Position numbers and translations under genes: made by a program. The notes beneath the pieces are model-generated. The model was not told the DNA's origin, made no database searches, and saw only the letters and a program-made list of their open reading frames with translations. Positions 1 through 44,466 of a DNA stretch of 44,466 nt are shown piece by piece. The first letter of the stretch is position 1. The number at the start of each line of letters is the position of its first letter. Source of the stretch: an uncultured Pelagibacteraceae bacterium (GTDB lineage: Bacteria > Pseudomonadota > Alphaproteobacteria > Pelagibacterales > Pelagibacteraceae); NCBI GenBank assembly GCA_902560225.1, contig CACEKT010000006.1, positions 1-44,466 of the forward strand, in the 5' to 3' direction.

Positions 1-353
1 CTCTTAAGACTGTTGTTTAATGCTTCTTCTAAATTTGAACCTACAAAACTATTTTCTCCATTTCTCAAATACTTTCTAGAAGGACCTGCAATTTTGCTGG
101 CTAGAATTACCTTGTCTCTCTTTTTTGATTTTTCAAACCAATTTCCAATAATCGTTTCAGTATGACCAAAAGTTTCTTTACGAGGTGGAACTGCGTAAAG
201 TTCTGCAGTATCCCAAAAATTTACACCTTGATCTAAAGCAAAGTCCATTTGATCAAAACCTTCTTCTTGAGTATTTTGCTCTCCCCAAGTCATTGTACCA
301 AGACAAATTGTACTTACTTCAAGATTAGTATTGCCTAATTTTCTGTAATTCAT
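1..353 (-). CDS. Tas-like aldo/keto reductase (partial, C-terminus outside window)
   Basis: Reading leftward from an ATG at 353-351, about 117 residues are open to the window edge. The protein opens MNYRKLGNTNLEVSTICLGT and continues with MTWGEQNT and a region containing WDTAELYAVPPR. This is the N-terminal half of the NADPH-dependent aldo/keto reductase barrel. The ELYAVPPR stretch is typical of the Tas branch (E. coli Tas has a very similar EMYPVPPR segment, from memory), and the aspartate and tyrosine of the usual catalytic tetrad fit at WDTAELY. The physiological substrate of this branch is not established. It is transcribed divergently from the BI-1 family gene at 433. The remaining two thirds, including the NADP-binding C-terminal part, lie outside the window, so integrity cannot be judged. 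Confidence 0.85.
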   Translation of the reverse strand, partial: MNYRKLGNTNLEVSTICLGTMTWGEQNTQEEGFDQMDFALDQGVNFWDTAELYAVPPRKETFGHTETIIGNWFEKSKKRDKVILASKIAGPSRKYLRNGENSFVGSNLEEALNNSLK

Positions 354-396
354 TAGAATTTAGTTAAGTTAACGATTATTAATCTTTTAAGGTATC

Positions 397-425
397 TTGA
401 ATAATTAGTAAAAGACTATTATATT
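397..425 (+). promoter_or_regulatory. Sigma-70-like promoter, probably giving a leaderless transcript
   Basis: TTGAAT at 397-402 and TATATT at 420-425 are separated by exactly 17 bases, a good match to the housekeeping consensus. A start site about 7 bases after the -10 box would fall on or next to the ATG at 433, so the mRNA would have essentially no 5' leader. No Shine-Dalgarno sequence is visible before the ATG, which agrees with that. In such an AT-rich genome chance matches are common. Confidence 0.5.
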
Positions 426-432
426 ATCTATT

Positions 433-1194
433 ATGGAATTTGATAAAAACGGAATATTAAATAGAGCTAAATCTGCTCAACAAACAGCAGTTGCAATGGA
501 TGAGGGCCTAAGAGCCTACATGCTTAAAGTATATAATTATATGGCAACTGGAATTTTATTAACTGGAATTGTTGCACTTATAACATTTAAAATGTCGGTC
601 GTAACTAATGATGCAGGATCTATTACAGGTTTAACTCAAGTGGGTAGTGCAATTTATATGTCAGGATTAAAATGGCTTGTAATGTTGGCTCCTCTAGGAA
701 TAGTTTTTTATATGAGTTTTGGAATTAATAAAATGAGTGCCTCAAAAGCTCAAACTACTTTTTGGGTTTTTGCAGGATTAATGGGCTTATCATTGTCATC
801 TATTTTACTAGTTTACACTGGAATGAGTGTTACAAGAGTTTTTTTCATTTGTTCAGCAACTTTTGGCGCAATGAGTATTTATGGTTATACAACCAAAAGA
901 GACTTAACTAAATTAGGCTCATTTTTAATGATGGGATTAATTGGAATTATAATTGCCTCTATAGTTAACATTTTTATGAAGTCTTCAATGATGTATTTTG
1001 TAATATCTATTTTAGGTGTTTTAATTTTTGTAGGACTTACTGCTTATGATACTCAAAAAATTAAAAACATGTATGCAGCAACTGACACAGGAGAAATAAT
1101 GGGCAAAAAAGCAGTAATGGGCGCCCTTACTCTTTATCTAGACTTTATAAACTTATTTATAATGTTGCTAAGATTATTTGGTCAAAGAAGATAA
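433..1194 (+). CDS. Bax inhibitor-1/YccA family membrane protein
   Basis: This 253-residue polytopic inner-membrane protein has about seven hydrophobic segments after a soluble N-terminus of about 30 residues, and its length is normal for the family. The C-terminal family signature is clear: GLTAYDTQKIKNMY, then LYLDFINLFIMLLRLFG. The two aspartates of that region correspond to the acidic pair thought to gate proton or calcium leak in structurally studied bacterial BI-1 proteins. E. coli YccA, a relative, interacts with the FtsH protease. Whether this protein acts as an ion leak or a protease modulator cannot be told from sequence. It stands alone, with a divergent reductase upstream and a convergent DUF2794 gene ending 8 bases after its stop. 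Confidence 0.9.
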   Translation: MEFDKNGILNRAKSAQQTAVAMDEGLRAYMLKVYNYMATGILLTGIVALITFKMSVVTNDAGSITGLTQVGSAIYMSGLKWLVMLAPLGIVFYMSFGINKMSASKAQTTFWVFAGLMGLSLSSILLVYTGMSVTRVFFICSATFGAMSIYGYTTKRDLTKLGSFLMMGLIGIIIASIVNIFMKSSMMYFVISILGVLIFVGLTAYDTQKIKNMYAATDTGEIMGKKAVMGALTLYLDFINLFIMLLRLFGQRR

Positions 1195-1202
1195 TTTTAT
1201 TT

Positions 1203-1541
1203 TTAAAGTTTTTTCCAGTTAATATTTTTTAGAAGAACTGTTAGATCAAAGGAATTTTTTAAAATTTTACCACTTGCATCTGTAATTAAATATTTTAGAT
1301 TTTTATTCTTAGGTTTAAAGTTTTTACAAATTTTGTATAAAGCATTTTCTGCTGCGTTCCTAAACACACTAAAACTAACTTGTTTACTTGAAATACTTAA
1401 ACCATAATCTCTCCAAGATCCTTCCGAAACCATTTTTGCGTATAAATCTAAAATAATTTTAAGTTCATTTTTTTCAAAAAATTGTTTTTCTTCTATTTTA
1501 TTGTATGGATTATTTACTATTAGTTTTAAGTTACTGCGCAT
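1203..1541 (-). CDS. DUF2794-like small protein
   Basis: This 112-residue soluble protein starts at ATG 1541-1539. An in-frame TTG lies directly upstream, but the ATG fits better. It resembles the alphaproteobacterial DUF2794 family: a core with FEKNELKIILDLYAKMVSEG, then WRDYGLSISSKQVSFSVFRNAAE and a C-terminal YLITDASGKILK strand pattern. No function is known for the family. There is no signal peptide or membrane segment. Its start overlaps the end of ispZ by 11 bases, so the two are translationally linked and transcribed leftward together. The family name is from recognition rather than a search. Confidence 0.75.
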   Translation of the reverse strand: MRSNLKLIVNNPYNKIEEKQFFEKNELKIILDLYAKMVSEGSWRDYGLSISSKQVSFSVFRNAAENALYKICKNFKPKNKNLKYLITDASGKILKNSFDLTVLLKNINWKKL

Positions 1542-2085
1542 CAATTTTATGTTTATTTATTAAAGGTATTTGAAAACCTGTAAAAACTATTGTTATTGGT
1601 AGCATGCCCCAAACTTTAAAATTAACCCAAAATTCCTCTGTTTGAGTTCTCCAGATAAACTCATTTAATATTGCAAGACCTAAGAAAAAAAACATCCATC
1701 TTCTATTTAATATTTCCCATCCAATATCTGTAAGAGGGATTGATTTACCCATAATTTTTTTAAGAACAGGTTCTTTTGTAAAGAATTTTCCAAAAAATAA
1801 AGCTAAAGCAAACAAAATATTTATTATTGTAGGTTTTACATAAATGAATATTGGATCGTTAAAATAAATAGTCAGACCACCAAAAAATGTAATTAGAATA
1901 CCACTGACCAACGGCATTGGGGGAATTTTTCTTTCAAAAAACCAAACAACAGCTAATGCGACTAAAGTTGCAACTATAAGTGGAGGAATTGCAACTGATA
2001 AATTTTTATCATTATTATAATAATAGAAAAAAAATATAGCTAAAGGTCCAAAATCTGTAACAAATTTTAAAAAAGATTTATTCAC
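1531..2085 (-). CDS. ispZ: Inner membrane intracellular septation protein A (YciB/IspZ)
   Basis: This 184-residue multi-spanning inner-membrane protein has five or six hydrophobic segments. The family hallmarks are DFGPLAIFFF at the N-terminus, LLTDIGWEILNRRW-like sequence in the middle (here PLTDIGWEILNRRWMFFF), and NEFIWRTQTEEFWVNFKVWG followed by a last hydrophobic stretch. YciB/IspZ proteins contribute to envelope integrity and septation; no enzymatic activity is known. The start is GTG at 2085-2083, giving the expected MNKSFLKF opening. It is followed in the same direction by the overlapping DUF2794 gene and is divergent from hspQ across an 87-base gap. Confidence 0.9.
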   Translation of the reverse strand: MNKSFLKFVTDFGPLAIFFFYYYNNDKNLSVAIPPLIVATLVALAVVWFFERKIPPMPLVSGILITFFGGLTIYFNDPIFIYVKPTIINILFALALFFGKFFTKEPVLKKIMGKSIPLTDIGWEILNRRWMFFFLGLAILNEFIWRTQTEEFWVNFKVWGMLPITIVFTGFQIPLINKHKIDAQ

Positions 2086-2172
2086 TTTAATACTTTAACA
2101 TATTTGCCACATCACAAAACAATAATATTTTTTAGCATTGATTTTTATTTTTAAATACCCATACTAATGTGA

Positions 2173-2493
2173 ATGCCAATTCAAAAAGCAAAATTCTCAA
2201 TCGGAGATATAGTTAAACATAAACACTTTGAATTCAGAGGTGTTATATATGATGTAGATTTTGAGTTTAATAACTCAGAAGAATGGTATCAATCTATACC
2301 TAAAAATGTGAGACCTAGAAAAGACCAACCATTTTATCATCTACTAGCTGAAAATGATGAAATTACATATGAAGCATATGTTTCACAACAGAATTTACTT
2401 ATGGACGATTCTGACGAACCCATAAAACACCCATTAATTGAGGAAATCTTTTCAGGTAAAAAAGGGTCAAGTTATTTCAAGCTTTCTAACTAA
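2173..2493 (+). CDS. hspQ: Heat shock protein HspQ (hemimethylated-DNA-binding fold)
   Basis: This 106-residue soluble protein has the compact YccV/HspQ barrel: KFSIGDIVKHKHFEFRGVIY near the N-terminus, NVRPRKDQPFYHLLAEN in the middle and TYEAYVSQQNLL near the end. HspQ in enterobacteria is a stress-induced specificity factor for the Lon protease; an older description is binding of hemimethylated DNA. The start ATG at 2173 is preceded by an out-of-use ATGTGA at 2167, and no strong ribosome-binding site is seen. The gene is monocistronic, with a 176-base gap before ccmC. I see no unambiguous heat-shock promoter. Confidence 0.9.
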   Translation: MPIQKAKFSIGDIVKHKHFEFRGVIYDVDFEFNNSEEWYQSIPKNVRPRKDQPFYHLLAENDEITYEAYVSQQNLLMDDSDEPIKHPLIEEIFSGKKGSSYFKLSN

Positions 2494-2560
2494 ATTAATC
2501 TTTATTTAAACACATTTAGCTCAAATCTTAGTCACACTCATCAAGTATTTTGAACCATAT

Positions 2561-2622
2561 TCTGATCAAGAGTGTTAAATTTTAACTTCACATTATTATC
2601 TCCCTCTACATTCTTGATCAGA
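2561..2622. repeat. Inverted repeat in the hspQ-ccmC gap
   Basis: TCTGATCAAGA at 2561-2571 is repeated as its exact reverse complement at 2612-2622. Allowing one G-U pair, the arms extend to 15 positions (2561-2575 with 2608-2622), leaving a loop of about 32 bases. There is no following T-run, so it is not a typical intrinsic terminator. It lies about 48 bases upstream of ccmC and could be an operator, a processed RNA stem or a leader element for the ccm operon. Confidence 0.6.
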
Positions 2623-2669
2623 AAACTCTTTCATAATAAATAGTTTTAGAATAATTCAATAATTAAAAT

Positions 2670-3377
2670 ATGTTTAATTTTTTTGAACCAAATAAAATTT
2701 TTAAAATTACTTCAAGAGCACCCAAGTATGTTTTATTTTTATTCATAATTGTACTTTCAATTGGATTAGTCGAAGCACTAATTTTATCTCCAGAGGATTA
2801 CAAGCAAAGTCATGTAGTTAGAATTATGTATGTGCATGTTCCTTCAGCTTGGATTTCCTTAGGAATTTTTTCATCAATTACTTTTTTATCAATTAGTGGT
2901 TTTGTATTTAAAAATAAAAATTTTTTTTTAATTTCCAAAAGTCTAGCACCTTCTGGTTTTGTTTTTAACATTATAGCATTAGTCACGGGAGCTATTTGGG
3001 GTAAGCCAACTTGGGGTACTTGGTGGGCATGGGACGCAAGAATAACTTCTATGTTAATCCTTGCATTATTTTATGCAATGTATCTTATTTCATGGAGAAT
3101 TTATGAAGATAAAGAAAAAGTTTTTAAAATTACAACTTTTATAACAATCTTAGGAATTGTTAATGTCCCAATAATAAAATATTCTGTGGATTGGTGGAAT
3201 ACACTCCATCAACCAGCTTCAATCAATATTTTATCAAAAAGTTCTATTCATTCCTCGATGCTTTTGCCTTTGATGTTAATGACTGCGGCATTTGCTCTTT
3301 TTTCATTGCTAATTTTCTTAGTGAAATATAATACAGAACTGATAAAAATTAAGAATAGAGGCTTAGATAGATTATGA
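2670..3377 (+). CDS. ccmC: Heme exporter/cytochrome c maturation protein CcmC
   Basis: This 235-residue inner-membrane protein has six hydrophobic segments. It carries the tryptophan-rich heme-handling motif as WGKPTWGTWWAWDARITS around residues 112-129, flanked by the conserved histidines in HVPSAW (about residue 56) and HQPAS (about residue 180). CcmC binds heme and drives its covalent attachment to CcmE in System I cytochrome c biogenesis. It is the first gene of a tight ccmCDEFGH run, and its stop overlaps the ccmD start (ATGA). The usual partners ccmA and ccmB, encoding the ABC subunits that release holo-CcmE, are not next to it. Confidence 0.95.
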   Translation: MFNFFEPNKIFKITSRAPKYVLFLFIIVLSIGLVEALILSPEDYKQSHVVRIMYVHVPSAWISLGIFSSITFLSISGFVFKNKNFFLISKSLAPSGFVFNIIALVTGAIWGKPTWGTWWAWDARITSMLILALFYAMYLISWRIYEDKEKVFKITTFITILGIVNVPIIKYSVDWWNTLHQPASINILSKSSIHSSMLLPLMLMTAAFALFSLLIFLVKYNTELIKIKNRGLDRL

Positions 3378-3601
3378 TAAATGAATTACTTTTTATGAAT
3401 GGATATGGAGCGTATGTATTATCAGCTTTTGGTTTTAGTATGTTAAGTCTGGTATCTTTATATTTAGTAATAAAAATACAATTTGTTAAAGAACAAAATA
3501 AATTTGTTGCTAAATTTGGATCTCTCAATACTAAAAAAGCTAATTCTGCAAAACTACAAAGAATAAATAAACAAATTTTAGCTGACGCCATAAACAACTA
3601 A
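3374..3601 (+). CDS. ccmD: Heme exporter protein CcmD
   Basis: This 75-residue single-span membrane protein has the typical CcmD opening, a short MNGYGAYVLSAFG segment leading into one transmembrane helix, then a lysine-rich cytoplasmic tail. CcmD stabilises the CcmC-CcmE complex and is needed for release of heme-loaded CcmE. It starts inside the ccmC stop codon, indicating translational coupling. At 75 residues it is slightly longer than many homologues, because of the charged C-terminal tail. An open frame on the opposite strand here is only its shadow. Confidence 0.85.
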   Translation: MINELLFMNGYGAYVLSAFGFSMLSLVSLYLVIKIQFVKEQNKFVAKFGSLNTKKANSAKLQRINKQILADAINN

Positions 3602-3611
3602 CTTTTAAACC

Positions 3612-4031
3612 ATGTATGGTAGTAAAGTTAAATTAAGATTCTTATTTATAGTAATACTTTTAATTACTTTAATCTTAACTATTTTTTTAATTCTAAAATC
3701 TCTTGAAGAAAATGTAGTATATTTTCAATCACCAACTGAAATTAAATTATTATCGGAACTAAAAGATAATAAGATTAGAGTTGGGGGTATGGTTAAAAAA
3801 GATTCTATTTCTATAAATGCAAATGAAGTAAGATTTATTATCACAGATTTTAAAAACGAAATAAATGTGATTTATACAGGATCTGTTCCAAATCTTTTTG
3901 CTGAAGAAAAAGGAGTAGTTGCAGAGGGTATTTTAAAAGATAGAAGTGTTTTTTTAGCTACCAAAATTTTAGCAAAACACGATGAAAACTATATGCCACC
4001 AGAAGTAAAAGCAGCACTGGAGGAAAAATAA
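3612..4031 (+). CDS. ccmE: Cytochrome c heme chaperone CcmE
   Basis: This 139-residue protein has an N-terminal membrane anchor (about residues 8-28) and a periplasmic OB-fold domain. The key histidine that covalently binds heme is present at about residue 123 in [12 protein letters not shown], which matches the family HDE(N/K)Y motif with its following tyrosine. CcmE receives heme from CcmC and passes it to CcmF/H. There is a 10-base gap after ccmD. Its 3' end contains a strong GGAGGAA that serves as the ribosome-binding site for ccmF. Confidence 0.95.
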
Positions 4032-4032
4032 A

Positions 4033-5913
4033 TTGTTATATAGTGTAATTGGATATTATTCATTAATCTTAGGATTATTATCAGCAATAATTCTAATTTA
4101 TTTTTCAATTAAAAATTTTCAAAACTCAGAATTATTAGATACAAATATTTTATCATTTTCTTTTTTACAATTTTTTTTAGTAGTAATAAGTTTTTTATGT
4201 TTAATTTTGTCTTTTGTGTTATCTGATTTTAGCAACGAAACTGTTTTTAATAATTCGCACACGACTAAACCACTTTTTTATAAAATAAGTGGTACTTGGG
4301 GTAATCACGAAGGAAGCTTATTGCTTTGGCTACTTGTTTTGACATTATTCATTCTGCTATTTTTAATAAAAACAAAAAATCAAACTATAAAGTACAAAAT
4401 TTTAACTTTAGTATTTCAACAAATTATAATAATTGGTTTTTTTATATTTTTAATAAAAACATCAAATCCATTTAATTATTTGTTTCCAGTTCCAGAAGAA
4501 GGATTGGGGCTCAATCCAATATTGCAAGATCCTGCTTTAGCAATACATCCTCCAATTTTATATTTAGGATATGTAGGATCATCAATTATTTTTTCTTCGT
4601 CTTTAGCAGCGACAAGCCTTAATATGATATCAAGCGGTTGGGCATCTCATATAAAAAAGTGGGTATTAATTTCTTGGATTTTTTTAACACTTGGAATTTT
4701 ACTTGGATCAATTTGGGCTTATTACGAACTAGGTTGGGGTGGCTTTTGGTTTTGGGATCCTGTTGAAAATGTTTCTTTAATGCCATGGTTGGCATTGACC
4801 ACGCTTTTGCATTGTATATTAGTCTTAGAAAAAAAGCATATTTTAACATCATGGGTAATAATTTTATCAATAGCAACATTTACCTTAAGTATGAGTGGCA
4901 CATTTTTAGTAAGGTCAGGAATTCTTAATTCTGTTCACACCTTTGCCAATGATCCAGAAAGAGGTTTGTTTATTTTGATATTTTTATTTTCTTTGATTTT
5001 TCTTTCGATATTTATTTTTTTCTTTTTTCACAAAACTAATAATAAAGACTCTAGCAGTTTATTTTGGCTAAGTAAGGAAACTTCAATAATAGCTAATAAT
5101 TGGTTTATGATGTACTTTCTATCTGTAGTATTGATTGGTACTATTTATCCAATATTTCTTGATGTTTTATCATCTCAGAAAATATCAGTGGGACCACCAT
5201 TTTATCACAAACTAATAATCCCTTTTTTAATTCCATTTTTGCTAATTATGGCAATTGGACCCAAATTGGGATGGATCAAGTCTAAATTATTAGAAAAAAA
5301 TCATCTTATTTTATTTTTAATAATTTCAATTTTAATATCTGCAATAATTGTAATAAATTTTAACTCAAACTTTCTTTTAAATACAATCTTAGTTTCATGT
5401 GCATTATATTTATTTATTGTAACCTTAAGAGAGTCCTTCAACAAAAAATATAAAAATATTTCTCAAAATATTTCTCATATTGGATTTAGTCTCTTAATTT
5501 TAAGTATTTTACTTAACAATCTGTCTTCAAGTGAGATTATTACAAATTTGAAAGTTGGTGAGACATTCGAGGCAAATAAAACAAAAATAATTTTTAAAAG
5601 TATAAATCAAAAAGAAGAAAAAAATTATAAATCAATCAAGGGTACTTTTATAATAGAAAATATTGATGGAATTAAAAATAAAATGTATCCGGAACTTAGA
5701 ATTTATAATCAACCAAATATTGTAACTAGCGAAGCTGATATCAAGACAACATTGATGTCAGATAAATTTATAGTAATTAATTTAGTTAAGAATCAAGAAT
5801 ATTTTAATGTAAGGTATCAGGTGAAACCATTTATGTTATGGATTTGGCTTTCTGTAGTTTTGATTTGTTTTGGTGGTTCAATGAGTTTTTTCAAAAAAAA
5901 ATATGAAAAATAA
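4033..5913 (+). CDS. ccmF: Heme lyase component CcmF
   Basis: This large polytopic membrane protein of 626 residues is the normal size for CcmF. It has the WWD-type heme motif WGGFWFWDPVENVSLMPWL at about residues 236-254, the conserved WGNHEGSLLLW (about 90-100) and the histidine in IHPPILYLGY. CcmF works with CcmH to ligate heme to CXXCH motifs of apocytochromes in the periplasm. The start is TTG at 4033, chosen because GGAGGAA ends about 8 bases upstream and the translation begins with the family-like MLYSVIGYYSLILG. The gene follows ccmE after one base and overlaps ccmG by 11 bases. Confidence 0.95.
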   Translation: MLYSVIGYYSLILGLLSAIILIYFSIKNFQNSELLDTNILSFSFLQFFLVVISFLCLILSFVLSDFSNETVFNNSHTTKPLFYKISGTWGNHEGSLLLWLLVLTLFILLFLIKTKNQTIKYKILTLVFQQIIIIGFFIFLIKTSNPFNYLFPVPEEGLGLNPILQDPALAIHPPILYLGYVGSSIIFSSSLAATSLNMISSGWASHIKKWVLISWIFLTLGILLGSIWAYYELGWGGFWFWDPVENVSLMPWLALTTLLHCILVLEKKHILTSWVIILSIATFTLSMSGTFLVRSGILNSVHTFANDPERGLFILIFLFSLIFLSIFIFFFFHKTNNKDSSSLFWLSKETSIIANNWFMMYFLSVVLIGTIYPIFLDVLSSQKISVGPPFYHKLIIPFLIPFLLIMAIGPKLGWIKSKLLEKNHLILFLIISILISAIIVINFNSNFLLNTILVSCALYLFIVTLRESFNKKYKNISQNISHIGFSLLILSILLNNLSSSEIITNLKVGETFEANKTKIIFKSINQKEEKNYKSIKGTFIIENIDGIKNKMYPELRIYNQPNIVTSEADIKTTLMSDKFIVINLVKNQEYFNVRYQVKPFMLWIWLSVVLICFGGSMSFFKKKYEK

Positions 5914-6421
5914 AATATTACCAGTAACTGTAACTTTTATTTTTATTATGATTTTTGTGACTTTTTATAAAGGTTTACAGGACTCAAATATTTATACACC
6001 AGAAACAAGTAGTAATAATGAAATACCAGCTTTTTCGGTTCGATTATTTTACTCAAATGAAATAATAAATTCATCTGAAATTTTTGATTTAGATCAATTT
6101 TATTTACTAAATATTTGGTCTTCTTGGTGTGTTCCCTGTAGGCAGGAGCACTCATTACTAATGGATTTAGTTAAAAACAAAAATATAAAAATTTTTGGTC
6201 TTAATTATAAAGACAAAAAAAGTAATGCTAAAATTTTTTTAAAAGAACTTGGAAACCCATATGAAAAAATAATTTTTGATATAGAGGGTGTTAATGCTAT
6301 TGAATTAGGAGCCTATGGAGTACCAGAAACTTTTTTAATTTTCAAAAATAAAATTATAAAAAAGTATATTGGTCCTCTTAACCAAGATTCTATTGAACAA
6401 ATTAAACAATTAATTAAATGA
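5903..6421 (+). CDS. ccmG: Periplasmic thioredoxin-like reductase CcmG/DsbE
   Basis: This 172-residue protein has an N-terminal signal anchor (residues about 5-22) and one thioredoxin fold. The redox motif is WCVPC with cysteines at residues 76 and 79, preceded by LLNIWSSW. The cis-proline loop is GAYGVPETFLI, as expected for CcmG/DsbE. It keeps apocytochrome and CcmH cysteines reduced before heme ligation. It overlaps ccmF upstream by 11 bases and ccmH downstream by 4 bases (ATGA). Its electron donor (CcdA or DsbD) is not in this window. Confidence 0.92.
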   Translation: MKNKILPVTVTFIFIMIFVTFYKGLQDSNIYTPETSSNNEIPAFSVRLFYSNEIINSSEIFDLDQFYLLNIWSSWCVPCRQEHSLLMDLVKNKNIKIFGLNYKDKKSNAKIFLKELGNPYEKIIFDIEGVNAIELGAYGVPETFLIFKNKIIKKYIGPLNQDSIEQIKQLIK

Positions 6422-6780
6422 AAATACTAAAATTATTTTTTATCTTTCTTTTAATTTTTTCTTTTAACCATCTAAAGGCAGAAAATAAAGACATGAATAA
6501 TAAAATTACAAAAAATTTGCGATGTCTAATTTGTCAAGGACAATCAGTTTATGACTCAGATTCTGAGTTTGCAAATAGCTTAAAGTTTTTAGTGAATAAA
6601 AAAATTAATGAAGGATTAACAGAGAAGGAAATTTATAAATATTTTGCAGATAAATATGGAGAATGGATTTTATATGATCCTACTTTGAACAAAAACACCT
6701 ATATTCTTTGGTTATTACCACTATTAATATTTTTAATTGGTGGTGCAATAATAATTAAAAGTTTTATAATTAAGAAATAA
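6418..6780 (+). CDS. ccmH: Cytochrome c maturation protein CcmH (CycL type)
   Basis: This 120-residue protein has a cleavable signal peptide (residues 1-21), a small three-helix periplasmic domain carrying LRCLICQGQSV with cysteines 36 and 39, and a C-terminal membrane anchor. The LRCxxCQ motif is the signature of CcmH/CycL, which handles the reduced apocytochrome before heme attachment by CcmF. It is the short form without the fused TPR domain, and no separate ccmI/cycH gene is seen next to it. It is the last ccm gene of the run. Confidence 0.92.
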   Translation: MKILKLFFIFLLIFSFNHLKAENKDMNNKITKNLRCLICQGQSVYDSDSEFANSLKFLVNKKINEGLTEKEIYKYFADKYGEWILYDPTLNKNTYILWLLPLLIFLIGGAIIIKSFIIKK

Positions 6781-6793
6781 AAAAATACCTGAC

Positions 6794-7306
6794 ATGATAT
6801 TAAAAAAAATTTTTTATACTTTTTTTATTTTTATTTTTTCATTTTCTTTAATTGCTGAAGAAATAAACATTGATGATAGAAACACAGAATTTAATGTTTA
6901 TACAGGCATGTTTGATTTCAGCGATGATGGAAAAAGATCTGCATTAATTGGTTTCCAACATCAAAATGAAAACTTAAACAGAGATACTTTTTTGGGAAAT
7001 CTTTCACCAATCACTGGTTTTATGATTACTGCAGATAGTGCAGGCTATATTTATACTGGAGTTCAAGCTCAATATAAAGTTGGAGCTTTAAATATTATTC
7101 CAAGTTTTACGCCAGGACTATACCACGAAGGAGATGGCAAGGATCTTGGTCATATTCTTGAGTTTAAAAGTGAGCTTCATTTATCCTTAGATCTTTCCAA
7201 AACAAGTGAACTGGGTTTATCATATAATCATATATCTAATGCAAGTTTGGGAGATAAAAATCCTGGGGCAAATAGTTATATGTTTAACTTTCTTAAAAAC
7301 TTTTAA
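6794..7306 (+). CDS. PagL-like outer-membrane acyloxyacyl hydrolase family protein, catalytic Glu missing
   Basis: This 170-residue protein has a signal peptide (residues 1-21) and a small beta-barrel pattern ending in phenylalanine, as for outer-membrane proteins. The C-terminus carries the PagL family block HISNASLGDKNPG. In PagL, a lipid A 3-O-deacylase, the catalytic triad is His, Ser (H+2) and Glu (H+14). Here His146 and Ser148 are present, but position 160 is Asn in NPGANSY, so the Glu is absent. The protein may be inactive as a deacylase, or may use another residue. It follows ccmH after 13 bases and precedes lldD-like genes by 11 bases. Its role is uncertain. Confidence 0.7.
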   Translation: MILKKIFYTFFIFIFSFSLIAEEINIDDRNTEFNVYTGMFDFSDDGKRSALIGFQHQNENLNRDTFLGNLSPITGFMITADSAGYIYTGVQAQYKVGALNIIPSFTPGLYHEGDGKDLGHILEFKSELHLSLDLSKTSELGLSYNHISNASLGDKNPGANSYMFNFLKNF

Positions 7307-7317
7307 TAATAATATTT

Positions 7318-8469
7318 ATGAATTTAAAAGATTGTCATAATTTTAGTGATTTTAGAAAATTAGCTAAAAAAAAATTACCCTCACCTATTTTTCACTATAT
7401 TGATGGAGCTGCTGATGATGAAATTACTTATAATAGAAACACAAGTGCTTTTGACGATGTTGATTTAGTACCAAATGTCTTAAGAGGTGTTGAAAATATA
7501 GATTTATCAACCACTATATTTGGAAAAAAATTAGATTTACCTTTTTATCTTGCTCCAACAGCACTCCAGAGATTATTTCATTACGATGGGGAAAGAGCAG
7601 TTGGAAAAGCAGCTCAAAAGTTTAATACTATGTTTGGTGTATCCGCTTTATCTACAGTAAGTGTAGAGGAAATATCTTCTATGATTGATACACCAAAAAT
7701 GTTTCAGTTTTATTTTCATAAAGATAGAGGCTTAAATGACTCTTGCTTAGAAAGAGCAAAAGCTGCCAAATTTGATGTTATGGCTTTAACGGTAGATACA
7801 ATAACTGGTGGAAATCGTGAAAGAGATTTAAGAACTGGTTTTACTTCACCTCCAAAGCTAACTTTATCAAGTTTGTTTAGTTTTGCTTCAAAACCTATGT
7901 GGGGAATAAATTATTTAACAAAAGGAAAATTTGAATTACCTCATCTGCAAGATTATGTACAAGAAGGAACAAGCACAAATACCTCAATTGGAAATTACTT
8001 TTCTACAATGTTAGATCAATCAATGAATTGGAATGATGCAGAGAAGCTTTGTTCACAATGGGGTGGTCACTTTGCTCTTAAAGGAGTTATGAGTGTTGAG
8101 GATGCAAAGAGAGCAGTTGATATTGGTTGTACAGGTATAATGGTTTCAAATCATGGTGGGAGACAATTAGATGGATCCAGATCCCCATTTGATCAACTTG
8201 CAGAAATTGTTGATGCTGTTGGGGATAAGCTTGATGTGATTTGTGAAGGGGGAATTCATAGAGGAACTCATATGCTTAAAGCATTATCTTTAGGTGCTAA
8301 GGCATGTTCAGGTGGAAGGCTTTATTTATATGCTTTAGCTGCAGCTGGACAAGCTGGTGTCGAGAGGGCACTAGAAAAGTATAAGTCTGAATTAGAGAGA
8401 GATATGAAATTAATGGGATGTACAAAAATTAGCGACCTTAATAGAAATAATTTAAGATTTAGAAAATAA
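7318..8469 (+). CDS. FMN-dependent alpha-hydroxy-acid dehydrogenase, paralogue 1 (LldD-like)
   Basis: This 383-residue TIM-barrel flavoenzyme belongs to the L-lactate dehydrogenase/glycolate oxidase family and is normal in length. It has the substrate and FMN residues of the family: FHYIDGAADDE near the N-terminus, the Tyr in FQFYFHKDRG, ALTVDT, the Lys in FALKGVMS, and the catalytic block SNHGGRQLDGS with the base His and the substrate-binding Arg. In the FMN phosphate region it is unusual, reading CEGGIHRGTH where DGG(I/V)RRG is usual. The substrate (L-lactate, glycolate or another 2-hydroxy acid) cannot be assigned. It sits in tandem with a close paralogue starting 4 bases after its stop. 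Confidence 0.88.
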   Translation: MNLKDCHNFSDFRKLAKKKLPSPIFHYIDGAADDEITYNRNTSAFDDVDLVPNVLRGVENIDLSTTIFGKKLDLPFYLAPTALQRLFHYDGERAVGKAAQKFNTMFGVSALSTVSVEEISSMIDTPKMFQFYFHKDRGLNDSCLERAKAAKFDVMALTVDTITGGNRERDLRTGFTSPPKLTLSSLFSFASKPMWGINYLTKGKFELPHLQDYVQEGTSTNTSIGNYFSTMLDQSMNWNDAEKLCSQWGGHFALKGVMSVEDAKRAVDIGCTGIMVSNHGGRQLDGSRSPFDQLAEIVDAVGDKLDVICEGGIHRGTHMLKALSLGAKACSGGRLYLYALAAAGQAGVERALEKYKSELERDMKLMGCTKISDLNRNNLRFRK

Positions 8470-8473
8470 GATC

Positions 8474-9625
8474 ATGAATATAAATGGTTGTTACAATTTT
8501 GAAGATTTTAGAAAATTAGCAAAAAAAAAATTACCATCACCAATTTTTAATTATATAGACGGTGGTGCAGATGATGAGATTACTTTAAGAAGAAATACAG
8601 AAGCTTTTGATGACTGTGATTTAGTTCCAAATATTTTAAACAATGTTGGCGAACCAGATTTATCTACAACAATATTTGGAAAAAAAATTGATATGCCAAT
8701 TTTTTTATCTCCAACTGCTATGCAAAGATTATATCATCATGATGGTGATAAAGCCTCAGCAAGAGCTGCAGAAAAATTTGGTACTTTTTATAGTATGTCA
8801 TCAATGGCAAATACCACAATGGAGGAAATTTCAAATGTTTCTAGCGGTCCAAAGTTATTTCAACTTTATGTTCATAAAGATAAATCAATAACAGACGACT
8901 TAATTGAAAGAAGTAAAAGATCAGGATTTGATGCAATGTGTTTAACCGTAGATACCCTCGTTGCTGGAAATAGAGAAAGAGATCATCGAACAGGATTTAC
9001 TACTCCTCCAAAATTAACTCTTCAAAGCCTTATTAGTTTTGCAGCACATCCTCAATGGGTATTTAATTATTTTACTCATCCTAAATTTGAGTTAGCAAAT
9101 GTTTCAAAAAAAACAGATAAGGGAACAAATATTGCAAAATCAGTTATAGATTATGTTAATGAGCAATATGATCCCACAATGAATTGGAAAGATGCAGAAT
9201 ATATTGTTAAAAAATGGGATGGCCCATTTGCTCTTAAAGGAGTTATGTCAGTAGAGGATGCAAAAAAAGCTATTGATATTGGTTGCACGGCGATAATGGT
9301 ATCAAATCACGGAGGCAGACAACTTGATGGATCTAGGTCTCCATTCGATCAAGTTAAAGCGATATCTGATGCTGTTGGTGATAAATTGGAAATTATTCTT
9401 GATGGTGGCGTTAGGAGGGGAACTCATGTGCTCAAAGCTTTATCAGCAGGTGCGACAGCTTGTAGTTTTGGAAAAGCTTTTTTATTTAGTTTGGGCGCAG
9501 GCGGTCAGAAAGGTGTTGAGAGACTATTAGAAAATATGCATAAAGAAATAAAAAGAAACATGATACTTATGGGATGCAAAAATTTGAAAGATTTAGATGC
9601 GTCAAAAATTATTTACCGCAAATAA
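8474..9625 (+). CDS. FMN-dependent alpha-hydroxy-acid dehydrogenase, paralogue 2 (LldD-like)
   Basis: At 383 residues it has exactly the same length as the preceding gene and is clearly a tandem duplicate, with shared blocks such as FRKLAKKKLPSPIF and SNHGGRQLDGSRSPFDQ. The catalytic His/Arg and the Lys of FALKGVMS are conserved. Its FMN phosphate loop keeps the canonical DGGVRRGTH but has GK in place of the family GR in SFGKAFLFSL, the reverse of the changes seen in paralogue 1. It may have a different 2-hydroxy acid specificity or electron acceptor from its neighbour. It is followed by a 78-base gap holding a probable promoter. Confidence 0.88.
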   Translation: MNINGCYNFEDFRKLAKKKLPSPIFNYIDGGADDEITLRRNTEAFDDCDLVPNILNNVGEPDLSTTIFGKKIDMPIFLSPTAMQRLYHHDGDKASARAAEKFGTFYSMSSMANTTMEEISNVSSGPKLFQLYVHKDKSITDDLIERSKRSGFDAMCLTVDTLVAGNRERDHRTGFTTPPKLTLQSLISFAAHPQWVFNYFTHPKFELANVSKKTDKGTNIAKSVIDYVNEQYDPTMNWKDAEYIVKKWDGPFALKGVMSVEDAKKAIDIGCTAIMVSNHGGRQLDGSRSPFDQVKAISDAVGDKLEIILDGGVRRGTHVLKALSAGATACSFGKAFLFSLGAGGQKGVERLLENMHKEIKRNMILMGCKNLKDLDASKIIYRK

Positions 9626-9652
9626 TTAGTTATAAAAAATATAAATACTTTT

Positions 9653-9710
9653 TTGCAATCATTAATAGACAATAAGTATATTTTCCGTTAGTTTCACGGA
9701 CTTATGAAAC
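9653..9710 (+). promoter_or_regulatory. Candidate promoter and start-codon hairpin before the aminotransferase gene
   Basis: TTGCAA (9653-9658) and TATATT (9677-9682) are spaced 18 bases apart, which predicts a leader of about 15 bases. Within that leader GTTTCA (9691-9696) is the exact reverse complement of TGAAAC (9705-9710). A 6-pair stem would therefore enclose the start ATG (9704-9706). A competing 5-pair stem TCCGT/ACGGA (9684-9688 with 9696-9700) is also possible. No Shine-Dalgarno sequence is visible. The stems are short, so a regulatory role is a guess. Confidence 0.35.
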
Positions 9711-10870
9711 TAGCAAAATCACTTAGTAGACTTGGAACTGAAAGCGCTTTTTCAGTTTTAGCAGAAGCAAAAAAATTAGAGGCAAAAGGTCATCCCATGA
9801 TTCACTTGGGATTAGGTCAACCAGATTTTAAAACTCCAAAACATGTAGTTGAAGCAGCTAAAAAAGCATTAGATGATGGCCATCATGGTTATGTGATGTC
9901 TAATGGTATACCAGAATGTAGACAAGCAGTTACAAGATGGATAAAAAAAAGATACAACACTGATGTAGATTTTGAGAGAATTCTGATAATGCCAGGAGGA
10001 AAACCAACTATGCATTATGCAATTCAGTGCTTTGGTGAGCCAGGAGCAGAAATAATTCATCCAACACCTGCATTCCCAATTTATGAATCTATGATTAATT
10101 ATACGGGTTCAACTGCGGTCCCTTATGACTTAACTGAAGATAAGGATTTAAAATTTTCTGCAGATAAAATTTTGTCTTTAATAACCGATAAGACTAGATT
10201 GTTAATTTTAATTAACCCAAACAATCCAACAGGTAGTTTTGTAGAGAAACCAGAAATAGATAAGTTAGCTGAAGGTTTAAAAAAACATCCCCACGTTACA
10301 ATATTAAGTGATGAAATTTATAGTAGACAAATTTTTGATAATAAAGAAATGCCGACCTTCTTTAATTATCCAGAACTAAGAGACAGATTAATTGTTTTAG
10401 AGGGATGGAGTAAAGCTTACTCAATGACTGGTTGGAGATTAGGCTGGAGTTTTTGGCCAGAGCACTTAGTTGAACATGTAAATAAATTGCTTATAAATAG
10501 TGTTTCATGTGTAAATGCTGCAGCCCAGTTTGCAGGAATTGCAGCTTTAGATGGACCAGAAGATTCAATCCATGAAATGATGCACAAGTTCACAGAAAGA
10601 AGAAAATTAATTCATGAGGGCCTTAATGATTTGCCAGGTGTAGAATGTAGTTTACCTGGAGGTGCTTTTTATGCTTTCCCAAAAGTAATTGAGACTGGGA
10701 TGAATGGTGCTGAATTTTGTAAAAAAGCGATGCACGAAGCGGGCGTTGCAATAGTACCAGGAACTGCATTTGGACAGACATGTAATGATTACGTAAGGTT
10801 TAGCTTTGCAGCTTCTAGAGATAATATTTCTCAGGCTCTAGAAAACATAAAAAAAATGCTAACTAAATAA
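9704..10870 (+). CDS. Class I/II PLP-dependent aminotransferase
   Basis: This 388-residue fold-type I aminotransferase is complete. It has HLGLGQPDFKTP near the N-terminus, the GGKP phosphate-contact segment, NPNNPTGS, the PLP aspartate and tyrosine in SDEIYS, and the Schiff-base lysine in GWSKAYSMTGWRLGW (Lys about 237). The C-terminal arginine that binds the substrate carboxylate is in YVRFSFA. The family includes aspartate, alanine and broad 2-oxo-acid transaminases. Placed among 2-hydroxy-acid oxidoreductases, it could convert the 2-oxo acids they make (glyoxylate to glycine, for example), but that is inferred from context. It has its own promoter candidate just upstream. Confidence 0.9.
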   Translation: MKLAKSLSRLGTESAFSVLAEAKKLEAKGHPMIHLGLGQPDFKTPKHVVEAAKKALDDGHHGYVMSNGIPECRQAVTRWIKKRYNTDVDFERILIMPGGKPTMHYAIQCFGEPGAEIIHPTPAFPIYESMINYTGSTAVPYDLTEDKDLKFSADKILSLITDKTRLLILINPNNPTGSFVEKPEIDKLAEGLKKHPHVTILSDEIYSRQIFDNKEMPTFFNYPELRDRLIVLEGWSKAYSMTGWRLGWSFWPEHLVEHVNKLLINSVSCVNAAAQFAGIAALDGPEDSIHEMMHKFTERRKLIHEGLNDLPGVECSLPGGAFYAFPKVIETGMNGAEFCKKAMHEAGVAIVPGTAFGQTCNDYVRFSFAASRDNISQALENIKKMLTK

Positions 10871-10908
10871 GCTGTATTTTTTCATTATTTTTCATTAGTA
10901 TCGACGTT

Positions 10909-12282
10909 ATGAATGAGCAACTTCAAAAAGAATTAAAAAAAATCTTTAATGGAAGGTTTTCAGTCTCAGAGTCAACAAGAGCTAACTATGCAAGGGGTGA
11001 AGACACCTATGATCCTGTCTTATCTCAAGCAGTAGTTTTTCCAGAGACTAATGAAGAAGTATCTCAAATTTTAAAATTGTGCAATGACCACAAAGTTCCA
11101 GTAGTCCCATTTGGAACCGGAACATCCTTAGAAGGAAATGCAGTTGGTAATTCAAATGGCATAACGATTTCTTTAGAAAAAATGAATAAAGTTTTATCTG
11201 TTAACGCTGAGGATTTTGATTGCAGAGTGCAAGCTAATGTTACCAGAAAACAACTTAATGAATATTTAAGAGAAGATGGTGTTTTTTTCCCAATTGATCC
11301 TGGAGCAGATGCAGCCCTTGGAGGAATGGCATCTACATCAGCATCTGGGACTATGGCGGTTAAGTATGGAACTATGAGAACAGTTATATCTGGGCTAACA
11401 GTAGTACTTCCAAATGGTGATATAATTAAAACTGGAGCAAGAACTAAAAAGACTTCAGCCGGATATAATTTAACAAATTTATTTATAGGATCTGAGGGAA
11501 CGCTTGGAATAATTACAGAAGTACAAGTTAGATTATCACCAGTTCCTGAAAGTGTAATGAGTGCTGTTTGTTATTTTCCAGATTTAGACTCAGCAGTTAA
11601 AACTGCTCAAGAAGTAATTCAATACGGAGTTCCGATAGCAAGAATTGAAATGTTAAATAAAGATCAAATGGAAATAAGCATTAAATATTCTAAATTAGAT
11701 AATATTAAAGCCTCTCCTACACTTTTTTTTGAATTTCATGGAAGTGAAACATCCAATAATGAAGCAATTAGTATTGTAGAAGAGTTATCAAAAAATAATA
11801 ATGGAAGTGATTTTCAATGGGCGTCTTCACCTGAAGAGCAAAAAAAATTATGGAAAGCAAGACATGATGTTTATTATTCTGTTAAAGCTCTTGGAAATAA
11901 TATGAAAATATATTCCACAGATGTTTGTGTACCAATATCAAGATTAGTTGAATGTATTTCGTGGGCAGAAAATGAAGTTAAAAAATTAGGTCTTACTGCC
12001 CCGATGGTTGGACATGTTGGCGATGGAAATTTTCATTCAATAATTTTGTATGATCCTCAGGATAAAGAAAAACAAAAAAAAATTAGACAGTATAGTGATG
12101 ATTTAATTAATAAAGCATTAGAACTTGAAGGCACTATAACTGGAGAACATGGAATTGGTTTACAAAAAAAACATTATCTTTTAAAAGAACACCTTGACAA
12201 TCTTCCAGTTATGAAAGCTATCAAAAGAAGTCTTGACGTAAATAATATTATGAATCCTGGAAAGGTTTTTGACTTAAATTAA
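10909..12282 (+). CDS. FAD-binding 2-hydroxy-acid dehydrogenase (GlcD/D-lactate dehydrogenase type)
   Basis: This 457-residue vanillyl-alcohol-oxidase-type flavoprotein has the FAD-binding PCMH half with VVPFGTGTSLEGNAV and IDPGADAALGGMASTSASG. The C-terminal half has the metal/substrate histidine motifs GHVGDGNFHS and GTITGEHGIGLQKKHYL. The family covers the glycolate oxidase subunit GlcD, D-lactate dehydrogenase and D-2-hydroxyglutarate dehydrogenase. No GlcE or GlcF subunit gene is adjacent, so a single-subunit D-2-hydroxy-acid dehydrogenase is more likely than the glycolate oxidase complex. With the two FMN enzymes upstream this locus can oxidise both L- and D-2-hydroxy acids. Confidence 0.88.
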   Translation: MNEQLQKELKKIFNGRFSVSESTRANYARGEDTYDPVLSQAVVFPETNEEVSQILKLCNDHKVPVVPFGTGTSLEGNAVGNSNGITISLEKMNKVLSVNAEDFDCRVQANVTRKQLNEYLREDGVFFPIDPGADAALGGMASTSASGTMAVKYGTMRTVISGLTVVLPNGDIIKTGARTKKTSAGYNLTNLFIGSEGTLGIITEVQVRLSPVPESVMSAVCYFPDLDSAVKTAQEVIQYGVPIARIEMLNKDQMEISIKYSKLDNIKASPTLFFEFHGSETSNNEAISIVEELSKNNNGSDFQWASSPEEQKKLWKARHDVYYSVKALGNNMKIYSTDVCVPISRLVECISWAENEVKKLGLTAPMVGHVGDGNFHSIILYDPQDKEKQKKIRQYSDDLINKALELEGTITGEHGIGLQKKHYLLKEHLDNLPVMKAIKRSLDVNNIMNPGKVFDLN

Positions 12283-12297
12283 TCAAATAAATATCTT

Positions 12298-13251
12298 ATG
12301 AAAAAAATATTAATAACTAGAAAACTATTAAGAACTTGTGAAGATAAAGCAAAAGAAACATTTGATGCTAACTTAAATTTAAACGATGAACTATATTCTC
12401 AACAAAAATTAGTTGAGTTAAGCAAAGGCTTTGATGGAATATTATCTTCATTGACAGACAAACTAGATGCTGAAACAATAAATAAACTTCCTGATACTAT
12501 TAAAATAATTTCAAATTTTGCAGTAGGTTTTGGAAATATTGACCTTGAGGCAGCTAAAAATAGAGGAATTGCAGTAACAAATACTCCAGATGTTTTGACT
12601 GATGCAACAGCTGAGATAGGAGTTTTGTTGATTTTAGGGGCGTGCAGAAGAGCATCAGAAGGTGTAGATAGCGCTAGGGAAGGTGGCTGGAAATGGTCAG
12701 CTGATTATCTTATTGGGAAACAATTAACGGGTGCAAGATTAGGGATCCTAGGTATGGGAAGAATTGGTCAAAAAATTGCAAAAATTGCAAAATCTTTAGG
12801 AATGGTAATTCATTATCATAACCGATCAAAATTAAGTGATGAAAAAGAACAAGGTGCAATTTACCACGATACTTTAAAAGGATTGCTTTCAGTATCAGAT
12901 GTTTTGTCAATTTGTTGCCCAGCCTCAAAAGAAACAGTTGATATGATTAACAAAGAAACAATAGAGTATTTACCCAAAGGTGCTGTTGTAACTAATGTTG
13001 CTCGAGGAGACATAGTTGACGACGAAGCAATGATTGATGCTTTGGAAAGACGAAAGGTTTATGCTGTTGGCCTTGATGTTTATAAAAACGAACCTAATTT
13101 AAATCCTGGATATTTAAAACATAAGAGTGCATTTATATTGCCTCATTTAGGTAGTGCTACCAAAGAAACGCGGACAGCCATGGCTAATTTAGCTATAGAC
13201 AATATTGATGAATTTTTTAAAACAGGTAACTGTAAAAATAAAGTAAATTAA
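12298..13251 (+). CDS. D-2-hydroxyacid dehydrogenase (glyoxylate/hydroxypyruvate reductase-like)
   Basis: This 317-residue NAD(P)-dependent enzyme has the N-terminal substrate domain, the Rossmann motif LGMGRIGQKIA (about residues 151-161) and the catalytic triad: Arg in NVARGDIVDD, Glu in NEPNLNP and His in LPHLGSAT. After the second Rossmann strand it reads HNRSK rather than an aspartate, which usually favours NADPH. Glyoxylate or hydroxypyruvate reduction is the commonest role of this branch and would fit the surrounding 2-hydroxy-acid genes. It starts 15 bases after the FAD enzyme and is followed by one base and the SMR-like gene. Confidence 0.88.
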   Translation: MKKILITRKLLRTCEDKAKETFDANLNLNDELYSQQKLVELSKGFDGILSSLTDKLDAETINKLPDTIKIISNFAVGFGNIDLEAAKNRGIAVTNTPDVLTDATAEIGVLLILGACRRASEGVDSAREGGWKWSADYLIGKQLTGARLGILGMGRIGQKIAKIAKSLGMVIHYHNRSKLSDEKEQGAIYHDTLKGLLSVSDVLSICCPASKETVDMINKETIEYLPKGAVVTNVARGDIVDDEAMIDALERRKVYAVGLDVYKNEPNLNPGYLKHKSAFILPHLGSATKETRTAMANLAIDNIDEFFKTGNCKNKVN

Positions 13252-13252
13252 T

Positions 13253-13588
13253 ATGAAACCCTTTGCAGGTTATTTAATTTTAGCTTTAGGAATTACTACT
13301 GGAATTGCTGCTAACAGTTTTGCAAAAATATCTGATGGTTTTTCAAAATTAACACCAACTATTGCTTGTTTATTATTAATGACAGTTACAATGTTTTCAC
13401 TTGCTAAAGCAATGTCAGTATTACCTGTAGCTTTTAGCTATTCTACATATAGTGGATTAACAGTTGCTGGTGTAGTTTTGTTTGGAATTTTGAAATATAA
13501 TCAAGTGCCTAATTTATATGGTTTTATAGGAATTTGTTTAATTGTAATAGGTGTTGTTATGGTTAATTATTTGGGGCAAGCAAATTAA
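13253..13588 (+). CDS. SMR-family (EmrE-like) small membrane protein with no glutamate
   Basis: This 111-residue protein with four hydrophobic helices aligns by eye with EmrE: the KISDGFSKLTP segment matches KFSEGFTRLWP, and LPVAFSYSTYSG matches IPTGIAYAIWSG. In EmrE the membrane Glu14 couples protons and substrate. The aligned position here is Gly17, and no glutamate occurs anywhere in the protein. Trp63 is replaced by Tyr. Classical proton/drug antiport is therefore unlikely. It may belong to a divergent SMR or DMT half-transporter group with another role. It begins 1 base after the reductase gene, so it is probably co-expressed with it. Confidence 0.75.
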   Translation: MKPFAGYLILALGITTGIAANSFAKISDGFSKLTPTIACLLLMTVTMFSLAKAMSVLPVAFSYSTYSGLTVAGVVLFGILKYNQVPNLYGFIGICLIVIGVVMVNYLGQAN

Positions 13589-13627
13589 ATCCTAATTAAA
13601 AACAAGTATTAAAATAAGGAGAGTCAT

Positions 13628-14542
13628 ATGAGTGAAAAAATTGCTTTTATTGGTGTTGGAAATATGGGAAATCCAATGGCTGAAAACTTACTTAAAGCTG
13701 GTAATAAGATTAAAGTGTTTGATGTTTCAAAAGACATGTTAGCAAAAGCTAAAAAAAAAAATTTAGAAACAGTAGATAGTATTGAAGATTTAATTAATCA
13801 TGAAATTTCTATAGTAGTAACAATGTTGCCTGAGGGCAAACATTCAAAAGAAATATATTTAGGTGACAGTGGAATCATTAATAAAGTTCAAAAAAATTGT
13901 TTATTAATAGATTGTTCAACTATAGACATAGAAACCTCAAAAGAAATTGGAAAAGCTGCAAATGATAAAGGTATTTTGATGATAGATGCTCCTGTAAGTG
14001 GTGGAGTAATGGGGGCTCAAAAAGCAACTCTTAATATAATGGTTGGTGGATCCAAGGAAGCTTTTGATAAAGCATTACCATTTTTAAAAGTTATGGGAAA
14101 AAACATTTATCATGCAGGTGAAATAGGTAGTGGTAATGGAGCGAAGATTTGCAATAATATGTCATTAGGTATCACAATGATAGCTGCATCAGAGTCCCTA
14201 ATGTTAGCTAAGAGATTAAATATAGATATAAAAAAAGTTCATGAAATTATGAAAAATGCATCTGGTAATAGTTGGCCAATTTCAGTTTATCCTCCTCTTC
14301 CAGGACTCATTGATGGTTCTCCATCAAATAATAATTATAAACCAGGTTTTTCCGCTGGCATGATGAATAAAGATTTAAAACTTGCTAATGAATGTGCAAA
14401 GAATGTTAGCGCAGATACACCACTTGGAAGTATGGCATTAGACATTTATTCTAAATTTTGTGAAGAAGGAAATAGTTCTAAGGATTTTTCGGCTATTTCA
14501 AAAGTAATTGGAGGAAATGCTTGGGATTACCCCATAGAATAA
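13628..14542 (+). CDS. 3-hydroxyisobutyrate dehydrogenase family (possibly tartronate-semialdehyde reductase)
   Basis: This 304-residue beta-hydroxyacid dehydrogenase has the N-terminal Rossmann motif GVGNMGNPMAENLLKAG. It also has the substrate loop DAPVSGGVMGAQ and the catalytic lysine in GNGAKICNNM, all at the usual spacing. After the second strand it has an aspartate (FDVSKD), suggesting NAD preference. The family includes 3-hydroxyisobutyrate dehydrogenase (valine catabolism) and tartronate-semialdehyde reductase (glyoxylate to glycerate). The neighbours fit the latter, the sequence alone does not decide. A strong ribosome-binding site AAGGAG precedes the ATG by about 5 bases. Confidence 0.85.
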   Translation: MSEKIAFIGVGNMGNPMAENLLKAGNKIKVFDVSKDMLAKAKKKNLETVDSIEDLINHEISIVVTMLPEGKHSKEIYLGDSGIINKVQKNCLLIDCSTIDIETSKEIGKAANDKGILMIDAPVSGGVMGAQKATLNIMVGGSKEAFDKALPFLKVMGKNIYHAGEIGSGNGAKICNNMSLGITMIAASESLMLAKRLNIDIKKVHEIMKNASGNSWPISVYPPLPGLIDGSPSNNNYKPGFSAGMMNKDLKLANECAKNVSADTPLGSMALDIYSKFCEEGNSSKDFSAISKVIGGNAWDYPIE

Positions 14543-14571
14543 AATTAAAATTATAAAAATTTATTTTAATT
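14543..14571. terminator. Possible bidirectional terminator between convergent genes
   Basis: AATTAAAA (14543-14550) and TTTTAATT (14564-14571) form a perfect 8-base inverted repeat with a 13-base loop, in the 23-base gap between the convergent 3' ends and slightly into the minus-strand gene. The stem is purely A/T and would be weak, so this is a low-confidence call. Confidence 0.3.
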
Positions 14572-15714
14572 AAATCGAACCCATTTGCTATTGTTCTTAC
14601 TTGATTCTAAAACAGTTTCTATAAACCTCATTCCTTCAATACCATCATAGATAGTTGGATAACAATCATTTGAATGTTCATAGTTTTGCTTATTTATTTG
14701 GGCAAATAACACTTTACAAACATCACTATAAATATTGGCAAACCCTTCTAAATATCCTTCAGGATGTCCTGAAGGAATTCTTGTGACCTCATTGGCCTCT
14801 TTACCTGCGCTATTACTTCCTCGTGTAATTCTTTGAGTTGGGTGTCCAAACTTTGTGTGGTAAAGATAATTAGGATCTTCTTGTTTCCACTCCAATCCTC
14901 CATTTTCACCAAAAACTCTGATTTTTAGATTATTTTCATTTCCAACAGCAACTTGACTAGACCATATTGCACCTTTAGCACCTTTTTTGAATCGAAGCAT
15001 TATTTGTGCATTATCATCGAGCAATCTTCCTTTAACAAATGTGTGAATATCGGCTGATAATTCATCTACTTCTAATCCAGTAATAAATCTAATGAGATTA
15101 AATGCATGTGTGCCAATATCTCCTATGCAACCACCTTCTCCTGATCTTTTTGGATCAGTTCTCCATTCAGCTTGTTTTAAGCCATTATCTTCTACTTTTG
15201 TTGTTAACCAATCTTGAGGGTATTCTGCCTGAATTACTCTTATAGAACCAAGATCACCTTTTTGAATTAATGATCTTGCATGACGAACCATAGGATAGCC
15301 AGTATAGTTATGGGTAAGAGCAAAAATTAATTTTTTATTTTCCACAATATTTTTTAGATCAATTGCTTCTTCACTGGATAAAGCAAGTGGTTTATCACAG
15401 ATAATATGTATACCTTTGTTTGCAAAAATTTTTGCTATAGGTACATGGAGATGATTTGGTGTGACTATAGAAACTACATCTATACCGTCTGAACGAGCAG
15501 ATTCTTTTTCAGCCATTTCTTGGTAAGTTTTATAAATTCGATCCTCTGCTAAACCAAGGTTCTTTCCAGTCTCCTTTGAGTTATCAAAGTTAGAAGAAAA
15601 TGATCCTGCTACTAACTCATAATAACCATCAAGTCTTAACGCTATTCTGTGTACCCCACCAATGAAAGCATCTTTTCCTCCACCCACCATTCCGATGCGT
15701 ATTTTTCTTTCCAT
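14566..15714 (-). CDS. Gfo/Idh/MocA family sugar or polyol dehydrogenase
   Basis: This 382-residue protein has an N-terminal Rossmann domain (IGMVGGGKDAFIGGVHR) and the family's catalytic lysine motif as CDKPLALSSEEA (about residues 98-109), in place of the commoner EKP. The C-terminal alpha/beta domain carries the GGCIGDIGTHAFNLIRF signature with the active-site Asp and His. Members oxidise or reduce hydroxyls of sugars, inositols and 3-keto-glycosides using NAD(P). It starts exactly where the isomerase/epimerase gene ends, so the two are translationally linked and presumably act on the same substrate. The divergent ABC importer is likely to supply it. Confidence 0.88.
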   Translation of the reverse strand: MERKIRIGMVGGGKDAFIGGVHRIALRLDGYYELVAGSFSSNFDNSKETGKNLGLAEDRIYKTYQEMAEKESARSDGIDVVSIVTPNHLHVPIAKIFANKGIHIICDKPLALSSEEAIDLKNIVENKKLIFALTHNYTGYPMVRHARSLIQKGDLGSIRVIQAEYPQDWLTTKVEDNGLKQAEWRTDPKRSGEGGCIGDIGTHAFNLIRFITGLEVDELSADIHTFVKGRLLDDNAQIMLRFKKGAKGAIWSSQVAVGNENNLKIRVFGENGGLEWKQEDPNYLYHTKFGHPTQRITRGSNSAGKEANEVTRIPSGHPEGYLEGFANIYSDVCKVLFAQINKQNYEHSNDCYPTIYDGIEGMRFIETVLESSKNNSKWVRFN

Positions 15715-16769
15715 TAATTTATACCTAGCATTTTTTTATTAGCTTTAATATCAGCACCACTACCAGCAAAATCATCAAATGCTTTTTCAGTAGTATTTAT
15801 GATATGGCTTTTAATAAATTCAGCACCTTCTCTTGCGCCATCTTCTGGATGTTTAAGACAACACTCCCATTCAAGCACTGCCCAACCATCATAACCATAT
15901 GATGTTAGTTTTGAGAAAATGGATTTGAAATCTACTTGACCATCACCAAGCGATCTAAATCTACCAGCTCTATTCACCCAAGATTGATAGCCACCATAGA
16001 CACCTTGTTTTCCTGATGGATTTAGTTCAGCATCTTTAACATGAAACATTTTTATTTTTTCATGATAAATATCAATATGTGTAAGATAATCTAAATGTTG
16101 TAAAACGTAATGACTAGGATCATAAAGCATATTACATCTTTTATGGTTTCCAACTTTTTCTAAAAACATTTCAAATGTTATACCGTCATGAAGATCTTCG
16201 CCTGGGTGTATCTCATAACATAGATCAATTCCATTCTGATCAAAATGATCAAGTATTGGTTTCCATCTTTTTGATAATTCATCAAATGCATTTTCAATTA
16301 ATCCTTCTGGTCTTTGTGGCCACGGATAAACATATGGCCATGCAAGCGCTCCAGAAAAAGTTACATGTCTATCTAATCCTAGATAGTTTGATGCTTTAGC
16401 TGCCATCATTAATTGATTAACAGCCCATTCTTGTCTTGCTTTTGGATTACCTCTTACCTCTGGTGCGGCAAAACCATCAAACGCAGTGTCATAAGCTGGA
16501 TGTACAGCAACTAGCTGTCCTTGAAGATGAGTAGAGAGCTCTGTAATCTCAATGTTATATGATTTTGCAATGCCTTTGATTTCATCACAGTAATCTTTAC
16601 TTTCAGATGCTTTCTTTAAGTCGATTAATCTACTATCCCAGCTAGGAATTTGCACACCTTTGTATCCTAAAGAAGATGCCCACTTACAAATACTATCTAA
16701 AGAATTAAATGGCTCATCTTCACCTACAAATTGTGCTAGAAAAATTGCAGGACCTTTAATATTGTTCAT
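15714..16769 (-). CDS. TIM-barrel sugar (phosphate) isomerase/epimerase
   Basis: This 351-residue protein is of the xylose-isomerase-like TIM-barrel family (AP endonuclease 2 type). Likely metal ligands can be followed through the barrel: Glu in CYEIHPGEDLHD, Asp and His in MLYDPSHYVLQH, His in FHVKDAELNP and Glu in AVLEWECC. These enzymes interconvert keto and aldo sugars, epimerise ketoses or act on keto-inositols and 3-keto-glycosides. It starts at ATG 16769 with a strong AGGGGGA ribosome-binding site. It is the first gene of the leftward pair with the Gfo/Idh/MocA dehydrogenase and faces the ABC transporter operon across about 120 bases. Confidence 0.85.
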   Translation of the reverse strand: MNNIKGPAIFLAQFVGEDEPFNSLDSICKWASSLGYKGVQIPSWDSRLIDLKKASESKDYCDEIKGIAKSYNIEITELSTHLQGQLVAVHPAYDTAFDGFAAPEVRGNPKARQEWAVNQLMMAAKASNYLGLDRHVTFSGALAWPYVYPWPQRPEGLIENAFDELSKRWKPILDHFDQNGIDLCYEIHPGEDLHDGITFEMFLEKVGNHKRCNMLYDPSHYVLQHLDYLTHIDIYHEKIKMFHVKDAELNPSGKQGVYGGYQSWVNRAGRFRSLGDGQVDFKSIFSKLTSYGYDGWAVLEWECCLKHPEDGAREGAEFIKSHIINTTEKAFDDFAGSGADIKANKKMLGIN

Positions 16770-16889
16770 AATTCCCCCTTCGCTTTAAATATATCAACAA
16801 TCAGTTTTATATAAAAAAAATACTAGCAGGCACATCGCTTCTTGGATAGACTAATATGCATAATAATAACAACAAGAGAGGGGAAAAAA

Positions 16890-18194
16890 ATGAAAAAAAT
16901 AATGATTTTATTATTTGTATCTCTATTTTCTTTTTCTGTAAATTCTAATGCTAAGTCAATTACTTTGGGTTGGGCCGCTTGGGACCCTGCCAACGCTTTG
17001 CAAGAATTAACTAAAGAATTTACTGCAGAAACAGGAATAGATGTAAACTTTGAGTTTGTGCCATGGCCAAATTTTGCCGACCGTATGTTAAATGAGCTTA
17101 ACAACAAAGGTAAAACATTTGACCTGTTAATTGGTGACTCGCAATGGATTGGTGCTGGAGCTGTGTATGGACATTATGTTAAATTAAATGACTTCTTTGA
17201 TAAAGAAGGAATTTCGATGAATGATTTCTCACCTGCAACAGTTTATGCTTATTCAACGTGGCCTAAAGGTAGCGAAAACTATTATGCATTACCAGCAATG
17301 GGAGATGCTTTAGCTTGGGCTTATAGAAAAGACTGGTTTGATAGACCAGAACTTAAATCTGAGTTTAAGAAAAAACACGGATATGATTTAGGTGTACCTA
17401 CAAATTGGAATCAATTACATGACATGTGTTCTTTCTTCCAAGGAAGAGAAATTGATGGTCAAAAAAGATATGGTGCTGCAATTAATACAGAGCGTGGATC
17501 CGAAGGGATTACCATGGGTGTTACAGCGGCAATGTATGCATGGGGCATGGAATATGAAAATCCTAACAAGCCATACGATATGGAAGGATATTTCAATTCA
17601 CCACAAGCTGTAGAAGCAGTCGAATTTTATAGAAAGTTATATGAAGACTGTGCACCTCCAGGACACTCAGATGCTTATATGGTAGCAAATCTAGATGCCT
17701 ATAAATCTGGACAAGTAGCTTTTCAAATGAACTGGTATGCTTTCTGGCCTGGTGTTTCTAAAGAAGACAAAGACGGAAGAGTATCTGGTTTCTTTGCTAA
17801 CCCAAGTCAAAATGTAAGTGCAGCTACTTTAGGTGGACAAGGTATATCTGTAGTTAAATACTCAGATAAACAAGATCTAGCTCTTGAGTATATTAAATGG
17901 TTTGCGAGACCTGATGTACAGCAAAAATGGTGGGATCTAGGAGGATATTCATGTCACAATGATGTTCTGAATGCACCGTCATTTCCTACATCTACTGTTT
18001 ATGCACAAGGTTTCTTAGACTCAATGGGAATTGTTAAAGATTTTTGGCAAGAACCGACTTTTGTTGAGCTAATGCTTCCTATGCAAGAAGCTATTCATGA
18101 CTATGTTGTTAATGGAAAAGGAACTGCCAAAGGTGCTTTAGATAAAATTATCGAAGAGTGGGTTGAAGTATTCGAAGCAGACGGAAAACTTTAA
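16890..18194 (+). CDS. ABC sugar transporter periplasmic binding protein (CUT1 type)
   Basis: This 434-residue binding protein (cluster B, MalE/UgpB-like) has a signal peptide ending near NSNAKS (residues about 1-20). The mature part begins ITLGWAAWDPANALQELTKEF, with the usual two-lobe pattern and a C-terminal helix. The start at 16890 is preferred over an upstream in-frame TTG at 16842, because GAGAGGGG lies just before it and a proper signal peptide follows. TTGGAT (16842) and TAATAA (16864) may form its promoter. The ligand is unknown. A GC-rich terminator follows, so this gene should be expressed more strongly than the permeases. Confidence 0.9.
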   Translation: MKKIMILLFVSLFSFSVNSNAKSITLGWAAWDPANALQELTKEFTAETGIDVNFEFVPWPNFADRMLNELNNKGKTFDLLIGDSQWIGAGAVYGHYVKLNDFFDKEGISMNDFSPATVYAYSTWPKGSENYYALPAMGDALAWAYRKDWFDRPELKSEFKKKHGYDLGVPTNWNQLHDMCSFFQGREIDGQKRYGAAINTERGSEGITMGVTAAMYAWGMEYENPNKPYDMEGYFNSPQAVEAVEFYRKLYEDCAPPGHSDAYMVANLDAYKSGQVAFQMNWYAFWPGVSKEDKDGRVSGFFANPSQNVSAATLGGQGISVVKYSDKQDLALEYIKWFARPDVQQKWWDLGGYSCHNDVLNAPSFPTSTVYAQGFLDSMGIVKDFWQEPTFVELMLPMQEAIHDYVVNGKGTAKGALDKIIEEWVEVFEADGKL

Positions 18195-18222
18195 CATTAA
18201 TACTTTAAGAAATTAAAAAATT

Positions 18223-18249
18223 AGGGGGGGTACTACCTCCCCTTTTTTT
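18223..18249 (+). terminator. Intrinsic terminator/attenuator after the sugar-binding protein gene
   Basis: AGGGGGGGT (18223-18231) pairs with ACCTCCCCT (18235-18243) through eight Watson-Crick pairs and one G-U pair, with a 3-base loop and a run of T residues directly after. This is the strongest GC cluster in the region. It sits between the binding protein and permease genes of one operon, so partial read-through would set the stoichiometry of the transporter. Confidence 0.85.
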
Positions 18250-18262
18250 ATTAAAAATTCAT

Positions 18263-19162
18263 ATGAAAGTAAAAAAAAAATTCAAGGGACTTTCTGATAA
18301 AGCTGTAGGTTGGCTTTTTATAGGACCATCCGTACTTCTTCTGCTTGCTATAAATATTTATCCATTGGTCTATGCGATTAAAATGTCATTCACAAATTTT
18401 TATGCAAATAAAATTGGGAGAGTACCAGAGTTTGTTGGTTTAAAAAATTATATTAAAGTCCTAAATAAAGAAGCTATATGGGAAAAGATGCAAGTTACTG
18501 CAAGCTTTATGTTTTGGACCTTGTTACTACAAGCAATAATAGGGTTGGGTTTAGCTCTGCTTCTAAACAGGAAATTTAAAGGAAATGAACTATTAACAAC
18601 ATTAATTGTATTACCTATGATGTTGTCACCCGCAGTTGTAGGAGTTTTTTGGACCTATCTTTATAACCCACAAGTAGGTTTATTTAATTATGTAGTTAAT
18701 TTTTTCTATGATTTTGGAAGCTTTGATATGATTGGTTCAAGTATGCTTGCCCCCTGGTCAATTGTTATTGTTGATACTTGGATGTGGACACCTTTTACAA
18801 TGTTAATTTGCTTAGCTGGCTTAAGGTCTGTTCCAAATTATTTATATGAAGCAGCAGAGGTTGATAGAGCGAATAAATGGCAGCAATTTATATACATTAC
18901 TCTGCCTTCAGTTTTACCATTTTTATTATTAGCCCTTCTATTTAGGGGAATTGAAAATTTTAAAATGTTTGACATGGTAGTTGAGCTTACCTCTGGTGGA
19001 CCAGGTTCTGCAACAGAGCTTGCTTCAATTAATTTGAAGAGAGAAGCATTTGAAAAATGGAAAACCGGTTACAGTTCAGCATTTGCTGTCATCCTTTTTG
19101 TAACTATTTTTGGTTTTGGAAATGTTTACGTAAAAGTAATGAATAAGATAAAGGAACGCTAA
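18263..19162 (+). CDS. ABC sugar transporter permease 1 (MalF/UgpA type)
   Basis: This 299-residue inner-membrane protein has six predicted helices. The cytoplasmic EAA loop is present as EAAEVDRANKWQQFIYITLP (about residues 193-212), which contacts the ATPase subunits. The N-terminal GWLFIGPSVLLLLAINIYPL opening is typical of CUT1 permeases. No clear Shine-Dalgarno sequence precedes the ATG, which lies 13 bases after the terminator T-run. Its stop overlaps the next permease's start by 1 base, as is common for paired permeases. Confidence 0.92.
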   Translation: MKVKKKFKGLSDKAVGWLFIGPSVLLLLAINIYPLVYAIKMSFTNFYANKIGRVPEFVGLKNYIKVLNKEAIWEKMQVTASFMFWTLLLQAIIGLGLALLLNRKFKGNELLTTLIVLPMMLSPAVVGVFWTYLYNPQVGLFNYVVNFFYDFGSFDMIGSSMLAPWSIVIVDTWMWTPFTMLICLAGLRSVPNYLYEAAEVDRANKWQQFIYITLPSVLPFLLLALLFRGIENFKMFDMVVELTSGGPGSATELASINLKREAFEKWKTGYSSAFAVILFVTIFGFGNVYVKVMNKIKER

Positions 19163-20106
19163 TGGATACTTCTAGATCATATTTGGAACCTTCTTCTTTT
19201 TCAAAAAAAATTGCAGCTGCAATTATTATAGTTTACACCGTTATTACTTTAATTCCCATATCTTGGATGGTAATGACTAGTTTCAAAAATGTAGATAGTG
19301 CCATTTCATATCCACCTGAAGTATTGTTTGAACCATCTTTAGAGGGATATGTAAACTTGTTTACTAATAGATCAAGACAATCACCAGAATATCTCGACTC
19401 ATTACCCCCACCAGAAAATTGGTATGAAGAGCTTGTTCGAAGTAGAGAAATGGTAATCACTGGGCCTTCAAAATTTTTAGGAAGGTATTCAAACTCAATG
19501 ATAATTGGTTTTGGTTCAACTTTTGCATCTGTGTTCTTAGGTGCATTAGCAGCATACGCTTTCTCAAGATTTAGAGTTCCTTTAAAGGATGATTTATTAT
19601 TTTTTATACTCTCAACCAGAATGTTCCCGCCCATAGCAGTGGCTGTTCCAATATTTATTATGTATAGAAAAATAGGATTGGGGGACACTCATTTAGGAAT
19701 GATTATTTTATATACAGTTGTAAATTTAAGTTTAGCAGTTTGGCTACTAAAAGGTTTTATGGATGAAATTCCAAAAGAATACGAAGAAGCAGCAATGATT
19801 GATGGATATTCTAGGCTTCAAGCATTCTTTAAAGTTGTTCTGCCACAAGCGATGACTGGAATAGCGGCAACTGCAATATTTTGTATGATATTTTCTTGGA
19901 ATGAATATGCCTTTGCAGTTCTGCTCACCCAGTTTAACGCTCAAACTGCACCACCTTTTATTCCAACAATCATTGGTGAAGGAGGTCTTGATTGGCCAGC
20001 AATTGGTGCAGGGACTACTTTATTTTTGTTACCAGTGATGATTTTCACAATAATTTTAAGAAAACATCTTTTGAGAGGCATTACATTTGGAGCAGTGAGA
20101 AAATAA
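19162..20106 (+). CDS. ABC sugar transporter permease 2 (MalG/UgpE type)
   Basis: This 314-residue inner-membrane protein has six helices and the EAA loop in EYEEAAMIDGYSRLQAFFKV (about residues 205-224). The first helix is followed by an unusually long periplasmic loop (about residues 45-100, including SRQSPEYLDSLPPPENWYEE), a feature also seen in some polyol and glycerol-type CUT1 permeases. It shares one base with permease 1 upstream and one base (TAATG) with the small membrane protein downstream. Confidence 0.92.
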   Translation: MDTSRSYLEPSSFSKKIAAAIIIVYTVITLIPISWMVMTSFKNVDSAISYPPEVLFEPSLEGYVNLFTNRSRQSPEYLDSLPPPENWYEELVRSREMVITGPSKFLGRYSNSMIIGFGSTFASVFLGALAAYAFSRFRVPLKDDLLFFILSTRMFPPIAVAVPIFIMYRKIGLGDTHLGMIILYTVVNLSLAVWLLKGFMDEIPKEYEEAAMIDGYSRLQAFFKVVLPQAMTGIAATAIFCMIFSWNEYAFAVLLTQFNAQTAPPFIPTIIGEGGLDWPAIGAGTTLFLLPVMIFTIILRKHLLRGITFGAVRK

Positions 20107-20297
20107 TGCAAGAAGAAAAATCATTAATGAGAAAAATATTTCGAAGAGTTTATTGGGAAAACTTATCAACGATATTAATTTTAATTGGGGTGTTCATGTT
20201 ACTGCAACCCTTTGCAATGTGGATGTTTACTTATTCATTTATTGTAATTTTAGTTGGAACAGTTGGTTTCATAATCACAAGTCATTTTCCGGATTAG
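20106..20297 (+). CDS. Small two-helix membrane protein of the ABC operon, unknown function
   Basis: This 63-residue protein starts at the ATG in the TAATG overlap with permease 2 (20106). An upstream in-frame extension would run inside that permease gene and is not credible. It has a charged N-terminus (MQEEKSLMRKIFRRVYWE), two hydrophobic segments (about residues 21-40 and 43-58) and ends in SHFPD. I do not recognise a named family. Rhizobial glycerol ABC operons have a small membrane protein in the same position, between permease and ATPase genes, but this sequence does not obviously match it. Tight coupling on both sides argues that it is real and part of the transporter. Confidence 0.7.
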   Translation: MQEEKSLMRKIFRRVYWENLSTILILIGVFMLLQPFAMWMFTYSFIVILVGTVGFIITSHFPD

Positions 20298-20298
20298 C

Positions 20299-21381
20299 AT
20301 GTCTCAAATTAAAATAGTCAATTTACAAAAATCTTTTGGTGATTTTACTGCTGTAAAAAACTCTAACTTAAAAATTAATGACAAAGAGTTCTTTGTCCTA
20401 CTAGGACCATCTGGTTGTGGAAAAACCACAACATTAAGAATGATTGCCGGATTAGAATTACCGACATCTGGAGAAATATATTTAGGAGAGGAAGAAGTTG
20501 GGATGTTAAGAGCTTCAGAAAGAGATATAGCTTTTGTTTTTCAGCTCTTTGCTCTTTATCCACATATGAATGTTAGAAACAATTTATCTTTTCCTCTTAA
20601 AATGCAGGGATATAAAAAAAATGATATCAAAACTAGAGTTGAAGAAGCTGCTAAACTTTTAAGAATTGATCATTTATTAAGCTCAAATATTTCATCATTA
20701 TCTGGTGGAGATAGACAAAGAGTAGCCTTGGGTAGAGCTTTAGTTAGAAGGCCAAAAGCTTTTTTAATGGATGAGCCTTTAGGTACTTTAGATGCTGAGT
20801 TTAGAGAGTTAATGTGCCTAGAATTAAAGAAACTACACATAGATATTGGCGCAACTACAGTATATGTAACTCATGATCAATTAGAAGCAATGTCTTTGGC
20901 AGATCGTATTGCAGTAATGGATGGAGGTCAAATTTTACAAGCTGATGAACCTAACATTATATATAATAAACCTAAAACCAAATTTGTAGCATCTTTTATA
21001 GGGTCTCCCGGGATGAATTTTATTGATATTAACGAAGGAATATCCAACGAACAATCATCTATTAGTATTGAAGATGTTAATTTCAATATTCCAAAACAAT
21101 TTGAAAACTCGAAGAGTAATAAAAATTTTTTTGGAATACGTCCAGAAAATCTTTCATTAACTAACAAGGGAGGTCTCAAAGGTTCAGTTTTTGGAGTAGA
21201 GTATTTGGGTTCAAGAAAAATTATTACCGTTAAAACAAACATTGGTGAGATTAAAGTTAAAACCGATATTTCAATTAACATTAAGTTAAACGAAAATGTT
21301 CAAATCAAACCATCAAATGATAATATAATTATTTTTGATGGTGAAACAGATAAATCTTTAAATAGTGAGTTTATGAAATAA
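20299..21381 (+). CDS. ABC sugar transporter ATPase 1
   Basis: This 360-residue ATPase has Walker A GPSGCGKTT, a Q-loop in FVFQLFALYPHM, signature LSGGDRQRVALGRA, Walker B FLMDEPLGTLDA and the H-loop in VYVTHDQLEAMSLADR. The C-terminal regulatory domain (about residues 235-350) of CUT1 ATPases is present with a RPENLSL segment. The signature has Asp where Gln is usual (LSGGQ), and the D-loop reads GTLDA. Both are mild departures, and catalysis should be possible. It is followed by a second different ATPase with a 1-base overlap, so the pair may form a heterodimer. Confidence 0.93.
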   Translation: MSQIKIVNLQKSFGDFTAVKNSNLKINDKEFFVLLGPSGCGKTTTLRMIAGLELPTSGEIYLGEEEVGMLRASERDIAFVFQLFALYPHMNVRNNLSFPLKMQGYKKNDIKTRVEEAAKLLRIDHLLSSNISSLSGGDRQRVALGRALVRRPKAFLMDEPLGTLDAEFRELMCLELKKLHIDIGATTVYVTHDQLEAMSLADRIAVMDGGQILQADEPNIIYNKPKTKFVASFIGSPGMNFIDINEGISNEQSSISIEDVNFNIPKQFENSKSNKNFFGIRPENLSLTNKGGLKGSVFGVEYLGSRKIITVKTNIGEIKVKTDISINIKLNENVQIKPSNDNIIIFDGETDKSLNSEFMK

Positions 21382-22391
21382 TGGCAAAAGTAGAATTAAA
21401 AAATTTAACTAAAACATATGACAAAAAAATATTAGCTTTGGAGGATATAAATCTTACAATTGAAGATGGTCAATTTTTTGTTTTACTCGGTCCCTCAGGT
21501 GCTGGAAAAACTACCACATTAAGATGCATTGCAGGTTTGGAAAAAATTGATTCAGGAAGTGTTTTGTTTAATAACGAGTCTGTAACTGAAGATCAGCCAG
21601 CCTCAAGAGATGTATCTTTTGTTTTTCAGCAATTTTCATTATATCCTCATTACACTGTTTATGAAAATTTAGCTTTTCCTCTAAGATCTCCAATGAGAAA
21701 ATTACCTGAGGATGAAATAAAAACGAAAATTGAAAGTATATCTAAGATGCTTAAAATTTCTAATAAATTAAAAAATAAAGCAACCGAATTATCTGGTGGA
21801 GAAATGCAAAGAGTTGCAATTGGTCGAGCTCTCGTTCGTGAACCAAGCATATACTTAATGGATGAACCTCTTTCCTCGTTGGATGCAAAATTGAGAGAAA
21901 GCCTTAGAGTTGAATTAAAAAACATACAAACAAATCTAAATGCAACTATTCTTTACGTTACACATGACCAGGCTGAAGCAACAACATTAGCAGATAAAAT
22001 TGGGGTTCTTAAAGAAGGAAAAATAGTTCAAATAGGAACACCCGAAGAAATATATGAAAATCCAAATTCAATTTATGTCTCTCAAAGACTAGGTTCACCT
22101 AAAATCAATGTTTTACCTGGTTCACTATTCAATATAAACGGTAACACCTCAACCTTTGGAATTAGACCAGAAAATATATTATTAGGAACTGGCAATTACT
22201 CTGGAAAAATTATTTCAATAGAAAACCTAGGTTCTGAAACAGTTGTTGCTATTAATTTTGAAGGGCATGAAGTGCTCTCGTCAATTCAAGGTGCTTATAA
22301 ATCATCTATTAATGAAACAATAAATTTTGATATTAATACAAATAAAGTTTTAAAATTTAATAAAGAAGGAAATAGAATTAATGAGCGTTAA
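21381..22391 (+). CDS. ABC sugar transporter ATPase 2
   Basis: This 336-residue ATPase has Walker A GPSGAGKTTT, FQQFSLYPHYTVYENL, signature LSGGEMQRVAIGRALVRE, Walker B YLMDEPLSSLDAKLRE and the H-loop VTHDQAEATTLAD. The C-terminal domain is shorter than in ATPase 1 but has the RPENILL segment. The two ATPases differ throughout and are not recent duplicates. Most CUT1 importers use a homodimer, whereas two ATPase genes in one operon are known for rhizobial glycerol uptake (GlpS/GlpT, from memory). Its stop overlaps dhaL by 11 bases. Confidence 0.93.
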   Translation: MAKVELKNLTKTYDKKILALEDINLTIEDGQFFVLLGPSGAGKTTTLRCIAGLEKIDSGSVLFNNESVTEDQPASRDVSFVFQQFSLYPHYTVYENLAFPLRSPMRKLPEDEIKTKIESISKMLKISNKLKNKATELSGGEMQRVAIGRALVREPSIYLMDEPLSSLDAKLRESLRVELKNIQTNLNATILYVTHDQAEATTLADKIGVLKEGKIVQIGTPEEIYENPNSIYVSQRLGSPKINVLPGSLFNINGNTSTFGIRPENILLGTGNYSGKIISIENLGSETVVAINFEGHEVLSSIQGAYKSSINETINFDINTNKVLKFNKEGNRINER

Positions 22392-23010
22392 CTTTTTAAT
22401 TTCTCAAGCAAAAAATATTCAAAAAGTAATTAATGAGAATGCATCAGAAATTGAAGCACTAGATCAGAATATAGGAGATGGTGATCACATATTTAATATC
22501 CAAAGAGGTCTTAAGCTAGTTATTGAGCTTGAAGGTACAATAAAAGATTTACCTTTAGCAAAAGCTTTAAATATGATTGCTATGAAAGTTTTGTCAGGCA
22601 TTGGGGGTTCTTCAGGGGCTTTATTTGGAACTTTTTTTATCTCTATGGCAAAATCTCCTGACCTAGATAAAGATATTGAATTTAGAAAAGCATGTGAGAT
22701 GATTATAAATGGTATTCAAGCGATGAAGGAAAGAGGAAAGGCAGATGTAGGAGAAAAAACAATGATGGATGTATTAATACCAGTATCTGTAAAACTTAAT
22801 GAGATTAAAAATAATAATAGCGAGATAAAACAAGGTTTAAGTGAGATAATCAAAATTGCAGAAGACAGAATGTTATCAACAAAAGATATGTTAGCAACAA
22901 AAGGTAGGGCATCCTTTTTAGGTGAACGTGCAAAAGGACATATTGATCCTGGAGCTCGTTCTTCGCAACTTATTATCGATACAATATGTAAATTTATAAT
23001 TAATCAATAG
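22381..23010 (+). CDS. dhaL: Dihydroxyacetone kinase-like nucleotide-binding subunit DhaL
   Basis: This 209-residue DhaL domain has the magnesium-binding aspartates as LDQNIGDGDHIFNIQRG (about residues 26-42) and the glycine loop SGIGGSSGALFGTFF. RASFLGERAKGHIDPGA near the C-terminus is the nucleotide-contact segment. DhaL carries the ATP/ADP for transfer to the ketose held by DhaK. No dhaM or other PTS gene is nearby, so the pair probably uses ATP directly, as fused DAK and tetrulose kinases do. The start lies inside the end of the second ATPase gene, so the kinase is part of the transporter operon. Confidence 0.9.
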   Translation: MSVNFLISQAKNIQKVINENASEIEALDQNIGDGDHIFNIQRGLKLVIELEGTIKDLPLAKALNMIAMKVLSGIGGSSGALFGTFFISMAKSPDLDKDIEFRKACEMIINGIQAMKERGKADVGEKTMMDVLIPVSVKLNEIKNNNSEIKQGLSEIIKIAEDRMLSTKDMLATKGRASFLGERAKGHIDPGARSSQLIIDTICKFIINQ

Positions 23011-23019
23011 GAGGAAAAA

Positions 23020-24012
23020 ATGAAAAAATTTATTAATAAAGCTGATGACTTTTTAAAAGAAAGTCTTAATGGATTCGGTAAGGCGCATGGTGATATTATT
23101 CAAGTTAGTTTAGATCCAACTTTTGTTTCCAGAAAAAATAAAAAAAAAGAAGGTAAAGTATCTTTAATTTCTGGTGGAGGAAGTGGTCATGAGCCTATGC
23201 ATGGAGGTTTTGTTGGTTATGGAATGCTTGATGCTGCATGCCCAGGATTTGTTTTTTCAGCACCAGCTCCAGATCAAATGCAGGCAGCAGCAGAACATGT
23301 TGATAGCGGAGCAGGAGTTTTGTTTATTGTAAAAAATTATTCCGGAGACATTATGAACTTTCAAATGGGAGCAGAAATGTATTCTGGAACAAACGATAGT
23401 ATCATTACAAACGATGATGTTGCTGTTGAAGACTCAACATTTACAACTGGTAGACGTGGTGTTGCTGCAACAGTTTTAGTAGAAAAAATAGTTGGTTCTT
23501 TAGCTGAAGATGGAGGATCATTGGAAGAGTGTAAAAAACTTGGAGAAAAAGTTAATAAAAATGCAGGCACTATGGGAGTTGCCTTTACAAGCTGCACAGT
23601 TCCGGCAGCAGGAAAACCAACTTTTGATATTGGTGATGATGAAATGGAATTCGGAGTAGGAATTCATGGAGAACCTGGAAGAAAAAGAGAAAAAATTAAA
23701 CCATCAAAAACAATTGTTGGAAATATTTTAGATGCCATTCTTGATAATCTAAAACCAGAAAATAATGAAAAGATATTACTTTTCGTTAATGGCATGGGAG
23801 GCACTCCTCTTACAGAATTATATTTAGTTTATGATGATGCATTTCAAATCCTAAAATCTAAAGGAGTTGAAGTTACAAGAAGTTTAGTAGGTAATTATTG
23901 CACCTCTCTTGAAATGCAAGGAGCCTCTATTACTCTTCTTAAATGTGATGAAAAAATTATTAAAAATTGGGATGCGCCCGTTCATACAGCAGCGATGCGA
24001 TGGGGTATGTAA
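23020..24012 (+). CDS. dhaK: Dihydroxyacetone kinase-like substrate-binding subunit DhaK
   Basis: This 330-residue DhaK-type protein has ISGGGSGHEPMHGGFVGYG near the N-terminus, KNYSGDIMNFQMGAEM with the catalytic-type aspartate, and the histidine that covalently holds the ketone as FGVGIHGEPGR (His about 216). NGMGGTPLTELY near the end is also typical. The family phosphorylates dihydroxyacetone and, in characterised catabolic variants, other short ketoses such as erythrulose. The substrate here is unknown but should derive from what the linked importer brings in. A strong AGGAGG site precedes the ATG, 9 bases after dhaL. Confidence 0.92.
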   Translation: MKKFINKADDFLKESLNGFGKAHGDIIQVSLDPTFVSRKNKKKEGKVSLISGGGSGHEPMHGGFVGYGMLDAACPGFVFSAPAPDQMQAAAEHVDSGAGVLFIVKNYSGDIMNFQMGAEMYSGTNDSIITNDDVAVEDSTFTTGRRGVAATVLVEKIVGSLAEDGGSLEECKKLGEKVNKNAGTMGVAFTSCTVPAAGKPTFDIGDDEMEFGVGIHGEPGRKREKIKPSKTIVGNILDAILDNLKPENNEKILLFVNGMGGTPLTELYLVYDDAFQILKSKGVEVTRSLVGNYCTSLEMQGASITLLKCDEKIIKNWDAPVHTAAMRWGM

Positions 24013-24125
24013 TAATTTCAATTATAGATTGTATTTTTTGTTTATATGGTACAAATTTTCCAGGACTCCTCAATAAATTTATGTTTTAATAATATTAGTT
24101 AATTAACTTAAGAGGAGAAATAATA

Positions 24126-25256
24126 ATGATTAAAGAAAAAAAATCATTGAAGGGAAAATCACCTTCAAGACGTAAGTTCTTTAAAGCTGCTGCTGCAACT
24201 GGTGTTGCCGCTGTTGCTGCATCATCTTTAGCTGCTCCTGCTGTTGCCCAAGAGAGGGTTGAAGCAGCGATGGTAGCAACTTGGCCAAGAGACTTTCCTG
24301 GTCTAGGAACTGGTGCACAAAGACTTGCTAAAAGATTATCAGATATGAGTGATGGAAGAATTCAAGTTACTTATTATGCTGCTAACGAAAGAGTTAAAGC
24401 GTTTGACTCATTTGACGAAGTTGCTTCTGGTAACTCTCAAATGTATCATGGTGCTGACTATTACTGGGTTAAAAAACACCCAGCATTCGGTTACTTTACC
24501 GCATGTCCATTTGGATTTACTTACTCAGAAATTAATGCTTGGATTCACCACGGTGGTGGACAAGAACTTTGGGATGAGTTGACTGATGATTTCGGTACTC
24601 AAAGCTTTATAGCAGGAAATACTGGAGTACAAATGGGCGGTTGGTTTAACAAGAAAATTAGATCAGCTAATGACCTAAAAGGTTTAAAAATGCGTATGCC
24701 TGGATTAGGTGGACAAGTACTTGGAAAACTTGGTGGTTCTCCAATTTCACTACCTGGTGGACAAATTTATGAAAACCTTGTGTCAGGTGCAATTGATGCA
24801 ACTGAATGGGTAGGTCCTTGGAATGATGAAGCTATGAAGTTTCATGAAGCAGCTAAGTATTATTACTATCCTGGTATGCACGAACCTGGTTCGATGTTAG
24901 CTTGTGGTGTTAATAAATCTTGGTTTACAAGCTTAACTAAGTCAGACCAAATGATAATTAAAACTGCTTGTGCATGGGCAGATGAGATTACAATGGCTGA
25001 GTACAATGCTAAAAACGGTGCAGCTTTATCAAGACTTGTAAATGAAAATGGAGTTAAACTTGAGAAGTTTAGCGACAAAGTTTACGATGCTTTTGCTAAA
25101 GGTGCTGCTGAAGTTTACGATGAAGTTCAACAACACAGTGATCTTGCTGCTAGAACGCACAAAGCTTTTGTTAAAGCTAGAAAAGAGATCGGTGCTTGGA
25201 CTAACTTGTCAGACTCACCTTACATTGCTCAAAGAAACAGAGCTTTAGGACTGTAG
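24126..25256 (+). CDS. TRAP transporter solute-binding protein (TakP-like, DctP family)
   Basis: This 376-residue periplasmic receptor has a twin-arginine signal (SRRKFFK at residues 14-20, hydrophobic stretch, cleavage near AVAQ). The mature part starts VEAAMVATWPRDFPGLGTGA. The block GAIDATEWVGPWNDEAMKFHEAAKYYYYPG, seen at about residues 221-250, is characteristic of the TakP branch. TakP-type receptors bind 2-oxo acids or related carboxylates, so a monocarboxylate ligand is likely but unproven. RBS AAGAGGAG lies 9 bases before the start. It is the first gene of the TRAP operon and is followed by a terminator. Confidence 0.9.
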   Translation: MIKEKKSLKGKSPSRRKFFKAAAATGVAAVAASSLAAPAVAQERVEAAMVATWPRDFPGLGTGAQRLAKRLSDMSDGRIQVTYYAANERVKAFDSFDEVASGNSQMYHGADYYWVKKHPAFGYFTACPFGFTYSEINAWIHHGGGQELWDELTDDFGTQSFIAGNTGVQMGGWFNKKIRSANDLKGLKMRMPGLGGQVLGKLGGSPISLPGGQIYENLVSGAIDATEWVGPWNDEAMKFHEAAKYYYYPGMHEPGSMLACGVNKSWFTSLTKSDQMIIKTACAWADEITMAEYNAKNGAALSRLVNENGVKLEKFSDKVYDAFAKGAAEVYDEVQQHSDLAARTHKAFVKARKEIGAWTNLSDSPYIAQRNRALGL

Positions 25257-25282
25257 TACTTAAAGTTACTTTAAAATTTTTT

Positions 25283-25309
25283 AAAAGGGCCCTTTTTAGG
25301 GCCCTTTTT
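25283..25309 (+). terminator. Intrinsic terminator/attenuator after the TRAP binding protein gene
   Basis: AAAAGGGCCC (25283-25292) pairs perfectly with GGGCCCTTTT (25299-25308), loop TTTTTA, followed by T and A residues. The 10-pair stem with T-run is a classic Rho-independent terminator. As in the ABC operon, it separates the receptor gene from the membrane subunits. Confidence 0.9.
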
Positions 25310-25335
25310 AATAAGTAAGTAAATTCATTTAAATT

Positions 25336-26319
25336 ATGTTTGTAAAAAATAATTTACCAGTACTAATAAGAGTATTTAGTTATTCAATATTAGCTACTAC
25401 TTTTGTTTTTTTATTTAATAATGTTTTGACAGTTTGGTTTGATTGGCCTGGAGTTAAAAATTTATTTTCACATTATGGTTTGTTTGGATTTAAAAAATTG
25501 AGTAAACCATTATCAGATACAGTTTTAAATTTTGCATTTTTACAATTATTTTTTTATTTGATTTCAATATTGTTGGCAATTTTTTATGTAAATAGATCAA
25601 TAAAACAAACATTAACAGCAGATTCAAAAATTTTAGATAAATTTACTGCTTATATAATTCGTTCATCGTTTTGGGCAGTGTTAATTGTTGGGCTTGCAGA
25701 TTTGTTAATCTCATTTTTAGTTGTTGAAAAATTAGTTGCACCATTATTTGGAGAATACTTAAAAATTAAATTAGTAGTTCCAGCTTTTAGGATTACATTT
25801 GTCCATTTTCCATTAATTTTAATTTCATTTGTGGTTGGATATTTTACTAGATCTGTAGGTTTTATTTGGTTAGCAGTGCTTGTTGTAGGAAGTGAGTTTT
25901 TTATAGTATTATCTAGATTTATATTTGAGTACGAACAAGCATTTCAAGGGGATTTAGTTCGTTTCTGGTATTCAGCCCTTTATCTCTTTGCAAGTGCTTA
26001 TGCGTTAATTCATGAAGGACATGTTAGAGTTGATGTTTTATATACAGGTTTTAGTGAACGTAAAAAAGCCTGGACTAATTCAATAGGATCATTGATTTTG
26101 GGTATTCCTTTATGTCTGATAGTTTTATTTTTAGGGATGGGTGGTAAGGCAAGTATCATTAACGGCCCAGTTATTTCCTTTGAAATCACACAGCAGGGTT
26201 CAAATGGATTATATCTACTTTATTTGATGGCAGTATATTTGGCTGTATTTGCTGTCTCAATGTTAATCCAATTTACCAGTTATTTTATGAGCAGTAGCGA
26301 TAAACTTTTGAAAAATTAA
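25336..26319 (+). CDS. TRAP transporter small permease subunit (DctQ), enlarged
   Basis: This 327-residue membrane protein contains the DctQ domain in its C-terminal half. The DctQ hallmark LYLFASAYALIHEGHVRVDVLY lies at about residues 213-234, followed by the usual two helices. Standard DctQ proteins are about 160-200 residues. Here an N-terminal block of about 165 residues adds about four hydrophobic segments (near 14-32, 62-87, 110-130 and 147-168). The block is continuous with the domain, without a stop or frameshift. Enlarged DctQ subunits occur in some TakP-type systems, though I cannot say how common this version is. It lies 3 bases before dctM. Confidence 0.85.
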   Translation: MFVKNNLPVLIRVFSYSILATTFVFLFNNVLTVWFDWPGVKNLFSHYGLFGFKKLSKPLSDTVLNFAFLQLFFYLISILLAIFYVNRSIKQTLTADSKILDKFTAYIIRSSFWAVLIVGLADLLISFLVVEKLVAPLFGEYLKIKLVVPAFRITFVHFPLILISFVVGYFTRSVGFIWLAVLVVGSEFFIVLSRFIFEYEQAFQGDLVRFWYSALYLFASAYALIHEGHVRVDVLYTGFSERKKAWTNSIGSLILGIPLCLIVLFLGMGGKASIINGPVISFEITQQGSNGLYLLYLMAVYLAVFAVSMLIQFTSYFMSSSDKLLKN

Positions 26320-26322
26320 ATT

Positions 26323-28974
26323 ATGGAACATTTATTTTTAGCTTTACTTGTGATCATCATGATAGGAGCACTGGCCTCAGGTTTTCCAGTAGCTTTTGCT
26401 TTGCCCGGCTCAGCAATTATTTCAATAGGTCTTGCGGCTTTTTTTGGATATCTTTTTGAAGGAGATGTGGGCGCCTATTTTGCAACTGATGGTCCAAAAG
26501 AGTGGTTAACTGCAGGGATTACAAATTTCAGAAGTAATTATTGGGATGTAGAGACAGATACCTTAATAGCTATTCCATTATTTATTTTTATGGGAATTAT
26601 GTTGCAAAAATCCAAGATTGCTGAAGATCTTTTAGTTACTATGGGTCAGTTATTTGGTCCTATTCCAGGAGGATTAGGTATTTCAGTAATTTTCGTTGGA
26701 GCTTTACTTGCAGCAACTACAGGTATAGTTGGAGCAACAGTTATTGCGATGGGATTAATTTCATTACCAACTATGTTGAATAACAAATATGACAAAAGTC
26801 TTGCTAGCGGTATTGTTTGTTCATCAGGAACTCTAGGTCAAATAATACCTCCATCAATTGTATTAATCATTATTGCAGATCAATTAGCTAGTGCTGCAGA
26901 TGTAGCTAATACAATGCGTCAAACAGATTATAAAATTCTTACTGGTGAATTTAATATGCCTGGAGAATTTAGAGTAGGTTCTACTAGCGCCGGAGATATG
27001 TTTTTAGGAGCGTTGTTACCTGGATTAGTTTTAGTTGGATTGTATATGTTATATGTTTTTGTTTATGCAAGAATAAACCCTAAAGCTGCACCGCCAGTAA
27101 CATTTAAAGGAAACTTTGATTTTAAATTTTGGATAAAAGTTGTTGGTGTAATAATTCCACCTCTTGCATTAATTTTTGCTGTGCTTGGATCTATATTAAT
27201 GGGAATTGCGACTGTAAATCAAGCTGGATCCATTGGAGCAATCGGTGCAACTATGATGGCAGGTTACCGACTTCATAAAGGCAGGAAAGATGCATATTAC
27301 CCAATAATAATCTCGGTTATTTCAGTTATCCCTATATTTTATCTCGCAAAGAATTATAACTTAAACATTAAAGCTATTGATACGAGAGATTTAACAGCAA
27401 TATTAATTACAGGATTTTTTACATTTACGTTTTTAATTGGAATTGTCTGGAGTTTTTGGAGATCTTATAAGATTGACAATGTCTTAAAAGAAGTTGTTAC
27501 AGAAACATGCGTTACTACTTCAATGGTATTTATAATTCTTTTAGGGGCTGCAATGTTGACCTCTGGTTTCAGAGCCTTTGGTGGTGAAGAATTGGTAAGA
27601 GATTTTTTACAGGATTTGCCAGGAGGCTTCTGGACACAGTTTATTGTCGTAATGGCAGTAATTTTTCTTTTAGGTTTCTTTCTTGATTTTATTGAAATAG
27701 CGGTAGTAGTTGTTCCTATTATTGCTCCAATATTATTAGCTGAACCAGGTGCAAATATAAGTGCAATTTGGCTGGGAGTTATGATTGGAGTTAATTTACA
27801 AACATCTTTCTTAACCCCGCCATTTGGTTTTGCATTATTTTATTTAAAGGGAGTTGCTTCAAAATTAGTTACTACTTTAAATATATGGAAAGGAGTTGTT
27901 CCTTTTATAGTACTTCAGCTTATTGGATTAGGAATTGTTGGTTTTTATCCTTCATTAGTAAATTATTTACCCGCAAGGACATATTTAACCTCTAATGTTG
28001 CTCCCCCTCCAATGAATCCCAAGCTTCAATATTGTTTGCAGGAATATAAATTTCCTATTTACAATAATGAAGAAGAAAAAATTAGAACAGCAATAACAAA
28101 TTTTCAAAAACTAACTCCTTCTAATCTTCCAAATGATAAATTAGATATATTTGAAGAACATTTTGATAATGCTCTAGGAACTTTTGCAATTGTCAAAAAA
28201 CTTCAAAAAACAGAGGAAGAATATAATGTTTTTGCAGAGGATTATAGAGATTTACATTTTACAGTAAGAAAAAAACAAAAAAAGATAAGAAAAATAGATA
28301 ACAAAATTCAGAAATTAAATTCAGAAATTAGAAATCTAGATAAAGATGATCTAGCAAGTAAAAATAAATTAAAACTTAAAATAGAAAATTATAAATTAGA
28401 AATAGAAGAATTAAATAATGCAATACCAGAGACCTGGAATTCTAGAAATAAAGAATTTGAAATACTTCATAAGGCAAAAAATACTAGAACAAAAAGATAT
28501 AGAAAAAATGTTGATGAAGCCTATGACACGCTCGATCAAATAGCAATGTTTATAAATGATCACGATAAGTTAAAAAATCTTTCACCTGAAATTAAAGAAT
28601 TAAAATATTCTATAAATAATAAAGAATATGAAAATTCAATTTCTATTATTGATAGTCTTTTTGAAAAGGTAGGCGAAATTTCTGGTACTGATGAATTTGC
28701 AAATAAATTAGATGACTTAATCTCTGTTATAGATAATGATGAAGTTGACCAAGATAAATTGATATCTGCTAGCTCAGAAACGTTTGCTTTATTTGATAAA
28801 GAAGTTTCTTGGAGAGGAGATGCAAATAAAAATTTACTACCTGAATTAATTAAATATAATGAAGCTATTAAGCATAATATTGGATTAAGACTTCAATCAA
28901 GATTAACTAAGGATCAAGCTAAATTTGTTGCAAGATGTAACTCAGTTCATAGAGATATATCTTTAAATTTTTAA
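26323..28974 (+). CDS. TRAP transporter large permease (DctM) with long C-terminal coiled-coil extension
   Basis: This 883-residue protein has a DctM membrane domain in about residues 1-555, with ASGFPVAFALPGSA near the start, IPLFIFMGIMLQKS, the conserved GLISLPTMLNNKYDKSLASG and a second half ending in NLQTSFLTPPFGFALFYLKG. Typical DctM subunits are about 425-450 residues, or somewhat more in the mannitol/chloroaromatic branch. After the last helix (about residue 545) comes a hydrophilic region of about 320 residues. It is rich in Lys, Glu, Asn and Ile, with a long heptad-like stretch at about residues 648-701 (RKKQKKIRKIDNKIQKLNSE and onward). I recognise no known domain in it. It is in frame with the permease and its base composition matches the neighbourhood. 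Confidence 0.88.
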   Translation: MEHLFLALLVIIMIGALASGFPVAFALPGSAIISIGLAAFFGYLFEGDVGAYFATDGPKEWLTAGITNFRSNYWDVETDTLIAIPLFIFMGIMLQKSKIAEDLLVTMGQLFGPIPGGLGISVIFVGALLAATTGIVGATVIAMGLISLPTMLNNKYDKSLASGIVCSSGTLGQIIPPSIVLIIIADQLASAADVANTMRQTDYKILTGEFNMPGEFRVGSTSAGDMFLGALLPGLVLVGLYMLYVFVYARINPKAAPPVTFKGNFDFKFWIKVVGVIIPPLALIFAVLGSILMGIATVNQAGSIGAIGATMMAGYRLHKGRKDAYYPIIISVISVIPIFYLAKNYNLNIKAIDTRDLTAILITGFFTFTFLIGIVWSFWRSYKIDNVLKEVVTETCVTTSMVFIILLGAAMLTSGFRAFGGEELVRDFLQDLPGGFWTQFIVVMAVIFLLGFFLDFIEIAVVVVPIIAPILLAEPGANISAIWLGVMIGVNLQTSFLTPPFGFALFYLKGVASKLVTTLNIWKGVVPFIVLQLIGLGIVGFYPSLVNYLPARTYLTSNVAPPPMNPKLQYCLQEYKFPIYNNEEEKIRTAITNFQKLTPSNLPNDKLDIFEEHFDNALGTFAIVKKLQKTEEEYNVFAEDYRDLHFTVRKKQKKIRKIDNKIQKLNSEIRNLDKDDLASKNKLKLKIENYKLEIEELNNAIPETWNSRNKEFEILHKAKNTRTKRYRKNVDEAYDTLDQIAMFINDHDKLKNLSPEIKELKYSINNKEYENSISIIDSLFEKVGEISGTDEFANKLDDLISVIDNDEVDQDKLISASSETFALFDKEVSWRGDANKNLLPELIKYNEAIKHNIGLRLQSRLTKDQAKFVARCNSVHRDISLNF

Positions 28975-28977
28975 TTA

Positions 28978-30216
28978 ATGGAAAATTATATTCTTCCAAA
29001 AAGACAGGCTATCACTGTTTTTTTTGTATTTGCATTTGGATATTTTTTATCATGCTTATTAAGAGCTATCACAGCCACACTTTCTCCAGTTTTAACTTCA
29101 GAATTTAACCTATTAGCAGCTGATTTAGGACTTTTAGCTGGTGGATATTTTCTAGGATTTGCTTTTATGCAAATACCACTTGGATATTTGTTAGATAAAT
29201 ATGGCCCAAAAAAAATTGTCTCATCTTTTTTATTAATCGCATTAGTAGGAACTGTGTCATTTGCTTTAGCTGAAAGTTTTTCAGGATTGTTAGTTTCACG
29301 AATTCTAATCGGTGTTGGTGTAAGTGCTTGTTTAATGGCTCCATTAACTGGTTACAGAATATGGTACGCAGAAAACCAACAACAAAGAGCAAACTCATGG
29401 ATGCTAATGATTGCATCATTAGGTTTTTTGTCATCAACACTGCCTGTACAACTTTTATTGCCTAGTTTTGGATGGAGATGGATATTTGGTGGTATTGCTA
29501 TCTTAATTTTAATTAGTATTTTTTTAATGTTAGTTTTCATTCCAAAATGGAATTTAACTAAAAATAAAGAGTCAGAAGAGTTAGGTAATACCGGAACTTT
29601 ATCAGAAGTGTGGAAAAATAGATTTTTTATAAGTGTAATTCCAATGGGTTTATTCAATTATGGTGGCTTAATGGCTATACAAACTTTATGGGCAGGCCCA
29701 TGGATGACTAGAGTCGCTGGCTATACACCACTTCAGAGCGCTACAGGATTATTTTGGATCAATGTAACTATGTTGGTGTCCTTTTTTTTGTGGGGTTATT
29801 TTTTACCAAAAATTTCAGGTATAGGGTTTAGTGCTAAAAGAATACTTAAATTAGGTTTGCCAGTTAGTTTTTCTGTAATGTCAGTTATAATATTATTAGG
29901 TCCAAAAGCTGGGGCTTTTTACATAACCTTATTTATTTTAAGTTCAATTTCTTTATCAGTTACACAGCCAGCTGTGGGCCTTTCTTTTTCAGGTTATTCT
30001 GCTGGTAAAGCACTAACTTCATTCAATTTATTAATATTCGCTGGAACATTCATAATGCAATGGCTAATGGGCTTAGTGATAGATATTGTTAAAGCTATGG
30101 GTCACTCAGAAATATTTGCGTTTAAATCAGCTTTTTCAGTTTTCTTAATCTTAAGTATTATTTCTTATATATTTTTTTTAATACTAAATAGAAAAAAATA
30201 TGAAAATAAAACGTAG
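28978..30216 (+). CDS. Major facilitator superfamily transporter
   Basis: This 412-residue protein has about 12 hydrophobic segments. Motif A between helices 2 and 3 reads GYLLDKYGPKK (about residues 69-79), as in MFS carriers. The closest general resemblance is to the NarK/nitrate and oxalate-formate type or uncharacterised MFS groups, with no specific match recognised. It starts 3 bases after the TRAP large permease gene and may share its transcript, which hints at a related organic-acid substrate or an exporter for a product. Its last 17 bases overlap the hydrolase gene. Confidence 0.85.
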   Translation: MENYILPKRQAITVFFVFAFGYFLSCLLRAITATLSPVLTSEFNLLAADLGLLAGGYFLGFAFMQIPLGYLLDKYGPKKIVSSFLLIALVGTVSFALAESFSGLLVSRILIGVGVSACLMAPLTGYRIWYAENQQQRANSWMLMIASLGFLSSTLPVQLLLPSFGWRWIFGGIAILILISIFLMLVFIPKWNLTKNKESEELGNTGTLSEVWKNRFFISVIPMGLFNYGGLMAIQTLWAGPWMTRVAGYTPLQSATGLFWINVTMLVSFFLWGYFLPKISGIGFSAKRILKLGLPVSFSVMSVIILLGPKAGAFYITLFILSSISLSVTQPAVGLSFSGYSAGKALTSFNLLIFAGTFIMQWLMGLVIDIVKAMGHSEIFAFKSAFSVFLILSIISYIFFLILNRKKYENKT

Positions 30217-31018
30217 GAATTTTCTTTTGGAATTATTTTTTGGTATTATTGCAATTTACTTAATTATATTAATTTTCTTATTCTTTTTTCAAAGAAATTT
30301 AATGTATCATCCTGATGAGAATAATTATTCTGGAGATAATTTAGAAGTTAACATTGAAAAAGTTACTATCAAAACAACAGATAATATTAATCTTTTAGGC
30401 TGGTTTCATAATAAAAATTTAAAAAGTTATAAAACAATAGTTTATTTTCATGGAAATGCAGGGACACTTGAAAACAGAATCCATAAATTAAATCATTTTA
30501 AAGACATGAATGTTAATTTTTTAATTATTGCATGGAGAGGGTTTAGCGGAAATAAAGGAAGACCAAGTGAGGAGGGTCTTTATACTGATGGTGCTAGTGC
30601 AATAAACTGGCTTAAAGAAAAAGGTCTAAAAGAAGAAGATATAATTATTTATGGAGAGTCATTAGGAACTGGCATTGCTACTGAAATTACTCAGAATAAA
30701 AATTTTGCAGGATTAATTTTAGAAACGCCCTTTACATCAATGATAGAGGCTGCGAAAAATTTTTATCCATATATTCCAGTAGGTTTAATTTTAAAAGATA
30801 AGTATGAAAATAATGAAAAAATTAAAAATATTAATATCCCAGTATTAGTAATGCATGGTGAGGTTGACCAAATAGTTCCATTTTGGATGGGTAAAAAAAT
30901 TTTTAATTTAGCAAGTGAACCTAAATATTCATATTTTACAAAATATGACGATCATATGATGGAATATGACGATAAGCTTGTATTAGCACTTAAATCGTTT
31001 GTTGATAGTTTAAATTAA
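30200..31018 (+). CDS. Alpha/beta hydrolase, membrane-anchored (BEM46/ABHD13-like)
   Basis: This 272-residue protein has an N-terminal membrane anchor (about residues 10-30) and an alpha/beta-hydrolase fold. The oxyanion region is VYFHGNAGT, the nucleophile elbow is YGESLGTG with Ser154, the acid is Asp in VMHGEVDQIVPF and the histidine is in YDDHMMEY. LMYHPDENNY just after the anchor is typical of this BEM46-like group. The substrate is unknown; members are thought to be esterases or thioesterases. The start lies inside the MFS gene's 3' end. Confidence 0.85.
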   Translation: MKIKRRNFLLELFFGIIAIYLIILIFLFFFQRNLMYHPDENNYSGDNLEVNIEKVTIKTTDNINLLGWFHNKNLKSYKTIVYFHGNAGTLENRIHKLNHFKDMNVNFLIIAWRGFSGNKGRPSEEGLYTDGASAINWLKEKGLKEEDIIIYGESLGTGIATEITQNKNFAGLILETPFTSMIEAAKNFYPYIPVGLILKDKYENNEKIKNINIPVLVMHGEVDQIVPFWMGKKIFNLASEPKYSYFTKYDDHMMEYDDKLVLALKSFVDSLN

Positions 31019-31066
31019 GCCATAATCTCAACAAAGATAATTCAAATTTTATTTTTAGGTTAATTT

Positions 31067-31630
31067 ATGAAAAATTTTTTATTATTTTTTATTGTCCTTT
31101 TTTCTTTAAATAATTTATCAAACGCCAAAGAAAATTTAGCATCCGTAGATAGCCTTTTTCATATTGATCAAATGAATTCGCACGATAAAAATTTCGCATT
31201 ATATTTTAAACCCCGTGAAAAAGCTGTCTTAGCTCGAGGAGAAAATTCAAATTATATTAATGATTTTCCAAAGGATCTTTATATTTACAACTACAGAACA
31301 AAAGAGTCTTTGCCACTGATTTCCTATGAATGGTTTCCTAAAACAGCAAAATATTTTTTGCAAGAGTATGATTTTCCAGTTTTCCCAGATGACTTTGCAT
31401 ATTATCTTTTAAAAGATAATAAAACTTTGGTGATGATCAGTGCTGTAAAAAGTTTAAAAGCCAACTTTAAATTTGATATTATTGAGAAAAAACTAGAGCT
31501 TTATCCGGTAAATGGAAAATTTGATTTTATTATTTCTTCGATAGCTAAAAATTGTGGACATTATGAATTTAAAGAAAATTATAAATGTAGTTTTTATAAA
31601 CCTTTAATTTCCAGTACCTTAATTAATTAA
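31067..31630 (+). CDS. Uncharacterised exported protein
   Basis: This 187-residue protein has a clear signal peptide (residues about 1-20, ending LSNAKE). The mature part has no membrane segment and no motif I recognise. Aromatic and charged residues alternate (YNYRTKESLPLISYEWFPKT) and two cysteines near the C-terminus (CGHYEFKENYKC) could form a disulfide, consistent with a periplasmic location. The gene ends 8 bases inside the 3' end of the convergent ftsY gene. The 48-base gap after the hydrolase has no terminator, so it may be the last gene of the TRAP-MFS-hydrolase run. Confidence 0.75.
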   Translation: MKNFLLFFIVLFSLNNLSNAKENLASVDSLFHIDQMNSHDKNFALYFKPREKAVLARGENSNYINDFPKDLYIYNYRTKESLPLISYEWFPKTAKYFLQEYDFPVFPDDFAYYLLKDNKTLVMISAVKSLKANFKFDIIEKKLELYPVNGKFDFIISSIAKNCGHYEFKENYKCSFYKPLISSTLIN

Positions 31631-32540
31631 TTTGAGTAAATGCCTCTGCGAATTTTTCGGCCTCAAAAATTTGCAAATCATCTTCTTTTTCACCCAATCC
31701 AAGAGCAATAATTGGTAGTTTATATTTTTTAGCAACAGCTAAAAGAATACCTCCTTTTGCTGTCCCATCTAATTTTGTCATAATAAGACCAGTTATCGGA
31801 ATAATTTTATTAAATTCTTCAACTTGATTAATTACATTTTGACCCGAGGTTGCATCCAAAACTAAAACAACATCATGAGGAGCATCAGGATCAATTTTTT
31901 TAGTAACGTTTGCAATTTTTTTATATTCTTCCATTAAATTTTTTTTATTTTGTAATCTTCCAGCTGTATCAATTAAAACTTGGTTAAAATTATTATTTAA
32001 CGCTTCTTCTATAGCCTTGTAAGCAACTGATGCAGGATCAGAGCCCTGAGATGATTTTGTAATTTGAACATCAACTTTGTTCGCCCAATTTTCTAGTTGC
32101 TCTATAGCTGCCGCTCTAAAAGTATCTGATGCAGCTAACATTACTTTATTTCCATTACCTTTTAATATTTTACTTATTTTTCCAATAGTTGTTGTTTTTC
32201 CAACACCATTGACACCTGAAATTAATGTTGCATTTAATTTTTCTTTTTTTTTGAAGAATTCAATATTTTCTAATGGTTTCATTATTGAAATAATATAATT
32301 TTTTAAAATATTATTTATTTCGTCTGTTAAATCTTTATTGGGATCAATTTTTGTTTGAGATATTATTTCTCTTATTTCTGAAGCCGAGATAATACCAACA
32401 TCTGATTGAATTAAATAATCTTCAATTTTGTCTAATGTTTTGTCATCAATCTCTTTTTTTACAACTATATCTCTTAAACCCGTTGTAAAAGCTGAGGCGC
32501 TTTTTTTAAAACCTGATTTAAATTTTTCAAAAATTCCCAT
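31623..32540 (-). CDS. ftsY: Signal recognition particle receptor FtsY
   Basis: This 305-residue SRP GTPase has an N-terminal helical domain and the NG domain. GTP motifs are SGVNGVGKTTTIGKIS (P-loop), DTFRAAAIEQL, DTAGR, TKLDGTAKGG and the closing GLGEKEDDLQIF. It is the compact form, lacking the long acidic N-terminal domain of E. coli FtsY. FtsY docks ribosome-SRP complexes at the membrane. Its ATG overlaps the dapF stop by 1 base (TAATG), so it is translated with dapF. The partner ffh lies divergently beyond dapF. Confidence 0.97.
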   Translation of the reverse strand: MGIFEKFKSGFKKSASAFTTGLRDIVVKKEIDDKTLDKIEDYLIQSDVGIISASEIREIISQTKIDPNKDLTDEINNILKNYIISIMKPLENIEFFKKKEKLNATLISGVNGVGKTTTIGKISKILKGNGNKVMLAASDTFRAAAIEQLENWANKVDVQITKSSQGSDPASVAYKAIEEALNNNFNQVLIDTAGRLQNKKNLMEEYKKIANVTKKIDPDAPHDVVLVLDATSGQNVINQVEEFNKIIPITGLIMTKLDGTAKGGILLAVAKKYKLPIIALGLGEKEDDLQIFEAEKFAEAFTQIN

Positions 32541-33364
32541 TAAATTTTAAAATTTATCTCCTCAATATCTGAAACTGGTCCTTTCATATGAATACTATTG
32601 TTTTCATCAATCGAAATTGTCAATCTACCTGTAGCAAATTCAATATCAACTTTATCATTTACCAGTCCGTTTTGTTTTGCGGCAAAAGCTGTTGCGCAAG
32701 CTGCAGTTCCACAAGCTTTGGTAAGTCCGGCTCCTCTTTCCCATACTCTAACTTTTATTAATTCTTTGTTAACAATAGTTGCTAAAGTAACATTACATTT
32801 TTCTGGAAATAGAGAGTGGGTTTCAATTTTTGGTCCAATTTTTTCAATTTCAAAATTTTCGTTATTATCAACAAAAAAAACAACATGTGGGTTTCCAACA
32901 TTTACAGCAGTTCCACCAGAAAATTCATTATTATTTTTGTCATTAATTTTAATACCTAAATTTTTCGTATTTAATTCTTTAGACAATGGAATTTCATTCC
33001 ATTTTGTTTTTGCAACACCTATTTCTGTAGAAACTATTTTTTCTCCAACAATATTTGATTTTAATTTGCCAGATAAAGTTGTTAGGATAATTTCTTTTTT
33101 TTTATTTTCTTTGCCCAACAAATCAGCAATACATCGTGTACCATTTCCACATGCACCAGACATTCCTCCATCTGAATTATAAAATTCTAGTGAAGCATCT
33201 GAAATATCATTTTTTTTAATCAATATTAGTTGGTCACAACCAATAAATTTTCTGTCACAAATCTTTATTATTTGTTCTTTCGTTAAATTTGTAATTGTTT
33301 GCCTATTATCTATGATGACAAAATCATTACCTAAACCGTCCATTTTAAATGCTTTAATATCCAT
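32540..33364 (-). CDS. dapF: Diaminopimelate epimerase
   Basis: This 274-residue two-domain PLP-independent epimerase has the two catalytic cysteines: the first in GACGNGTRCIA (about residue 72) and the second in TKACGTAACA (about residue 217). FKMDGLGNDFVIID at the N-terminus is the usual opening. It converts LL- to meso-diaminopimelate for lysine and peptidoglycan. It is the first gene of the leftward pair with ftsY. Many alphaproteobacteria have a tRNA methylthiotransferase gene between dapF and ftsY, and that gene is absent here. A 194-codon open frame on the opposite strand is only an antisense shadow. Confidence 0.97.
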   Translation of the reverse strand: MDIKAFKMDGLGNDFVIIDNRQTITNLTKEQIIKICDRKFIGCDQLILIKKNDISDASLEFYNSDGGMSGACGNGTRCIADLLGKENKKKEIILTTLSGKLKSNIVGEKIVSTEIGVAKTKWNEIPLSKELNTKNLGIKINDKNNNEFSGGTAVNVGNPHVVFFVDNNENFEIEKIGPKIETHSLFPEKCNVTLATIVNKELIKVRVWERGAGLTKACGTAACATAFAAKQNGLVNDKVDIEFATGRLTISIDENNSIHMKGPVSDIEEINFKI

Positions 33365-33410
33365 ATATAGATATTTAACTTATTTATTGACTTTTTGAAC
33401 CTCTATTATA

Positions 33411-33525
33411 GGTTGTTGCCGTTTCCGCAAAAACATTAACTTTGCGGTGTCTTTGGAAACAAAGAGATCGACACTAGTCAGCGAGGGTTCGCCCACTAGT
33501 GCGATTATTGCTGTGTGTAATAAAT
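33411..33525 (+). ncRNA. Structured leader RNA upstream of ffh
   Basis: This is a GC-rich island in an AT-rich gap with several clean stems. CCGCAAA (33425-33431) pairs with TTTGCGG (33441-33447). TCTTTG/CAAAGA (33450-33465) closes a GAAA tetraloop. ATCG-A-CACTAGT (33467-33478) pairs with ACTAGTG-CGAT (33495-33505), enclosing GGG-TTCG-CCC (33485-33494). A weak last stem (33505-33510 with 33518-33523) lies next to the ffh ATG at 33526. Position and structure fit the ffh RNA motif reported for Pelagibacter (Rfam ffh family, from memory). It is not 4.5S RNA, because the conserved SRP tetraloop block is absent. Autoregulation of SRP synthesis is an attractive guess. Confidence 0.75.
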
Positions 33526-34884
33526 ATGTTTGAAAATTTAACAAATAAATTCGAAGAAATTTTTTCTTCTTTAAAAAAATCACCTTCACTTGATGAAGCT
33601 CAAGTAGATGAGGGTTTAAGAGGCATTAGACAAGCTTTATTAGAAGCAGATGTTTCCCTCGATGTTGCTAAAGATTTTATTGAAAAAGTTAAACCAAAAG
33701 CGTTAGGACAAGAAATTATTAGATCAACCTCTCCAGGGGATATGGTTGTTAAAATTGTCTACGATGAATTAGTTAATTTACTTGGTGAGACCAATAATGA
33801 TGTAAATCTTAATGCAGTTCCACCAGTTCCAATGATGCTAGTTGGACTTCAGGGTTCTGGTAAAACAACTACGACTGCCAAATTAGCTAAGTATTTAGAA
33901 ACTAATAAAAAGAAAAAAGTAATGATGGTTAGTCTAGATATTTATAGACCTGCCGCTCAAGAACAACTTAGATTTTTAGGTGAGCAGAATAATATTTTAA
34001 CACTTCCTATAATTGAAGGTCAGCAGCCAACAGATATATGTAGAAGAGCAATTAGTGCTGCAAATCTCAACGGAGCTGAAATTATTTTATTTGATACAGC
34101 TGGTAGAACTCAAATTGATTTGCAAATGATGAGTGAGATTAAACAAATTGAAAGTGTAATTAATCCAACAGAAACCTTCTTAGTTGCAGACTCATTAACA
34201 GGACAAGTTGCAGCTTCAGTAGCAAAAGAATTTAAGAATACAGTAAACCTCTCTGGAATAATTTTAACAAGAGCAGATGGTGATGCAAGAGGTGGAGCTG
34301 CAGTTAGTATGAAATATGTATCTAATGTGCCAATTAAATTTTTAGGTATAGGTGAAAAGATTGATAATCTTGAAGTATTTCATCCAGATAGAATTGCAAA
34401 CAGAATTCTTGGTATGGGAGATATTGTATCTCTTGTTGAAAAAGCTGCACAAGATTTAGGCGAAGAGAATATTAAAAAAGCAGAAGAAAATTTGAAGAAA
34501 GGGCAGTTTTCTATGCAAGATTATTTAACTCAACTAAGACAAATGAAAAAAATGGGAGGAATTGAGGGAATCATGTCTTTTATGCCAGGAGTTTCAAAAA
34601 TGAAATCTCAAATGGATTCAGCTGGAATTGATGAAGGTATTATTACAAAAAATGAAGCAATAATTTTATCAATGACAAAAAAAGAAAGAGAGAACCCAAA
34701 ACTTATAGATGGTTCTAGAAAAAAAAGAATTGCTAATGGCTCTGGCACAGATCCAGCCACTATCAATAAGTTGCTCAAGCAATTTAAAATGATGTCTGAA
34801 ATGATGAAAAAGATGTCAAAAGGAAATCTGAAAGGTATGTCTGATAAAGGAATACCGCCAGAGCTATTTAATCAATTAAAATAA
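33526..34884 (+). CDS. ffh: Signal recognition particle protein Ffh
   Basis: This 452-residue protein begins with the usual [20 protein letters not shown] nine codons upstream is open but would read through the structured RNA and is rejected. The NG domain has [46 protein letters not shown] and [12 protein letters not shown]. The C-terminal methionine-rich M domain (from about residue 310) has [18 protein letters not shown] and a helix rich in [10 protein letters not shown] that binds SRP RNA and signal peptides. It heads the ffh-rpsP-trmD-rplS run. There is no convincing Shine-Dalgarno sequence, so the RNA element may govern initiation. Confidence 0.97.
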
Positions 34885-34898
34885 TAAAAGGAGAAAGA

Positions 34899-35270
34899 AT
34901 GTTAAAACTAAGATTATCAAGAGGTGGAACAAAAAAACGTCCTGTTTACAAAGTTGTTGTAGCAGATAGTCGTTTTGCAAGAGATGGAAGATTTATTGAA
35001 AAAGTTGGATTTTTTAATCCTCTTTTGCCAAAAGATAAAAAAGAAAGAGTTGGTCTTGAAGCAGAAAGAATTAAATATTGGCTAGGTCAAGGTGCTCAAC
35101 CTACTACTAGGGTTGCAAGAATTTTAGGTGAAAATGAATTAATGCCAATGCCTGCTAATGGAAATAATCCTCAAAAAGCAGTTCCAAAAAAAGAAAGAAA
35201 AAAAGAAGGTGAAGAACCTGCTAAAGAAGCGGCACCAGCAGCAGAAGCTCCTAAAGAAGAACAAAAATAA
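34899..35270 (+). CDS. rpsP: 30S ribosomal protein S16 with Ala/Glu/Lys-rich tail
   Basis: This 123-residue S16 has [40 protein letters not shown] and the ARILGE core end. The core occupies about the first 85 residues, and a low-complexity tail follows, ending [14 protein letters not shown]. The tail resembles the much longer one on L19 two genes downstream. Strong RBS AAAAGGAGAAAG lies before the ATG, 14 bases after ffh. S16 helps assemble the 30S body. Confidence 0.95.
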
Positions 35271-35284
35271 TTTAAAAGTTATTT

Positions 35285-35971
35285 ATGTGGCTAGCAAAAG
35301 TGTTTACACTTTATCCAGAAGTTTTTCCTGGACCTTTATCTAAAGGTTTGTACGGTAAAGCTTTATCCAAAGAGTTGTGGGATTTAAAAATAGTTAATAT
35401 TCGTGATACAGCTGAAGACAAACATAAAACAGTTGATGATACTCCATATGGTGGTGGCTCTGGCATGCTCTTAAAAGCAGATGTTTTAGCAAAATCTTTA
35501 GATCAAAATAAAAATCAAGGCGAAAGAATTATTTATTTATCTCCCAAAGGTAAAAAGTTTGATCAGTATTATGCTCAAGATTTAGCAAATGAAAAATCAG
35601 TATCTTTTATTTGTGGACATTTTGAAGGAGTTGATGAAAGAGTACTTTCTACGAGAAATATTGAGGAAGTTAGTATTGGAGACTACGTTTTATCTGGAGG
35701 TGAAACCGCAGCATTTGTAGTTATTGATAGTATATTAAGACTTTTACCAGGAGTTTTAGGAAATGAAAATTCTAAAGTAGATGAGAGCTTTCAAAACGGT
35801 CTATTAGAGTATCCTCAGTACACAAAACCTCAAATATGGGAGAAAAAAGGTGTTCCTGAGGTCCTATTATCTGGAGATCACGACAAAATTAAACACTGGC
35901 GTTTATCTCAATCTGAGGCTATAACACGCGACCGAAGACCAGATTTATGGCAAAAATATAAGAAAGATTAA
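35285..35971 (+). CDS. trmD: tRNA (guanine-37-N1)-methyltransferase TrmD
   Basis: This 228-residue SPOUT methyltransferase has the trefoil-knot motifs [22 protein letters not shown] and [13 protein letters not shown]. It also has the catalytic aspartate in the mobile loop and a C-terminal domain ending [18 protein letters not shown]. It methylates G37 of tRNAs to prevent frameshifting. It directly follows rpsP with only 14 bases between, where many bacteria carry rimM. It is followed by rplS after 16 bases. Confidence 0.97.
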
Positions 35972-35987
35972 CTTGATAAATACTAAC

Positions 35988-36542
35988 ATGAAAACAATTG
36001 AAGAAATTAATCAACATAACGTAAAAAAAATTCTCGCAGAGAAAAAAATTCCAGAGTTTTATCCTGGAGATGTAGTTAAAGTTGGTGTTAGAATTACCGA
36101 AGGTAAAAAAGAAAGAATTCAGTATTTTGAAGGCGTTTGTATTGCAAAAAAAAGTAGAGATTTAAATTCATCATTTACTGTTAGAAAGATTTCTTTCGGA
36201 GAAGGTGTTGAAAGAACTTTTCCATTATATGGAACATTAATTGACTCAATTAAAGTAATTAGATCAGGTAAGGTGAGAAGAGCTAAATTATACTATTTAA
36301 GAGACAGAACTGGTAAGTCAGCAAGAATTGCAGAAAAGATAAGAAAAAAAATTGGGATTGATGTTGATGTAAAACCTGAAACTGTTACTGAAGAAAATGT
36401 TGTTCCCGCAGCAGAAGCTTCTAAAGAAGAATCACCAGCAGCAGAAGTGGCACCAGTAGTTGAAGCTCCTAAAGAAGAAGCACCAGCGGAAGAAACTACA
36501 AAAGAAGAACAACCGTCAGAAAGTACCTCAGAAAAAAAATAA
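35988..36542 (+). CDS. rplS: 50S ribosomal protein L19 with long acidic tail
   Basis: This 184-residue protein starts at ATG 35988 ([11 protein letters not shown]). An in-frame TTG at 35973 is less likely. The L19 core (about residues 1-120) has [39 protein letters not shown] and [20 protein letters not shown]. The usual length is about 115-125 residues. Here a tail of about 60 residues follows, rich in Ala, Pro, Glu and Lys, with repeated units such as [10 protein letters not shown] and [12 protein letters not shown]. The same kind of unit occurs at the end of S16. leuC starts 11 bases after the stop. Confidence 0.95.
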
Positions 36543-36553
36543 TTTTTTTCTCA

Positions 36554-37957
36554 ATGTCTACTACTCTTTACGATAAAATTTGGAACGATCATCTGGTAGA
36601 CCAACAAGATGATGGAACAGCCTTACTATTTGTTGATAGACATCTTGTTCATGAAGTTACTAGCCCTCAAGCCTTTGAAGGCCTAAGAAATTCAAATAGA
36701 AAAGTTAGACATCCAAATTTAACTTTAGCTGTAGCAGATCACAATGTTCCTACAACTGATAGAACCAAAGGCATCTCTGATAAAGAGTCTAAAATTCAAG
36801 TAGATACTTTAGAAGCTAACTGTAAAGAATTTAATATTCAGCTTTTTGGTATGGACGATAAAAGACAAGGGATTGTCCATATTATTGGTCCAGAGCAAGG
36901 TTTTACTCAACCAGGAACTGTAATTGTATGTGGAGATAGTCATACTGCAACTCATGGTGCTTTTGGATCACTAGCATTTGGTATTGGTACTTCTGAAGTT
37001 GAGCATGTATTAGCAACACAAACATTAGTTCAAAAAAAAGCAAAAAATTTTAGAATTAATGTTAATGGAAAACTTCCTTTAGGTGTTACTTCTAAGGATG
37101 TTATACTTCAAATTATTGGAAAAATAGGAACAGCTGGTGGAACAGGTTGTGTTATTGAATATGCTGGGGATTTAGTAAGATCATTAAGTGTTGAGCAAAG
37201 AATGACAATTTGCAACATGACGATTGAAGGTGGAGCGAGAGCAGGATTAATAGCTCCTGATGAAAAAATTTTTAAGTATTTAAAAGGTAAACCAATGTCT
37301 CCAAAAGGAGATAGTTGGGAAAAAGCCCTAAATTATTGGAATAACCTTAAAACTGATTCTGATGCAATTTTTGATAAAGAAATAAATCTTAATGCAGGTG
37401 AAATTTTACCAATGATCACCTGGGGAACATCACCACAAGATGTGATCACCATCAATGATAAAGTTCCTAACCCAAATAGTGAAAAAGACGAAGATAAAAA
37501 AAATTCAATTGAAAGATCTTTAAAATACATGGGTTTAAAACCTGATATGTCTGCAACAGATATCAAAATAGATAAAGTATTTATCGGAAGTTGTACTAAT
37601 GGAAGAATTGAAGACCTTAGAGAAGCTGCTAAAATTTTAAAAGATAAGAAAATATCATCTCATGTTAATGCAATTGTCGTTCCAGGTTCTGGGTTAGTTA
37701 AAGAGCAAGCGGAACAAGAAGGTTTAGATAAGATATTTGTTAATTCTGGTTTTGAGTGGAGAGAACCAGGATGCTCAATGTGTTTAGCAATGAATGCAGA
37801 CAAATTAAAACCTGAAGAAAGATGTGCTTCTACATCAAATAGAAATTTTGAAGGAAGACAAGGTAGAGGTGGAAGAACCCACCTGGTTAGTCCAGGGATG
37901 GCTGCAGCAGCCGCAATATCTGGAAACTTAGATGATGTTAGAAAGTATCAAAATTAA
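36554..37957 (+). CDS. leuC: 3-isopropylmalate dehydratase large subunit
   Basis: This 467-residue aconitase-family protein binds a 4Fe-4S cluster through cysteines in [14 protein letters not shown] and in [36 protein letters not shown] is also present. With LeuD it isomerises 2- to 3-isopropylmalate in leucine synthesis. It starts 11 bases after the ribosomal gene rplS, so it is likely to be at least partly co-transcribed with it, and its stop is adjacent to the leuD start. Length is normal. Confidence 0.97.
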
Positions 37958-38563
37958 ATGCAAAAATTTAACAAATTAAAAAGTATTCCAGCATATTTAC
38001 CTATAGTGAATATTGATACAGATATGATCATTCCAAAACAATTTTTAAAAACTATTAAGAGAACTGGTCTTGGAAAAAATCTATTTTTTGAAATGAGATA
38101 TGATGATCAGGGAAAAGAAATCAATGATTTTGCTTTAAATCAAAATCCATATAATGGGTCTAAAATTTTAATTGCTGGTAAAAATTTTGGATGTGGTTCA
38201 TCTAGAGAGCACGCACCTTGGGCATTATTAGATTTTGGAATAACCTGTATAATAAGCTCAAGCTACGCAGATATTTTTTATAGTAATTGTTTTAAAAATG
38301 GAATTTTACCAATAATTCTTGAGGAAGAAAAAATTAAAGAATTATCTGAATACGCCAATAGAAAAGAGGAGATATCTGTTGATTTAAAGGAAGAAAAAGT
38401 TGTGTATGGAAATAATGAGACTAAATTTAAAGTAGATCCATTTAAGAAAAAATGTTTACTTGAAGGATTGGATGATATTGCTCTATCACTAAAAAAATCA
38501 GACAAAATTGAAAGCTTTGAAAATGATTTAAAAAATACAAAACCATGGATTTTTAATGATTAA
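37958..38563 (+). CDS. leuD: 3-isopropylmalate dehydratase small subunit
   Basis: This 201-residue swivel-domain partner of LeuC has [19 protein letters not shown] near the N-terminus and [19 protein letters not shown], the conserved active-site serine/arginine loop. It starts directly after the leuC stop with no spacer and overlaps leuB by 8 bases, indicating translational coupling. Length is normal. Confidence 0.96.
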
Positions 38564-39662
38564 AGTAAAAAAAAGAAAAATACTTTTATTACCTGGTGAT
38601 GGTATAGGTCCAGAAGTCATAAATGAAGTTAAAAAAATTATTAAATGGTTTAATGACAATAAATCATTAGATTTTGAAATAGACGAGGACCTTGCTGGTG
38701 GTTGTTCATACGATAAACATGGAACGCCAATAACTGATGAAGTATTTTACAAAGCTTTAGAAAGTGAAGTAGTTATGTTAGGTGCAGTTGGTGGACCTAA
38801 ATGGGATAATTTAGAATTTTCTAAGAAACCTGAAAGAGCGCTATTAAAACTAAGAAAAGAATTAAAATTGTTTGCAAATTTAAGACCTGCAATTTGTTTT
38901 GAACAATTGGTTGACGCCTCAACGCTAAAACCAGAAGTAGTATCAGGTTTAGATATAATGATAGTAAGAGAATTAACCGGTGGAATTTATTTTGGTGAAC
39001 CAAGAGGAATTAAACCAATAGAAAATGGTGAAAGAAAAGGAATTAATACACATACATACACTACTAATGAAATAACTAGAGTTGCAAGGGTTGCTTTTGA
39101 TTTAGCTAAAAAAAGATCTAACAAAGTTACTTCATGTGAAAAATCAAATGTAATGGAAGCAGGACAACTTTGGAAAGAAGAAGTTCAAGAACTTCATGAC
39201 AAAGAATATAAAGATGTTGAATTGAACCATATGTTGGCTGATAACTGCGCAATGCAGCTTTTAAGAAATCCAAAACAATTTGATGTTATAGTTACTGACA
39301 ATTTATTTGGTGATATGCTTTCAGATCAAGCATCAATGCTAACGGGTTCATTAGGACTTCTACCATCAGCATCTTTGGGCGCAAAAAACAAAGATGGAGA
39401 GATGAGAGCAATGTATGAACCTATCCATGGCTCAGCTCCTGATATTGCAGGAAAAGGGATTGCTAATCCGATTGCATCGATTTTAAGTTTTGCGATGGCT
39501 CTTAAATACTCTTTAGACTTAGATAATGAAGCTGATATTCTTGAAAAAGCTGTTCAGGGAGTGCTTAACGATGGTCTAAGAACCAAAGATACTCTTTCTG
39601 AAGGAACGAAAGAAGCATCAACCTCGGAAATGGGTGATGCGATAATTTCAAAATTGCAATAA
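38556..39662 (+). CDS. leuB: 3-isopropylmalate dehydrogenase
   Basis: This 368-residue NAD-dependent beta-decarboxylating dehydrogenase has [15 protein letters not shown] at the N-terminus and the substrate region [15 protein letters not shown]. It also has [29 protein letters not shown] and the cofactor loop [18 protein letters not shown]. It makes 2-oxoisocaproate in leucine synthesis. It overlaps leuD and is followed by the acyl-CoA dehydrogenase after 26 bases. leuA is not in this window. Confidence 0.97.
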
Positions 39663-39688
39663 ATCTATAATTATTCTAAGGTCCCCAA

Positions 39689-41644
39689 ATGCCAAGTTAT
39701 ACAGCACCAGTAGATGATATGTTATTTCTCTTTGAAAAATTAAGAGACAACAAAAACTACAATGAATTAGAAAAATATAATGAAGTTAATTTAGATTTAG
39801 TAAAAGATATCTTAGAAGAAGCAGCCAAAATAAATCAAAATCTTATATTACCTTTAGCTTTAGCTGGAGATGAAAATCCTGCCAAATTAGAAAATGGAGT
39901 TGTAAGGACACCACCAGGTTATAAGGAAGCTTACAATAAATATATTGAAGATGGTTGGATATCCTTATCTTGTGATCCAAAATATGGCGGCCAGGGAATG
40001 CCCAAGACAGTGAGTGCATTTTTTGATGAAATGTTATCTGCAACATCTCTTTCCTTTAAGCTTTATAGCGAATTAACTATAGGAGCATACAATTGTATTT
40101 CACATCATGCATCTGATGAAATGAAAGATAAATATTTACCTAAAATGGTTGAAGGAAAATGGAGTGGAACAATGTGTTTAACAGAGCCAGTTTGTGGAAC
40201 TGATTTAGGAATGTTAAAGACTAAAGCTGTAGAACAACCTGATGGTACTTTTAAAATTAGTGGACAAAAAATATTTATAACATCAGGAGATCATGATCTA
40301 ACAGAGAATATTATACACTTGGTTATTGCTAGAGCAGCCGACTCTCCTCCTGGCACTAAAGGCATAAGTTTATTTCTTGTTCCTAAATTTATTTTAAATG
40401 AAGATGGATCTGTTGGTCCAAGAAATGGAGTATCTACAGGTTCAGTTGAGCATAAAATGGGAATTAAAGGCTCTGCAACATGTGTTTTAAATTTTGATGA
40501 TGCCGTTGGATATATGATTGGAGTAAAAAATAAAGGCTTAAGTCAAATGTTTACAATGATGAATTTAGAAAGAATTTTAGTAGGTATTCAAGGTTTGGGT
40601 ATATCAGAAATAGCTTACCAAAATTCACTTGCTTATGCCAAAGAGAGAAAACAAGGAAAAACAAATAATACTAAATCTACAAATGGTGCAGATTTTATAA
40701 TAGAACATGCAGATATCAGAAGATCTCTTTTAAATATGAAGTCAATTATTGAAGGAGAAAGAGCTTTATGTTTTTGGTTGTCCCAACAAACAGAAGTAAG
40801 CCTTAATCATCCTGATGAAAAAGTAAAAAAGGAAGCTTCCGACTATGTTTCTTTAATGACACCAGTTGTAAAATCATTATTTACTGATTTGGCCATGGAA
40901 ATTATTAATGATGCTATGCAAATTCATGGTGGGTATGGCTACACAAAAGATCAAGGAATTGAACAACTTTACAGAGATAATAGAATTACTCCAATTTATG
41001 AAGGTACAAATTCAGTTCAAGCAGCAGACTTAGTTTTTAGAAAGTTATCAAACAAAAATGGAAACATAATTAGTAAATTTTTGGAATTGATTAAAACTGA
41101 ATGTGATAGCAAAAACGAAAAAGTAAAAATTTTTAGTAAGGAATTAAATTATTATTTAGATATTTTATCAAAGTTTACCGATTGGATTAACGATAAATCA
41201 AAAGAAGAAAAAGATGATGTTAGTGCTGCAGCAAATGATTATTTAAAAACTCTTGGATTTGTATCTTTAGCTTATACATGGATAAAAGTTCTTGAGGTCA
41301 GTTATAATGATTATGATAAAAATAAAGATTTTTATGATGATAAAATCAATACAGCAAAATTTTATTTTGAAAAAGTGTTACCAAGAGCAGAATATCATTA
41401 TAAATCTGCAATATCTGGAACTATAAGAGGAATATCGGCATCCTTTCTAAAAAATTTTGAGTTATCAATAACTATTGTTTTTTCTGCTGCGACATGTGCC
41501 CATTTTTCAGCAACAGAACTCCCAGCAGCAAAAAAAGCTATTTTGACAGTTGAAAAATCAAATTTTTCTAGATCTTCAACAATATGCTCCTTACCATTAA
41601 AACTTATTTTTTTTCCTACACTTCTTGATGAAGCTAATAAATAA
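39689..41644 (+). CDS. Acyl-CoA dehydrogenase (DmdC-like), 3' end replaced by antisense asd sequence
   Basis: This open frame of 651 codons has only about 575-577 genuine acyl-CoA dehydrogenase residues. The core shows CLTEPVCGTDLG, ITSGDHD, the flavin region and HGGYGYTKDQGIEQLYRDNRITPIYEGTN with the catalytic Glu438. The extended C-terminal domain of the roughly 600-residue subfamily follows to about FYFEKVLPRAEYHYKSAISG (41419). From there the frame reads through the reverse complement of a truncated asd gene until a stop at 41644, so the last 75 or so residues are not homologous. The subfamily includes DmdC (methylmercaptopropionyl-CoA dehydrogenase), and neighbouring dmdA and dmdB-like genes support that role. 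Only the final few native residues appear lost, so function may survive. Confidence 0.85.
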   Translation: MPSYTAPVDDMLFLFEKLRDNKNYNELEKYNEVNLDLVKDILEEAAKINQNLILPLALAGDENPAKLENGVVRTPPGYKEAYNKYIEDGWISLSCDPKYGGQGMPKTVSAFFDEMLSATSLSFKLYSELTIGAYNCISHHASDEMKDKYLPKMVEGKWSGTMCLTEPVCGTDLGMLKTKAVEQPDGTFKISGQKIFITSGDHDLTENIIHLVIARAADSPPGTKGISLFLVPKFILNEDGSVGPRNGVSTGSVEHKMGIKGSATCVLNFDDAVGYMIGVKNKGLSQMFTMMNLERILVGIQGLGISEIAYQNSLAYAKERKQGKTNNTKSTNGADFIIEHADIRRSLLNMKSIIEGERALCFWLSQQTEVSLNHPDEKVKKEASDYVSLMTPVVKSLFTDLAMEIINDAMQIHGGYGYTKDQGIEQLYRDNRITPIYEGTNSVQAADLVFRKLSNKNGNIISKFLELIKTECDSKNEKVKIFSKELNYYLDILSKFTDWINDKSKEEKDDVSAAANDYLKTLGFVSLAYTWIKVLEVSYNDYDKNKDFYDDKINTAKFYFEKVLPRAEYHYKSAISGTIRGISASFLKNFELSITIVFSAATCAHFSATELPAAKKAILTVEKSNFSRSSTICSLPLKLIFFPTLLDEANK

Positions 41645-41733
41645 AGATTTTCAATCTGTACTCCTTTTTTTTCAAGTACCTCTAATATTTTTCTACCAAC
41701 GTTTCCCGTTGCACCTACAATTGCTATATTCAT
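41398..41733 (-). pseudogene. asd: Truncated aspartate-semialdehyde dehydrogenase (asd), N-terminal third only
   Basis: This leftward frame of 111 codons begins MNIAIVGATGNVGRKILEVL, has the SRSVGKKISFNGKEH nucleotide-binding segment and FFAAGSSVAEKWA. It continues through VIDNSKFFRKDADIPLIVPD, which is the well-conserved Asd sequence. After IVPDI it runs ADL and stops. Complete Asd proteins are about 340 residues. The catalytic cysteine and histidine regions are therefore missing, and this copy cannot be active. The break, at about 41410-41420, coincides with where the convergent acyl-CoA dehydrogenase stops resembling its family. asd is required for lysine, threonine and diaminopimelate, so an intact copy must lie elsewhere, or the junction is an assembly error. 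Confidence 0.85.
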
Positions 41734-41753
41734 GATAATGTCTTATTTTTATA

Positions 41754-42863
41754 CTAAATGAAGGGTAAATCGCAAACTGTTCCTACATATATTTTTTCAT
41801 TGATTTCTATTTTAAACTGATCTTTAGTATTCCAATAAGGTTTATTAATCATTGCGATTCCAACTACTTGCTTAAAAGTAGGAGAGTATGCGGCTGATCT
41901 TACATAGCCAACAATGTTATTATTATCGTCAAATAACGTTTTTTCACAATACATATCAATTGTATTATGATCAATTTTAACACCTCTTAATTTTCTTGTT
42001 ATTCCATCTTGATTTATTTTCCTTAATTTATCCTTTCCTAAAAAATTAACTTCACTATCAAGATTTATAAAGTTATCAAAATTTGCTTCAAAAGGGTTGT
42101 CTCTATTATCAAAATCATTTCCATAAGATAGTAATGCCCCTTCTATTCTTTCAATTAGATTAGGGCAACCTGGTCTTACATTAAATTCTTTTCCATTCTC
42201 AAATAGATAATCATACAAATCTTGACCTGCTTTATCATTTTCAACATAAATTTCAAAACCACCTTGTTTTGACCAGCCTGATCTAGCAATAAAATATTTA
42301 TTATTTTTGAAATCAAAATAACTAAAATTAAAAAATTTTAATTGTTTTATTTTTTCACCAAACAATTTACTCATTAAATCGTTTGAGAGTGGTCCTTGAA
42401 CTGCTAAAATATTTACATTTGGTTCTTTAATCTCAACTTCAAAATTATTTCCTGCAGCAAGACCTTTCGCAAAAAAAATCACATCTGAATCAGCTATTGA
42501 AAGCCACCATTTATCTTCTGCTAATTTATTTATAATTGGATCATTAATTAATAATCCTTCATTATCGATCAGTGGAGCATAATAACATTTTCCAACTTTC
42601 GATTTTGATAAATCTCTACATGTCATCAATTGAACTAATTTTGCTGAGTCTTTTCCTGAAATCTCAACCTGTCTTTCTGCTGCAACATCCCAAACTTGTA
42701 CGTAATTCTTTAAATGTTGATAATCAGCCTCAAGAGATTTAAAAGATGCTGGTAATAACATATGATTATAAACAGTGTAAGAACTAACTCCTTGAGCCTC
42801 TATTCTATCGGTATAAGGTGTACTCCTTAATCTTCTGGATTTAGCTATTGGAAAATTTTTCAT
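41754..42863 (-). CDS. dmdA: Dimethylsulfoniopropionate demethylase DmdA
   Basis: This 369-residue member of the GcvT/aminomethyltransferase fold has the DmdA-type blocks [43 protein letters not shown] and [27 protein letters not shown]. Its length equals that of the Pelagibacter enzyme as I remember it. DmdA moves a methyl group from DMSP to tetrahydrofolate, giving methylmercaptopropionate. A related DmdA-like GcvT paralogue cannot be fully excluded without a tree. The adjacent acyl-CoA ligase and acyl-CoA dehydrogenase genes would perform the next two steps (dmdB, dmdC). It starts 29 bases after the ligase gene and runs toward the asd fragment. Confidence 0.85.
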
Positions 42864-42892
42864 TTTTACTTTCTAGATTTATTATAAAATAA

Positions 42893-44466
42893 TTAGAATT
42901 TTTTTCTTAACTCAAATTTTTGAATTTTACCAGTGGATGTTTTTGGCAATTCACAAAAAATAACTTTCTTTGGAACTTTAAAATTTGCTAACGTTTCTTT
43001 GCAAAAATCTATTAATTCTTTTTCACTAACTGGTTTATCTTTAACCATTTCAATAAATGCACAAGGCACTTCACCCCATTTTTCATCAGGTTTTGCTACT
43101 ACTGCCGCAATAGAAACTGAAGGATGTTTAGATAGTGTATTTTCTATTTCTATCGATGATACGTTCTCTCCTCCTGAAATAATTATATCTTTTGATCTAT
43201 CTTGTATTTTAACGTATCCATCAGGAAACATTACTGCTAAATCTCCAGAATGAAACCAACCACCACTCATGGCTTTATCAGTTGCTGATTTATCCTTAAA
43301 ATAACCTTTCATTACAACATTGCCTCTAATCATAATTTCACCAATCGTTTTACCGTCTTTAGGAACTTCCTTCATAGTTTCAGGATCCATAATTATTACG
43401 CCTTCAGTGTTTGGGTATCTTACTCCTTGTCTTGCTTTTATCTCATTTTGCTTCTCTTCTTCATACTCGTTCCATCCATCATTCCAAGCACATTGAGTAA
43501 CATGACCATATGTTTCTGTTAATCCATAAACGTGCATTACCTCAAAACCAAGCTCTTTCATTTTTTTAAAGATTATACTGGGTGGCGGAGCTCCTGCGGT
43601 TAGAACATAAACTTTATGTTTTAATTTTTTTCGATCACTTTCTGGAGCACCTGTAATCATATTAAGTACAATTGGCGCACCTCCAAAATGAGTTACATCA
43701 TATTTATCTATTAATTCAAAAATTTTTTTAACATCAATATTTCTTAAGCAAATAGTTTTTCCATTCAACATTGGAATAGTCCAAGGGTAACACCACCCAT
43801 TGCAATGAAACATTGGAACAATAGTCAAAAAATTTAATCTATTTGGCATACTCCAAGCAACCGTACTTCCCGTTGACATAAGATATGCACCTCTATGATG
43901 GTAAACAACTCCTTTTGGATTTCCTGTTGTGCCAGATGTATAACTCAATGAAATTGCCTGCCACTCATCGTCTGGCATTTTCCATTCATAATTTTCATCT
44001 CCAGTATTTAAAAAACTTTCATACTCTAAATCTCCAATTTTTTCTAATTTTGATTGGTCGGCATACTTATCGTTTATATCAATGACTATAATCTTTTTAT
44101 TTAAAGTTTTTAATGCTTTTTTTACTTCTACATGAAGCTGTCTGTCTACAACCAACACCTTAGCTTCACTATGTTCTAAAATATATGCAATAGTATTAGC
44201 ATCCAATCTTATATTTATTGTATTTAATACTCCACCAGTCATTGGAACTGAATAATGAGCCTCAAATATTTCTGGGGTATTAAAAGCTAAAAATGAAACT
44301 GTATCACCTTTCTTAATTCCAATCTTTTCTAATGCACTAGCGAATTTTGTAACTCTTTTATAAACTTGACTCCAATTATATTTTCTATCCTCATATACTA
44401 TTGCTTCATAATCAGGATAAACATCTTTAGCTCTTTCTAAAAAGGATAAAGGAGTAAGTGGAACAT
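42893..44466 (-). CDS. Acyl-CoA synthetase, DmdB-like (N-terminus just outside window)
   Basis: About 523 residues of an adenylate-forming acyl-CoA ligase are visible; the reading frame is open to the window edge (VPLTPLSFLERA...). Starting at the internal ATG 44242 would cut the N-terminal domain and is wrong. Motifs are SYTSGTTGNPKGVVYHHRG (ATP loop), YGLTET, the hinge region DGYVKIQDRSKDIIISGGEN and the C-terminal catalytic lysine in PKTSTGKIQKFELRKKF. NTPEIFEAHYSVPMTGGVLN is typical of the medium-chain and DmdB groups. Next to dmdA it is most likely methylmercaptopropionate-CoA ligase. Another acyl substrate remains possible. Only about 10-20 N-terminal residues are missing. Confidence 0.85.
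   Translation of the reverse strand, partial: VPLTPLSFLERAKDVYPDYEAIVYEDRKYNWSQVYKRVTKFASALEKIGIKKGDTVSFLAFNTPEIFEAHYSVPMTGGVLNTINIRLDANTIAYILEHSEAKVLVVDRQLHVEVKKALKTLNKKIIVIDINDKYADQSKLEKIGDLEYESFLNTGDENYEWKMPDDEWQAISLSYTSGTTGNPKGVVYHHRGAYLMSTGSTVAWSMPNRLNFLTIVPMFHCNGWCYPWTIPMLNGKTICLRNIDVKKIFELIDKYDVTHFGGAPIVLNMITGAPESDRKKLKHKVYVLTAGAPPPSIIFKKMKELGFEVMHVYGLTETYGHVTQCAWNDGWNEYEEEKQNEIKARQGVRYPNTEGVIIMDPETMKEVPKDGKTIGEIMIRGNVVMKGYFKDKSATDKAMSGGWFHSGDLAVMFPDGYVKIQDRSKDIIISGGENVSSIEIENTLSKHPSVSIAAVVAKPDEKWGEVPCAFIEMVKDKPVSEKELIDFCKETLANFKVPKKVIFCELPKTSTGKIQKFELRKKF

Follow-up and report, generated by a model that had tools for sequence, protein, structure and literature searches.

Multiple displacement amplification (MDA) produces chimeric molecules, which Lasken and Stockwell characterised in 2007. 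In the sections of that paper drawn on here, 406 of 475 chimeras were inverted, 337 of these having source sites <10 kb apart, and complementary bases were found at the join in 93.5% of the inverted chimeras with sites <10 kb apart (PMC1855051). One laboratory's single-cell workflow, as outlined in extracts of PMC5519541 and PMC9771814, uses WGA-X (an MDA method) and SPAdes in single-cell mode, cuts 100 bases from each contig end and retains contigs of >2,000 bases. For that laboratory's benchmark cultures the quoted mean is 1.5 misassemblies per 100 kb (PMC11247762, excerpted text), a rate at which an assembly of 0.9 Mb would ordinarily contain several. Here we describe a SAR11 contig in which two truncated genes meet at a single point, and conclude that the join is very probably an artefact of single-cell whole-genome amplification, namely a fold-back chimera with an inverted second segment that formed during MDA.

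The window analysed is the entire contig C6 (44,466 bases) of an assembly (G000) of 919,069 bases in 47 contigs, which is 67.4% complete and 0.11% contaminated. In its right-hand part leuB (3-isopropylmalate dehydrogenase, 38556–39662, + strand; NCBIfam TIGR00169, 463.8 bits, cut-off 353.2), the normal left neighbour, is followed by an acyl-CoA dehydrogenase gene (acdh, 39689–41420, + strand) that lacks about 10 final codons. Its product scored above the Pfam cut-offs for acyl-CoA dehydrogenase domains and under every NCBIfam cut-off. From the start at 39689 the reading frame continues to 41644 and encodes 651 residues, compared to 590–592 in 10 same-genus relatives, which matched it over nearly their full length with 69–85% identity. 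Similarity to the relatives stops at SAISG, with the Gly codon at 41417–41419, beyond which the relatives have about 10 further codons (for example SSNIMNFKFN-stop). The rest of the frame (41421–41644, + strand) is a spurious read-through tail consisting of antisense asd.

The asd frame itself starts at 41733 and runs leftward, inverted with respect to acdh. Its similarity to the family stops at IVPD, at codon 41413–41415, which gives a fragment of 107 codons (41414–41733, − strand), codon 107 spanning the junction, and a short spurious tail of antisense acdh (41398–41412, − strand). The fragment shares its first 107 codons and the NAD-binding domain (PF01118, 97.7 bits) with intact asd. Unlike intact asd, it is without the rest of the protein and scores under the cut-offs of the curated families TIGR01296 and NF011456 (131.3 bits for the latter, cut-off 223); as a fragment without the C-terminal domain PF02774, it does not qualify as a functional aspartate-semialdehyde dehydrogenase. 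A sequence-only reading of this stretch had placed the limits of the two homologies at about SAISG (41419) and about IVPD (41413), meeting within about 10 bases. Both limits are borne out, as are its estimates of the missing parts, which come to ~230 codons for asd and ~10 for acdh.

Beyond the asd fragment, also on the − strand, lie a whole dmdA (DMSP demethylase, 41754–42863; NF009133, 553.3 bits, cut-off 410) and an acyl-CoA synthetase gene (acs, 42893–44466; NF006020, 840.8 bits, cut-off 677) whose start-codon end is missing. Going by position, we take acs to be DmdB-like and acdh to be DmdC-like. DmdA is assigned by family, and the genes belong to the DMSP demethylation cluster, the pathway having been described for Ca. 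Pelagibacter ubique (PMC5069961, in part). The spacing between acs and dmdA is 30 bases in the window (42863–42893), and in relatives is either short (~30–200 bases) or ~785–800 bases (e.g. L072 11380–12165), the longer form leaving room for a small extra gene in some strains.

Both genes were found widely in relatives. The asd fragment matched in 36 of 41 genomes (own included), strongly (E 1e-25 or better) in 34 and only weakly in G010 and G017, where the matches probably belong to another family. The dehydrogenase matched in 21 of 25 genomes, again with its own included. Gene order was scored in 42 loci. These comprised 24 loci from named genomes (L070–L093), which were the Pelagibacteraceae/Pelagibacterales entries among the best 80 listed in a scan with acdh (the 56 from other groups were left out), and 18 stretches around asd in same-genus genomes. 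Among these listed matches, 38 of 42 loci contained both acdh and asd; in the other four (L063, L068, L077 and L087) one of the two was absent from the stretch as scored. As L061 and L091 are apparently the same contig (each 107,079 bases long), the 38 loci represent about 37 genomes.

In all 38 of these listed loci the order was acdh>acs>dmdA>asd, collinear on one strand, and leuB preceded the cluster in 36 of the 38. The start of asd lay 2.8–3.6 kb past the end of acdh on the same strand, and in 39 of 40 relatives among the matches listed the asd frame was 330–336 residues long. The exception, L059 (G015:C5), has an asd interrupted by a frameshift or stop, which may be real or an assembly error.

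This arrangement bears directly on the simplest explanation offered for the window, in which a deletion joined acdh to an adjacent antisense asd, removing about 700 bases of the latter. Such a deletion would account for the truncation of both genes at a single point. However, in 38 of 38 listed loci asd lies on the acdh strand, beyond acs and dmdA, and the window keeps dmdA and nearly all of acs in reversed orientation. With asd on the acdh strand in relatives and acs and dmdA between the two, an inversion is needed, and we give a simple deletion practically no weight. An intact asd in relatives had been proposed as a check, and was indeed found, but after dmdA and not, as suggested, between acdh and dmdA.

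The source of both sides of the junction could be followed in L070, isolate AG-333-P05, a very close relative among the matches listed, which has the intact normal order. A literature search with this isolate name found no paper. Window 36001–41420 corresponds to L070 4313–9732 in forward orientation (99.15% identity), and window 41414–44466 corresponds to L070 12863–9810 reversed (97.1%), so that the segment of acs, dmdA and the 5′ part of asd is turned around onto acdh relative to its genomic orientation. DNA identity by gene was 99.0% for leuC, 99.2% for leuB, 99.2% for acdh (L070 8001–9725), 98.9% for acs, 94.4% for dmdA and 97.4% for the asd part. The values for acdh and acs indicate that both sides of the junction derive from one kind of genome, and the lower values for dmdA and asd fit the wider spread of those genes among relatives. 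Within acs of L070 (9812–11384) there is a one-base indel compared to the window, and the protein match breaks after residue 307; this is a frameshift, or an error in the AG-333-P05 assembly.

At the junction (41414–41420) the two alignments overlap. The window matches acdh of L070 through 41415 and again at 41417–41420, with a single mismatch at 41416, and it matches the reversed asd from 41414 onward. The shared sequence is therefore either 2 exact bases (TC) or 7 bases with one mismatch (TC[T/A]GGAA), which confirms that the two homologies meet within the expected 10 or so bases. An exact overlap of just 2 bases compared to L070 often arises by chance, and this counts against the amplification artefact. 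Among the matches listed, TCTGGAA occurs at the acdh site in 23 of 40 relatives, and the strain itself may have had 7 exact shared bases, with TCT in place of the TCA of L070.

In its structure the join resembles the inverted MDA chimeras described in the sections of PMC1855051 used here: the second segment is inverted, a few bases are shared, the source sites (L070 9732 and 12863) are ~3.1 kb apart, within the 10-kb range, and the join is found in one genome only. It differs from those chimeras in being known from a finished contig and not from a read, where the strand switch itself is not observable. The junction pattern was present in 1 of 399 genomes of the genus, its own, with ≤3 mismatches allowed; since sequence divergence could hide it in others, more weight attaches to the gene-order count.

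An amplification origin would proceed as follows. During MDA by phi29 polymerase, the 3′ end growing rightward through acdh would be displaced, and would re-anneal through TC, or possibly TCTGGAA, to a strand displaced from that molecule at asd, ~3.1 kb downstream. Extension would then run backwards through the 5′ part of asd, dmdA and acs towards acdh. The assembler would follow this chimeric molecule and halt where it folds back onto acdh sequence already used, after which the pipeline would trim 100 bases. On this account the event belongs to the amplification reaction and not to the cell, whose own order would be leuB>acdh>acs>dmdA>asd, neither gene being truncated. The sequence-only reading had named a chimeric join as its alternative to deletion, and this is the part that gains support, narrowed to an inverted fold-back made during MDA.

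A technical join could also have arisen with amplification uninvolved, either as a chimera formed in the library or by a mistake of the assembler; the junction's position close to the end of a contig, next to a 3.85-kb stretch absent from the assembly, would suit this. Yet an overlap of 2–7 bases is far below the usual assembly words, so joined molecules probably existed, and a join that is inverted, spans <10 kb and ends at the fold-back point has the MDA pattern as given in the cited sections of PMC1855051. We consider a technical join of this other sort extremely unlikely.

The position of the contig end is consistent with a fold-back during MDA. The contig ends at L070 9810, which leaves 77 bases to the acdh breakpoint at 9732 (82 bases with the acdh match ending at 41415). 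Extended by 100 bases, the window would reach L070 9710, 17–22 bases beyond the breakpoint. If 100 bases were trimmed, the contig therefore stops about where a fold-back molecule would re-enter used sequence.

Signs of such trimming were seen elsewhere in the assembly. Of seven gaps between contigs placed on the relative G012, four were exactly 200 bases (C29–C16, with the last 38 bases of C16 counted as aligned, C19–C36, C28–C31 and C21–C18), and the others, which count against the trimming reading, were 276, 1,071 and 2,511 bases. The 200-base gaps fit trimming of 100 bases at each contig end. We had considered that 77 is also a usual SPAdes word length, as a source of the 77-base distance, and dropped this because the 200-base gaps fit trimming better, though neither is proved. 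The shortest of the 47 contigs has 2,076 bases, which, like the 200-base gaps, fits the workflow of PMC5519541 and PMC9771814. The 24 named relative loci, taken from the best 80 listed, comprise 20 with AG- names, 3 SAG-MED and 1 MED-G42, and we take the AG- names to be single-cell identifiers. From the 200-base gaps, the smallest contig and the names of the relatives, we infer that this is a single amplified genome (SAG) with trimmed contigs. The title of the L070 record begins ‘MAG:’, which counts against the single-cell reading.

A real inversion in the cell would also reverse acs, dmdA and the 5′ part of asd (~3.1 kb), breaking asd and acdh. The breakpoints share TC[T/A]GGAA in inverted orientation, and a short real inversion via this same inverted repeat would yield an identical junction; its far breakpoint would fall in unassembled sequence. 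However, it would break asd, which is required for diaminopimelate (DAP), lysine, threonine and methionine. The inverted order was seen in 0 of the 38 loci among the matches listed, and the junction in none of the other 398 genomes of the genus. A contig carrying a real inversion would have no reason to end at the fold-back point and would continue into further sequence not yet used. The group does have natural strand flips, one of them at the right-hand end of C2, but relatives G006 and G002 share that one. A real inversion is thus very unlikely, and we hold it very improbable that the contig records a dying or auxotrophic SAR11 cell in which such a 3.1-kb inversion in one cell broke both asd and a dehydrogenase of the DMSP pathway.

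The remainder of asd was sought by DNA search in the same assembly. The stretch corresponding to L070 12864–16712 (3,849 bases) was not found there, and contig C29 ends at L070 16713. A search with 4,889 bases of the L070 downstream region matched its last 1,016 bases on C29, and otherwise 24 bases at the junction and three short weak matches. On G012, C29 and C16 lie in normal order. No PF02774 domain, the C-terminal domain of asd (presumably present in argC as well), was detected in the assembly, compared to 14 of 14 control genomes. This absence fits the 3.85-kb gap together with general incompleteness. A full asd elsewhere in the genome had been suggested as a further check, and no second copy was found in the 67.4%-complete assembly. 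As the remainder of asd lies in a gap of a 67%-complete assembly, loss of asd cannot be claimed. The normal acdh–acs join was sought in the assembly as well: its two sides matched C6 41288–41420 and 44376–44466, and the 77 bases between them were absent.

The apparent fusion of the two truncated genes is, then, almost certainly a laboratory artefact and not a real feature. It would be unsafe to infer from this contig that SAR11 has lost asd, carries a split DMSP-demethylation cluster or has an acdh–asd fusion. Two signs seen here could flag such joins in other single-cell assemblies: an inverted neighbour together with a contig end at the fold-back point, and 200-base trimming gaps.

We searched for further fold-backs by comparing the 47 contigs with 1.02 Mb of G012, where 14 of the 47 had no usable block. 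Seven pairs of neighbouring blocks switched strand with reference sites <20 kb apart: the C6 junction, a pair at C6 13248–21020 (its blocks separated by 7 kb of contig), two pairs on C2 and three on C7. The only flip besides the C6 junction with blocks in near contact (within ~100 bases) was that at the right end of C2 (67636/67737). It was rejected as a second fold-back, as the order is natural and common to G006, which matches 3,157 of 3,159 bases of this stretch in one piece, and G002, which matches the first 2,594. Unlike the C2 flip, the C6 junction is without support from relatives. No second fold-back was established among the 33 of 47 contigs that could be judged against G012, which counts against an amplification artefact. 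Many longer-range differences in order compared to G012 were seen, on C1, C2, C7, C12, C17, C30, C33 and others. The C2 stretch (L203 6496–9014, C2 66496–69014) contains a second gcvT/dmdA-like aminomethyltransferase frame of 379 residues, adjoining a 424-residue frame that we take to be an isocitrate lyase; this order is common to G006 and G002, and is not that of G012.

Two genes of the inverted segment vary among relatives. Protein identity to relatives L052–L093 falls into two groups both for dmdA (62–69% and 80–98%) and for the asd part (56–71% and 76–96%), and the two groupings do not always go together, while leuB is steady at 83–100%. At the junction site asd has two forms, ..IPL.VPEVN and ..VPLIVPQVN. 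Judged from these comparisons, recombination seems to have replaced alleles in the asd–dmdA block.
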